Assembly: GCA_963855995.1 (NCBI GenBank) | Contig: OY979717.1 | Span: 51,467,140 to 51,531,139, forward strand | From: Muricea muricata | Lineage: Eukaryota > Cnidaria > Anthozoa > Malacalcyonacea > Plexauridae | Reading direction: 5' to 3' | Length of the DNA stretch: 64,000 nt | Shown here: positions 1-64,000 of the stretch, piece after piece | Numbering within the stretch: the first letter of the stretch is position 1 | Layout: each line of letters begins with the position of its first letter | Notes under the pieces: generated by a model | Database searches by the model: none | The model's input: the letters and a program-made list of their open reading frames with translations, nothing else | Told to the model about the DNA's origin: nothing | Made by a program: the position numbers and the translations under genes

Positions 1-283
1 TGTCATGCGTTTGATAATTTTGTCGCATTTGGTCGACTTTTTTGTCACCAACAAAAGTGAATATGATTGGATCACCTAAAGATCTATCGATTATATATAT
101 TGAGCATCAAATGAATTGGTTTATATAAACATATCAAGAGTACATATCCTTTGTCACGACTGTATGTGGCAGCGGAGTTGACCATCTCCTTGTACAAAAT
201 AGTCAAATATATAAAACCTTGTCATAATTGCATGTACATCAGTTTCATCAAAATGTTCACCTCAGTAGTTTTTATTTTCTTAG

Positions 284-3200
284 ACGATGGACCATCACTG
301 GGTCGAGGGTAACTGTTCAGGAAAATGTCGAAAATGTTGCAAGACGATTAAGAATAGTCACTCGCTGTCAGGATTACACTGCGCCTGGTGTCATATTACG
401 GTAGGTACCATGGCGCGCGGGTGTTGCTCCAGTAGGTCAATTTCTAAATTTCGTGTGCACACGCAGCGCCTAATTTAGTGAACTTAAATGCTTGGTATTC
501 TCTTTATATCGCAAAATTCATCTTTTGCAGTACAATTTTGCAGTGTCATTCATGAACTTGATACACCGTACTATTTTTATGTTTGTGACAATATGACAAC
601 TCCCTCTGATAGCCTTATTAAACCACGCGTCTCCCATGAAGTACAATCATTAAAATTTTTGCTTATTTGTAGATTCACAATAAATGTGTTTCGCAAACGC
701 GTTTGGAATGCGATCTTGGCGAACACCGTATTCATATTTTGCCACCAACGAGTATTCATCCTGCTGGCATGGTGAGTTTCAGCGAAATGCGAACGAGTTT
801 CGACAACGATATTCAGTAGGGGGATTATTCTTTTATGTTACGACCAAGAATGTTCCGTTGTTTGATCGCAGTCCCAAATTTTTGATGAGATTAAAGGTGG
901 ACATTTGTGACTGGTAACATGAGAGAATAATCCAATGTCACTCGAACCTAGTCCTCATAGCACAAGTCAACACTCTCGAGAAAGCGGTTCCTCAATAAGG
1001 GCGAGTACTAGTGGAACGGTGGCTATAAGTAATATGTTGTTGCTTGTGGCGAATCTGAAAAATAAAACATTTGTTTTTATTTGCTCTAAATATATATTTG
1101 ATTACTTATGTAGAACAAGTGCAAAGGAAACGACAAGGATGCGTCTCGATCGACCAGCAATACAGTTTTAAACTTGGACGGAATGCCAATACAGGTAATT
1201 TTTAACCACGATTGGGAGGGACACATGCTACGGGACTGGCGCTTGTACTTTCTCTCTTGCATCGGTGACCGTGGTATGGTCAAGACAGTTACAATGCATG
1301 GGAACTGTGCCCACCATTGCAGTTTGTGTGTTTTTTGCAGTATTAGGACAAGTTGCATTTGTAGAGGTGCAGCCGTTGTAGAATATTTTTAAGACACATT
1401 GTGTTTCTTGCAATCTAGGTGACTCCTGCTCCTAATACACATCCTCTTGCTATATTTATTAACCCAAAAAGTGGCGGCGGCCAAGGAACGAGGTATGAAC
1501 GAATCAAATATGAGGTTTAGGGCATTTCTATACGATACCTGATTGACTTTCTTTCCTTGCTGATCATGCAGTTTGCAGTAGCTTGTAGTTATTTGTATAT
1601 TCATAATATACAGTATTGTACTTGCAATTACATGACTGCAAGGTTAAAAATTATAAGCTGATAAGAAACAGGATGCAACATTGCTCCTGATTGCCAACAA
1701 TATTTCTCGACATTGCTACACCTGCAGGCTGATCCGGGTAAATCATTCTAGTAGAAAGTTGTGGTCGTAATGTGAAACAGGTGTATATACGCAACAGTTT
1801 TATTCAAGCCCGTAGGTTGATATTTCTTTCCCGTTTAGATTACTGTGGAAATTTCAATACCTTCTGAATCCTAGACAAGTCTTCAATCTTGCAGACGCCG
1901 GGCCAACACCAGGGTGAGTTCTGAACCCAGTCATTGTCATGAACTGTATAGAATATTATGTAGGAAATATGATGGCTGTGCTCCAGACATGCGCCGTTAA
2001 CATTATTCTGCTTTGCGAGAGACGAGATAAGGTAATTGAGCGTTGACCTTTCTCACAGTGGCGGATCCAGGGTAAGTCAAAATAAATTATAGCAGCTCAA
2101 TTTTAAATTCAAAATAACTTTATAACAATGTCATTAGTTATGAATTTCAAAAGAATAAAATCTAACCAATGAAGTTGCTTTGAAGGTATTTTAAAATGTA
2201 AATATATCCTAGAATGAGCTGTGGTAATTTATTTTGACTTACGCTAGATCCGCCACTGCTTTCTCATGTTGGGTTTACGCTTCTATTTTGGAGGCACTTG
2301 AGTTTGCAAGCATAAGCGCTATAGTATTGCTATATTAGTAATAGCAAATTAACAATTCCAACTTTCAAAAGTCGTTTTTTTACTGTGCTTAGTTTGTATA
2401 CATTTTCTGTATATAGCAGGAAATGTGTACACCCCACATGGAGAGTAATTAGACCAATTTTCTGTAATTATACCGATATTACCATACAGTAGCCCATTGA
2501 TGACATGGACTTTGTAATGCGCGATTTCCGTGTTAAACTAAATTTCAATTCATAAAAAATGAATGGTTCACTACAGCTAGAAAGAACGTTTGGAATTCCT
2601 ATATTTTGGTCGCGCTAAAAAGTGTGGAAAATATAGCTTCGTAAACATCGCAAATTTTGCAATCTCAAATCGCCTCAAAAATGGCAACAATTTCCACACG
2701 TAGTATACAACTACATTGAAGAATCTGTAAACTTTGCCAGTCTAAACTTTTTCTACCAAATTTTGCAATTTTGCTATTCAAATTGTCTATTGTAGGCTAA
2801 AGTTTTTCTCGAGTGTGCCGAATTTTCATATCTTGTGTTGCGGAGGAGATGGAACTGCTGGATGGGTGTTGCAAGCTCTGGGTATGTTACTGTAAAATGG
2901 TGTCTTAGGCAGGTGTAGAAAAACCTTCAAACTTCAATGGAACTTTATCGTTATTCACTTTACTTTATTTTATTTTACTTTATATTTCCTCCCCTGCACT
3001 TGTTCCCTTGTGACGGCAATTTAAATTTCTCGCTCTATTTTCTACATATTTCGTCACATTTATTTATGACACAATAGACCATGTACATATGTAATACATT
3101 TCCAGATAAACTTGGCATGTCGCAGTTGCCTCCTGTTGCTATTTTACCACTCGGTAAGTGCTTATATATAAATATGCTATGCTGATCCATGCTGATTATA

Positions 3201-6200
3201 ACTTTTGGGATATACGCGTCGTCGTTCAAGAAAGTGTTTCACCCTGAGATCGTGGGTTTGGACTTTGATCATGAATTTGGACTTTGATCATGACTTTGGA
3301 CTTTGATCATGACTTTGGACTTTGGACGCATTTGTGAAAAGAGTCGTGTGAACGCTCTGCCGAAACTCTTTCCTTTCTTGTGCTATCCGGTTATTAACAT
3401 TGGAAATTTTGACATCATGTTTTTAGGATTATTCTTTTTAGTTAGATATGACTCTGATATGTACTTTACAGTACTTTATTATGTCAAATTCCTTCAAGAT
3501 TTTCATTATTTTTTATTCATATAAAGTGAAATGATCCCGATAACTAATTTTGTTTAGTTTTCAGATTGAAATTAGATTTATATAGAATTACTTCTTCCTA
3601 TCTCCAAGGATGCTTGTGAAGTAGAATTGATTATAAGCTGTCAACATTTTCATAATAACTTTATAACAAGTTGTTGAGAGAGAAAATTGGCGCTGTTTAT
3701 CGGATGCAGGCGTTCTACTGCATCTCCGAATCATCTCACTATAATTACCTTAAAGTAGTACTAGCCTGTTGATAATACTTTTACTTCTTTTCATTATATA
3801 CTGCATGCGAGCAAAAAGCTGCGTAGATTTTGAACTAATATCTGTGTTTAATTCATTTCAACTAGGGACTGGAAACGATTTATCCCGTTGTCTTCGTTGG
3901 GGCGGAGGTAAGACAAGATATACTGTACGTGGGGAAGCGTTATGTATACACGAGTTTCTAAGTCAATGGGCTTGAAATTAAAGACCTTGCAATTTTGTGG
4001 CACACGCAAGCAAGATTCTATTTCTAAAAATATGCAAATAGATTAAGAAGTTCACAAGTTGCACATATTCGTTTCGAATTACACGTCAAAATAATGTTTT
4101 AATTGTTTAGGTTACGAAGGACAGCGACTTTCGAAAATTTTAAGTTTAGTGGAAAACAGCACTGTTGTCACCTTGGACAGGTTGGTATACAATTAACCTT
4201 GGTAGTCACAGTATGTATTTTTTCAAATTACTATGTTATAAAATATGTATTTGATTTGTTAATATGCTCTTTGTTGGATAATCTTTTTGTAGATTTGTTA
4301 GTATTAGGGAATTTGCATAAAGACAAATTAATCACATTTTTATAACATTCGTCAACATTGTTCATATTTACTGTACAGGTGGGAGATTTCCGTTCAACAT
4401 ACAGATGAGTCGGATATAGCCGACCAGATGCCGTTAAACATCATCAATAACTACTGTTCAATTGGGGTGGTAAGTGTAATACATGACTCTGTTTAGGGTA
4501 GTAGTAAATGATTTGGAATATGAATGAATAATTTATTTACCCACGTATCACTAAAGAGCTAAAAAACTCGTTTGGCAAACGATTTCTCTTTATGACACAA
4601 ACAAGCAAGAAAGCACAAGTTTCGAAAACAATTAATGCTAAGAAGTTTACATTGTGTGTCGGAAGTGGGAAAATGATTTATTTTTGTAAACGGTTTTACA
4701 ATAGTGTACCAATGAAGCGTGGGTTTTTACTCTCACTGCACAGCTATTTATGTAAAACAGTGCAGGTCAAAAACCTTCCTGAAAAACAGGCTTGAGTATG
4801 ATAATTTTGCCCTACTAGGATGCTTCGGTTTCTCTCAATTTCCATCTTCAACGCCAAGCACATCCGGAGAAGTTTAAGAGCAGGTACTGTACATACAAGT
4901 TATATTAAGCTCACTCGCCATCAGGGCTTGTAGTAACTGATAACTGGCAGGGCTTCGACAATTTCGGGTTTTGTTTTCATGTTTTAAGCAATTATCCTGC
5001 GCGTAATAAACTAGTCCCCAATCGAGCTCCAACCATAGCTGCAAAGCCAATCATATTTCATGACTTTATGGCGTGAAAGTGTATTGTAACTAACTTTCGG
5101 CTCCACTGCTACGATCCTGCAAGCATGTTGGATTATAATGTCAGAAACGATATCCAAGATTTTGAAAGGTAAAAATAATGGTGAATACTGAGAGAAGCAG
5201 AGGAACCCTACTGCTGAATCCGCCTTAAGATCGCGCATCAGAACTCGTATTTAGACTAACCAAACGATCATTTGAAGCTCTTTTATAGTAAGCTTGGAAA
5301 AGTTTTACAGGAAACTGAAGTCCGAAAGCGTTTTTTGTAGGAAGCCGTGCTTGCATGGACTGAATTAAACATTTGAAATTTTCTACTAATATTTTGCTTG
5401 TTTCTTGATGATGTCCAGGTTCATGAATAAGTTCCGTTATTTTGAGTATGGTACAACAGAGAACTTTTCTGCCACGTGTAAGAATCTTCATGAAAACCTT
5501 GAACTCATCGTAAGTATATCATTACAGTACTTAAAAAGTAGATTTCGTTGGATAAGAAGTGTCAGTGATGTGAAAAGAACATTAGGACCTGTGTCAGGTT
5601 AAGTAGTGACCGCATGGATATTACCAGTTCAACTGGGGACGAATCTCAAACATTGAGCTCGCTTAAAGTTGATGAGAAAATGGAGCGTAGTGTAGATAAC
5701 ACGTTCTGACAGCGATGCTGCAGGAAGGCGCGAATAGGCGAACCAGCATGGCGGCCTAGCGGTGTTTGTTGCACCTAAAAGTGTTTCTTCAGTAAAAATT
5801 AATTGAAAACACTGCTTGTACTAGCAAAAAACGCTTGATCTAGAGTTCCAAGATGTACTACTACCTTCGTGCGAGTTTAGTTAAGCGAGTTTAGTTCTCG
5901 CAAAGCATTATTGCAATTGCAAAGATTTTGATCGTTAAGCCAGGTTCTTGATCAGTACCAATTGTGTACAGTATGTATGACGAGACAATTTTCCACAAAT
6001 GAGGGCCAGTTTACAGTACATTGAGACGAGTTACTCACGCAGAAAGGACAAACGAACAACCTGCTGAGGCTTCATGCCAAAATATCGCCTTGGTATATAA
6101 ACATGTAATTAGATTAAGCGGCAAGAATTCTTGGAAAACTTGTCTAATTAACTTCTAAGCTAGATTAAGCGACAAGAATTCTTGGAAAACTTTCGTATTT

Positions 6201-9200
6201 TCTGGTGAACATTTGAGCTAGTGTATTTGAAATGCAAGGTACATCCATTCGACCTCGTCTTGGCCTGGTAAAGTTTCCACAATACCGTATCAATATCAAA
6301 TTGCAGTAACCAGTATGAGGATTATTTGCTTGGATTCCCGTCTCCACATACAGTCCCCATTTACATACAAGCTCTAGATATACGTCGTGATACTGCAGTA
6401 AAACTGTTGTTTGTAATTATAATTTATTGTTTTAGTGCGACGGTAAGAAATTGGATCTTGCATCTGGTCCAAGTTTAGAAGGCATTGCGATTCTGAACAT
6501 TCCCAGTTATGCTAGTGGAACAAATCCTTGGGGAGAAGTTGATAAAAAGAGAGCAAGAAAACGAAATAAGAAAGCAAAATGTAATGGAAAAGATGATTAT
6601 GACTGGGCTGAACAAGGTAGATTCTACTATTTAAACTTTTTTTGGAATACATAAAGGAGCGCACGCAAAAATGTAAATGAATTAAGTTGATGTCTAATTA
6701 CATAGAATACACACAGAAATTCATCCTCTTCCTCATAGAAATGAGCCTCTTTAGGTGTCTGCCCGCCGTCAACATCAGTGAACGCCAGCTACTTCTGTAC
6801 TATTGACTGCATCAATCGCTTGCTCAACCTCTTCTCCTGGTCGATCTCTCTCTACCTCTTATTGACCATCATCCTGTTGATTCTTCATACAGTTCTCCCC
6901 GTAGTTTTGTTGTTTCCGCGTGGCCCTTCCTAATTGCCCGCAATCCCCGCTGCGGTCAGCGAACTGGAACATGATGATCTTGTGTATATGAGTCAGGTCA
7001 AACTATGCTGGCGTGTCTTGGTCTACATGCCATCTCTGTATCACAAATATCTGGCTTCGTCAATTTCATACGCAAATGACGTTTTAAAATCCCAGAAAGT
7101 CACAGCTCTTTTAGGTGGCTACAACACCTTTCTGTGAACACGAACTTTAAGTGTTGCATGGGAATAAAAAAGTTACTAAATATCTTAAAAAGATTTACTA
7201 AAGACCATTTACATTTTTGATTATATACGCTCTATGTTTACATGCACGTTAAACGTATCACATGCTGAGTATACAGTATGCCTCCTCTAAGTGTGCTTTT
7301 TCGAAAATAACTATTTCATCCATGAAATATAATAGACCTTTCCGGTAATTACGTCACAGCTAACACTGTTTTCAATTTAAGGCCACCTTAAATACAATGG
7401 ATTTTAATTATTCTCACAGGCTATGGTCAGAGGCGCAGGACATCCTTCGTCAACACATGCATAAAAAAGAATTTTGGATTTTGACTATTAAACATGGAAA
7501 TAAGCTTGAACACGAAAACGAGGCTGAGGGTCATGACCCCTCATAGTCCGGTCGCTTAGCGGCAAAAATTTGCAAGATCTGTACAAAGCGGACAAAGTCA
7601 GTATTTCTTTCCCCGCGACTCCTAAGTCAAATTGAAATGTTTTTGGGGGTGTAATGAAGATATTCACAAAATTTATCATCCCGGGGGGGAGTTCCGTTTT
7701 TGAAATAACGGTTCGGGATGCTTGTTCATGTTTTACTCAATCATTGTATTTAATAATAAGGTGTTGGGATATTGTTCAAAGACATGGACTTGACAACAGA
7801 TAAATGGGCATATAAAATTTCCTGTTTGATGTTCTCACATTAAATATCATTGACTGGCAGAGAAACATTGCCAACCGTTAACGTACCACCTCACTGTGGT
7901 AACACCCCCCTAACTTGAAAATTTTGGGCACCCGTTCTTGTAGAGGGGGTGCCCAAGATTGTACTCGCCAGTACAGATCGTTTGGTTAAGCGACCTCACT
8001 ATCAGCCTCGGTTTCGTGTTTAAGCTTATTTCCACATTTATTGGTCAAAATCCATAATTCTTTTTTATGCATGTGTTGACGAAGGATGTCCTGCGCCTCT
8101 GACCATAGCCTGTGAGAAATAAACTGAAAATCCACTGTATTTAAGGTGGCCCTAAATTGAAAACTGTGACATAATTACTGGAAAGGTCTATTAATATTCG
8201 TTCTAGATATTGGAGATGGTCTTATTGAAGTTGTTGGTTTTGAAAATGCTCTGTATGTGGGACAAATCATTGCTGGGATGAGGGCGCATGCACTCCGACT
8301 AGCTCAATGTTCCACCATCAAAATAATGTAAGTTATATGTGCTACTCATTTTATATAGCAGCATTTGATTGGCTAGGGATTAAAAGACAATAGAGAGCTC
8401 ACAAAAATGAATACGAAGTATTATGAATACGAAGCCATTTTATGGTTCAAATTTCAGTTATCGTGTTAAAATTTATTTACATTTGAATTGTCATGTAACT
8501 GAGAATATATTTCAACGTACCCACACAATATTTTTTTAGTACCTTTAATGTAAGTTAATTTAAAACTATTGACATTCCCACATCGGGATTTTTAATGACA
8601 ATTTACAATTGCTGTAGATTAGTTTGCTAAGCTGAGCTACACTAAGATTATCATGTTATTACTAGCAACTAAGATTAGAAAGTAAATTATTTATTTCCTC
8701 CTATAAGTCTTGCTTGTAATTTAAATTTGAAATGTTTTAGATTACCTGTCGATTTTAATTTCTCGTCCAATACATTCCAAATTTTGGTTCCCCTGTATTT
8801 AAATGTTCTTTGACCGGTTGCAGTCTGATAAGGAGGATACATGATCATATTTGCCAACATTTCCCACTATAACCCTCGCGGCGTAATTCTGAATTAACTG
8901 GAAAGTAGTTTACGTTTAGTTAAATATGCGGTGAATTTATTTAGAACGACTTTATCACAAACGTTTGAAAGGGCTGTCAATAGTGATACTAAACGGCTTT
9001 CAGAGGCGATCTTATAATCGCCATCTTGTTCGGAATCACTTTCTCGAGTTTCCAGGTTGAAGGATACTTAGATGAATTCACGGAACAATTTATTGGATCT
9101 ATGAGAGGATGTGGGATAACGTTAAGCGAGTCTTTCAGAAATCGAAAGCTTATTTTGTCCGGTCCTGGAGCTTTGCGGGACGTGATTTCCAAGATTATTC

Positions 9201-10514
9201 TTCGTACCTCATTGGGAGTAACGTGTCTCAGTTGGAACATTTCCTGCGAGGTTATATGATTGTAGGTTGTTGATACTTGGGGGGGGGGTTATTAAAATTT
9301 TATTTCCTTCAGCTAATTTCCTAACTTTACCTGCTGTTATTCTTCCTACTGAAGTGAAATAAGTGGTAAACACCTCAGCTATTCTTCTATGATCACTTTG
9401 ATAACAGAGTTTAGTAGATTATTTTGCGGGAATGCGGCTCTTAAGCACCTTTTTTAACACGAATAAACATTTCAATTTTTGTTCTATTATTTTTGTTGTA
9501 GAACTAAGAAATTGTTCCCAGTCCAAGTCGACGGCGAACCTTGGATGCAGGCTCCAGCGACTGTAAGTCTTTGTACAAAGTAGTTCCTACTTTGTTTTTA
9601 ACCCTGAATGTCTCTACTCAACCTTGTTGTGATGTCTTTATCTAAAACCATCAACACAGCATTTTCAACGCAAGTACTGTAACACCTTGTACCAAATCTT
9701 CTAAACATTTGCCTTAAAAATTCTCTAATACTTTTTTCTTGACTTTTGACCGATAAAACACGTTTCAAAAGTTTAACCCAGGATAATCTGCAAATTATAC
9801 AGGGCATTGGAAATAAAAATTAGGTTTGACTCATTTGAAAGAACCGTTAACCGTTGCAGATTTTTCGTATCAAGCTGTTGGAATTGTCTGCCATCTTGGA
9901 TGAATTTTCTGTCTCATTACATGACGTCACAAGTGGGATAAGCCTTAAAAATTACAAGTAATAAAAGCAATTAAAAAACAATAGTCGTAATGCGTGAAAT
10001 CAAAATATCTTGCCAATAACTAAATGTCGCTTGATCCCGCTTGTGACAAAACATGCATATCATTGAAAATCAAAGATGGTGGACATTTGGTATGTTTCAG
10101 TTGAAATATCTCAAGGATCAAGCAAGAATGAGTAAACAATATTTTTGTTGTCAATACCCTTTAAACAATCATTTCGCAAATTGGTTGCTTTTATGGTGTC
10201 TGTATATATAATTAGTGGACTGCCTTCGCCACTGCCTTGTCCGCATTATTCAAACCGACAATGTACCATGATTTTTTATAGATGGTCTGATATAGAATAC
10301 ATCTCAGGTTGTCATTGTCAGTCAACAGATTTGCTTTTAGGAGACCTGTTTCATGCAAGTTTAAGGCATTGAATCTCTCGTGTCTTCGTTTCAGATTAAT
10401 ATCTCACATTTTAACCAAGTGCCGATGCTTCAAGGGCCGCTTCCTTCGAAGAAAGGTTTCTTTTCGAGACGTAAAGGAGAATTAGTTGAACAGGATTTAG
10501 AGACAGAATTGTGA
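284..10514 (+). CDS. DGKA/B/G-like: Type I diacylglycerol kinase (DGK alpha/beta/gamma-like), 3' 16 exons
   Basis: Converts diacylglycerol plus ATP to phosphatidic acid, ending DAG signalling at membranes. Exons read from GT-AG junctions: 284-400, 673-771, 1114-1194, 1419-1492, 1839-1913, 2796-2881, 3106-3153, 3866-3907, 4111-4180, 4379-4469, 4819-4883, 5419-5509, 6436-6616, 8207-8327, 9502-9562, 10395-10514 (TGA stop). They sum to 1422 nt and all phases agree. Exons 1-2 encode the second C1 finger ([23 protein letters not shown]) and the [19 protein letters not shown] linker. The catalytic domain starts at [14 protein letters not shown], has the ATP-binding [10 protein letters not shown], then [18 protein letters not shown], the accessory DASVSLNFH, and [20 protein letters not shown]. 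The tail [19 protein letters not shown] is typical of type I enzymes. N-terminal EF-hand and first C1 exons would lie upstream of the window. Exon borders are inferred without transcript support. Confidence 0.93.
2056..2258. mobile_element. hAT-type MITE in a DGK intron
   Basis: A 203-bp element with inverted ends CAGTGGCGGATCCAG / CTAGATCCGCCACTG. It is flanked by a perfect 8-bp target duplication CTTTCTCA (2048-2055 and 2259-2266), the size made by hAT transposases. No coding capacity. It sits in the intron between exons 1839-1913 and 2796-2881. A second family member, in the opposite orientation, lies at 62831-63032. Confidence 0.9.
3256..3324. repeat. Short tandem repeat in a DGK intron
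   Basis: Several imperfect head-to-tail copies of a unit close to TTTGGACTTTGATCATGAC lie in the intron between exons 3106-3153 and 3866-3907. No function is apparent. Confidence 0.8.
7331..8193. mobile_element. Long-arm foldback/TIR element in a DGK intron
   Basis: About 860 bp with inverted arms of roughly 200-230 bp. The left arm begins AATAGACCTTTCCGGTAATT at 7331 and the right arm ends AATTACTGGAAAGGTCTATT at about 8193. The arms share the tract around the reverse-complementary ATGCATAAAAAAGAATT / AATTCTTTTTTATGCAT. The arms differ at scattered positions, so the insertion is not very recent. No transposase is encoded. The target duplication is not resolved (possibly TA or ATA). The right end stops 14 bp before the acceptor of exon 8207-8327. 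Confidence 0.85.
8680..9490 (-). mobile_element. Antisense LINE (CR1/Jockey-like) relic in a DGK intron
   Basis: Minus-strand translation shows two pieces of a non-LTR reverse transcriptase. At about 8990-9240 is the fingers-region motif [19 protein letters not shown], preceded by [12 protein letters not shown]. At about 8690-8840 is the C-terminal tail with [17 protein letters not shown] and IWNVLD. The core between them is missing. The relic occupies most of the intron upstream of exon 9502-9562; part of it was carried along in the 13.3-16.0 kb duplication. Confidence 0.75.
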
Positions 10515-11752
10515 AGTATGAGAGGCTACATCTTTTCACATTAGCTTTGTTTTAAAGCTGTGCATAATACGAAGTTGTATATAATCGATTTATGCAACTG
10601 GTTCATAAACCAGTGTACATAAAATGTACAGCAGTTATCAAATTAATGTAAAAAATGGTATGGGATTATTAGCACGTAAACTTTCCCATGAAAGTTTCAC
10701 GTAAAAAAACTGGGGATATTAGATTTATTCGCTTTTTCAACAAAACATAAACATCCAAGAAGATAAGAAAAAGTTCCCTGAATACTGTGGATCAGTATTG
10801 CATGGCAGGTTAATAGCACTATAGTATATATTTAATTGAAGAAAATCTTAGTGTATTATATTTTAGTATATTTAACAGGTATTTTAATATAGCAGCAGCG
10901 TATGTAATAGAGCCAGCAGTCTTTGGTGTCTATTTCGTGTGGATCAAACCTACTGGAGTGTGTACAAATATTGTTTATGCATATGCGGGGTCATTTCGCT
11001 GGTTACCCCACAGCACACGTTAAGCAAATCCTATTCATACTGGCAACTTTATTGGTGCAATTTTGTCTATTTTACATTTTACCTATTTTTGCCTCTCGAT
11101 CTATTGTATTAATGTTTGGAAACACCGCGTTGGTTCATGGTGGCAAATAAACTTGATAACTACCTATGTAGTAAACTTACAAGGTCCAAACTATTACCTG
11201 TCTCTAAAAAATCCATTTTGTTTCTCTATCTTGTAAGACGGAATTTCACGTTTCTATCAATACACACAGTCATCACCGTGGAATGTCTCAGTGTATGTAA
11301 AAACAAATGCTTGTAAAGAACAACTTACTTCTCTTAAAGGGCATATGAAGCAGAAAAAACACTGTTTTTCTCAACTTTTTATGACTTGTGATATCCCTCT
11401 ATTCAGAGGGAAATAGTTATTCTTTATTTTTTATTTATTTAAGGCTTTAAAATTTGCCCGTTGTTAGTTGAACTTGAACATGTTCATATTAATAAGGGCA
11501 ACTTTGACGGCTTTAAAAGAGTTAAAATAAAGAATATCATTTCTCTCAGTAGTAGACTGTAAAGAGTCTTAGAGAATTAAAAGACTGGTAATTTTTGCTT
11601 CATTTGCGCTTTAAAAGACATTGGCACTGAAAACTTAGTTTTGCGTCATTTAAAAGAACTTGTAAAATGAATCATGCAAGCGTTTTACAGCTTTTTTATA
11701 TCGATTCTTGAGACATTTTGACAGAGGAATGACCCAGAAACTCGTTTACCAT
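9100..11752. repeat. Segmental duplication, copy A (contains the live DGK 3' exons)
   Basis: From about 9109 (GAGAGGATGT) the sequence matches 13333 onward, covering the LINE fragment, penultimate exon, intron, last exon and 3' flank. The match resumes at 11606-11750 (GCGCTTTAAAAGACATTGGC). Offset to copy B is about 4224 bp at the left and about 4258 bp at the right. Copy A holds about 700 bp (10880-11590) that copy B lacks. Confidence 0.85.
10515..11600 (+). other. DGK 3' UTR and downstream flank
   Basis: AT-rich sequence after the DGK stop. It presumably begins with the 3' UTR, but I could not place a poly(A) site with confidence; there are AATAAA-type hexamers, for example near 11145. The first ~350 bp are repeated at about 14340-14700 in the duplicated copy. 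The short open frames at 10923-11316 resemble no known protein and look like chance. Confidence 0.4.
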
Positions 11753-11780
11753 CTGACATCACGCATTTAGTTGGTTAAAT

Positions 11781-11902
11781 GCCAACCTAAAATGATGAGG
11801 TTTTGTGATTGGCCTTTCGAAACAATGGTCACCATTGTTTCCATTGTTTTGTAATCAACCACTCACAACAAAGCCTGTTGGTATAGTTGATGGCGACCCA
11901 CG
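11781..11902. repeat. Dispersed repeat, copy 1
   Basis: About 120 bp (GCCAACCTAAAATGATGAGG ... CAACCACTCACAACAAAGCC ... TGGCGACCC) closely related to 45902-46042. The coding content is nil. It may be part of a SINE or the end of a larger element; the ends are not defined. Confidence 0.65.
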
Positions 11903-12020
11903 TGGTTCAAGCATTCCGACAAAAATATTACTACAAGTATTTTGAGGTTTCACCATGAGCTTGCATAAGAATTTATCTAAGATGTATCTAACATGTTTCA
12001 GTCAAAACATCTCAAGGACC

Positions 12021-12113
12021 GGGCGGGAGATGGGAAATATGAAGACTGTAAAAGCCGGGGGGTGGGAAATATGAAGACTGTAAAAGCCGGGGGGAATATG
12101 AAAAGACTGTAAA
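12021..12113. repeat. Short tandem repeat (about 32 bp unit, 3 copies)
   Basis: Three imperfect copies containing GGGAAATATGAAGACTGTAA and AAAGCCGGGGGG lie in the intergenic stretch after DGK. The rest of 11900-13330 shows only a G-homopolymer near 12908-12922 and a small inverted repeat at about 12970-13040 (GTGGCTGGAAGTTTC / GAAACTTCCAGCTAC). I see no gene there. Confidence 0.8.
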
Positions 12114-13724
12114 ATCCTTTATTGATCATTATTTTTAAGAGAAAACGGCATAGAACTAACTACAGAATAGAAATCCATTTTAGTGCATGTTTTCAATTAT
12201 TTATGCCTAGTGTGTCTGTCCTTTATATAACTTGCTAAAACTTTATGACTTTGTTAGAGAATTATATAAATCTAATAAAATTTTGGGATCTAAGTATAGA
12301 ATATTTAAATTAGAATGTAGAATCGAAAAAATGGATTTCTATTGACAAGTAGTGATGGTGCTTTTCCGTGCTTTTATATTGCCTGGAATGATTATTTAAA
12401 ACTAATTTTTTAGTGCCAATCTTTATTTATTTTCAGCATGTGTAATACAAATACTTGTCCATGTGTAAATAAATGCATGTAGAATCACTTATGGGAAAAT
12501 TGTTTGTGGTATGTGTTTTACATGTATAAAAGAAAGTAAAATTATTCTGTATAGATAAAAGCAAGCTGGTTTATAATGTCGAATTTTGCTGCTCTACTCA
12601 GGGAAATTGTATCTCGGCAAGTTAGGTATTGAGAGCAAGAAATAAGCAATTCTCGTGAATGGACAAGCAAATAATTCTGACGTCTCGGCAGTTTCTCTTT
12701 TAATGTTGACGAAAGTAGTCTTTAAGATTGCAGTAAAATGAACACTGTAAACTGAGCTTTCTGTATCCAGCCGTTGAACGGTTTGTTAAAACGATGCAAA
12801 CAAAATGTATTTATAGCATAGTTCGATTGTATTGTTGTAATTTCACATCATGGGTCAACTCTCGTTTGTTGGTTTTTTTTTGGCAAAATTAGATATGGTA
12901 GTTAATTGGGGGGGGGGGGGGGTATAGGAAACATACTTGCATCGAGGTGAGTCCGGATTTGACGAACCCAGGGTGGCTGGAAGTTTCCCGAGTTTACCAA
13001 GCGGAACGAAATGAGTTCGCGAAACTTCCAGCTACTTGTTTTTATCTCATGCCCACGTTGCCCCACGCAGTTAAAGTTCTATAAAATATAGGCAGAATAA
13101 AGTATAAAATACTTACGCCTTGGGCCATTATTCGCAAAAATATAAAATACTTGAATGGTATTTCAGTTTTCTTCCTTATTTTAATATCCTCCATTAAACA
13201 TCTTTTAGTTTTTTAAACATTTGTCCAGGTTTCATCGTGTTGCTTTTGCGATAGCCTTCATGATATATTCGTGAAATTGCAATGAAAGATTTTATGCTGA
13301 GTATGAGATAAATTCAATTGATTATATCTGTGAGAGGATGTAAAATAACGTTAAGCGAGTCTTTCAGAAATCGAAATCTTATTTTGTCTGGTCCTCGGGC
13401 TTTGCAGGACGTGATTTCCAAGATTATTCTTCCTACCTCATTGGGAGACACATCTCTCAGTTGGAACATTTCCTCCGAGGTTGGGTAGTTGATACTTGGG
13501 GGAGAGGGGTATTATTAAAATTCCATTTTCTTCAGCTAATTTCCTAACTTTATCTGCTGTTATCCTTCCTACTGAAGTGAAATAAGTGGTAAACACCTCA
13601 GCTATTCTTCTATGATCATTTTGATAACAGAGTTTAGTAGATTCTTTTGCGGGAATACGGCTCTTAAGCTCCTTTTTTAACACGAATAAACATTTCAATT
13701 TTTGTGCTATTATTTTTGTTGTAG

Positions 13725-13785
13725 AAGTAAGAAAAAGTTCCCAGTCCAAGTCGACGGTGAGCCCTGGATGTAGGCTCCAGCGACT
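13725..13785 (+). pseudogene. Dead copy of the DGK penultimate exon
   Basis: A 61-bp match to exon 9502-9562 with both splice sites kept (TTGTTGTAG before, GTAAGT after). In the DGK frame it reads through DGEPWM and then hits TAG where the live exon has CAG (Gln). It lies more than 3 kb beyond the true DGK stop. If spliced into an alternative transcript it would truncate the enzyme at the C-terminal motif. Confidence 0.85.
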
Positions 13786-14222
13786 GTAAGTCTTTGTACA
13801 AAGTAGTTCCTACTTTGTTTTTAACCATGAATGTCTCTACTCAACCTTGTTGGGATGTTTTTGTCTAAAACCATCAGAACAGTATTTTCAATGCAAGTAC
13901 TGTAACACCTTGTACCAAATCTTCTAAACATTTGCCTTAAAAATTCTCCAATACTTTTTTCTTGACTTTTGACCAATAAAACACGTTTCAAAATTTTAAC
14001 CCAGGATAGTCTGCAAATTATACAGGGCATTGGAAATAAAAATTAGGTTTGATTCATTTGAAAGAACCGTTAAAGTTATCAGTAAAAACCTATGCAGATA
14101 TTTCACATCAAGCTGTTTGGATTGTCTGCCATCTTGGATAAATTTTCTATCTCATTACATGACGTCACAAGTGGGATAAGCCTTAAAAATTACATTTATT
14201 AATGTTGAATAATATATCTTTA

Positions 14223-14340
14223 TATCACATTTTAACCAAGTGCCGATGCTTTAAGGGCCGCTTCCTTCGAAGAAAGGTTTCTTTTCGAGACGTAAAGGAG
14301 AATTAGTTGAACAGGATTTAGAGACAGAATTGTGAAGTAT
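14223..14340 (+). pseudogene. Dead copy of the DGK last exon
   Basis: Matches the terminal exon 10395-10514 from the SHFNQVPM region to the original TGA. The codon after ATG CTT is TAA instead of CAA, an early stop. The intron sequence and the acceptor AG upstream are deleted, so it cannot be spliced as the live exon is. The downstream 3' flank is also copied. Confidence 0.85.
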
Positions 14341-14704
14341 GAGAGGCTACATCTTTTCACATTAGCTTTGTTTTAAAGCTGTGCATAATACGAAGTTGTA
14401 TATAATCGATTTATGCAACTGGTTCATAAACCAGAGTACATAAAATGTACAGCAGTTATCAAATTAATGTAAAAAATGGTATGGGATTATTAGCACGTAA
14501 ACTTTCCCAGGAAAGTTTCACGTAAAAAACAGTGGGGATATTAGATTTATTCGCTTTTTCAACGAAACATAAACATCCAAGAAGATAAGCAAAAGTTCCC
14601 TGAATACTGTGGATCAGTATTGCATGGCAGGTTATTAGTATATATTTAATTGAAGAAAATCTTGGTGTATTATATTTTAGTATATTTAATAGGTATTTAT
14701 TTAA

Positions 14705-15865
14705 TGCTTCACAATACATATATTGCAGGTAAAGATAACAGAACATGATTAAGTTCCTTATTAAGTCCCACCGGATACTCTACTAAAACATAAGTTACAT
14801 TACAGATGACAGACATACAATAACTACATAAAGTATGACATGTACAAAACAAGGTAAGATGACGACTATGTACATATTTAATTAATTAATTAATTCAGTC
14901 CTGACTTGCTCAAGTGGTAAATTAACCAATAAGGCACTATTGATAACTAGGAAAAAAATTATAACAATTCGTAACTCGCACAGACTTTAGTTTCAAAGAT
15001 CTACTGCCTCCATGTCAATTTATCTGCATTAAGCATGCAAATTCTAAGCACTTATGAACAAAAATTTGTTTGCAGTAAAAGACACTTATTGCATAATGTT
15101 TTCCAAGTTCTAGGTCTGTCTATATCAAACACAGTGTTCAGTTTATCACTGTAGTAACTAAACAATTTAGATTTAAGAATGGAAACAGAAGTTGACAATT
15201 TAATATCGTTTGGTAATTGTTTCCATAAATAAACAATTCTATTAAAAAACGAGTTCCTAAATAGAGCAGTTCTGCACAAGTTTGGACGCAGAAAGTCATC
15301 AGAACTTGAACGGATTGATTGATGGAGAGGTCTTTCAATATACCGATCAATGTCAAGATCATACAACCCTGTCATGCATTTGTAATAGAAAACAATATCC
15401 TTGATTTCCAGCCAATATGATATAGGAATCACTCAGATTAAGTTTTTTGAGACAATCCACATAACAAGACTCGTAATCATTAAGAATAAATTTGGTGGAA
15501 CGGCGTTGAAAACTTTCGAGACGAAACAAATCAGATGAAGCTCCTTGGGGCGCCCAGACTTCACAACCATGCGACAATTGCGAACGGACGAGAGTCCGTT
15601 ACAGCAGTCGTCGAGCATTCACATCACCAAGATGGAAACAGTTCCTCCGAATAAACCCCAGCATCTTGCAAGCCTTTGATACCACGTTATTGATGTGCAG
15701 AGACCATTTCAGGTTATTACTTACCAAGATACCCAAATCACTCTGAGAGGTTGTAAACTTTATAAGTTGATTATTCAAGTAATAATTTTGGGACTGGTCT
15801 GGACCTTTCTTTCGAGAAAATCGCATCGCAGCACATTTTTTTGGATTAAAGTCTAATTTTTTCTT
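14705..15865 (-). mobile_element. 5'-truncated LINE (CR1/Jockey-like), minus strand
   Basis: Minus-strand frames give the C-terminal part of a non-LTR reverse transcriptase. About 15892-15599 encodes NPKKCAAMRFSRKKGP, SDLGILVSNNLKWSLHIN and SKACKMLGFIRRNC. About 15577-15359 has CEVWAP and ESFQRRSTKFIL. About 15432-15052 has YKCMTGLYDLDID, LFRNSFFNRIVYLWKQLP and SILKSKLFSYY. The pieces lie in different frames, so the copy is dead. Both edges fall where copy B departs from copy A, so it inserted after the duplication or replaced its middle. Confidence 0.8.
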
Positions 15866-16084
15866 CATTTGCGCTTTAAAAGACATTGGCACTGAAAACT
15901 TAGTTTTGCTTCATTTAAAAGAACTTGTAAAATGAATCATGCAAGCATTTTACAGCTTTTTTATATCGATTCTTGAGACATTTTAACCGAGGAATGACCC
16001 AGAAACTATGCCTTAAACGATCATTAAACGATGCCTTGTAATTAAGCAAAGAAAAGGCTCGTTCAGCTGCGGCAGAAAAAGGTT

Positions 16085-17455
16085 GGCAAAGAAAAATTTA
16101 CCAGCTGGACAAAAGTTTCTCATGTCTTTTCCACCATTCAAGGATATCAATGCCGCTGTTGATAGCATCATCTCCTTCGAGACCGTATGTCTTCTTTACA
16201 AATGGTTTGCCGGCTGCATCAACAGTTGCTGCAATCTCTATCTTTAACTTGGTTTCAGAGTTTGCTATTACATCCAGTAGCTTCCTTGTTGTGGTTGGAG
16301 CAACATTTCCATTAGCACTCACGTCTGCCAGGAACGCTGTGACATAGCGGCAGCTAAGAAATAAGTCCTCTTTTATGCATTCCCATTTGCTCCACCACCT
16401 TGTTGGCGAGTATGTTTTCGGAGTTTTTCAGTGCGATCTCGCCACGTTAGTTTGGCCCTTGGCGAGTGGGCAAACAGTGAGATCCAATGCTTTATAAATT
16501 TCTCCAAAACGGGAGCACTTAACTTCTCTCCCACGTGAAGAAGGGTGTGAGAAAAGCATCCAATATCGAGAATATTTGGAATAATAACCTTTTTAGTTCA
16601 CACAGCTACATTGTTAATAACACTGGCTCTATCACGAATCGTGGTAACTGGTAGCTCAGTGCCGACACCATGTTCTCTAGCAAGAATATCAATGACTTCT
16701 CTGGCAGCTTCCTCTCCTGATAATGATTTTGCAAGTAACAGGAAACGCACAAGCCTTTGCTGGATTTTCCACTCACTACCAAGGAATTAAACAATTAGTT
16801 CTAATGCTTCTCTTATCCTGGTGGTTCCATCAAACACAATGGAATTTTTCTGATCTCCTCTTGGATCTCTGAATAGGCTGTGCCATACTTCGATCTTTCA
16901 GTTTATAGGCTGACTCCTTCAAATTACTTTTAAAGCAGTTGATCTTATTAATTGCTATTCCTCCTTTTAAGAAAACTTTAACAGGAAATACCCGGGTATT
17001 CATACTCAATGTTTCCCTAACAGGATGGTTTTTATCGTGCTCGTAAAATTTCCGCGAGATCTTTCTCACGTTGTTTCTTTTGACCTAATTTCTCTTTTCC
17101 TGTCAGATGTCAGTTTTGAGCTTTTATATGGTTTAAGATAGTGGATCTCTTAACTAATATTTCCTCGCAACATGCCGCGCAAAAAATTGACCCTTTATCA
17201 GTCGCAGTGTCTTTGAAGGGATCGTCAGGGAATTTCCGAATTCTTGCTAACGCGGAAACTTTTGGGGCAGTTGAAGTTTTAGCTTGAACGTTGCGAGTGC
17301 GTTTTTGTTGATTTACTTTCACTTTCCATTTACCGGAGAGTTCAGACTTTCTGGGAGGTCCCAAAACAGGCAGAGCGTTTACAACCAAATTATTACCTCT
17401 ATTGACTTTGAGTTTCAGATGCCTCAATAACAGCCTCATCATTTTCATCTATTTT
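16085..17455 (-). pseudogene. hAT-like transposase relic (BED finger, CGGBP1/Charlie-like)
   Basis: Minus-strand fragments in successive frames read in transposase order. A BED-type finger (GSIFCAACCEEILVKRSTIL then NHIKAQ) lies near 17110-17220. The HPVRETLSMNTRVFPVKVFL and AINKINCFK region is near 16940-17050. A core piece, NILDIGCFSHTLLHVGEKL followed by HWISLFAHSPRAKLTWRDRT, is near 16430-16590. A C-terminal part, KKTYGLEGDDAINSGIDILE, is near 16130-16200. Several frameshifts and stops make it non-functional. Family assignment rests on motif recall and is moderate. Confidence 0.65.
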
Positions 17456-17590
17456 CATTAACATTCAACATCAAGCGTTTTATTATGTAAATTTGTGTCA
17501 TCATCGTCTTCCACTCTTCCTCGCAGATCTCGCTGCATTATTGATCCGCCATGATGCATTTCATTTATGCAATATCTGTTTTTGTAGTTC

Positions 17591-17814
17591 CCTGGGGTCG
17601 GTTGTACGAAAGATGAATAGCGCTATCCACCGGATAATTATTTTCTCAAACTTTCTAAACATGTTCAGTCAAAGTCACTTTTTGTTTCTTGAGAGCTTAA
17701 TATCTTTTGTGTCATGGCTTTTTATGTCTTTCTGCGGGAGTTGAAAAAATCACTATCCGGCGGATAGCGTTATCCACCTTTCGATTCGTACAACCAGCCC
17801 CAGGATATTGGCCA
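17591..17814. mobile_element. MITE with CCTGGGG...CCCCAGG ends
   Basis: About 224 bp. Inverted ends are CCTGGGGTCGGTTGTACGAA and TTCGTACAACCAGCCCCAGG, and the match continues inward through CTATCCACCGGATAATT / AATCACTATCCGGCGGATAG. Target duplication unresolved. Its inner tract CTCAAACTTTCTAAACATGT recurs inverted at about 57130-57180, so the family has at least one more fragment here. Confidence 0.8.
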
Positions 17815-18109
17815 ATGACCATGTTTCGGTACATTTGACAGGGGCAGATCCAGCTTAAAATCTGACTGTAGCAAATTCTTAGGTCCGGCATAACTAGGGG
17901 GTCCGGGGGAATATTTTTGAAATTTGAAGCCCGGAAATGGCATTTCCGACGTTCTGAGCACTGCATCATGCCGTAAAATATGGCCTTAACCAGGCCATAT
18001 TTTAGGCAAAAAATGGCAAAAAGCACTTTATTAACTCAAAAAATTCGAACAGCATACCTTGTTGCCTAGTGATCCACTGAATTTTACAACATAAGAAGAA
18101 AATCACATT

Positions 18110-18344
18110 AAGGCTGTTTTCCAGTTACGAGTTTTACACACGTACGTACACGCACGTAAAAGTCTAAATCAATATCAATGTTATATTTGAAATGAACAAA
18201 TGTTTCGATGGAGAGAACTCAGCATTCCCTACGAGTTAGCGTACTTAAGTGATTCCGTTTGTTAAATACAAACTACATGGAAGAGTTTAAACTTGTACGT
18301 GGCTGCACGCACCTGCAAAAAAACGGATACTGGAAAGCAGCCTT
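18110..18344. mobile_element. MITE with AAGGCTGTTTTCCAG ends
   Basis: About 235 bp with imperfect inverted ends AAGGCTGTTTTCCAGTTACG and GATACTGGAAAGCAGCCTT, and matching internal GTACGT-rich arms. No coding capacity. Flanks give no clear target duplication. Confidence 0.6.
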
Positions 18345-18377
18345 TCTTTTATATGTACAACGACATCCCTGGAGAAT

Positions 18378-18526
18378 AACCATCTTGAAACAGCAAAACG
18401 AAGGAAGTTAGATAAATGTTCATTTGTGAACCATCTTGAAACAGCAGAATGAAGGAAGTTAGATAAATGTTCATTTGTAAACCATCTTGAAACAGCAAGA
18501 CAAAGGAAGTTAGATAAATGTTCACC
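18378..18526. repeat. Minisatellite, three copies of 51-52 bp
   Basis: Copies start at 18378, 18430 and 18481, each containing ACCATCTTGAAACAGCA and GAAGTTAGATAAATGTTCA with few differences. Open frames across it are artefacts of the repeat. The rest of 17830-19530 is AT-rich with no recognisable gene. It includes a degenerate GGGGCTTATATTCGG repeat at about 19350-19455. Confidence 0.85.
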
Positions 18527-19533
18527 AGACTCAAGATATAGCATCCAACGAAACGTCATGATGTCCATCTGAATGATGTTAATTAATGAAAGGCGAATGA
18601 CTAAAAGCAGGCCTATTTGCGGGCTGTAAGATCACTGGAAATCCCAGGAAAGCGGCAAAAAAATTTCAAAGACAGCATACTCCAAAAATTAAATATAATA
18701 AGATCCATAAATAATTGGAGAATGAAATTAGAATAATAAGAAATAAGAAAGAAATAAAATAGAAATAAGAAGAAATGAAATTAGAATAAATATTTGTGAA
18801 CAATTATTTCCAGAATTAATTATGATAGAAAATAATTTTCGGAAAAGATTCTGAAAAAAATCTGACTGTACCATTTGGTACAGTTGCAATAGTCTGGATC
18901 CGCCCCTCATTTGATTTCGCTGTTTCCCCTCTCACATTTTGGCTAAACTCGTTGTCTTTTGCTCCAACTTTGCATATTGGGGTTGAAATCTTGAAATTGG
19001 TAAGTATTTTCACATGTTTTTAGAAAATTGGAGAATACTTTCACTGCATGAAATTGTTGTATTTGTAGCTTGGCTCACAGTCGCCCCAAGGTCTTTATAT
19101 CGTTATTGATTTGTTATCGGGTTTATACAAATGAATTTGTCCTTGAAATAGCTAATTATAAGAAATTAAAACTTACCAAGCGCCAGTAATTGCGTCAGTA
19201 ACTGACCCAAACCCCTACCCTAGCCCTAACCGTGATAATCCCAATAATTTATTGGATACAATAATTTTATTGGGATACAACGTTCGGATCGAGTGAAAAT
19301 ACAGTCAGTAACACATAATAAGCATTAATACATTAATGGTAATGGCTTATATAAGGGAGAGCTTATATTCAGGGGGGCTTATATTCGGAATGGCCTAAGC
19401 GTTATTGAAATGGTGGGCTTATACTTGGGGGAGGGGCTTATATTCGGGGGGGCTTAACAAAGTAAAATTTGAAACATAATCAATGATTCCAAACCGGAAT
19501 TCGACGTCAATCATTTAACAAACAACTGGTTTT

Positions 19534-20570
19534 TACTCCGCCTGCCGTAGGCGAGGCGGAGTTTTAAATTCGCCCCGTTTCTGTTTTTTATTTTTTCGGT
19601 GTCAGGAGTCGGTGCAGCGCTCATGGGTGATGCCGCTGGCACAAGCCGCGTGAGCCGACCTACACACGGCGTTTAAACTCAATTTCTAGCGAAATATGTC
19701 AATAAAACACGCATTTTAACATGTATCCTAGAACATCTAAACCGCAAGAAGGTTTTACGTGGAAGGATTCTCATGCAAAATGTTTTAAAACGACAAATTC
19801 CACCGCGAAACTTTAGCGAGGAGCGATGTATCGCAGTGAAGTTTTGAGAGCGTGTTTCCGTCATTTTCTGTTGTGTTCCTACTTTTAAGGAAATTTAGAA
19901 ATTTCTACACAAGAACGAATCAAACGCAAATTCTACTGAAATATCTATACACAAAACACAATTTTTAACATGTAATAGTTAACAAAAAGGGACAGAAAGG
20001 TTCTTTATCAAAACATTGCTCCAGAAATGTTTCAAAGCGGCAAATTTTGATAGACTCCATCATTCCATGATTAAGGAGTGAGTGTAGGAAATGTGTTCCT
20101 AATTCTAAACATGTTGTGATTTCTTTCCTTGGTTTTCTATTTCTACCTATGTTGAAATCCTAATATTTCGCACAAAATGATTTATTTGCTTGTGGGATCT
20201 CAGTTAATTAGATAAGGTAAGAGACATTTTACATTCCAATTCCAGAAATACATCAGTGTTACTCTTAAGTTCCCAACAAATTATATCGTGGAGACTTCAG
20301 GCAGTGTGCTACAGAATAGATTTAAATGATGCTATCAGGTTAATATATTGATGTATTGTATACACTTTTAGTAAAATTTTCTTTACTTGCAAAATAAAAC
20401 AGCTATATGTTGGTGGTATTATGACAAAAGAATCTTGTTTAACATATGTACTTTGAAAGTCTTTAATTTAAATTAAATTCTAAAAAATGCAATCCTACTA
20501 GGACCCTGGACAGAGTGCCTGGCAGGTCACTCAGACATTGATTTTTGGTTAGTTAGTTAGTTAGTTAATT
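19534..20570. repeat. Tandem unit U1, first part
   Basis: Begins in the GGCGGAG...TTTTTTCGGTGTCAGGAGTCGGTGC tract (19540-19612) and continues AGCGCTCATGGGTGATGCCGC to about 20570. It matches U2 at 28262-28337 plus 29596-30570, including CACAAGCCGCGTGAGC and AACCGCAAGAAGGTTTTACG. U1 keeps the uninterrupted site GGCGTTTAAACTCAATTT at about 19669-19685, which U2 has lost to a MITE. U1 resumes at about 25846 and ends near 28261. Confidence 0.8.
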
Positions 20571-20909
20571 TAATTTTGCCCAATAGAAAACTAAACATTT
20601 ACAGAATGGAAAGTCTACAATTTAAGGGGCTAGGAACATTTATATATGAAACCCTTTCAGGCTTTTTATTAAAATGTACCTAGTTTAACTAAATAGTAAT
20701 TAATTAAAGGCTAAAGCTAATTAAATGTCGAATACAGGATATATTATTTACAAAGAGTTTTAATTAAATAACAGTATATAAAGTTTGTATATCGATAAAA
20801 GTTTGTGTGTCCATTATTATATTACAAAGAATTTCAAATAGCTACTATCAATTGATAGCTATTAAATATACTTTAGAAAAAATAGTTTTGATTTTTTTTT
20901 TAAACTTGA

Positions 20910-21018
20910 ATATGAAGACAAAGTGTGTATTTTATAGCACATTTATTTGTATACGTCTGCAAGACTCTTTCTACACGTATTGTATCTGTCCTTAGATCCC
21001 ATCGCTCACAATACCACA
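20910..21018 (-). repeat. Gypsy element 1, 3' LTR (109 bp)
   Basis: A 109-bp direct repeat of 25287-25395 with only a few mismatches. In element orientation it begins TGTGGTATTGTGAGCG and is preceded by a purine tract GGGAGAGA (plus-strand 21019-21026), a good polypurine tract. The 5-bp flanks of the two LTRs do not match, so no target duplication is seen. Confidence 0.85.
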
Positions 21019-21126
21019 TCTCTCCCATGCTTTAGATACTTAATATGTTCCGTTTAGTAAATACCAATAACATAATATCAATAAATAATAACAATCGTTA
21101 TAGAACTGTCCGATTTTCTAATATCC

Positions 21127-22131
21127 CTATGTCTCGTAGTCTCTGAGCCAAGCTAAAGGTTGTCTTTCACGTTCCGGCCTCGCCCACGGTGGTTCTGCGT
21201 TATTCTGTTCTACATCATCTTCGTCGTGGTCTGATTGTTCATTTGTATCACTTTCCGCTTCGTGTAACTCCTCCTCGTCCCCTTTACCCATTGGTGGTGT
21301 ATTCCCATATAGTTTGCGAAACTTTGATGCATCTCTTGTTATTGACCAGTCACTTGTGCTGGCAGTAATCATTGACCCTTTTAATTTTATGTCAGTTACT
21401 GTTAGTGGGGTGGGATTCAACAAAGTTGTCAATTTACTCTTCTTTTTCTGCATCACCACGACCCGATCTCCGACTTTTAAACGATGCTGTTTGGCCCCGG
21501 TGTCCCTGGAAATTATTTTAGCTTTAGTGTTTACCACTTGTTCTCGGTCAATGAGGTCATCACAGTAGGTCTCCATTGGGAGTTTCGTTCGCATCTCGCG
21601 TCCTCCGTCCATAGCTGCAAATGAGCTTGTCTTTGTTGTCATATGTGGACTGGCTCGGTAAGACTGAAGGAAAGTTGTGGCTGCCTCTCGCATTGGTTTT
21701 CCTTCCACGTGTCCGGCCTGTATGGCTTCTTTCATGCATCTGTTGAATCGCTCCACAGTTCCATTTGCCCGCGGCCACTCTGGTGTTATATGTTTCAGAA
21801 CGGACCCTTGTTTCGACGCGATGAACTTTATCTCGGCTGATTGGAACGGCTGACCATTATCTGACTGACATATCATGGGTATGCCTTTATTGGCAAATAT
21901 GCGTTGCATCACGGTGATGGTGGTCTTTGCCGTTGGTGGTTGCCTGAAGAATGCTATTTCTGGCCAATGACTATATCTGTCGATCATTACAAATATGTAT
22001 TTTCCATCGGGATATGGTCCCTGGAAATCCATTTCGACGAATTGCCAAGGTCCCTTTGGTAGTTCCGATGCTTTGATGGGCTCGTGGTGTCGACTTGGTT
22101 GCATAGCTCGACAAGCGAGACATTCTTCCAT
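21127..22131 (-). CDS. Gypsy element 1 integrase (open 334-aa frame)
   Basis: Retroviral-type integrase core that would insert the element's cDNA. The catalytic triad is visible: the first Asp in VEMDFQGPYPDGKYIF, the second in CQSDNGQPF, and the Glu in WPRANGTVERFNR. The HHCC finger lies partly upstream (EGHQGT, FPGLDAKVERHMEECLAC, about 22100-22230) and is broken by a stop. The C-terminus is acidic, DEDDVEQNN-like, with no obvious chromodomain. This is the longest intact frame of the element. Order gag-pro-RT-RH-IN places it in Ty3/Gypsy. Confidence 0.9.
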   Translation of the reverse strand: MEECLACRAMQPSRHHEPIKASELPKGPWQFVEMDFQGPYPDGKYIFVMIDRYSHWPEIAFFRQPPTAKTTITVMQRIFANKGIPMICQSDNGQPFQSAEIKFIASKQGSVLKHITPEWPRANGTVERFNRCMKEAIQAGHVEGKPMREAATTFLQSYRASPHMTTKTSSFAAMDGGREMRTKLPMETYCDDLIDREQVVNTKAKIISRDTGAKQHRLKVGDRVVVMQKKKSKLTTLLNPTPLTVTDIKLKGSMITASTSDWSITRDASKFRKLYGNTPPMGKGDEEELHEAESDTNEQSDHDEDDVEQNNAEPPWARPERERQPLAWLRDYET

Positions 22132-22262
22132 GTGACGTTCAACCTTGGCATCAAGGCCAGGAAACCAACAGAATTGCCGAATAAATTATTTCGTTTTACC
22201 TGTTCCTTGATGGCCCTCACGGCCCAATTCGATAACGCGTTGTTGTAAGGACTCAGATACGA

Positions 22263-22592
22263 TTAATCGTTTCCCCGGTATATTACTCCATCTACGACAT
22301 GTAGGTCGTGCTTAATTTCTTTCGCCATGAAAGTTCGTCGCCTGCTTCGAACTGCTGGATGGTATTCCACAACGTAGTCGTACTCCTGGATGTCCATAAT
22401 AAACTTCTCGATACGTGGAGGTAAGTCACCGGATGTTTTGTTGAACATCGCTTGCACTGGCTTATAGTCTGTAATCACTTTGAACTGTTGTGCTCCCAAG
22501 AGGTACTTCTTTAACTTCTTGATCCCCCACCAGATGGCACGTGCTTCTCGCTCGGAGTTGAGTAGTTGGATTCTGATGGGCTGAGGCTTCAT
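22263..22592 (-). CDS. Gypsy element 1 RNase H region
   Basis: Continues pol after the reverse transcriptase with a 4-bp overlap and a frame change. NSEREARAIWWGIKKLKKYL and FKVITDYKPVQAMFNK are typical of the Gypsy RNase H. The end runs into the spacer and integrase finger. The overlap could be a decayed frameshift, because functional pol is normally one frame. Confidence 0.8.
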   Translation of the reverse strand: MKPQPIRIQLLNSEREARAIWWGIKKLKKYLLGAQQFKVITDYKPVQAMFNKTSGDLPPRIEKFIMDIQEYDYVVEYHPAVRSRRRTFMAKEIKHDLHVVDGVIYRGND

Positions 22593-23650
22593 GACTTAAA
22601 TACCACAGGGCGGAAACCTTCTACTGCCGACCGTTTCTGTGGAAGGACAGCTCCAAGACCACCCAAGCTTGCATCGACCACTAGTCGCGTCTCCCAACCG
22701 ATCTCGTAGGGTTGTAGTAGTGTGTCTTTCTGTAAGGCCTGTTGTAACTCTTCAAAGGCGTGTTGGTGTTTGTCGTCCCAGTCCCACGTATCTGCTTTCA
22801 ACAGTTCTCGGAGGGGTGCCGTGGTTTTGGCATAATTAGAGATAAATCGCTCGCTAAACCCTGCCATGCCCAAAAGTGATCTGGGCTCTTCCTTACTCTT
22901 TGGTGGTCCTGCTAGGTGTAGCGCTTCGACTTTTGTTGGATCGGGTTGGATGCCTTTCTTGTTGAACGTAAGTCCAACGAATGATATTTCTTCGACATCG
23001 AACTGGCACTTCCCTGGGTTGACCGTCATGCCGTTAGCTTGTAATCTTGCGAGGACAAGTTCCAGTGCTTGATCGTGTTCCTTCACGGACCCAGCTATCA
23101 GAATGTCATCGGCGATGTTAATTTGGTTAGGTATACTCGCAAGGATACTTCGCATTTCGTTCTGTAAAATATCTTGGGCCGATTTTGTGCCGTAGTTCAG
23201 GCGCTTGTGCCGGTACAATCCATCTGGTCCGTAGAAGGTTGTGATCTTGCGTGATTCTGTAGTAAGCTCAAACTGGTGGTACGCCTCGCGCAAGTCCAAT
23301 TTAGAGAATTTCTTCGCGCTCTGAAACTTGTTAATCACGTCTTCCAGCGTAGGTAGTTGAGTGTATGGGCGAAGGATAGCCTTGTTTGCCATCCTCATGT
23401 CCACACATAGACGAATCTGGTCAGTATTTGGTTTCGGCGCGATAACCGTTGGGCTAACCCAGGAATGTACTTCGTCATCTGGGACTTTTTCTATGATATC
23501 CTGATTTATCAAGTATGCGAACTTTTCCTCTGCTTTGGCTGCGAGGTTGTAAGGTACCCGTCTTGGTTTTTGGACAACTGGTGTCACCGTTTGGTCCGTC
23601 ATTATTGTCACTTGTTTGCTTACAGCTTTCCCGATATTCGTACTGAACAC
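22589..23650 (-). CDS. Gypsy element 1 reverse transcriptase (353 aa)
   Basis: LTR-type reverse transcriptase. Conserved blocks are visible: RLCVDMRMANKAILRPYTQLP, SKLDLREAYHQFEL, TTFYGPDGLYRHKRLNYGTK, the catalytic NIADDILI, NPGKCQFDVEEISFVG, and the connection WDDKHQHAFEELQQAL. The catalytic box is IADD in place of the usual Y/F-x-DD; related elements often have SDD there, so activity is uncertain. The frame is open but the upstream protease frame differs. Confidence 0.9.
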   Translation of the reverse strand: MFSTNIGKAVSKQVTIMTDQTVTPVVQKPRRVPYNLAAKAEEKFAYLINQDIIEKVPDDEVHSWVSPTVIAPKPNTDQIRLCVDMRMANKAILRPYTQLPTLEDVINKFQSAKKFSKLDLREAYHQFELTTESRKITTFYGPDGLYRHKRLNYGTKSAQDILQNEMRSILASIPNQINIADDILIAGSVKEHDQALELVLARLQANGMTVNPGKCQFDVEEISFVGLTFNKKGIQPDPTKVEALHLAGPPKSKEEPRSLLGMAGFSERFISNYAKTTAPLRELLKADTWDWDDKHQHAFEELQQALQKDTLLQPYEIGWETRLVVDASLGGLGAVLPQKRSAVEGFRPVVFKS

Positions 23651-23654
23651 ATCG

Positions 23655-24029
23655 CTATGGCTCTCCCATTTCTCTGACGTTGGGCCGTACTTTTTGCGCT
23701 ACTTTGGCAAGGTCTCTTTTCTCGTCGACTTGTTGGACAAGGAATTTCTCGTTGTACTGGACGATCCCAAACTTTCTAAGTAACATTTCTGACAAGAGCG
23801 GGTATGATGATGCTTCCTTTGTGACAATGATGGTAGTGTCCAGGCTCTTTTCACCGGCGCACAATACTGCTTGAAATTGACCAACTATGTCAAGATTTCG
23901 ACTGCTGCCATACGCAAACAATTTGATTGGTGATGGGGACAGGGTTTCTTTCCGCCCCACTTCTTTTTCGTATTGCCGTAGGTGTTGCTTGTCCATAATA
24001 TCTCTTGTGGGACTGTGTCTGGTTGCCAT
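23655..24029 (-). pseudogene. Gypsy element 1 protease region (frameshifted)
   Basis: Aspartic protease region between gag and reverse transcriptase. The gag frame ends in TWQPDTV at the expected DTG/DSG active site, and homology continues in a second frame from RDIMDKQHLRQYEKEV to PNVREMGEP. The frameshift at the active site and Val in place of Gly indicate a dead protease. Confidence 0.7.
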
Positions 24030-25106
24030 GTTACCTCGTGACCATCGATTTTGGCTTTAATCAGCGCCGGGCGTGGTCCTACCTTAAAAATCTGATCGTC
24101 TGTTGTTGCTTGCCCATATTCAACGTTTGTATTGCTCGTCACGTATGCTGGTTCCGGGTGTAGTCCTTGATTCCTTTCCGCAACTTTGGCTACCTGCTCA
24201 TCGCAATCGGTTCTGTCGGTGTCACTTTGATGGGGCTTTTCTTCGATGCTGTTTACCAGCTTTTTAAAACACACTTTGGCGAAATGCCCTGTTTTCTTGC
24301 AAAAGTCGCACTTTTTCCCTAGGGCTGGGCATTCTCCTCTGGTTTTGTGTTGATGGTTACCGCAGCGTAAGCATTGCTCATCTCCGCCCTTGCTCTTCTG
24401 GCGCACTTCTTCCTTTCGTTGGCGTGAATCTTTAAACGATTGTCATTGCTGCACTCTGTTTAGCTTCTCTTCGTCCCCACCTTTTTTGTGCATGACCTCA
24501 TTCATGGCCATGGCGTCTTCTCTCTTTTGTGTCTTCTCCAACAGCTGATCAAATGTAAGCTCCTTTTGTAAACATATCAGTCGTAGCTGGTCGTCATGTA
24601 GGTTGCTTATGATAAAACATTTGATCGTTTTGTCGGCCGACCAGTTGGCGAAATCGCATTTCTCGGCTGCTTTCCGTAGTCTTGCTGCATAGTTTCCAGT
24701 CCTTTCGCCTTCTTCCGGTTTCACTCGCATTAGTTCAAACAAAGCGAAGTCATTTGACTTTTGAGGGAGAAAATATTGATTTAATTTTGCCTTCGATTGG
24801 CAATACTCCGTCCACTGCTCGCTGGTAACGCCTGGCGGTCTGGTATGAGAAGGCAGAGAATCATGAATATCCTCTACTGGTATGAGAAGGCAGAGAATCA
24901 TGAATATCGTCTACTGGTATTCCGGCATAAATAAGCAGTGCCATTTATGCAGTTTCGCTGTTTTCTGCTTCGTCGGGGTCGCAACCATTGTATTTAAGGT
25001 CTCTCTCGAACCTTTCCAGCCATCTCTCCCAACGCTTGCCTATGTTTAGCCTGTCGCCGTGCGGATCAAATAATGGGATTTTAAGCTTTGGCCCATTCGT
25101 GGCCAT
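23885..25106 (-). pseudogene. Gypsy element 1 gag with zinc knuckles (in-frame stops)
   Basis: Gag begins at 25106 (MATNGPKLKIPLFDPHG, then GKRWERWLERFERDLK). A TAA follows after about 50 codons. A further open piece at 24901-24443 has YFLPQKSNDFALFELMRV and NYAARLRKAAEKCDFANW. A TGA then precedes the nucleic-acid-binding part (24406-23885) with CLRCGNHQHKTRGECPALG and CDFCKKTGHFAKVC. A 37-bp tandem duplication at about 24844-24917 disrupts the N-terminal half. Interpreted as a decayed capsid gene. Confidence 0.8.
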
Positions 25107-25273
25107 AATATTAAATCAAAGTGAAATACCTGTTCGTAAATAAAGTTCGAGGGGTCGGTTATGTTTGTTTATATTTCATGAATACACGCAGGGTCCGGCT
25201 GTAATTCGTTGTGTTTATTTGTTAGATTATACCAAATTACTTTTCCAGTCCTTTTAGCTGTCTTTCCTCGATT

Positions 25274-25283
25274 CTCGTCGCCA
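25274..25283 (-). other. Gypsy element 1 primer binding site
   Basis: In element orientation the 10 bases TGGCGACGAG lie 3 bases inside the 5' LTR. They complement the CCA-tailed 3' end of animal tRNA-Ser(GCT), a primer used by several Gypsy lineages. The match weakens after 10 bases. The tRNA end is recalled, not computed. Confidence 0.6.
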
Positions 25284-25286
25284 GTG

Positions 25287-25395
25287 ATATGAAGACAAAG
25301 TGTGTATTTTATAGCACATTTGTTTGTATACATCTGCAAGACCCTTTCTACACGTATTGTATCTGTCCTTAAATGCCATCGCTCACAATACCACA
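25287..25395 (-). repeat. Gypsy element 1, 5' LTR (109 bp)
   Basis: Same length as the 3' LTR and nearly identical. With the primer site just inside it, this fixes the element as 20910-25395 (4486 bp), minus orientation. Confidence 0.85.
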
Positions 25396-25855
25396 GACGT
25401 AATATTGGCTAATTTATTATAAAGAAGGATATTCCATATGTTATTACTCCCTTGTCTGAAATAGTATGTTTTGTGTAGTTCGTTCTCCTATATCGAACAT
25501 GCAACTTGTTTGCATTTCGAGTATTATAATGATGTATTTCATTATTCTGTGTAAAGTAATCATTAAAAAACTCTGGCAAATTATTGAAATACTTGTAACG
25601 GTACATGAATAAGCTACATAAATAATCATTGATCTTAAAAATGTTTAGTATCTTTAAATTGTGAAATAGCGGGTTGGAGTGTTCAAGATAAGATTTAAAA
25701 GAGATCAGTCTAACAATTTTTTCTGTAGATTCAAAATTTTTTATAATTTTGCTTGGTAGGTGTTTCCCCATATTAGATTCCCATAGGTAAGATATGGATA
25801 CACCAATGCATAATAGATTAGCTTTACAGTATTCTTCTTTGTATAGTGTTGTAGC
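25396..25855 (-). mobile_element. LINE 3' fragment
   Basis: Minus-strand frames give a LINE C-terminus: LIYYALVYPYLTYGNLIWGN near 25790-25850, then VRLISFKSYLEHSNPLFHNL, LCSLFMYRYKYFNNLP and NEIHHYNTRNANKLH at 25409-25771. It is 5'-truncated and abuts the Gypsy LTR. Tandem unit U1 resumes right after it with GTAGCAATGTCTTA. Confidence 0.75.
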
Positions 25856-25944
25856 AATGTCTTACTGGTAAAATGCCTTGGAAGGTACCCTAATAATAAT
25901 TGATCTAAAAAGGAATTAGTTGGGCAGAACAGAAATAAGTGATT

Positions 25945-27388
25945 ACATTCACGACCCAACGTTTTGACACCCTGGTCTAGTGTCTTCATCATGGGTGGTC
26001 TGATGTTGAAACTCACGACCTTATATGCTGTCAAGGGACGTCATCTACCAACAAGATGTAAATACTCTTGTGGTAAATGACTTCCGTCATCCCTATTTGA
26101 TGCACAAGGGCTCGCATTAATATGCCAGGCTTCCAAACAAAGCCTTTGACTAACGATTGTTAGTGGTATTATCTTCCCACGCAATGTTATGGCTTGTTTC
26201 ACAAACGTGTTCAGCCAAAGCTGATTTTGAGCTGTTAAAATCAGAAACGGCCCTTTGATGTTCTTTCAGACGTGTGCAAAACTGGCGTTTTGTTCAGTTT
26301 GACCCAGATATACTTTCTCGCAATCACCGCATGGTATAGAGTATACAGCATTTGTTTTCTGATCAGTCGGAACGCGATCCTTGGGTTTCGCAAAAATATG
26401 TCCCAATGTCTGAAAGGGTTTCAGGGCAACCTTGATACCACAATTATTGAGAACTCTCCTGATTGGTTCCGCAATTCCTTGAATGTACGGGACTATTGCA
26501 AAACCTTTCACAGCGGAATCACCCTCTGGAGTGTTGCAATGAGTCAAGGTTGGACGCCTTAAACAATCGTAGAGAAAGCTCTTAGGATAATTGTTTTCTT
26601 TCAGAATATTGGTTACATATTGACACTCGTTTTCCCTAGCATCGTTGTTTGATGTTAAATTCTCCGCTCTCTGAAACAAAGTTGTAACAACAGACCTTTT
26701 ATGGCTTCTCGGGTGATGCGAGTTAAATGACAGATATTTATCAGTAAACAACAGCTTCCAACATCCCATCAGTAGTTCTCTGAACATTAGTATCCAAAAA
26801 GGGCAACTTCCCATCAGTCTCACGTTCTACGGTGGACTGTATAGAAGGCTCAATTGAATTCAAATGTTGCAAAAGAACAACAAAGAATCTCATCTTGAGA
26901 AACCGCAGAGATCACATCATCAACAAATCACTTCCAGAACGATGGGCTGACCGGAGCCGTTGTTAGAGCTCTATGCTCAATATCTTCCATTACTAAATTA
27001 GCAATGACAGCCGAAACCAGCGAGCCCATCGCTGTTCCAAAAACCTGTTTGTAATAAGTGCCCTCAAACACAAACTGAGTTGTGTTCAAACAAAAAGACA
27101 ATAGATCAGTTATATCCTCTAATGGCAAAGATGTCCTCTGCCACAAAGAATCATCATATCTAAGTCCATTTGTGGCAACTTTGATGGCAAGATCAACAGG
27201 TATTTTGGTGAACAAGGAAACGACGTCAAATGATACGAGCATTTGGTCCGCGTCCAGAGCTTGACCTCTTATAAATTCAGCAAAATGTTGGGAGTTTTTC
27301 ACCGTGTTATCCGTGTTACCAACAACAGGAGATAAACTCTAGCCAAGTAGCGCAAAACATTATAAGTTGGAGAGTTCACAAAGGACAC
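25945..27388 (-). mobile_element. Penelope-like element 1, minus arm (RT plus GIY-YIG)
   Basis: Reverse transcriptase core at 27302-26928: MLVSFDVVSLFTKIPVDLAI, TQFVFEGTYYKQVFGTAMGS, then FVDD just downstream, preceded by a TGA. After a frame-shifted part come ALKPFQTLGHIFAKPKDRVP and the GIY-YIG nuclease start AVYSIPCGDCEKVYLGQT (26823-26266). RT followed by GIY-YIG is diagnostic of Penelope-like elements. Stops and frameshifts make it inactive. The 3' end reaches about 25945 and matches the plus arm's end at about 28085. Confidence 0.88.
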
Positions 27389-27537
27389 TATAAGTCGCAA
27401 AGAACCTATAGTGTCCTTTGTGAACTCTCCAGCTTATAATGTTACGCGCTACTTGGCTAGAGTTTATCTCCTGTTGTTGGTAACACGGACAACAGGGTGA
27501 AAAACTCCCAACATTTTGCTGAATTTATAAGAGGTCA
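27258..27537. repeat. Long palindrome joining the two Penelope arms
   Basis: Inverted arms of about 130 bp, 27258-27388 and 27402-27537, flank a spacer of about 13 bp near 27390-27401. The arms include GGACACTATA / TATAGTGTCC and GGAGATAAACTCTAGCC / GGCTAGAGTTTATCTCC. Each arm is the 5' end of one Penelope copy, so the copies are head to head. Confidence 0.9.
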
Positions 27538-28090
27538 ATTGCGGAACCAATCAGGAGAGTTGTATAATAATTGTGATATCAAGGTTGCCCTGAAACCCTC
27601 TCAGACATTAGGACATATTTTTGCGAAACCCAAGGATCGCGTTCCGACTGATCAGAAAACACATGCTGTATACTCTATACCATGCGATGATTGCGAGAAA
27701 GTATATCTGGGTCAAACAAAACGCCAGTTTTGCACACGTCTGAAAGAACATCAAAGGGCCGTTTCTAATTTTAACAGCTCAAAATCAGCTTTGGCTGAAC
27801 ACGTGTGTGGAACAAGCCATAACATTGCGTGGGAAGATTCTAAGGTCATTACCACTAACAATCGTTATGGTCAAAGGCTTTGTTTGGAAGCCTGGCATAT
27901 CAATGCAAGCCCTTGTACCTTAAATAGGGATGACGGAAGTAATTTACCACAAGAGTATTTACATCTTGTTGGTAGATGACGTCACCTTGACAGCATATAA
28001 GGTCGTGAGTTTCAACATCAGACCACCCCTGATGAAGACACTAGACCGGAGTGTCGAAACGTTGGGTCGTGAATGTAATCTTTGTTCGGT
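27497..28090 (+). mobile_element. Penelope-like element 1, plus arm (RT core deleted, GIY-YIG open)
   Basis: A 160-aa open frame joins MKNSQHFAEFIRGQ (the start of the RT part) directly to LRNQSGELYNNC and the nuclease: AVYSIPCDDCEKVYLGQT, QFCTRLKEHQRAVSNFNSSK, ALAEHVCGTSHNI, RLCLEAWHI. Conserved GIY-YIG residues are visible (Y-x10-YLGQT, R of CTRLKEH, E of LEAW). The polymerase core is missing, so it could only move in trans. After the stop comes the CTGATGA...GAAAC motif. Confidence 0.85.
28029..28060 (+). ncRNA. Hammerhead-like core in the Penelope 1 3' end
   Basis: CTGATGA, then a hairpin with GACAC/GTGTC pairing, then GAAAC. These are the two conserved core strands and stem II of a hammerhead ribozyme. 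Penelope-like elements are known to carry such motifs. Stems I and III were not convincingly found, so self-cleavage is unproven. The minus arm has a decayed version at 25961-25992 (ATGATGA...CAAAAC). Confidence 0.4.
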
Positions 28091-28480
28091 GATTTCATTC
28101 ATTTAACAAAACCAGAGTAGCACTTATTATGTCCGATTATATACCTGGTTGCGATATAGTCACAAATTTCAGAAATAAGTGAATATACCCCCCCCCCCCC
28201 CCCCCCCATTGAACTCTCTAGTTACAGCCCTGCCTGGTCTTGTAGGCTTGTACCCATTTTCGTTTCGGCAGGCGGAGTGAACGCCTTAGCAGGCGTCTTG
28301 TTTAATTTTTTTTCGGTGTCAGAAGTCGGTGCCGCCACAAATTAGATATATAACCAGATGTTTCACTTCCTATCTATTCCTAATGTTTTCGTGTCCGCGA
28401 TTTTTCGGCTGATCACGAATTGTACACGCGAGATGACGCAACCAGAGAGCACGAATTGCACACGCAATGGCACTTGCCAC

Positions 28481-28931
28481 CATAGAGATTATAAATAACA
28501 CTAGAGAAGGCATCGTAATCTTTTTCACTGAAAAAAAAAAGGAACGCGTTTTTTGGGGGGCAAATTCAAGTCCCGGATGCAGGACCAGGCGCTTATTGGC
28601 TGAGCTAATTCTTCCTTAGCAACCTTAGCAACAGCTAGCAGAAATCTGTATGAATTTTTTTCCTCATTGTTGTTGAGGTCGTTTTGCCGGAGTTTGTGGG
28701 CAAAATAGTACTTTTTCAATTGTTTTTATTATTTTAGACAATCTGAAATGATATTTTCAATATTTTTACGAGGAAAAACATTTCAAAAAGCAGAAAAACT
28801 CGTCTAAAATAACTTTTTTGCCTGGGACATCGCGAATGAGTGAACATCCGGGACTTGAATTTGCCCCCCAAATGCCGCGCTCCCAAATTTTACCCTCGAT
28901 GTCCCCTCTAGTGTTATTTATAATCTCTATG
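28481..28931. mobile_element. Foldback MITE with 8-bp target duplication
   Basis: 451 bp with inverted ends CATAGAGATTATAAATAACA and TGTTATTTATAATCTCTATG. Inner inverted tracts include GGGGGGCAAATTCAAGTCCC. It is flanked by the direct 8-bp repeat CTTGCCAC (28473-28480 and 28932-28939), so it is hAT-like. No protein coding. Confidence 0.85.
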
Positions 28932-29162
28932 CTTGCCACGCTGACGTGTACTGTTTACGTGGGAGCACAAAGTGCACACGCAATACCTCTGGCAAGTGTA
29001 ATGCACATTTTTTATCAGAAAAAAGATAGGGAAATTCAGAATTTTGGCAGTTAAACGGCGATTTTAGGCGCAACTACCGATTGATCTTTATTTTCTTGAC
29101 GAATTTTAGTGATAAATGATACGCTGCTTCTTTTTAGCAAGAAAGAATTCAACGAATACCAT

Positions 29163-29275
29163 ATCTGACGCGAGCAAATCTGACGCGAGCAAATCTGACG
29201 CGAGCAAATCTGACGAAGGCTGACGCAAGCTGACGCGAGCAAATCTGAAGAAGGCTGACGCAAGCTGATGCGAGC
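29163..29275. repeat. Minisatellite with 15-bp unit AAATCTGACGCGAGC
   Basis: Four or more copies of CAAATCTGACGCGAG mixed with the variant GAAGGCTGACGCAAGCTG. The minus-strand open frame here is a by-product of the 15-bp period. Confidence 0.85.
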
Positions 29276-29335
29276 TCTTGAAAATCGCGGGACCAGTGTC
29301 GCGGACATAAATTTTGCTTTAATAGTGAGACATCT

Positions 29336-29576
29336 GGGGCCAGTTGTTCAAAAGCCGGTTAGCTTAACCCTGGGTTAAGGTAAAATTAAAATTAAATTTC
29401 CTTTGCAGTTTGTTTACAAATTTGAAAATATTTCTTCAGAAGTGTTGCCTAAATCGATGGTAGTTTAAGGTCTCTAAGTTTCAAAGTAAACAGATGAGTT
29501 GAAGTACAGAAACTGAAACATTGGGTTAAATTTTAACCCAGGGTTAGTGCTAACCCAGCTTTGAACAACTGGCCCC
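29336..29576. mobile_element. MITE with GGGGCCAGTTGTTCAAA ends
   Basis: 241 bp. Inverted ends are GGGGCCAGTTGTTCAAAAGC and GCTTTGAACAACTGGCCCC, followed inward by TTAACCCTGGGTTAA-type arms. No coding sequence. Target duplication unclear. Confidence 0.85.
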
Positions 29577-29664
29577 TGGTAGATATGTAATTTGTGGTCC
29601 AGCGCTAATGGGTGATACCGCTGGGCACAAGCCGCGTGAGCTGACCTAAACACGGCGTTTAAAC

Positions 29665-29877
29665 CATTGAACTATAATAGATCTGGATTTTGTCTTTCGA
29701 CAAAAACAGTGTATTTCTCGCCAATTTTTGCTCGAAAACAAAAAATTCTGACTCCTCGAAAACCAAATCCGACCTCTCCCCAGTCTTTTTGAATGTTGAT
29801 TTTCCAGCGCGCCGGCTTCAGCCAATCATAGGTTCAAAACACTGAAGTTATCGTTCTAGATCTATTACAGTTCAATG
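29665..29877. mobile_element. hAT-type MITE, insertion proven by an empty site
   Basis: 213 bp. Ends are CATTGAACTATAATAGATCT and AGATCTATTACAGTTCAATG (20 bp, one mismatch). The target duplication is GTTTAAAC (29657-29664 and 29878-29885). The sister unit U1 has a single uninterrupted GTTTAAAC in CACGGCGTTTAAACTCAATT, which is the empty site. Confidence 0.95.
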
Positions 29878-30631
29878 GTTTAAACTCAATTTCAAGCGGA
29901 ATATGTTAACGGGAAAACACGTATTTTAACATGTATGCTAGAACATCTAAACCGCAAGAAGGTTTTACGTGCAAAGATTCTCATGCAAAATGTTTTAATA
30001 CGACAAATTCCACCGCGAAACTTTAGCGAGGAGCGATGTATCGCGGTTAAGTTTTGACATAGTTAATTTTGAGAGCGTGTTTCCGTCATTTTTTGTTGTG
30101 TTTCCACTTTTAAGAAATTTATACACAAGAATCAAATGCAAATTCTACTGAAATATCTATATGCAAAACACAATTTTTAACACGTAATAATGAACAAAAA
30201 GGGACAGGAAGGTTCTTTATCAAAACATTGCTCCAGAAATGTTTTGAAAAGGCAAATTTTGATACACTCCATCATTCCATGATTAAGGAGTGAGTCTAGG
30301 AAATGTGTTCCTAATTATAAACACGTTGTGATTTCTTTCCTTGGTTTTCTATTTCTACCTATTTTGAGATGCTGATATTTCGTGCAAAATGATTTATTTG
30401 CTTGTGGGATCTCATACATGTACAATTATAAAAGGTAAGAGACATTTTACATTCCAATTCCAGAAATACATATGTTAGTCTTTAATTTAAATCAAATTCT
30501 AAAAAATACAATCTTGCTAGGACGCCTGGCAAGTCACTCAGACATTGTTTTTGGTTATCTTAGTGATTACAAAAGATGTGCTAGCAATGTCTTAAAATGC
30601 CTTGGAAGGTAGCCTAATAATAACTGATTTA

Positions 30632-31000
30632 CAACCCGTACAGACGAGCAAGTTTTCCTTGACAAGTTTCTTGACGAGCTCACTTACGCGTCTGTATGAC
30701 GAATAAGTTTTCCTTGACATGCTTTATTTGTTCTTGTGTGCGCGAAATTTGACAACATTTTTTCTTGACAACTTTTACGAGGCCGCATGTATTTTTAAGT
30801 ACGTAAACAAAAATTTCCTTGTCAAGTGTTCCTTGTTGCACGTACACACGAGCAAGTTTCCTTGTCGAAAAGCTGGCACGACTAGCTTTTAAACCAGGCT
30901 CCTTGTCAAGGAAAAATTGTAAATTTTTTCGCGTACACACGAGCAAATAAAACTTGTCAAGGAAAATTTGTCAAGGAAAACTTGCTCGTCTGTACGGGGC
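30632..31000. mobile_element. TIR element with CAACCCGTACAGACGAGC ends
   Basis: 369 bp with inverted ends ACCCGTACAGACGAGCAAGT and ACTTGCTCGTCTGTACGGGG and many internal TTGTCAAGGAAAA-type repeats. It is flanked by TTTA on both sides. U1 reads ATTGATCTAAAAAGGAATT at the same place, so U1 is the empty site. Confidence 0.85.
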
Positions 31001-31027
31001 TTTAAAAAGGAATTCGTTGGGCAGAAA

Positions 31028-32405
31028 AGTTGCCAGATCATGAACAAAGTTCACAGATTTGTGAACTTTTTACCCTCTACATGAATTTTTTTTGGACATT
31101 AAAAATTTGTGAACTTTTTGTGAACTTTTTAAAATATCATGAACAATTCCATGAACTTTGATATTTTCATTTTCTCAAGATGAAAATGTTCAATGATTCA
31201 ACTAAAAAACCCGCAATATGTTTAGAAATATGTTTTGCAGACTTGCAGTGGCTGTAAGGGACAGTAGGTGCCATAATAGAAGTATAGAACACAATTTGTA
31301 TAATTTATGTTAAATTAAATTTCCCGCCTTTTTCACACTGTTCGCTGTGTTTTTAAAAAATCAAAATGTCGGATTGGTCGGAAAGCAATAGTAGCGATGA
31401 TAATGGTTTGCTCACATAAAAATATAGTCTAATGACACTCCTGTTTTTTAAATACAATTTTAAAAAAGAATTCTTTCAGTAATTTAGTCTGTGTAGACAA
31501 CTGGTGTATAGACTGTATAAACATAGTCTGTGGAGGATTTTCAGACATATTGATAAGTTCCGACATTTTCAGACGACCTCCGATAAATTCCGACGAGTTC
31601 CGATCTTAAAATTTAGGGACATGAACTTTTTGTGAACTTTTGGCGTAAGCATACATGAATATTTTGAGATTTCATCTGGCAACACTGCAGAAGTTGAACA
31701 GGAACAGACTATAGTCCGGGAGGCAGAGGTAATTTTACCTACCTTCTCGAGGGACAAATCAATTTTGCTCTTAAATTGTCCGTTGGATGCCTAATATCAC
31801 AATTCTGAATGTTGTTTGGCCCGATTTATCTTGTGGGCTTCGATCAACACGTTTTTCTTCAGTTTTATTATGAAACTATTATGTGGTCAAAAATAGTAAA
31901 CTTTTAAATTCGCTCAGTTGAAAAATAACTTCTATCATAAGAAAGCTTATAAAAAACAACATATAAGACATAACTACGGGTACCCGTGTTTTTCAAGCCG
32001 TTTTTGGGTTATTGCTGCTTCGAAATGGGAAAGTGTCTTAAAATGGCGCTAATTTCCTGGGCACTAGTCGGAAAATAAGTTTTCAAACGCTCATAACTCA
32101 ACAAAAATGTGAAAAATAAAAGTAACCATAATAATGTGTTATATGTAATTTTTTATTACCTTTTTGATAACGTAAGTGGTTTTTCCTTGAAATAAATCTG
32201 AAATTTCGCCTTTCTTGACAATAATATAGTTTTATAGAAGATTTTGGGAAAGACGTGTTGGCTGGAGCCCACAAGAAATTTTATCGCGTTCAACATGCAG
32301 AAATATATTTATTAGACCTAAAGGTACAATATAGACATAAAATGAAATTGTCCCTCGCTATGATAAGTAAACATATATTTTTGTACCTCTGCCTCCCCGA
32401 CTACT
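31028..32405. mobile_element. Two adjacent non-coding TIR elements
   Basis: The first (about 31028-31683) runs from GTTGCCAGATCATGAAC to TTTCATCTGGCAACAC. It is rich in repeated TTTGTGAACTTTTT. The second (about 31708-32403) runs from ACTATAGTCCGGGAGGCAGAGGTA to TACCTCTGCCTCCCCGACTACT. Neither has a plausible gene. Both are absent from the matching point of U1. Confidence 0.6.
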
Positions 32406-32624
32406 AAGTTAAATAAGTGAATATACCACACCCCCAATGAACGCTCTAGTAACAGCCCTGCCTGACCTTGTGATCATTTTCGTTTTGGCAAGCGGAGTGA
32501 ACGCCTTAGCACTTAGCAGGCGTCTTGTTTGTGATTTAAACAAGCCGTCGCAATCGATCCTTGCCATTTCCGAAGTATTTGGTATACTGTGGTATTCGTG
32601 TCTTAAACGAGATGAAGATCTGAA

Positions 32625-35600
32625 ATGTTCGACACGGTAAAGGAACATTTAACACGGAAAACATTTGGTTTTGTGGCATACATATGTTCGATTATTCGTT
32701 TTCTTTGTGGCGTAATACTTACGAGGATTGCTTTTGATTTGAAAGAAGAAGAAGCTGACAAGTTTACTTGTTATGGTGCGGTAGAAAGTGCGACACAAGT
32801 CAACAAAGCGTGTTTTACAAGATACCAAGAAGATTACAATGCTCCACTGAGATTTTATATCTTTGTCTTGCTGAGTAGTTGGTTGCCATTAATTGTTGCC
32901 GTTGTTTATTCATTGTGGGTTCGTCGTCGTGTTGAGCAAGTCGATAAAACTCTAAATGAGACACAAGCAGATGACGAAGCTGACAACCAGGTACACATTA
33001 ATGTATTTCGTTCGTATTTTATCCACCTTGTTATCCGTGTCCTATGTGGTGTGCTGCTTGCTGTCCTACAGCATGTGTTACTGTTCCCAAGAGGTTTCGA
33101 TTCCAAGTTTGATTGTAGTCTGCCACTAACAATAAAGTTATCCCCAAAGAATACGAGTGTCAGTCAGTTAAATAATACAGCATCCATTCCATGTGAAAAT
33201 GCATCTGACAAACCCACAATATGGGTGATTATATCTTTATTTAACGCTGTTTTTGCCTTTGTAATATTCCTGGAAATAATTTGTCTTTACCGACGATTTC
33301 CAGTGTGCAAGTATGTAACGGGTAGGAAATGCGATATCGAGTTTATTGTGGTTCATCTGTTACAAAAGAAATATAAGCGCGATGAACCTGAACTAACATC
33401 TGTTAGTATAAACTTGCCACAAGTAGATGGCAGTTCAAACTCAGAACAAAAAACATCTGAGAGCTCAAACGTACGACAACGATTTGTCAGCAAACCAGAA
33501 TCTGTCCGTGCAAACGTACAACAGCAATCTATATCTGTCAGTTCAAACTTGCAACAATCTGTAAACTATTACAAAGGGCAGGTTTTGCTCTCACCTCGTT
33601 CACCTGAGTTAAATCTAGGTACTACTTCAAAAGATGATTTCGACAAATTGTACATTAACCTCATTGTTCACACTGAACGAGCTCCGCATATGTTTTCAAA
33701 TGACATGGAAAGGCATGAAATATACGATGTTTATAGGGAAGTTCCACTAGATTCTATACGTCTTGAAGAAGTAAAAGATTTGTTTTATCCCAATAAAGAT
33801 ACCAAGCAGAAATGTCCTCGCAAAATTCTTGTAATCGGTCGTCCTGGAATTGGAAAGACTGGCCTGACTGAAAAAGTCTTGCGTGATTGGGCCAATGAAC
33901 TTGATCGCTTTTATTGTGATAAAATTGCGTTCTACTTTAAATTTCGATGGTTCAACGGGAATCAAATACCAGTAACCCTTAAGACTTTTCTTCGCAATGG
34001 GACACAATTAAGCAACGAAAAATTTCAAGAAATTTATGAAGAAATAACGACGCATCCAGAAAAAGCAATTCTTATTTTCGATGGTTTGGATGAATTTAAT
34101 AGCGATTTCGATTGCCCGAATGACTGGCCTCCTCCTAACGATCCTGATTTTCAAATGTCTGCAATTTCATTGTTTAGAAAACTTGTTTCTGGACACTTGT
34201 TGCCTGAGGCAACTGTCTTAGTAACAAGCAGACCGACAGCAAACCAGTTTTATTCCAAGTTTAAATTTGATAGAACTGTTGAAGTTATTGGTTTTACTGA
34301 AGGTGGAATCAAGCAATATATCACAAAATTCTGTCAAAGTCATGATAGGGATGATCTTGAACCAAAGATATGGAATCACATTCAGTCCTCCTCAGACTTA
34401 TTAAATTCATGTTACATTCCAGTAAATTGTTGGATCATTGTCACAATCCTGTTTCACAAGCTTAAAGTTTCTGGAGGCGTGCCTCTTGTATCTGTAACAC
34501 TGACTGAACTGTATCAGGCAGCAATAGCCCATTTTGACAAGGAACACTTCAGAAATTTTGACGGACAGCCTCCTAAAGAAGCAACAAAGAAACTGCAGTC
34601 ATTAGCATTCAAAGGGATTGAACCTATGCAACTGATTTTTGACAATGCATCATTTGATGAAGAAATGAAACAATCTGGTTTGTTGAATAGTTTATCCAAC
34701 CCTTATTCTCAGGTTCAGACACAGTTTTGCTTTATTCATCTAACCATTCAAGAATTCCTTGCGGCAAAGCATGTGATCGAAAGCTTTCATCCAGAGAAAA
34801 TAAAAGAGTTTATTTCCTCTCATATTAATAGTGGCAAATGGCATCTAGTGCTGCAGTTTATTGCTGGTCTCTTGGGCAAGGAAATAAGAATGTGGAAAAA
34901 AGACCGCTGCAAGGTCAAGGATTGTGTTTTGGCATTTGCAGAAAGCTTTGAGTTTACATGTGAGGACGGTGAGTTTGATGTTGATGAGAGTTATACTTTA
35001 TTGCTTGTAATGAAATGTTTAAGAGAAGTTAAAGATGAAGAGATTGTTACAGAAGCTTGCGAAGCAACTGCTATAAATGGTATTATTGGTTTAAGAGGAG
35101 GTGATGGTCCAGTTGAGTTGGCCTCAAGTGACTGGTCAGCAGTATTCTTCGTTTGCAAACACATGAAAAATTTAAAAAAAATATATTTGGTCGGAGTTGA
35201 TTTGTTAAGTCCAGAATCTTATCTGGAAGTTTTAAGATTACTGGAACAGAGATGCATAGAAGAACTGACGCTTGTTAGACCAGATTCTGTTCCTGTGGGG
35301 AATATGTTTAAATCATTAATGGCATCAAGGTGTTCATTGAACCACGAGCACAGTCAGCTTGTCAAGTTATTTTTGTATAAGCATGATGTAACTGATGAAA
35401 TTTTGTCCGCCATGTGTGAGTTTTTCAGAAACGGACACGGAATTTTTCTGAAAGAGCTAAGTCTGCTTGCATGTAACATAAATTCACATGAGTTATCCAT
35501 TTTCTGTCAAGTCCTTGACAGTAAACTATGTCCTCAACTTGCATATCTGGACCTTCGTGATAATCACATTGCTGACGAAGGTTTGTCAAAGTTATGTACC

Positions 35601-36185
35601 ACACTTAGTAAGCAGAAACTATTGAAGCTTACTGAGCTGGATCTTCGGACCTGTTCTTTAACTAATGAATGTGTATCTGCACTTTGTGAGCTTTTGACAA
35701 ATGAATGTTGTAGCCTGATTGATTTGTCACTTGGAAGAAATCCAGGCATGAAAGATGAAGGTTTACATATTTTGTGTAAAGATGCCTTAACGAAAGAGCA
35801 TTGTAAACTTGAGAGGTTGGATCTGAGTCATTGTTCATTGACTGTTGACTGTTTACCTGAGCTATGTAATGCATTGCAAGATGAACATTGCAAACTGACT
35901 TGTTTGAAACTATCAGACAACAAGATTACTGATAAAGGTTTACATATGTTATGTGAACTTGCCTTAACAAAAGAGCATTGTAAGCTTGTTGAATTGGAGC
36001 TGAGCAATTGTTCATTAACAGATGGATGTCTACCTGACCTGAGTAAGACACTGCAAAATGAGGATTGCAAGCTTAATAAATTATGCCTAGCTCAAGAAGA
36101 GTTTACTAAGGAAGAAAAAAAGTTCATTCGTAAAATAGCAAAACATGAACACTGTAAAGCCAGAGACTTAGTGATCTATTTTTAG
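32625..36185 (+). CDS. Four-TM connexin-like / NACHT / LRR protein (NLR), 1186 aa, single exon
   Basis: Domains by residue: TM1 about 14-37, extracellular loop 38-72, TM2 74-99, TM3 127-154, loop 155-197, TM4 198-222, linker to about 395, NACHT about 400-560, a helical stretch with FIHLTIQEFLAA (703-714), and RI-type leucine-rich repeats about 850-1155. Walker A is GRPGIGKT (405-412), Walker B ILIFDGLDE (482-490), and sensor-type TSRP is at 534-537. The membrane part looks connexin/pannexin-like: IIRFLCGVIL then EEEADKFTC, NKACF...APLRFYIF, RSYFIHLVIRVL, IPCENASDKPTIWVI. It has two Cys per loop (49, 63; 164, 190) and loop sequons (176, 183, 192). No frameshift. Start is the first ATG of the frame; an upstream spliced exon cannot be excluded. 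Likely a membrane-anchored innate immune receptor; any pore function is inference. Confidence 0.9.
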   Translation: MFDTVKEHLTRKTFGFVAYICSIIRFLCGVILTRIAFDLKEEEADKFTCYGAVESATQVNKACFTRYQEDYNAPLRFYIFVLLSSWLPLIVAVVYSLWVRRRVEQVDKTLNETQADDEADNQVHINVFRSYFIHLVIRVLCGVLLAVLQHVLLFPRGFDSKFDCSLPLTIKLSPKNTSVSQLNNTASIPCENASDKPTIWVIISLFNAVFAFVIFLEIICLYRRFPVCKYVTGRKCDIEFIVVHLLQKKYKRDEPELTSVSINLPQVDGSSNSEQKTSESSNVRQRFVSKPESVRANVQQQSISVSSNLQQSVNYYKGQVLLSPRSPELNLGTTSKDDFDKLYINLIVHTERAPHMFSNDMERHEIYDVYREVPLDSIRLEEVKDLFYPNKDTKQKCPRKILVIGRPGIGKTGLTEKVLRDWANELDRFYCDKIAFYFKFRWFNGNQIPVTLKTFLRNGTQLSNEKFQEIYEEITTHPEKAILIFDGLDEFNSDFDCPNDWPPPNDPDFQMSAISLFRKLVSGHLLPEATVLVTSRPTANQFYSKFKFDRTVEVIGFTEGGIKQYITKFCQSHDRDDLEPKIWNHIQSSSDLLNSCYIPVNCWIIVTILFHKLKVSGGVPLVSVTLTELYQAAIAHFDKEHFRNFDGQPPKEATKKLQSLAFKGIEPMQLIFDNASFDEEMKQSGLLNSLSNPYSQVQTQFCFIHLTIQEFLAAKHVIESFHPEKIKEFISSHINSGKWHLVLQFIAGLLGKEIRMWKKDRCKVKDCVLAFAESFEFTCEDGEFDVDESYTLLLVMKCLREVKDEEIVTEACEATAINGIIGLRGGDGPVELASSDWSAVFFVCKHMKNLKKIYLVGVDLLSPESYLEVLRLLEQRCIEELTLVRPDSVPVGNMFKSLMASRCSLNHEHSQLVKLFLYKHDVTDEILSAMCEFFRNGHGIFLKELSLLACNINSHELSIFCQVLDSKLCPQLAYLDLRDNHIADEGLSKLCTTLSKQKLLKLTELDLRTCSLTNECVSALCELLTNECCSLIDLSLGRNPGMKDEGLHILCKDALTKEHCKLERLDLSHCSLTVDCLPELCNALQDEHCKLTCLKLSDNKITDKGLHMLCELALTKEHCKLVELELSNCSLTDGCLPDLSKTLQNEDCKLNKLCLAQEEFTKEEKKFIRKIAKHEHCKARDLVIYF

Positions 36186-39100
36186 GTGGTAATAATTCTA
36201 TATTGAAGTACAAAATCATCTAAATAGACAGAGTGTAGAACTGGCGACTATTGTACTTTGGATAAGGATGAATGGATAACGATTAATGTACAGTACAACT
36301 TGCTCGTTTCTGATACTACACAACTCTCTTGATTGCTTCATTTTCTCTCTCTTCTGTGACCAATGTGCTATTTGTGGACAAGTAAAGAACCATTGTGACA
36401 AAACCTGTAAGTTTTTATTTTATATTATATTTGATGATTTACTTTTTAAAAAATCTAAGAAAGAATTTGCATGGGAAGTGGTGTGAGAGATCACAGAGAT
36501 GATTATGAGGAATTAATATTCCTATCACTGTGAGGTAATTTATGAAGTCATTGTCTTGTTTAAAACAAACTTTTTGGAACGTTATTAGAGAAGTTAGGAT
36601 AGCCTGGTTTGTGGGAACATGTAAGGGTGGAGTCAATTTGTACAACAATTACGTCAAGGTGTTTGTATGTTTTATCAATCTAGATGGAAAATGTATTTCT
36701 AAAGTTGAGAGTTTTGACTTTTATACAGTGTTTACAATAAGAGCTGCCTTGTTGTATTGAATATACCTGAGCAGAAGGTGAGAGATTGCATTTTTAATGC
36801 AACAGGACCACTCATGTTAAGTTAACATTACATAAAGTCAAGACTCTCAACTCCAGAAATATTTTTAAGATTCCAAACAGTAGCAGCAACTACAGCTTAA
36901 AATAATCCCAGCTTTTCTGTGTCTAACAATAGACTATGGTTCACTGCATGCCTGTATATTTAGATTTTTTGCAGGTAGCCGAAAAAAAATTGCAGTTAGC
37001 CCTGTGTGGTTCAAACTTGCCCACTTTGCTTGAATTAGTCAAACCACAACACTTGTTTGTTGCGACCAAGGACCCCAGTTAGCTTCAGGCACTTGCAGGT
37101 AGTGCCGCTACCTAGGATCCCAACATTTGACAGGCATGGTTCACTGTGTAAGAATATGAATTATATTTACCAGTAAACACACAGACATTGATGAAAATGA
37201 TTGAACAACATGATGTTACTTGTACTCATTCTTGTAAACCAGGATATCTTAAACTCTCTATTGTATCATTGCAAATGTATAATTACACTGTTTTGGAACA
37301 AAAGTTAAATGATATTCCTGACCACAATAACCATTTGAAACATGTTTGAAACAAGTTTTGCTTCAGTTTTTGGTTAACATGTCCACACACTGGCCTTGAT
37401 GGCTGAGCTGGAGATTAAAATCTTGAGGTCAGATCTCCTTACAAATACTAGAGTACCTTGAGAAAACCTATGTTTGCCACAGAGCCAAAATGAGTGACAA
37501 TTATGTCATTGAAACTCCTAAATAATTTCTCTCATTTTCATGTTTCAGATTACCCTGTTGAAATCTACAAAGATCATGAAATATACAAAGACAGAAAAAT
37601 TCCAATATTGTGAGTGTTTCTACCACATCACCAAAAGAGTGGACATGTTGTCACTTTTATTCAGTAAAGTCTGTCAGGACAGCCTGTCATTAGTATCAAA
37701 TGATGTTACATTTGAAGATTTTGAGAATTGATGTGAGTTTACCATAGAAATAATGGGTATTTCATGTATTTCCACATATTAAGTAATACCTATTAAAAAA
37801 TAAGAAGTACTTCAGTAGAAATATTACCTAATAGGGACATTTAGTTTCTGGTTTCAAAACTCTACCGCTAGCCTCAAAATACAGTATGTCTGAAAAAAGG
37901 CAACCAGGATAAACTTTTTATCATAAAGAATAACAAAAAACGATGTTCTAGAGAACAGCGAATTACTTGAATTTCCTGACGTTTTTTCTGATTTAAATCA
38001 TTTAGAAAATCTAACGCAACAAAATGTTTACGAATACAGACTTTTTTATATCATTATGAATTGTCACATTATTTGTAATTGATTGATTGATTCCATCATC
38101 ATGATCATTTCTCTCTTGTCGATTCTGACAAATTTAAAAGTTTCAATATTTCTTCGCGTGAAGTGTGCAGGATTGAAAAATTCTTAGAATAGGCTGTGGA
38201 TTTTAGATGTTGCCCTAATACACTTCATATGATCTCAGAGACTTGCTCATTGACTGTAAATATCTCAATGCGACAATCGCCCGGCGGATCGAGTTGAATG
38301 AGCTTTGTCGATTGTCGTTTATTGTGAACCGCTGGTACTCAGTCTGGACTAAGTCTTCTAAACCGCAAATTTTAAACGCCTCTGGTCAAATTTCAAGCCA
38401 TACATGTGAGTAGAAAAATCATTGAATATCAACGACCAAGTTTCTGTAGTGGCACAAAGTGTCTCAGTGCAGTGTTTTTAGTCTTTTTAATATATCAGGG
38501 CTAAAGAATTTAACCGTTGATGGTTTTGTTAAGGTCGCAAATCCCTGAGCTGAAAAGTCCCCGAGGTTTGCTGTTTCCTGTTCCTGTAAACATGAAACTA
38601 AATGTCTCTAATGTGTTAATATCGTTATTAAAATAGTTCTTTGGGGGGGGGGGGGGGCTTTCGAACGTTTTCTGATCTCTCGTATCCTGTCTTAACTCTC
38701 ATGGCCTGGTCAAACGTGAACAAGAGTTGCGGGAGAGTTGATCAGAGTTAAGAAGCGGGTGTTTGTATGAGAGTTTTCTCAACTCTCATGTCCTGATCAA
38801 ACGAGAACAAGAGTTGCATGAGAAGTAATGAGACCATAGTCCATGATTAAAGACTAGAAACAATAGTTCGACAGAAACTTTAAAGTGAGAAAATAATGTT
38901 AGTTGTGTTAAAATAGTATTGTTCTTGTACAAAGATTGTATGTAATGTTTTTATATAAAATTATTAGTTTGTTGCCTTTCTACGACTTTTGTCTTCAGAA
39001 ATAACATTAAAGAGCAAAAGAAAATGAGGAAATATCCTGGGTTTCTAGGTTCTATCCTGGTGTTCAGATCACAAATGCACCGTTAAAGTCTTGTTCATAC

Positions 39101-39240
39101 ATGTATTTCTCAAGAATCGGGGATTTTCTCCTCACGTACACTCACGTCGGCAGTCATCCGCGATTCTTAGGACAAGTGTGACCCAGGCTTAAAGCATTCG
39201 TGATCAACCAGGGGCTATTCATGTCTTACCCCCCCCCTTC
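36186..39240. other. Downstream flank of the NACHT gene, no clear gene
   Basis: AT-rich sequence likely starting with the NLR 3' UTR. A 63-codon frame at 37540-37731 follows a good acceptor-like tract (TTTTCATGTTTCAG) and could be a short exon, but I do not recognise it. At about 38694-38822 a unit AACTCTCATGGCCTGGTCAAACG...GAACAAGAGTTGC occurs twice. A G-homopolymer is at about 38643-38657. Sequence at 39240-39480 has AACTTGTTG-type short inverted tracts, probably MITE debris. Confidence 0.4.
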
Positions 39241-39854
39241 CCTTTTCTTTTTACACAGCTGAAACTCCACAGACTTTTTGCAAGATTTCAGTTTAACCTT
39301 CTTGTTGCGTCTTGTCGTCAAGTTTCAACGAACTTTTCAATTTCGTCAAGCTGCAACAAGTCTCTTAAAACTAGACCAATTGCTGAGACTTTTTACAACT
39401 TGTTGAAACAACTTGCAGCAAGCCTTTCGATAGTCCACACTTGCAACAGACTTGTCGTCTACAAGCTTCGCAAGTCATGCGAACGCATCCTGATATCGGC
39501 TTTTTGTTGACAAGTATGTTGCACGATGTCAGCAGACTTGCTGAAACTTGTGCGTTTTTGGTTGCAGCCATTTATTGGATTCCACCGGAGTATCTTACCC
39601 TCTCTGTTTACAGATCACTCGGTCTCAAGATTTTGGTAACAAGTGTGATCAAAGCAAAATGTGGAGTGTAAAAGCTGGATTCCTATTAAAAAAGATATTC
39701 AACAAAAAGGCTCTGAGTAAACCTCAAACCAAAAAATTTATCACACGCAGCAATAGTATAGCGGCGTATCCACGATTTCCAGTCAAGAGGGGAGGGGTCC
39801 TGCCAGGAGCCCCCCCCTTCCTTTCCTCTCTAAATGAAACAAATTCCGAAAATA

Positions 39855-40735
39855 GACATCTTGAATTCCTGATATTCAAGAAAGAACAAGAAAACGACGG
39901 AGTCGGTGATATTTCGTCTTTATTCCATAGACATTGTCAAACCAATAGATTAGGTTACAAACAGGCTATGCTATATATCTACAAAGTTGGCAAGCTGTTG
40001 TTAGCCAATCAGGTGAAGAACATTGATGCTAGGAATGCGTGGGTAGATGTAGCGTTACAAAAATAAAGATAATTGTTTGCTGGCTTTGAGTCGACAATTT
40101 AACTCTGGCAATTTACGTTTTATGAGTAGCGCTTCTAGTATAAGCAACTGATTAGGATTGTTATATTTACATGAATACAAGATTTTAGAATTGGTGTAGA
40201 CCAAGGAAGCAGGACAATGCATTTTGTCGGAAAACAAACTCTTCAGAGCTGTCAAGATCCGGAAATGTATTTAAGTTGGCTAGGTAGAGAGCGTCAGGAC
40301 AGTTGAGTAAGTGTTGTGTGATTGCGCTAGTTTTGTAAGAGTTGATGTTAGCATGTTCAGAAAGTCTCGTTTCCAAAGAGCGTGCAGTTTTGCTTATACA
40401 AGAATGACCGCATCCAGGGCGGCACGAAAATTCATAAATAACATTGGCCTTATTAGAATCCGGAATTTTATCTTTGTTAGGTAGAAAGAAAGGTGTCTTT
40501 TTTGTTTGGTAAACGACAATGATTTTAACATGAATTTTGAGACTTCGGCGTACTTTCCGGATCAGGTTTTTAACGAGGAATTCACCTTGTCTTCCTAAAT
40601 ACGGTAATTTTAACCAGATTTTGGGTACCGAATCATCATTCTCATTATTTCCATGTAATGTGATGTTGTTATCATTACAAATTCTACTGAAGGTATGTTG
40701 ATGACACTTTACTCTTAATCCGGCCAAGCGATATC
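39855..40735 (-). mobile_element. Penelope-like element 2, minus arm (GIY-YIG)
   Basis: An open frame at 40727-40185 reads from the RT tail (KIWLKLPYLGRQGEFLVKNL) without interruption through KIIVVYQTKKTPFFLPNK into the nuclease: NVIYEFSCRPGCGHSCISKT, RSLETRLSEHANINSYKTSA, ITQHLLNC. It continues in another frame to RKLPELNCRLKASKQLSLFL. The 3' UTR runs to about 39855 and matches 45505-45705 of the plus arm. The catalytic Y of YIGKT is replaced (CISKT) in this copy. This arm shows what the plus arm looked like before its insertion. Confidence 0.85.
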
Positions 40736-40737
40736 CA

Positions 40738-41199
40738 ATTCGTGTTAGACAAATTGAACAGTTTCGACAAAAACTTAAAGTTTACCTTCGATGACTTTCC
40801 GGACGGCCATGTGCACTTTTTAGATTTAAAAATTACTAAGGACTACATTGATATTTTCCGCAAAACACTCACACCGGCCAGTACACAAACTTTTCTAGCT
40901 TCGAACCTTTCAGCCGTAAAGTTTCTTGGATAAATTCTTTATTTTTTCGCGTTTCTAAGATTTGTTCTAACGCTACGCTATTTAATGATCAAATCAACAA
41001 GATTAAACGTTTTATGTCCTGGAATGGTTTTCCGACTAAAGTAAGAAATTTCCTCATCAAGAAACTCAAAGCCAAACTCTGTAATGATAACATCACATTA
41101 CATGGAAATAATGAGAATGATGATTCGGTACCCAAAATCTGGTTAAAATTACCGTATTTAGGAAGACAAGGTGAATTCCTCGTTAAAAATCTGAATTAT
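40738..41199 (+). mobile_element. Penelope-like element 2, plus arm, RT tail
   Basis: Reads LDKLNSFDKNLKFTFDDF, HVHFLDLKI, then after frame changes RFMSWNGFPTKVRNFLIKKL and NDDSVPKIWLKLPYLGRQGE, the C-terminal RT and connector region. It is head to head with the minus arm across about 40730. It breaks at 41199 where the 3.8-kb insertion begins, and its remainder is at 45035-45705. Confidence 0.85.
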
Positions 41200-41262
41200 G
41201 GCTATCTGTAAAACAAGGAACGGGGAATCGGGGAACGGAACGAGAAACGGAACGAGGAACGA

Positions 41263-41993
41263 GAAAACCAGGAACACGAAAAGCCGGAATCTGTAAAACC
41301 AGGAACATGAAAAGCCGGAATCTGTAAAACCAGGAACATGAAAAGCCGGAATCTGTAAAACCAGGAACATGAAAAGCCGGAATCTGTAAAACCAGGAACA
41401 TGAAAAGCCGGAATCTGTAAAACCAGGAACATGAAAAGCCGGAATCTGTAAAACCAGAAACACGAAAAGCCGGAATCTGTAAAACCAGGAACACGAAAAG
41501 CCGGAATCTGTAAAACCAGGAACATGAAAAGCCGGAATCTGTAAAACCAGGAACATGAAAAGCCGGAATCTGTAAAACCAGGAACATGAAAAGCCGGAAT
41601 CTGTAAAACCAGGAACACGAAAAGCCGGAATCTGTAAAACCAGGAACATGAAAAGCCGGAATCTGTAAAACCAGGAACATGAAAAGCCGGAATCTGTAAA
41701 ACCAGGAACATGAAAAGCCGGAATCTGTAAAACCAGGAACATGAAAAGCCGGAATCTGTAAAACCAGGAACACGAAAAGCCGGAATCTGTAAAACCAGGA
41801 ACACGAAAAGCCGGAATCTGTAAAACCAGGAACATGAAAAGCCGGAATCTGTAAAACCAGGAACATGAAAAGCCGGAATCTGTAAAACCAGGAACATGAA
41901 AAGCCGGAATCTGTAAAACCAGGAACACGAAAAGCCGGAATCTGTAAAACCAGGAACACGAAAAGCCGGAATCTGTAAAACCAGGAACATGAA
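41263..41993 (-). repeat. 31-bp minisatellite array, about 24 copies
   Basis: Unit GGAATCTGTAAAACCAGGAA + CATGAAAAGCC. Copies differ almost only at one site, AACACG versus AACATG. Because 31 is not a multiple of 3, all three minus-strand frames stay open for about 250 codons; these are not genes. A five-copy inverted array of the same unit is at 44845-44990. Confidence 0.95.
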
Positions 41994-42779
41994 AATTGAG
42001 TTTAACTCACGGCTGTAACATCGCAACGTTCAATTTTTTTATTCCTAAAAAATATACGTTTCTTATGGCGTTTGCACGCGCGGTTTAGAAGCTTCCTGAA
42101 TTCAATGAAAGGCGGTTATGGTTATCAATGAAAGGCGGTTAGGTTATATGTGAACCTGTATGCGTGGGATAACACAGACCCCTGATTAAAGATATAATTT
42201 ATGTATTTATATCTTCATGTTAGTTCTATTTTCACGTTTTTGTTTAATGTGAAAATTGTTTGCGCTGACAAGCGCAAATGCGCAAATGCACACGTGTTTT
42301 AATTATGCCGCTTTTATGATTATCTTCTGAAATTATGCGAGTAATATATTCAAATAAAGTGAATTGTTCAACCGCGCCTTCCCCTATATGTATTAAGCAT
42401 GAACCACGGAACGTTGCCAAAAAAGCAACATTGATACGACTTGATCAGCCAATCCCGTTAAACTAGCCGTATGTTCTGGGCTATACTGAAATCATGAAAT
42501 GTCGGCAAACTCATATTACAAAAGATTTCACACCAATAGTTCAGGCTTGTTACGGTGATAATAACACACTTGCTGTAAAACACCTAACCCAGGACTCTAG
42601 GTTATTGATTGAAAACGCCAAATAACAAATGCAGAGCTTTCTTCAAAGAATAAAATTCGCTGCCAGCAGGCGTACATTTACGCTCAGTAGTAAAATCATT
42701 GACCGCAAATTATGTGTGAGATGATTACTTTGTTGTATATGTGTCACGTTTGGATTAACGGAAAACTTTTTAGGATGTT

Positions 42780-43918
<1,139 letters not shown>

Positions 43919-44844
43919 ATATATGGTTTCATAAATATGCTTAGCAAAACAAAGTTTGCAAGCACGTTGAAATGTATATATCTGCGATATGGAATATAAA
44001 GAGTGTGTGATAGAGAATAGTAGAGAATACCTTTTTTCCGTATCCTTTATACGGATATATTCGTGCATGGATACGGAGATATTTTAGGTCATTCAGATCA
44101 TTCCGCATTCACGGCGCAAATTCTCCTTGCTGTGTTGCGAGTTGTTTATCGAGCATTTGTCCGGTTGTTTTTATCAGGAAAAATATATGTATCCAATTTT
44201 GAGTCCAATTTTGGGTCTAATTTTGAGTCCAATTTTGGGATCCAGTCCAGGGTCCAGTCCATGTTTTGTACTATGCCATTAAATTACTGGTAAAAACTTG
44301 ACATTACTAATTCGTTGTTAATGCATTTCCATGCACTTGTACTCAATTTCCTGTTAAATCTGCAGGAAATGTTTAATTTACGCCTAAAATTTTGATCAAT
44401 AATATTCATGTATCATTTCGTCTCTGATGACTAATCATGAATCGTTACATATGAGCTTATGGCGATTGAATTTTTTGGGAGAAGGTTAGACTTTGTCAAA
44501 ACTGAATTGAGCTATGCGGTATTCTGTTTGGAATTGGTATAGAACCAGATTCTCCATGTTACAGATTCTGCATAGCAGGGTAGATTCCCCGTTTTAAAGA
44601 TTGCCCATACGAGTCCTCGATTCCCCGAGTCCCTGTTTTAAAGATAGCCGCCATAACACAACAGTATATATATGTGTATATTTTATGTTTTTAATACGAA
44701 GAAACATGACAGACTTTATACCCCGCATTTAATTGTAAATTTTCATATATTTGTACGTAGACACTGGTTTTCCATTTATCACGATATCATTAAAAATTAT
44801 TTGAGTTATTTGGTCATTTTGCTAAGAGCTTACGAAATGCTTTC

Positions 44845-44990
44845 ATGTTCCTGGTTTTACAGATTCCGGCTTTTCATGTTCCTGGTTTTACAGATTCCGG
44901 CTTTTCGTGTTCCTGGTTTTACAGATTCCGGCTTTTCGTGTTCCTGGTTTTACAGATTCCGGCTTTTCGTGTTCCTGGTTTTCTCGTTCC
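44845..44990 (+). repeat. 31-bp minisatellite, inverted right array (5 copies)
   Basis: Five copies of TTCCTGGTTTTACAGATTCC + GGCTTTTCATG in opposite orientation to the 41263-41993 array. The outermost three copies carry the CpG form (CGTG), the innermost the TG form. Followed by the TCGTTCCTCGTTCCGTTCCC terminal tract. Confidence 0.9.
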
Positions 44991-45034
44991 TCGTTCCGTT
45001 CCCCGATTCCCCGTTCCTTGTTTTACAGATAGCC

Positions 45035-45705
45035 TTAAAATTATTGTCGTTTACCAAACAAAAAAGACACCTTTCTTTCTACTTAACAAAGATAAATTTC
45101 CGGATTTTAATAAGGCCAATGTTATTTATGAATTTTCGTGCCGCCCTGGATGCGGTCATTCTTATATAGGCAAAACTGAACGCTCTTTGGAAACGAGACT
45201 TTCTGAACATGCTAACATCAACTCTTACAAAACTAGCGCAATCACACAACACTTACTCAACTGTCCTGACGCTCTCTACCTAGCCAACTTAAATACATTT
45301 CCGGATCTTGACAGCTCTGAAGAGTTTTCTGACAAAATGCATTGTCCTGCTTCCTTGGTCTACACCAATTCTAAAATCTTGTATTCATGTAAATATAACA
45401 ATCCTAATCAGTTGCTTATACTAGAAGCGCTACTCATAAAACGTAAATTGCCAGAGTTAAATTGTCGACTCAAAGCCAGCAAACAATTATCTTTATTTTT
45501 GTAACGCTACATCTACCCACGCATTCCTAGCATCAATGTTCTTCACCTGATTGGCTAACAACAGCTTGCCAACTTTGTAGATATATAGCATAGTCTGTTT
45601 GTAACCTAATCTATTGGTTTGACAATGTCTATGGAATAAAGACGAAATATCACCGACTCCGTCGTTTTCTTGTTCTTTCTTGAATATCAGGAATTCAAGA
45701 TGTCT
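45035..45705 (+). mobile_element. Penelope-like element 2, plus arm, GIY-YIG and 3' end
   Basis: Continues the element interrupted at 41199: LKIIVVYQTKKTPFFLLNK, NVIYEFSCRPGCGHSYIGKT, RSLETRLSEHANINSYKTSA, ITQHLLNCPDALYLANLNTF, ending RKLPELNCRLKASKQLSLFL at 45504. Here the nuclease motif is intact (YIGKT) and the frame is open. The 3' tail to about 45705 matches the minus arm's tail. A hairpin-plus-GAAA motif lies at about 45619-45648. Confidence 0.88.
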
Positions 45706-45901
45706 ATTTTCGGAATTTGTTTTATTTTGTATTTCCTTAAGTTGTCTGCTTGTCGTGGTTTCTTTCCTCTCTATCTACCTAACAGTACTTTGAACACACT
45801 TGTACAGCTAACTTCCTCAAATTTGATGATCGCCGAAGATTTGGTTGGTATTTTGAGTTTATATATACAAGTGAACGAGATATTATCCTACGCGAGTGGG
45901 T

Positions 45902-46042
45902 GAATACCAACCTAAAATGATCTGGCTTTGTGATTGGACTTTTGAAACAAAGGTCACCATTGTTTGTGATTCGTTTATTGTCTTTCATTGTTATAATCAA
46001 CCACTCACAAAGCCTGTTAGTGTATAGATTGGTGACGACCCG
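45902..46042. repeat. Dispersed repeat, copy 2
   Basis: Related to 11781-11902: ACCAACCTAAAATGATCTGG, GGTCACCATTGTTTGTGATT, ATAATCAACCACTCACAAAG, TGGTGACGACCC. The surrounding 45705-46440 has no other recognisable feature. Confidence 0.65.
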
Positions 46043-46444
46043 GGCGAATTTTATTTATGCTCATTATGCTGCACTAGAATGAGCAAATGGTATGAAATTG
46101 CTCGTCTCGTCCCATTTAAGATTTTTGTAGAAGACTCAGGGGTTCAGTCTCTGACGATTAAAAAGAGGGGGAGGGGCTGCATTTTGTCTGCAACATTACA
46201 TGACCTTATCGCAAATTTTTTTTTTGGTCTCGAAAAGGAATCTTCGAGGGAGGAAATTTAAAAAAATGAAGAAGTATGAAGAAAATTCAACGAAATCTAA
46301 GAAATCAAAGCAAAAATCAAAATAGTTACTAAGAGGGATTTATGTTGCGTCTTTGATCTATCTCCACATTTGCCGATATTATATTTACGTGATTATAAAG
46401 TAATAAACACGATCATGTGGTTTCGTTACTCGCATTAGTTGCTT

Positions 46445-47170
46445 TCTTAGCCGGGAGCAAAGCGATTAAGTAGGTTCTTAGTAAGACGTTTAGGGAAACC
46501 ATTCCAAAAAGCGCGGAATTTGATAATATCAGAAAGTTCGTTAGACAAGAGTTCTTTGTTACTGCAGAGGATATAAGCCCGATGAATAAGTGACGTAGCC
46601 AAGCGGTTTTCCTACACCAGGTTGTAAAACTAGGTAAGTGTACGTATTGTGCTGTGTGGGTACATTTGCGATAAACTGAAGTACCATTATTAGGTGTAAT
46701 TTTGATGTCAAAAAAATAATAACTTAATCATCGGTAAAAAATTCATTAGTAAATTGCAACTGTGGGTGAAAAGAGTTGAGTCTGTCTAAAATAATCTCCG
46801 CAGAAACAAAGAACTCTTGTCTAACGAACTTTCTGATATTATCGCATTCTCTTCTTGGAACAGTTCTCCTAAACGTCTTGCTGAGAACCTTCTCAAACGC
46901 TTTGCTCCGGCTAAGAAAGCAACAAATAATGCGAGTAATGACACCACTGATCTGCACACTAATAACATCGCTCATCTTAACGAGTTAGACAACACACCGA
47001 ACATTTGGATTCTGCTATTATTCCTTGGTAAACGAGAAACTACTTTCCTTGCTAATTTTAGAAAGAAACTTCGGCATCTAATCAAACAACCAGTCAAATT
47101 TTCAACCCTATGGATTACCACCACCACCAATGCTTTCCTTAACGTGAAAGATATTATAACAAACTTACTT
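46445..47170. mobile_element. Penelope-like element 3, head-to-head RT-tail fragments
   Basis: The plus arm (46785-47170) encodes SWNSSPKRLAENLLKRFAP, then IWILLLFLGKRETTFLANF and RKKLRHLIKQPVKF, the same RT-tail layout as element 2 (SWNGFP..., KIWLKLPYLGRQGE). The minus arm (46445-46745) holds the inverted counterpart of the SWN...LLKRFAP part. The joint is near 46750. Stops and frameshifts are present in the minus arm. Confidence 0.7.
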
Positions 47171-47309
47171 GCAGGGAGGTTGGTTCGGAATTAACGCACC
47201 GAGGGGTCTGACAGCTGTTCGAACCTACCGAGCGAAGCGAGGTAGGTTCGGACAGCTGTCAGACCCCGAGGTGCGTTAATCCCGAACCAACCGAACCTGC
47301 AAGTAAGTT
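47164..47309. repeat. Near-perfect foldback palindrome
   Basis: Arms of about 65 bp: CTTGCAGGGAGGTTGGTTCG ... GGGGTCTGACAGCTGTTCG, and CGGACAGCTGTCAGACCCC ... CCAACCGAACCTGCAAG. The loop is about GAGCGAAGCGA. The arms are so alike that a cruciform or RNA hairpin is expected. It interrupts Penelope element 3. Related CAGGTTAGTTCGGAAAAAG repeats follow at about 47655-47712. Confidence 0.85.
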
Positions 47310-47740
47310 GGGTTTTTATCCCATACTAAACTTATCTTCTTGTGTTGTTTTCCGAGGCTCCCTGAGTCGCCGATGTATTTTGTCAACATTTTCTCTTTTT
47401 AAACTTATTGGTCTCTTAATATTTCTTTATCAGGGTCTCTATTGTCTTTAGTTTACAATTTTCCGTTTCTTTTTGCTTGGTTTCTGTGACGTCTTTAGCC
47501 CAAAAATGTTCTTTAAAGTGTAGGTTTAATCATCAGCTAAATTTTGTTCGCCATTGTTGTTGAGCAGTTTGAGGCGGACGGCAGCGTAAGCAGCAAGCTT
47601 GGGTTTTTGTAACCAATCAGAAAGCCGGTTTTATCGATAAAAGAGAAAAGCGGGTAAGTTCGGAAAAAGCAGGTTAGTTCGGAAAAAGCAGGTTAGTTCG
47701 AAAAAAACTTACCTGCTGAGAACCAATCAGAAGCCCGCTT

Positions 47741-48240
47741 TCATGACACATATGGGATAATACCCCTAAACATCTCCAAAGCTCTGTTCTGTTCAAATTC
47801 ACCTCCCCTGGTTCTATATATCTGTCTGAAGACTAGATCTAGGATTGAAGGCGTTGCTAATTTAATGACTACGAAATCTTGCAATGATTTTATATTAAAC
47901 CCAAATTTTCTGTTAAGTTTGCCTTTCAATGAATCATCCCCACAAACAGAAACTTTGATAGATAACACTGTAATTATTGATGAATCTAAACTTTGTTCCC
48001 TATTATTGTACAAAGAAGCATTTCATATCCATATAAACCCATACTTAATCACGGAACTAGAGCCTCTAAGAAACTAATCATATTTAATTAATGTTGACAG
48101 AGATATAACACGTGCTTTCTCTGTAATGTACATAGCTTTTGTAATTTTACCATAGCATTCATAAGTATCCTGATGATGACTGCATATAATAGTCGAAACG
48201 TTGATATTAAATGATCATAAAATTATTCGGCGTTTCCATT
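47741..48240 (+). mobile_element. Penelope-like element 3 (or a related copy), 3' end
   Basis: The plus strand reads PKHLQSSVLFKFTSPG (start of the GIY-YIG region) and, after frame changes, KLCSLLLYKEAFHIHINPYL, the usual nuclease tail. The non-coding end carries CTGATGATGACT...AGTCGAAACG. It is probably the continuation of 46785-47170 beyond the foldback insertion. Frames are broken. Confidence 0.6.
48170..48199 (+). ncRNA. Hammerhead-like core in the Penelope 3 3' end
   Basis: CTGATGA, a hairpin GACT/AGTC with loop GCATATAAT, then GAAAC. This matches the catalytic-core strands and stem II of a hammerhead. Stems I and III are not evident. Confidence 0.35.
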
Positions 48241-49680
48241 ATTTTGTAGTACACTCTGACATGTTTGTCATTGTTGCTAATTGTACAACAATATTGTTTT
48301 AATTTGTCAAAAATACGTTATGTTTATTAAATACTTTAAAAGCTTTCGAAGGAAACTTTATTGAAGAAAATTAATCTTTCAGCCATGAAAATCTAAGAAA
48401 ATGTTTGAGTTATTCTCATAGATAAGAAAACCAAGATAACTAAATGACGTCACTACCGGGCAAAAACGTTATGAATTGTATTACGAAAAGCAGGTTTTTG
48501 AGCTTTTTTGATGGTTTAACTGCTGCAAATTACGCTCAACTGGACTTTTTTGAAAATAGATCACTATTGCGGAGGTTTTGAACTCAAAATGAGAAGAGTG
48601 GGCTAGATTCTTACAAAATTATCGTTCGATAAAGATTTCGAGAAATGGACGTTTTGAACGGTTTCGTTAGTTTGCGTGGATTCTTGGACTTTTAACACTT
48701 CGAATCACGATCGATCGCATATTTAGAAAACGATGTTTATCATATATCAAATATCGCTCGTTAAAGACTTCTGGAGTAGACAACTGGTTGTTTAGTATGT
48801 TCTTGTAGTAAATCTGACGACTATAACTTTTTTGCAAATTAATACTACTAGTGATTTTGATTTTGAGCGTTATTTAGATTTTTGCTTAGTGTTAAATTTT
48901 AAATTGAATATCTGCATAAAATTTGTCCTTCAGTACAGGTACACTGCAAGTTTTGCAGGAGGCATCATGATTGACTTTAAGTTGGGATAAGCTAATAATG
49001 GACATGCAGCAGTTCTGCGTGCTTTGAACTTGCAGGGATGTCAAATTTATTACAAATGAAAATTAATTTGAACCCGTACGTCTACAATTTATAATACCAG
49101 ACAGTTTCTGAATTTTGATGACACAAAACCTGGTCATTTTAACAGATCTTCGCTTCAAGTATATTCAATGTTAATTTGATTCACGTATGTTATCAAGCCC
49201 CATGCATGTACACCTACACTTTAATAGTATTATGAGTCTCTAAAAATATGCTTAGCTGCTCAGATTTTCACAAATTATATATATTGATATCAATAATCGG
49301 GGTGGCCAGGGGGTGTCGTGGTATCCTATATATGCAATATAAATCTACAAAAATACCCAAAATTACGCTCCTAATTTAAAAAAATACCAAAAATATTGGA
49401 TCATGAAAATCCAAAAAATCCAAATTAATACCTGAAAAACTCGTAAATATACCATATACCCGATTTTAAAAACTACAATATATCGTATACCCAAAAACCC
49501 CTGGCCGACACTAAATAATCACAAATCAATAGAAACCCATTGGAAACATGGGTTTCTTTCATACTTATTTACATCGTTTGTTGTGGCATTTGTGCTACTT
49601 TGTCAGCAAATTATGCTGGATATTATGCCAGCATAATTTACCCAAGCCTACACACTGTTCCTCTGCTTGCTCCATTGAAC
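48241..49680. other. AT-rich stretch without recognisable gene
   Basis: No coding frame with family resemblance on either strand and no clear terminal repeats. A run of A-rich short repeats (AAAATACCCAAAATTACG, AAAATACCAAAAATATTGG) lies near 49350-49500. Confidence 0.5.
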
Positions 49681-49682
49681 TA

Positions 49683-50024
49683 AAGGGGGGATTGAAGCCA
49701 ATTTGATTAGTTTTTCTGAGTCTTTAGTTGAGATACTTCACGTAAAAAAATTGGGCAGCTATTAAAAAGTTGTATTTGGGGTAAAAATTTCGAGGCTTCG
49801 GGCAAAAGAAAAACAACTTAAAGTTTGAAGGAAAATTTGCTGTATTCTGCAAAATTGCAGTTGTTTTCGTATTTTTTAAGCATTTCTTTTTTGTCTAAAG
49901 TCTTAAATCTTTTTATATTAAATGTAACTTTTTAATAGCTTCAATTTGATACCGAGTTTGATCTTTGGCGTTAAGTATTTCGTCTCAAAACTTAGAAAAA
50001 CCAACTTGGCTTCATCCATTGTGG
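49683..50024. mobile_element. MITE next to the Gypsy 2 3' LTR
   Basis: Inverted ends AAGGGGGGATTGAAGCCAAT...AGTTTTTCTGAG and CTTAGAAAAACCAACTTGGC...TTCATCCATTGTGG. Inner arms share AGCTATTAAAAAGTT / AACTTTTTAATAGCT. No coding content. Confidence 0.7.
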
Positions 50025-50059
50025 TGAGTTAGCATTCCAGTTGTATGACAGTTCACTGC

Positions 50060-50146
50060 CTTGCTCCACCTTGCTCTCCCTTATTGCTTAGGCAACCGTC
50101 CTTTTCGCGCCTTCTGTTTCACCGATGTTCCGCAATGTTCAGACAT
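50060..50146 (-). repeat. Gypsy element 2, 3' LTR remnant
   Basis: Shares TAGGCAACCGT, CTTCTGTTTC and CAATGTTCAGACATCACA with 55040-55126. On the element strand it starts TGTGATGTCTGAACATTG, after a purine tract AAAAAAGAGA. The outer edge is uncertain because the two LTRs have diverged. Confidence 0.65.
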
Positions 50147-51307
50147 CACATCTCTTTTTTATCTTTACTAAGGCTATAAATATATAGGCTAACAGGTATT
50201 AACTGAGTTAAAACTTTAACAATTTTTTTGTTTTTCTGTGTTCAATGCTCCTTGTTGTGTTCCATTTTCAATGTTCAATGTTCCCATTTCTTTCTCTCTT
50301 CTTTGATTTGTTTGCTTGGCTTCACCGTCCCTCTTGGTGGTTATACCGCTGTGGTGGGCGTCTATGACGTTGATTTCGTTGCAAGTGTATGTTGATATTA
50401 GGTTCCAAATGTCTATTTGGGTACTGGTGTGGTGGATTGGGTTATTTGGTGGGTTAGAAGTTGGTTTCTGTGTTACTTGGCCAGTCATAGCTGAGAATAT
50501 CTTCCTTATGTAGGTCAAGGGGGTATCGAACTTCTCCATAACGCCTGTGGACTGGTTTGGTGATAACTTTTAATCGCTGAGTATCTCGTTTTCGGACTTG
50601 GCTCCTATTCTTGCTGTAATTTGTGTGCCCTGAATGTTAGTAACTTTGTATGGCTTTGGGTCATATCGTGGGTTGAATTTGGGTCGTTTCTAATGAAGAA
50701 GGACTTGATCTCCTATTTTGGGTGCTGTGTGGTGTGGCTCAATAGTGTCTGAGGAATTTGCAGATTTGTTCTTTCCTTCAATGTGGGCGATGTGACAGAT
50801 TTTGCTCACGGTTTTCATAAAATTTTCGGCTAGTCCATTGGCTTCTGGGTCCTCTGGGCTCACTATTATGCTTTGTATGCCAGCCTATTGCACATACTGA
50901 TGGTAATCATGTCCGTTAAATGGTGGTCCTCCATCGGTCTTGGCCATCTCTGAAAAGCCATAGGTGGGAAAGACACGGTCTAGATGGGGTATAACGTCTT
51001 AGGCAATGGTGTTACGAACAAATTCATCGATAATCACGAGAAGATCTTCACCGCTTGGCAATGCCCCCCGGAAGTCAATGTCAACTCGTTGGCACGGCCT
51101 GTCTGGTGGTGGTGTTGGTTTGAGTGGGTCGCGTTAATGCGTCGCTGGCAGCTGTTAATGCTTCGCTAGACCATAGTATCCAGATAAAAGACTATAGCTT
51201 GGCACGCAGTAGCTGTCTGCATTTTACGATTCCTAGATGGCCTTCATCTGGGAGGTCATCTGCAACTTTTTTGCGGATGCGCAGGTTTTCATCTATGTCT
51301 ATCATCA

Positions 51308-51512
51308 GGTAATCATTCCGTGTTCTCAGTATGGCGAATATAAATCTTAATCTAAACCCTAACCCTAACCCTAACCCAAACCCTAATCCAAACTAACCAG
51401 CGTTTTATTTGTTATATTTTAACTTTGATGGATTGAAGATTTAAAGATTTTATTAGATTTAGGGCTTGGATTAAAATTTAATTTCGCGTACTGAGATCAC
51501 GGAATTATTACC
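51308..51512. mobile_element. MITE carrying a telomere-like tract
   Basis: 205 bp with inverted ends GGTAATCATTCCGTGTTCTC and GAGATCACGGAATTATTACC, inserted in the Gypsy 2 integrase region. Its inner part contains CTAACCCTAACCCTAACCC (about 51355-51389) and, in the opposite arm, GATTTAGGGCTTGGATT. The telomere-like repeat therefore belongs to the element. Confidence 0.75.
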
Positions 51513-52496
51513 TATTATTATGCTTCTATATCCTGAGTTGCGTACTGGTAGAGAAGGATTGGGTGGCGCCTGCTCGATTGCTAGTCGCATGGATTAGTCT
51601 TGCCGGCCATGTATTTCATGGTGTACTAGAAATCTTGTACTTTCAGGCGGTGGCGTTCGATACGAGCATTGCTCTTCTTGCTGCCGTTGTAGATGAGGAT
51701 CAGTGGCTGACGGTCTGCATATAAGTCAAACGGGATACCAAGCAGATAGTAGCCGTTGATAATCATGCCCCGCGATTGGGCAAAAGATTCTTTTTCCATT
51801 CTCGAGTACTTCTGTTCACACGGTGTAAGGGCTCTACTAGCATAGTCAATGGGGATCCATGCATGTTCCCTGCGTGGTTTCTTGATATAGGCTGCAGGAT
51901 GCAATTCCTTCTGGTCATGCATCGGTTATATGGAGGGTTTTCAGTGTGGGTCGAATGGTCTCAGTGCTGTGCTACTGGTCATAGTCTGAAGAATTTCTTG
52001 CTATGCTTTCTGGCATTGGTCAGTCCAAAGGAATTTAGTGTTCTTTTTGGTGAGGTATCTCAGAGGCTTGGCGATCTGTGCATATGCATCTCTGTGTTGC
52101 ATTGAGCTGTCAAGCTTGGAGAAAGCTCTTGACATTCTGGGGCGGTCTCGCGTCCTCAATAGCTTGGATCTTTTTTGGATTTGCCGATATGCAGGACACT
52201 GAGGTCGTCCAAAGGGCCATTTTTCTCGTCAAATAGCGAGACCTTTCTCCTAAGGCAGGCATCTAGGTTTGCTTCGTGTTCTCCTGGTATCCGTCTCCAT
52301 ACCAAAATGTTGTCGTGGATGGACGTGTAGCCAGGCAAGTCGGCTAGTTCAGTAGTTGAGGAGACCCCAAAGAACTGAACCTTGAATCGATGTAGCCCCT
52401 CGTAAGTTTGAAATGTACCAATACACCGTGAATCTTCTTCTACCAGGCCAATCTGGTGATATCCATTACCCATGCATGTCCATATCTGAGAATCTG

Positions 52497-53111
52497 CTAG
52501 CTGAAAAGGTAACCAATTTTTATGCCTGTAGTAGTGATCTACATACACTGTCATATGTAAATGTGGTCGTCTGCCGAGCACATAGTGGTGGATATGGTCA
52601 GGGGAGCGATGAGAAAATTAAACTTCTATTAAACTGTATTGCTGTAATAAAAAAGTCAATTTTGTATTCAATCACAAGAAAAATTAGTTGCATTTTCAGA
52701 AAGCTAACAAGAAACTACGTATAAGACATTTAAACAGATTTCTCATTTTTCAAATTGTTTTCATTTATACAGTGTCAAAAACTTAGTACCTAGTCCTTTT
52801 CGCGAGATTTTGGTTGAATCTTCACGTTAAAAACAGCAATTACTCAAAAACTATTTAAAGAATCAAAAATCTGTTTAAAAGTCTTATATCTAGTTTTATC
52901 TTCCTTTTCTGAAAATACACTTCATTTTTCTTGTCATGGTATAAAATTTGACTTTTTTTATTACAGCAATACTGTTTAATAGAAGTTTAATTTTCTCATC
53001 GCCCCCCTGGCCATATCCACCACTGTGTGTTCGGCAGACAATCACTTTTTCATATGACAGTGTATGTAGATCACTACTACAGGCATAAAAATTGGTTACC
53101 TTTTCAGCTAG
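52497..53111. mobile_element. Long-arm TIR element inside the Gypsy 2 RT
   Basis: 615 bp with arms of about 200 bp. It starts CTAGCTGAAAAGGTAACCAA and ends TTGGTTACCTTTTCAGCTAG. The arms share TTATGCCTGTAGTAGTGATC and TTAAACTTCTATTAAACTGT and their complements. It splits the reverse transcriptase between the DMREANK and GYHQI blocks. No transposase. Confidence 0.85.
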
Positions 53112-54500
53112 GCTAGCATCCCTGGGCTCCCGGTCTATGTAGTTCGTGTCGGATCTCTTCTATCGTTTCCACATGGTGTTTGGTTCGGTGGAAGGCCTTG
53201 TTTGCTTCTCTCATATCTATGTTCATGCAAATTTGCCCTTTCTGTGTCTTTCCATAAGATACATGGGCACTGGTCCTAAGAGTCAACATCTCCAATCTTG
53301 TTTTCTTATATACTAATAATAATAGCTTATATTCATCCATCTTTACATAAAAAAATACAATGGACTTACAGTTTCAGTAAAAAGGTTATGCTACAAATAT
53401 ATCTTATACTACAAAAAAGAAATCTAAAGCTATTTACAAGTATTTACAGGCTCCTCCTGAAAAGAAGAGCTCATGCCTTTCAGTACATGAAAACAAAGAT
53501 GTTTTGCGATTACGGTCAATGTTCCTTAGGTTGTACCGATTGTTAGTTTGCTTAGGTAGAGCACTACGACAGGAATTGTTTGGATCTTTCACAATTCTGT
53601 CCACTTTGAGGCTGAGGCTTTGTAAGTGGAAACTGAGTTTTTATGGGGCAGTCTGGTCTATGTAGAAGCTGACTTCTTCATCTTTAAGGAGGCCTTTTCC
53701 CGACAAAGCCAATGGGTATTTCTCGATAATGGTCTGGACTCGGGTTTGTTGATCGACTGGGATAGACTGATCTGGGTATTTCTCAGATTTTATTGGGATG
53801 CCAGCTTTCTGTATGTTTGCTGTGATGCTTGCAGTGTCAGTTGATGAAATAGTGTCACGGGTCTGGGGTGAGTATGTGGCCACCTTTGTTGATGGTGAGT
53901 ATTCCTAGAGCTTTGGGATCCTCTTCTTCTAACAGTGGTTATATTTTGTGTACCTACGACATAAATGGTGGCCGAATGCTGTGTGCTCCATTACTAGATC
54001 GTAAAGAGACTGGGTGGTACTTCACCAAGGGTGGTAAGGTATCCTTCCGTACCATGAGGTCGGAATCTGGTTTATTTTCTTTGTTTAATTTGTCCGAGGC
54101 TTTCATGATCAGTCATCAGTGCATTTGAGTTTGAGGTGTGACTGTTTTTTTACATCGTGAGTCGACATATAGCTGCATTGTTAGTGTGGAGTAATATTTC
54201 GTTCTCTAGGTTGGTTGTGGTTATCTGTCTCATCTGAACGACTTCTAGATGGCTGACAGCTTAGTTATCATAACTGTATGTGGTGGGAGTGTCGTTGGCC
54301 TCTGGCGCTCTTATGGTATTATCTCTCTGGCAAGTGGGTGAACCTGAAAAGTGGTTCTTCTTTTTAGAATACACAGGTTTTTCCTTGTGCTGGGCATCTG
54401 CTGACATTGTGGGGCTTGTAGTGGGGTGGGCAATTTGGGAATTTACGTCTAAATGTGTTGATTAGGGCCTCTGGGCACTCTAGCGCTGTATTTGCCTGCC

Positions 54501-54546
54501 TGTGTGTGTATGTGTGTGTTGTGTGTGTGTGTGTGTGTGTGTGTGT
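54501..54546. repeat. (TG)n microsatellite
   Basis: Mostly uninterrupted TG dinucleotides. Open frames here encode only Cys-Val repeats and are not genes. Confidence 0.9.
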
Positions 54547-55019
54547 TAATTGTGTGACATCATCGACTGATGTTGCTCGGATTGTGCCACTGGCTTTGTG
54601 CTACTGTTTTTGTGCCTTGTTTACCATGCATCAACTTGTACATTGCTATTGAAACGTTGACGTGTTTGCGGCATGCTTTTCTTAGCTTTTCGAAGGCAAT
54701 TTTGAGAATGTCTTCGCCTGTATGCATAACTCCAGCGTTCTAGGCAAATTGTCGAAAATCCTGGCCGCCCCATAAAAGTGTAAGTCGTTGCCTTTGTTGT
54801 TATCCTTTACAATAGACTTGTATGTTGATACTAAAGATCGAATCGCTCTAGGTATTTTGACGGGTCTTGTCCTAGTTCGCACGGTTATCTAGCTGTGGCT
54901 ATGGCCAGATTGATTACTTCTGCCATCACATGTGTTTTTGATTTGACATCCTCGTTACCAGTGTAATATACTACTCTACTACAATGAATTTTATTTTTGT
55001 TTCTTTTCACTCTTACAAC

Positions 55020-55126
55020 AACGCTCTCTCCTTGCTTTCCTTTTGTCAACTAGGCAACCGTTCTTTTCCCCTCTTCTGTTTCTTTCCCAAATGTTCACTG
55101 ATGTCTCCCAATGTTCAGACATCACA
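55020..55126 (-). repeat. Gypsy element 2, 5' LTR remnant
   Basis: Direct repeat of the 50060-50146 segment (TAGGCAACCGTTCTTTTCCC, CAATGTTCAGACATCACA) with an extra ATGTTCACTGATGTCTCC. The inner edge is not sharply defined. Confidence 0.65.
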
Positions 55127-55129
55127 GAG

Positions 55130-58100
55130 GATATTAAACTAAACTTAAAAACTAAAACATCACCTAAATTTTGTATTTTTGGGAACAAAGATCCAAGACG
55201 TAAATATTTATACAGTATATTTATAATTCATTTTAACTGCTTGGGGTAACGTGGGCATGAGATGAAGACTAGAAATTGAGAAACGTTCAGTCACCCTCGA
55301 TGCGCCTATTTCAGGAATCACCTCTCTGCAAGTATATGCATGTTTGTTATGAAATCAACAAGAGATGTTAAGGGGGTGGGTGGGATGGTGGATCACGTTT
55401 CACAGCAGAAAAAAAGCAGTTTCACAATTCACGTGTCTTAAAAAACAGCTTCACGTTTCATCTACATAATTAACAGCTTGTTTACAGATCTATCACGTTC
55501 CTTTAGGTAGACTAGATTTTATTTCTTCTATATGTATAATTTGCCAATATGTATCCACTTCTGAAAGGACTCCGTAGAATTTTTACTCTTGTTTGAACAA
55601 TCGACTCGTAGTTCAGAAGCTTGACACCTATTATTCTCATTTCACAGAAAAATTTTATTGGGAAATCACGGCACCAAAATCAAGCATTTCACATGTCACA
55701 CAAGCAGATATTAGTCAATCACGACTCGCGAAAATACGTTTTACCACCATCATCAACCGTAATCCAAACTGATTTCAAAAGAGATTTGTCAGGTCAAGAT
55801 ATTGAAAATTGAAGCTGCGTTCGTTGATCAGCCAGAAAAAGCCTGCAACTTGTTTACCATAAGCGACCACTCTAAAATATACGAAGTTTAGCTACAAAAA
55901 GCTGACATATAAGAGTTCAAGTTTTTTAAATGCTATTTCTCAAAGTCAACTTTGTATTGTATACAGCGTTGACGGTCTAAAAAGAATACTAACAGTGTGA
56001 AAAAGAACAGAATAATCACACAAGAAAAACTTGTTCTCTTGGTAGTTGATTCAGGTCCCGCGAAGTTGATGCAGGTCACATGCGTGTTTTGCGAAAAATT
56101 GCCACAAAAGAAAACTATCAAGAGGGAGTAAAGCCACTAAAGGTCAGTCAAAAGCAACAGGTTCCAGAACCTGTATAGAATCATGCCATAATTGGACTAA
56201 AATTGCCCGTTTAACCACACTGACCAGTGCTTGAACATATGACACAAAAACAAGAGCTTAGAGATGTGAAGGTAATATAATGGGAGTTGGAAAAACAACG
56301 TAGAAACGCCAGGTATAAGAGCTGACGTAATAACGAAGTTAGACAAAATAGTTCGCTACGTACTTCACAATAATGAACCTTAAATGTACTCGATATCTTT
56401 ATCTCAAATCTCTGAGAATTATGCATGGTGATTTTTGTCCAAATTTTCGTTTCTCTTAGTGAAGAAGCATTCAAAGAACAGTACGTAGTTCGTATGCACA
56501 GCATGAAAGAATAACCAAAATTTCTCAAATTTTCCGCGGACGTCTGATAAAGAATTGAATTAAACCCCTTCGTTTCATAAGCTGCCACGAAATACCATTT
56601 TACATTCAGAATGTGTTACATCAACTCAAGTACGAATCAATGGCAGTCACTACTGCCCTGTTAAAACTATTGAAACTACTGAAACCCCTAAATCACTCAT
56701 AGTTTTCAAACTCACGTTCAACGGCGTCAGACCTAGGCATGTGGGAGGGGGACTCCTGACCGAATTTGACTAGAATACTCAAATTTGAATCAGTCATGCA
56801 TCGGCAGTTTCAGCATCAGACTTCCAAGGTTGGAAATTACTCCTGGTACCTTTCAAGTAATGTGAACATGAAAGTGTTTTCCAACCCCATCCCCCACAGC
56901 CCTCTCTCAGGCACGCCAAGTCAACCATCTCAAGACATTCAGCTTAGAGATCTGATTTGCCAGTTTTCTATTTAAGTTATACTGTACATGCAATATTTAT
57001 ATGTATTCACTCTATAAACTGCCGCGGAAAGAGATAAAAAGCACTCAAACCAGGGATATTGAACTCTCTTGAGATAAAAAGTGACTTTATTCGCAAATAT
57101 GCTAAACTTTAATATGGGTTTTTCAATTTACTGAACATGTTTAGAAAGTTTGAGAAAATCGTTATCCACCCACCTTTCGTAAAACAGACACCAAAATTTA
57201 ACTAGATAGATAAAAATCTCAATCCATTTTCTTAAAAACATGATATAATATCCAACAGAACGTTTATAGGTTAACTTTAAAACTTAATTAAAGATGACTT
57301 GGGCTAAATTTTTATGTTTGGATCCCAAAAAAACCAAGCATTTTTCAAGGTTTGTGATTTGTGGTTCAACAAATTATTTACTCAATAATGGCATACTCGT
57401 GATTTCTTTTGAGCAAACAACAATATTGCTCTTTTCATCCACAAAAATAATTTTACGATCGGATTGTAATTGAACGAAATATTGTGTTTTTTTAAAAGAA
57501 CGAAACAATTAAGGCATAAAAGACTGATAAATCTCTCTTTGACAGTTAATAAGCAACTCTTAGCTTCTTTGGGCTTTTAACGGCAAATTTTATTGGAACA
57601 TACATTATTGTGGCAGATTTTGTCAATAAATGAAACAAACAGAACAGAATATGAGCACAATGCTATAAAGTTATCAGCACAGCGGGTGTACATGTGCGTA
57701 AGTAAACATCAATTATTTTACAAACAATGTATTTTCTTGACGAACTCATACATTGCTATATAGCATACCAAATTAATGGCATACGCTCTGTCTTTATATG
57801 AAACTCTTCAAGAAATAAAACAAGGTAGTTTCCTTCGTTTTTTGAGCTATTTGATTCAGCAGAGGCGCTCGGTCATGCGCGGTAGCGTGCACAGACACAA
57901 GCAGGTGCAAACGGTTCGCGGTTATATACTAAGCAATTAAGAATAGAGAATTTATATTTTACAAATATATATATATCGTCAAGCGGGATATCATGATGAT
58001 GCAAATAACATAAAAGGCCTATATTTGCATTAAATGAATGAGATTATATAATTTTGTCTAGTCATTTTGCTCCTAATATTCGAACTTTACCTTCAGGCCA

Positions 58101-60030
58101 CAATATTTTGAGTACAAACTTGAAGCTGTTTACACTCAGTTCAGATTTTGACAAATCATATTTAAATATACAGTTGCCTTGACGCAAAACACGTTTAATC
58201 CATGCTAAATTTGACAGCTTTATTAAAAAAATATGTTAACGCAAGCAACAGGTTTTAATATGCTTGAATGCTGCGTAAAATATGACTTTGTACGGGTTTT
58301 TTACGACTTAAAAACCGTCCATCACCCATATTCATATATATAAGCCAGAACACCTGCTAAACAAGAATTCCAAATAAACTGTCAATAAAGATCTATTCTC
58401 TCTTGTTCTTTTGAACCTCTGTGCCTTGACACGTCTATATTTCAAATAAAAACTGTAATAAAAATATTCATAAGAAAATAATACTCGAGTGAAATGCGAT
58501 GACACAAAAAGCTGCATCGCGTCTGTGCATGGACACACACAGTCTTTGTCAACAAAAAATATTTGGCAATAAAACAATCTTTATTGCTAAATCAAAGCGG
58601 TAAAAACAGAAAGAGCCAAATGAAATATTATACCATTAATTCTCTATTTCAATTGCTTTTTCATTATAGGCAATAAGAAATTGGTCGGTTTCTAGCAATA
58701 CAAAAACCTATTAATACTGAAGTAAAATATCAAATTAACTTTAAAAGTAATATTACATGGTGTGTTCTAGCTATATACCCATTAGAAGGAAATGCCTTCG
58801 GAACTACGTTTTTCAGCGAAGTGGACGTTAACTATGCCAGACTATATATCATGTTATTTAAAAGACCTATATATACAAAAAATGAACTTGATGAGAATGA
58901 AAGTAGAATCATTTATAGATTTCTAAAAGTGCACATAATTTTTGGATACGTAAAATTTTAAGCATATTGTCCCAGTCAATGTCGTGAGTCTAGCTTGTAT
59001 ACGCCTTATACACTCTCAGTATTTTGCAAAGTTTAGATTTTCTTTATTAGCGCGATCACGAAATCTTGATGGTGCAGATAACGATATTAATGCTGCTGTC
59101 GGTTTTATTCTTCTAATAAAAGAGAGGCGCAAGAGCGAGAGAGATATCGCTTTTTGAAAGCACCTGCCACTCAACAATGCTGTTGTGAAATGATTTAATT
59201 TGTATAAGATCTACGAGGAACATTATATAAACTGTATTAAAATTAAAGCTTCGTCGCACCTAAAATAATATTCTTGAAGTTGAAATTATGTAGGTTTTTT
59301 AGAATATTCAATTTTAGGGTTTATGTATAGTACTTTTCGGTAATGACAAAGGATAACGCTTTCTTTTCGACTGTTTGCCATACAAAACAAAATTGATATG
59401 AGCACTTAGCAAAGATTTGATTAAGCAAAATTTTCAAAGTTTACCGTACCCACAACTTATTCCTCAACAAATACAATCGTCATTTAACAACATTAGTCCG
59501 AAAACTGGAAAAACTGGCCAGTTGTGTTTTTTCAAAGAGCGACGTTTGGATGGCGACAAGCGCCTTCCCACAGTGTGTCAGAAATAATTTAAAACATAGA
59601 AGATGATTGACCAATGACTGGCCAGCAAAACACATGTAATTAGTCTAGTGATCAAGTACGCTATTCTGTCTAGCGTCTACGCGAGCTTGTCAGACGAAAG
59701 ATCGTACAGAAATGTTGGAAATCTTTAATCCCTATTGTAATGCTGCTAATAGAAGACTGTTTTTATGAGTAAACTGTAAACTGCCTCAATTGTTCGCCAA
59801 CAAAGCTCAACGCTGTTTGCCAAGTGAGAGTGGGAACAATTAATGTAAGCCTGGCAGAAAATTCCAAAATAAATTAAGAGTGATGACATCAAATAAATGA
59901 CAAACTTGGCGTGCGTGCGTGTGTTTACGAAGGCAGATTTCACGCCACTCATTCATAAGAACAAATTATTTCGTTCAACATTTTCATGATGGCAACATGC
60001 TGAAAAGCAGCGTTTGTAAATTCAAATAAA
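55130..60030. other. AT-rich intergenic region upstream of the ETV-like gene
   Basis: No recognisable gene on either strand. A minus-strand 125-codon frame at 56211-56588 has no domain I recognise and unremarkable composition. A fragment of the 17591-17814 MITE family lies at about 57125-57190 (CTGAACATGTTTAGAAAGTT then ATCGTTATCCACC). Much of 57.2-60.0 kb is low-complexity A/T sequence that could contain 5' UTR exons or regulatory DNA of the following gene. Confidence 0.5.
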
Positions 60031-60611
60031 ATGATCCCTGTTCCAGACACAGCATTTGAAAACTTTCCATTCCAAAGTTTAAAGGTATGTGAATAAGCAC
60101 AGTTTAGTATTGCTTTGATTCTTCAAATTTAACAATGATTCTTATTGTTCTGCTATTCCAGGAACTAGAAAATGATCGTCCTATGACTGCAATAAAACAG
60201 GAGAAAACGGCAGCAGACGAGCAAAAAAACTCCACTGATTTAACATCAGATTCCCTAGGTATATTGTGGGATAAATATATTAACGTTATCATGTTTATGC
60301 GGGGAAGATGATGAATCTGTATAGTGTCTTAAAAAATTTCTATTTTAGAGCTATTTCAAGACTTATCTCAAATGCAGGAACAATGGATGAACGAAGGTAT
60401 TTCCTTTATCATTGTTATGTAATGTATACAATGCAACCACATGTACGTATTATATATTTTGTGTAGTTGATAAAATAAATTGACAAGGAGAACGTTTGTT
60501 CATAAAGCACTTTTCATTGCATAGTCCGCTCTACAATGGCAAACGAACAATCTCAATCATGGGACCCTAACTGTGTTTATAAATATTTTTCTGGCGATGG
60601 CGAGGATCAAG
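60031..60611 (+). CDS. ETV1/4/5-like: ETV1/4/5 (PEA3-group) ETS factor-like, first four coding exons
   Basis: Exons 60031-60084 (ATG, MIPVPDTAFENFPFQSLK), 60162-60258 (ELENDRPMTAIKQEKTAA...), 60349-60396 (ELFQDLSQMQEQWMNE) and 60525-60611 (VRSTMANEQSQSWDPNC...GEDQ) have GT-AG borders and consistent phases (0, 1, 1, 1). The third exon matches the N-terminal acidic transactivation motif of PEA3 proteins (ELFQDLSQLQE.W). IKQE resembles a SUMO-acceptor site common in that family. The ETS DNA-binding domain is not in this window, so identity rests mainly on one motif; the remaining exons should lie beyond 64000 after a long intron. Exon 4 has no clear vertebrate counterpart and is the least certain. 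Confidence 0.62.
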
Positions 60612-62180
60612 GTAAACCAATGTATTTTAGTAGCTTTTAAATCTCATTTTTTGTGCATTTCAACGTCTCTACTCTCTTGGGTGTGAGTGTAAATGAATGC
60701 ACTCCATACCCTGTCCGAGGAATAGTTGATGATTTTCCTCAAATATTTTCCGCACAAATTCCCCTTAAGACACGTGCACACATCCATATGATCGTAGACT
60801 ATAACTCTGTAATTTTGCAGGCTAGCTAGCTATTTGAGTCTGATATGAGACGTAATATGCATTTTCTAAAGTACTATACTACTTCTAAACTTTTAAACAA
60901 CAGAAATAAATTGTTATTGTAATTGTTTATAATTATATTATGCATTCTATTCCTTGCGATCTCTTGTTTATGGAATGTATAATTATATCGCAAAGATTAA
61001 AATATTATACTCATAGAATATTCTTCCCTCAAGAAAGGTGATTGTTCGGTTTCCCTGCACAATTTTAAGGCAATTGCTGGAAAGTTCTACATCAGCAATT
61101 CGATATTGGCATCGTGGCTTTAACTGACAAAGGTATCAATCCTATATATCCTCTCCCTTCCTCTTCTAAGGATCATTATTCTAAGTCAAAACTAAGCTTA
61201 AAACTTAGAGGTCACTTCAAACATATCGAATTTGTTGGTTTCCTCAACCACTACAAACAAAAGTGGAACTACATAACGCTATTAACACAAGACACCACCT
61301 CATGATGAGGCTAAAATCAATGCATATAGGAAGGTATCAGAAAAGAATTTCAACTATTTTAAATCCACACAACATGCAAGCAGTTGTTAGTTTTCGTGTT
61401 ATAAATTCTATGTTACAGAACTACACGCGGTGTCACAATGGCAGTTTCATAATGGAGACCAAAAGTTGCTTCTAATAACAGTTCTAGCTTATAAGGAGCA
61501 AAGGATATTAACAGCGTACTAACATATTCTCTTGTACATGTAAAACCTTCTACATACAAAATTCTTATTTATATATACTTATATTTTATTGTAATTAACG
61601 TAATAACACTGTAATTTTTACTTTTTCCTGCGATTTCTCCTGCTATTTTCTCATTTTGATAGCTGTGAACGAATGTACCATGTAAATAAATGTTCAGGCG
61701 CCGTGGGTAATCGTCAACATTCGTGATAAATCCTTGTAACACATTCACATCTATCAGAAGGAGAAAACTACGAAAAAGTTGCAAACTGATTTGAGTGAGC
61801 CTTAAAACCTAGTCCACAATTCTCCTTATGGTGGATACAAACGAGTATTGATTTGCTAACACAAAGTATGAAATTGCATTTTAAATTTATATTTAGCTTT
61901 TACGGTTATATACAATATTGAGTTTTTCATGTCTCAATAGCTCATTGCAATAACATCTGTCAGGGGGAGAAAATTGTCTCCAATTATACAATACGCCAGT
62001 GTTAACCAGGCTTAAACTGTATATAACGGAAATGCAGCTTAATGGAAGATTTACATATAAATTGTAGTTAATTTGATTTTACGTTTAAGCTTGCAGTCCA
62101 ATTCACTGATTATTACATGGCGATCATTAAAAATACAAGGACCACATTAGTAAAATACAGCTATTTTATTAATTAAGATT
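60612..62180. other. Probable intron of the ETV-like gene, no further exon seen
   Basis: A/T-rich sequence. Short open frames at 61114-61475 and 61569-61784 have no family resemblance or good splice context. I see no ETS-domain exon in either strand. Confidence 0.4.
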
Positions 62181-62416
62181 GTCTTTCCAAAAGTGGAAAC
62201 AGTGAACTATGAGCGCGCAAGGGATGATGGGTTATTGTTCATTTAGGCCCTGATATTTGGGAAATTACCTTTGTAGCAAGTAAATTCATCGTCGCCAGCT
62301 TCCCGTGTGCCCTCGATGTTGTGTCACAGAGATAACTCCTAGCTTAGAGGTGAAAATAAGCAATAACCCATCATCCTTGCATGCTCATAGTTTACAGTGT
62401 ACGCTTTTGGAAGGAC
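62181..62416. mobile_element. MITE with GTCTTTCCAAAAG ends
   Basis: 236 bp. Inverted arms of about 56 bp run from GTCTTTCCAAAAGTGGAAAC...GATGATGGGTTATTG to CAATAACCCATCATCC...GTACGCTTTTGGAAGGAC. No coding content. Target duplication not clear. Confidence 0.8.
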
Positions 62417-62830
62417 ATACGATAGGAACAGAAATATATGGTAAGGCTAGGTTGTAGGGTCGACCGCATACTAATCTATAAGTTTTCTCGGTAAAACTGT
62501 CTGTATAAAACGTCACCGTGCTTGAGCGTTAGAAATCGTAAACTCTCCTTAACAATTTGCAAAGGCACCCTAAATCCAAGTAACAAAAACTATCAAATTG
62601 AGTGGCTCATTTAATAAAAATGTACTCTAAATTATATTATGAAATGTAAAATTTATTTATATTTTGCTAAGTTTGTAGGTTCTTCATGTTCTAGTTCATG
62701 CATGTTTATGTTCTTCTAAGTTTCTAGTTTCTTCATGTCCTTCATGACAGTAAAATACAATGTTGCTCACCTTTCACTGACTCTATATAAACGAATATAG
62801 GCGTTCGTTTTTAAATATTCGAGACATAAA

Positions 62831-63032
62831 CACTGGCGGATCTAGCGTAGGTCAAAATAAATTACTACAGTTCATTCTTGGATATATTTAATTTTAAAAT
62901 ACCTTCAAAGCAATTTCATTGGTTAGATTTTATTCTTTTGAAATTCATAACCTATGACATTGTTATAAAGTTATTTTGAATTTAAAATTGGGCTGCTATA
63001 ATTTATTCTGACCTACGCTGGATCCGCCACTG
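62831..63032. mobile_element. hAT-type MITE, second copy of the 2056-2258 family
   Basis: 202 bp, inverted relative to the copy in the DGK intron (shared TTTTAAAATACCTTCAAAGC and TTATTTTGAATTTAAAATTG). Ends are CACTGGCGGATCTAGCG and GCTGGATCCGCCACTG. The 8-bp target duplication is GACATAAA (62823-62830 and 63033-63040). Confidence 0.9.
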
Positions 63033-63040
63033 GACATAAA

Positions 63041-64000
63041 CACCCCAATCTTTTTTCAGCACTCAAGCAAAGATTATATTCAGTTGGCCTTGCAAAATTA
63101 CTCAGGAAAGATTCTTTACACGGCATGCATTTTACTAAATTTGAGTATTTTTGACAGATTCAAATATTCGTTTGCTTAACTTGAGTCTAGATTGCGTAAT
63201 TGGCAAGCATGCGTCATGCAGCCGAGTTTGCATACTTAATTATGTGGCCAATAATAAGGTTTAATAAAATTAAGTATAACTTTCGTTAGTTTGTCAGCTG
63301 AGCTGGGTCCGAGAGTTAGGGGTTGCTTACATATTCGAGTAATGCCGGGACGAAATGAAAGACGGGATAATTTTAATGTATTGAAATAAGTCACGCGTGC
63401 CTTGTGATTCAGTAAAAACATTCTTCTTCTTTAGTTCAAGGTAACATTACAGTGTACTTTTAAAATTAAACAGCAATCTTGCTCAACTTCGAGATCTTAA
63501 TATAGTTCCTTTTCTTGTGGTGCGGACTCATCCCACCCTTCTTCCTGTCCGACAAAGCGGGATCATCTGATGTAATAAACATCTTTGGATAAAAAGATTT
63601 TGCTTCTCGCAGTAATAACCAGTAAATTTGTACCGACGTAAATTATCACTTGGCAGCTATTAAGAACCCTGATCCTCTTTAAATCGTAGGCTTTGTTGCT
63701 TGAAAGTCTTGTAAAAAACAGCAATCGCTTTCCCAAAAGAGTTAAAAGTGTGAAAAAAGTAAAGACTCATTAAAATTTTTATTAATTCATTCAAGATCGT
63801 TGGATTACTTAATGTGAGGGACGTTGGAACAGTTTTGATTTGAATCAGACATGCACGCACATATACTGCACGTTAGCGTCAAGCTGACTCATTAATCTAA
63901 AACATGCAACAAGCCAACAACTGTATAACAAAGATATGGTGTGTCCCCTAAATCACTCTTAATTTGAGCTCCGATAAAACATGTACATGCTTGCTTTTTA
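63041..64000. other. Terminal stretch without recognisable features
   Basis: Probably the rest of a large intron of the ETV-like gene. Two minus-strand frames of 61 and 66 codons (63236-63421, 63660-63860) have no recognisable homology and are treated as chance. Confidence 0.4.

Follow-up and report, generated by a model that had tools for sequence, protein, structure and literature searches.

A 64-kb window of DNA from Muricea muricata, the whole stretch analysed here, contains one open reading frame (ORF) in which a predicted connexin-like membrane domain of four helices is followed by a NACHT NTPase and leucine-rich repeats (LRR). This architecture is genuine and conserved. We propose that the product is an NLR-type immune sensor that uses a channel subunit of connexin fold as its effector domain, an assignment that we consider fairly probable. 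The part of this model that comes from the analysis itself comprises the fused ORF, the conservation of the family, the intact nucleotide-binding motifs, the hypervariability of the LRR, the cysteine pattern and the predicted connexin-like fold.

Gene and domain architecture

The ORF starts with ATG and continues for 1186 codons with zero internal stops (Table 1); an in-frame TGA lies upstream, separated from the ATG by three codons. A sequence-only reading of this DNA had described a single unbroken frame of 1186 amino acids and had placed four N-terminal helices with two cysteine-bearing loops ahead of NACHT and LRR. Both descriptions hold, as the frame is exact and hydropathy, alignment and Pfam recover the same order. 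Since the complete protein lies within one ORF, no intron has to be assumed to connect the membrane domain with NACHT, and the join is independent of any gene model. Within the 64 kb, tblastn at E up to 1 found no second copy of the gene. The neighbourhood of the ORF holds retroelement remnants with reverse transcriptase, RNase H and integrase domains, so that the window resembles a repeat-rich animal genome.

Table 1. Features of the ORF, by residue of the protein and by nucleotide position in the window
Feature	Residues	Position	Strand	Basis
Whole ORF: connexin-like 4TM domain, linker, NACHT, helical domains, LRR	1-1186 (1186 aa)	32625..36185	+	ORF reading, Pfam
Short N-terminal segment before TM1 (place of the connexin N-terminal helix)	1-13	32625..32663	+	Predicted helix from residue 2
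TM1	~14-39	32664..32741	+	Hydropathy peak 14-32; model helix 2-46
Loop 1, putatively extracellular by connexin topology	~40-73	32742..32843	+	C49 (32769-32771), C63 (32811-32813)
TM2	~74-98	32844..32918	+	Hydropathy peak 79-97; model helix 74-112
TM2-TM3 loop, putatively cytoplasmic by connexin topology	~99-126	32919..33002	+	AlphaFold2 model
TM3	~127-151	33003..33077	+	Hydropathy peak 135-153; model
Loop 2, putatively extracellular by connexin topology	~152-197	33078..33215	+	C164 (33114-33116), C190 (33192-33194), N-glycosylation motifs
TM4	~198-222	33216..33290	+	Hydropathy peak 201-219; model helix 196-224
Linker: variable 251-340, conserved pre-NACHT block 341-398	223-398	33291..33818	+	Column entropy, alignment
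NACHT NTPase	400-570	33822..34334	+	PF05729 E 3.2e-24; Walker A GRPGIGKT, Walker B ILIFDGLDE
NLRC4-type helical domain HD2	705-810	34737..35054	+	PF17776 E 2.1e-07
Ribonuclease-inhibitor-type LRR	~831-1186	35115..36182	+	LRR_6 E 1.7e-14; sequence and fold matches

The four N-terminal hydropathy peaks mark out four helices; a fifth, weaker peak (residues 592-610) falls inside the NACHT-associated helical region. The AlphaFold2 model places strands at residues 161-164 and 188-191 of loop 2, and its pLDDT drops below 50 at residues 1-6 and 8-10 of the N-terminal segment.

The NLR half is recognizable by several measures. NACHT scores 86.1 bits against a PF05729 cut-off of 26.7, and the translation contains both nucleotide-binding motifs that had been picked out by eye. 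The match to PF17776 (NLRC4_HD2) reaches 31.9 bits, slightly below its cut-off of 33.1. The LRR, likewise claimed beforehand, is confirmed by the LRR_6 match and by fold matches to ribonuclease inhibitor and NLRP proteins. A sequence search of the PDB returned NLRP3, NLRP1, NLRP14 and ribonuclease inhibitors, and the full-length AlphaFold2 model (mean pLDDT 59.9) matched NLRP3 and ribonuclease-inhibitor folds in a search that chiefly covered residues 423-1186. Across 121 sequences, mean entropy in the LRR was 2.66 bits at 24 strand-motif positions against 0.66 at 273 other columns, a contrast equalled in none of 10000 permutations; the test used ten motif matches, one of which (residue 1109) is probably helix and not strand. 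Strand-motif positions of such LRRs are exposed, and their hypervariability in the alignment looks like that of a diversified recognition face.

Conservation of the fusion

A search with residues 1-250 found 129 homologues at E up to 1. All 120 of those listed (58-96% identity) carry a Pfam NACHT, so that the order of four helices followed by NACHT, which the sequence-only reading had suggested looking for in relatives, is conserved at gene level. Two profile searches with overlapping results reached further and returned 28 and 55 proteins, down to 27% identity. Divergent members, with approximately 33-50% identity in the N-terminal domain, also have NACHT, and the distant members bearing it include P0153, P0154, P0159, P0162, P0165, P0170, P0176 and P0178. 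Two relatives come with organism names, both octocorals: P0172 from Dendronephthya gigantea is a 138-aa piece without NACHT, and P0176 from Paramuricea clavata is partial, with NACHT. A GxPGxGK[TS] P-loop is present in 136 of the 178 proteins collected. This wide conservation of the join points to an old fusion rather than an artefact of one assembly. Divergence in the N-terminal domain and in NACHT was correlated (Mantel test, r 0.45, none of 2000 permutations as high), a value inflated by close paralogues and only consistent with a shared history of the two aligned parts. Short members, P0137 for instance, may be truncated gene models, and we do not claim stand-alone forms. PADLOC gave zero matches for three family members.

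Predicted fold and Pfam matches of the N-terminal domain

The full-length AlphaFold2 model was poor at the N-terminus, and this domain was folded alone, with divergent relatives, by template-free AlphaFold2 on an alignment of 48 sequences. The best PDB matches of the resulting model (pLDDT 75) are connexins; among viral proteins, nothing matched it at E 0.001. The N-terminus is likely to have a connexin/large-pore fold. Pannexin and LRRC8 folds follow close behind the connexins, and the fold alone does not single the latter out.

Pfam Connexin (PF00029) matched residues 30-165 of the protein. The E-value was 9.4e-5 with residues 1-231 as query, 4.8e-4 with residues 1-251 and 0.0016 with the whole protein. 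Of the 178 proteins, two sets were compared with Pfam, namely 18 representatives, which include the window's domain, and another 20 members. Connexin matched in 15 of the former and 16 of the latter (7/10 at E up to 1, 9/10 at E up to 0.1), never above the Pfam cut-off among the matches printed, the best score being 29.6 bits against 31.3. The database's precomputed annotation, made at its own threshold, assigns PF00029 to 7 of 120, 3 of 28 and 10 of 55 proteins, the 10 including the 3. Unrelated membrane families match as well, for example UPF0182 in 8 of the 18 representatives. Because the Connexin matches are sub-threshold and accompanied by such families, specificity was tested by shuffles (see below).

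These results bear on the strongest alternative, in which the four helices are one more case of the large-pore fold at large (pannexin/innexin, LRRC8), without being nearer to connexins, and owe their connexin likeness to convergence at the level of the fold or to very deep ancestry. Such a domain would still provide an NLR-gated pore, one closer to LRRC8 with cytosolic LRRs, and the closeness of the pannexin and LRRC8 fold matches is in keeping with this alternative. Yet Connexin appears in most members scanned, whereas Innexin, Pannexin_like and CALHM are absent among the Pfam matches listed for the N-terminal domain (scans at E up to 10, 1 or 0.1, HMMER filters on). Single-sequence profile alignments against PANX1 and LRRC8A likewise gave probabilities below 1, although several single connexins were equally weak. 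We regard this alternative as unlikely.

Conservation within the membrane domain

Residue conservation was read from a 150-row alignment comprising the window's domain, 120 proteins of the first search and 29 later ones, which were trimmed manually to the domain or cut at residue 270. Cysteine is kept at C49, C63, C164 and C190 in 148, 148, 148 and 147 rows, respectively; rows lacking one have gaps there, except for a single Ser. Loop 1 contains two cysteines in 148 rows, and loop 2 does so in 143. TM3 has near-invariant Y131, H134, R138, G142 and Q149, and E217 is near-invariant in TM4. The cues from which the sequence-only reading had recognized a channel fared unequally in this alignment. 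The block leading into TM4 is kept as C-x(3-9)-[DEN]K in 142 rows. APLRFYIF at TM2 is retained in its P74 (146 rows), F77 (140) and Y78 (137), but its Arg is found in only 74. An Arg in TM1 is not typical of the family, with R25 being Arg in 26 rows and R34 in 4.

Could the four helices be a mere membrane anchor for a cytosolic NLR that signals through its NACHT platform and forms no pore? Pore activity is a prediction, and residues 1-10 are modelled at low confidence, both of which leave room for this reading. An anchor would nevertheless have no need of two loops with four fixed cysteines, and the near-invariant polar or charged residues of TM3 (H134, R138, Q149) and the channel-type predicted fold also speak against it. 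Furthermore, conservation in TM2 and TM3 matches that of NACHT (mean entropy of 0.53 for TM2, 0.44 for TM3 and 0.62 for NACHT), and segment means from residue 1 to TM4, at 0.44 to 0.83, are comparable to the NACHT value. On this balance, an anchor without a pore seems distinctly improbable.

Profile comparison with connexins

An hhalign comparison of 128 members with six connexins gave a probability of 80 and a score of 43.5, and none of 100 shuffles scored above 29.3. With the 150-row alignment the probability rose to 91 and the score to 50.9 over 176 columns (E 1.1e-6, as a single comparison). When the connexin columns were shuffled within each helix or loop, 300 trials averaged 16.9 and peaked at 31.2; the profile in reverse scored 14.8. 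That the similarity is a chance outcome of hydrophobic helices is thus very improbable, as no composition-keeping shuffle reached 50.9, helix order and all four cysteines align with connexins, and a template-free fold search put connexins first and found nothing at E 0.001 among viral proteins.

The profile signal is uneven, with probabilities of 93.5 for 22 divergent members alone, 31.6 for the 128 close ones and 57 when Cx45 is left out. Searches of the PDB were weaker. The single N-terminal domain had zero matches at E up to 10, the close-member profile retrieved three soluble proteins only (E 0.3-0.9), the sole match of the divergent-member profile was a connexin at an insignificant E of 3.2, and plain HMM (HMMER) searches yielded no significant connexin.

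The cysteines offer a further point of comparison. Connexins have three per extracellular loop, and in the Cx26 structure C53-C180 forms the outer and C64-C169 the inner disulfide. In the profile alignment, C49 and C63 fall on loop-1 cysteines 1 and 3, and C164 and C190 on loop-2 cysteines 1 and 3. The middle pair is therefore missing from both loops together, as would be expected if the loops were linked as in connexins. The likeness to gap-junction-type channels, first noted from the letters, finds backing in the sub-threshold Pfam matches, the profile comparison with its shuffles and the predicted fold. Absence of any channel-family match together with an unlike fold had been set beforehand as grounds for giving it up; what emerged were Connexin matches and a connexin-like monomer model. 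A specific kinship with connexins is a tentative and nearly even proposition.

Discussion

The domain resembles connexins (PF00029; Cx32, Cx26, Cx36, Cx43) in its four helices, the short N-terminus before TM1, the two cysteine-bearing loops, the loop-1 helix and loop-2 strands of the model, its best fold matches, and the motifs E...F.C at the first loop-1 cysteine and C..[DE]K before TM4. It differs in having two cysteines per loop, loop-2 N-glycosylation motifs and a fusion to NACHT and LRR. The remainder of the protein resembles animal NLRs (NLRP3, NLRP1, NOD2, NLRC4) in its NACHT, HD2-like domain and ribonuclease-inhibitor LRRs. However, N-terminal effectors of animal NLRs are typically PYD, CARD, BIR or death domains, whereas the effector here is an integral-membrane, channel-type domain. 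LRRC8 volume-regulated anion channels are not known to contain NACHT and have LRRs of another class; this family has NACHT, and Pannexin_like is absent among its listed Pfam matches. In plant CC-NLRs, the pore arises from the N-terminal coiled-coil domain upon activation, unlike the resident four-helix channel-type domain found here. The analogy with the resistosomes ZAR1, Sr35 and NRC2 would lie in an NLR that turns channel on activation; plant NLR rings are cation channels (PMC9581773), and that of NRC2 is a hexamer (PMC11540030).

We propose that the first 225 residues form a four-helix subunit in the plasma membrane, with two putatively disulfide-linked extracellular loops, and that approximately six subunits might assemble into an undocked hemichannel whose NACHT and LRR parts would extend into the cytosol. 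Binding of a ligand to the hypervariable LRR face could free NACHT to exchange nucleotide and assemble into a ring, and this assembly might build or open the pore. Efflux of K+ or ATP, or influx of Ca2+, could then act as a danger signal or lead to cell death. The sequence-only reading had inferred an NLR that directly gates or forms a large-pore channel, a function that we consider plausible for this protein. NLRs are ring-forming proteins. Connexin hemichannels have six subunits (PMC8769644), and by analogy the symmetry of an NLR ring may match that of a connexin hemichannel.

An undocked hemichannel seems somewhat likelier than a gap junction, given N-glycosylation motifs in loop 2 of 145/148 rows, against 2/149 in loop 1, and a published argument about glycans and docking. 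The paper in question argues that docking of pannexins is blocked by glycans on the extracellular loops, but also allows that glycosylated innexins may make up gap junctions in invertebrates (PMC8769644). We do not take the loop-2 motifs as a firm sign of an undocked channel, as the same motif occurs in the TM2-TM3 loop in 131/150 rows.

No connexin-NACHT fusion is described among the open-access PubMed Central titles and abstract starts listed. In a NACHT survey of 15 cnidarians, 35 Pfam domains are recorded in combination with NACHT, and the main text does not contain the word connexin (PMC8260672). Its cut-off was 10^-4.9, a value exceeded by 10 of the 16 E-values that Connexin obtained in the 20 further members. 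In mammals, connexin hemichannels are reported to act beside the NLRP3 inflammasome as separate proteins. If pore and sensor are indeed one chain in this family, NLR-to-channel coupling would become directly testable.

The named relatives of this family are cnidarian, a group in which connexins are reported absent (PMC8769644). Welzel and Schuster (2022) report no confirmed connexin-like protein in non-chordates, mention one unconfirmed urchin transcript, and propose a de novo origin of connexins among early chordates (PMC8769644). The present family, if the kinship is true, would be a connexin relative outside chordates, where that dedicated survey accepted none (PMC8769644). It is possible, though we put it more hesitantly than the kinship itself, that connexins are no de novo invention of chordates, and that the cnidarian lineage already had a connexin-fold effector of NLRs in which one chain senses intracellular danger through its LRRs and opens its own plasma-membrane hemichannel. 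A connexin-fold domain with two loop cysteine pairs only would show what in the connexin design was acquired together with docking.

Membrane topology

N-glycosylation motifs occur in the loop between TM2 and TM3 in 131 of the 150 rows of the membrane-domain alignment, which comprises the domain from the window and 149 homologues. Under a connexin topology this loop lies on the cytosolic side, so either these sequons are unused or the connexin topology itself is in question. A well-conserved hydrophobic stretch, LLNSCYIPVNCWIIVTILF (residues 592-610), falls within the NACHT-associated helical region and is probably a buried helix rather than a membrane segment.

Repeats and mobile elements

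Tandem repeats and retrotransposon pieces are also found in the window (see table). Three minus-strand frames are open across the longer minisatellite array. The two further ORFs listed share a long stretch and may be a Penelope-like element. The plus-strand member has a weak GIY-YIG match in Pfam (9.7e-4, under the cut-off), and no Pfam match at E 0.001 was found for the minus-strand member.

Features of the window and their positions
Feature	Position	Strand	Remarks
Retrotransposon piece	21130-23698	-	reverse transcriptase, RNase H, integrase domains (the two pieces taken together)
Retrotransposon piece	51629-51925	-	
TM2-TM3 loop	32919-33002		
Linker region compared	33375-33644		
Hydrophobic stretch	34398-34454		
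LRR	35115-36182		
ORF	40188-40781	-	
ORF	44794-45501	+	
31-base minisatellite	41264-41995		23.6 copies
31-base minisatellite	44841-44982		4.6 copies, opposite orientation to the other site
TA dinucleotide array	42780-43013		117 copies, long

Variation within the family

In the LRR, variation among family members clusters at the strand-motif positions of the repeats, the pattern that diversifying selection would be expected to give. The linker between TM4 and NACHT also varies. In the alignment of homologues, with P0061 and P0112 as the members noted, a short motif resembling PVSSNLQQE is repeated in tandem over a long stretch of the linker in some family members and is nearly absent from it in others. 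The length of the tether joining TM4 to NACHT therefore differs greatly among paralogues.
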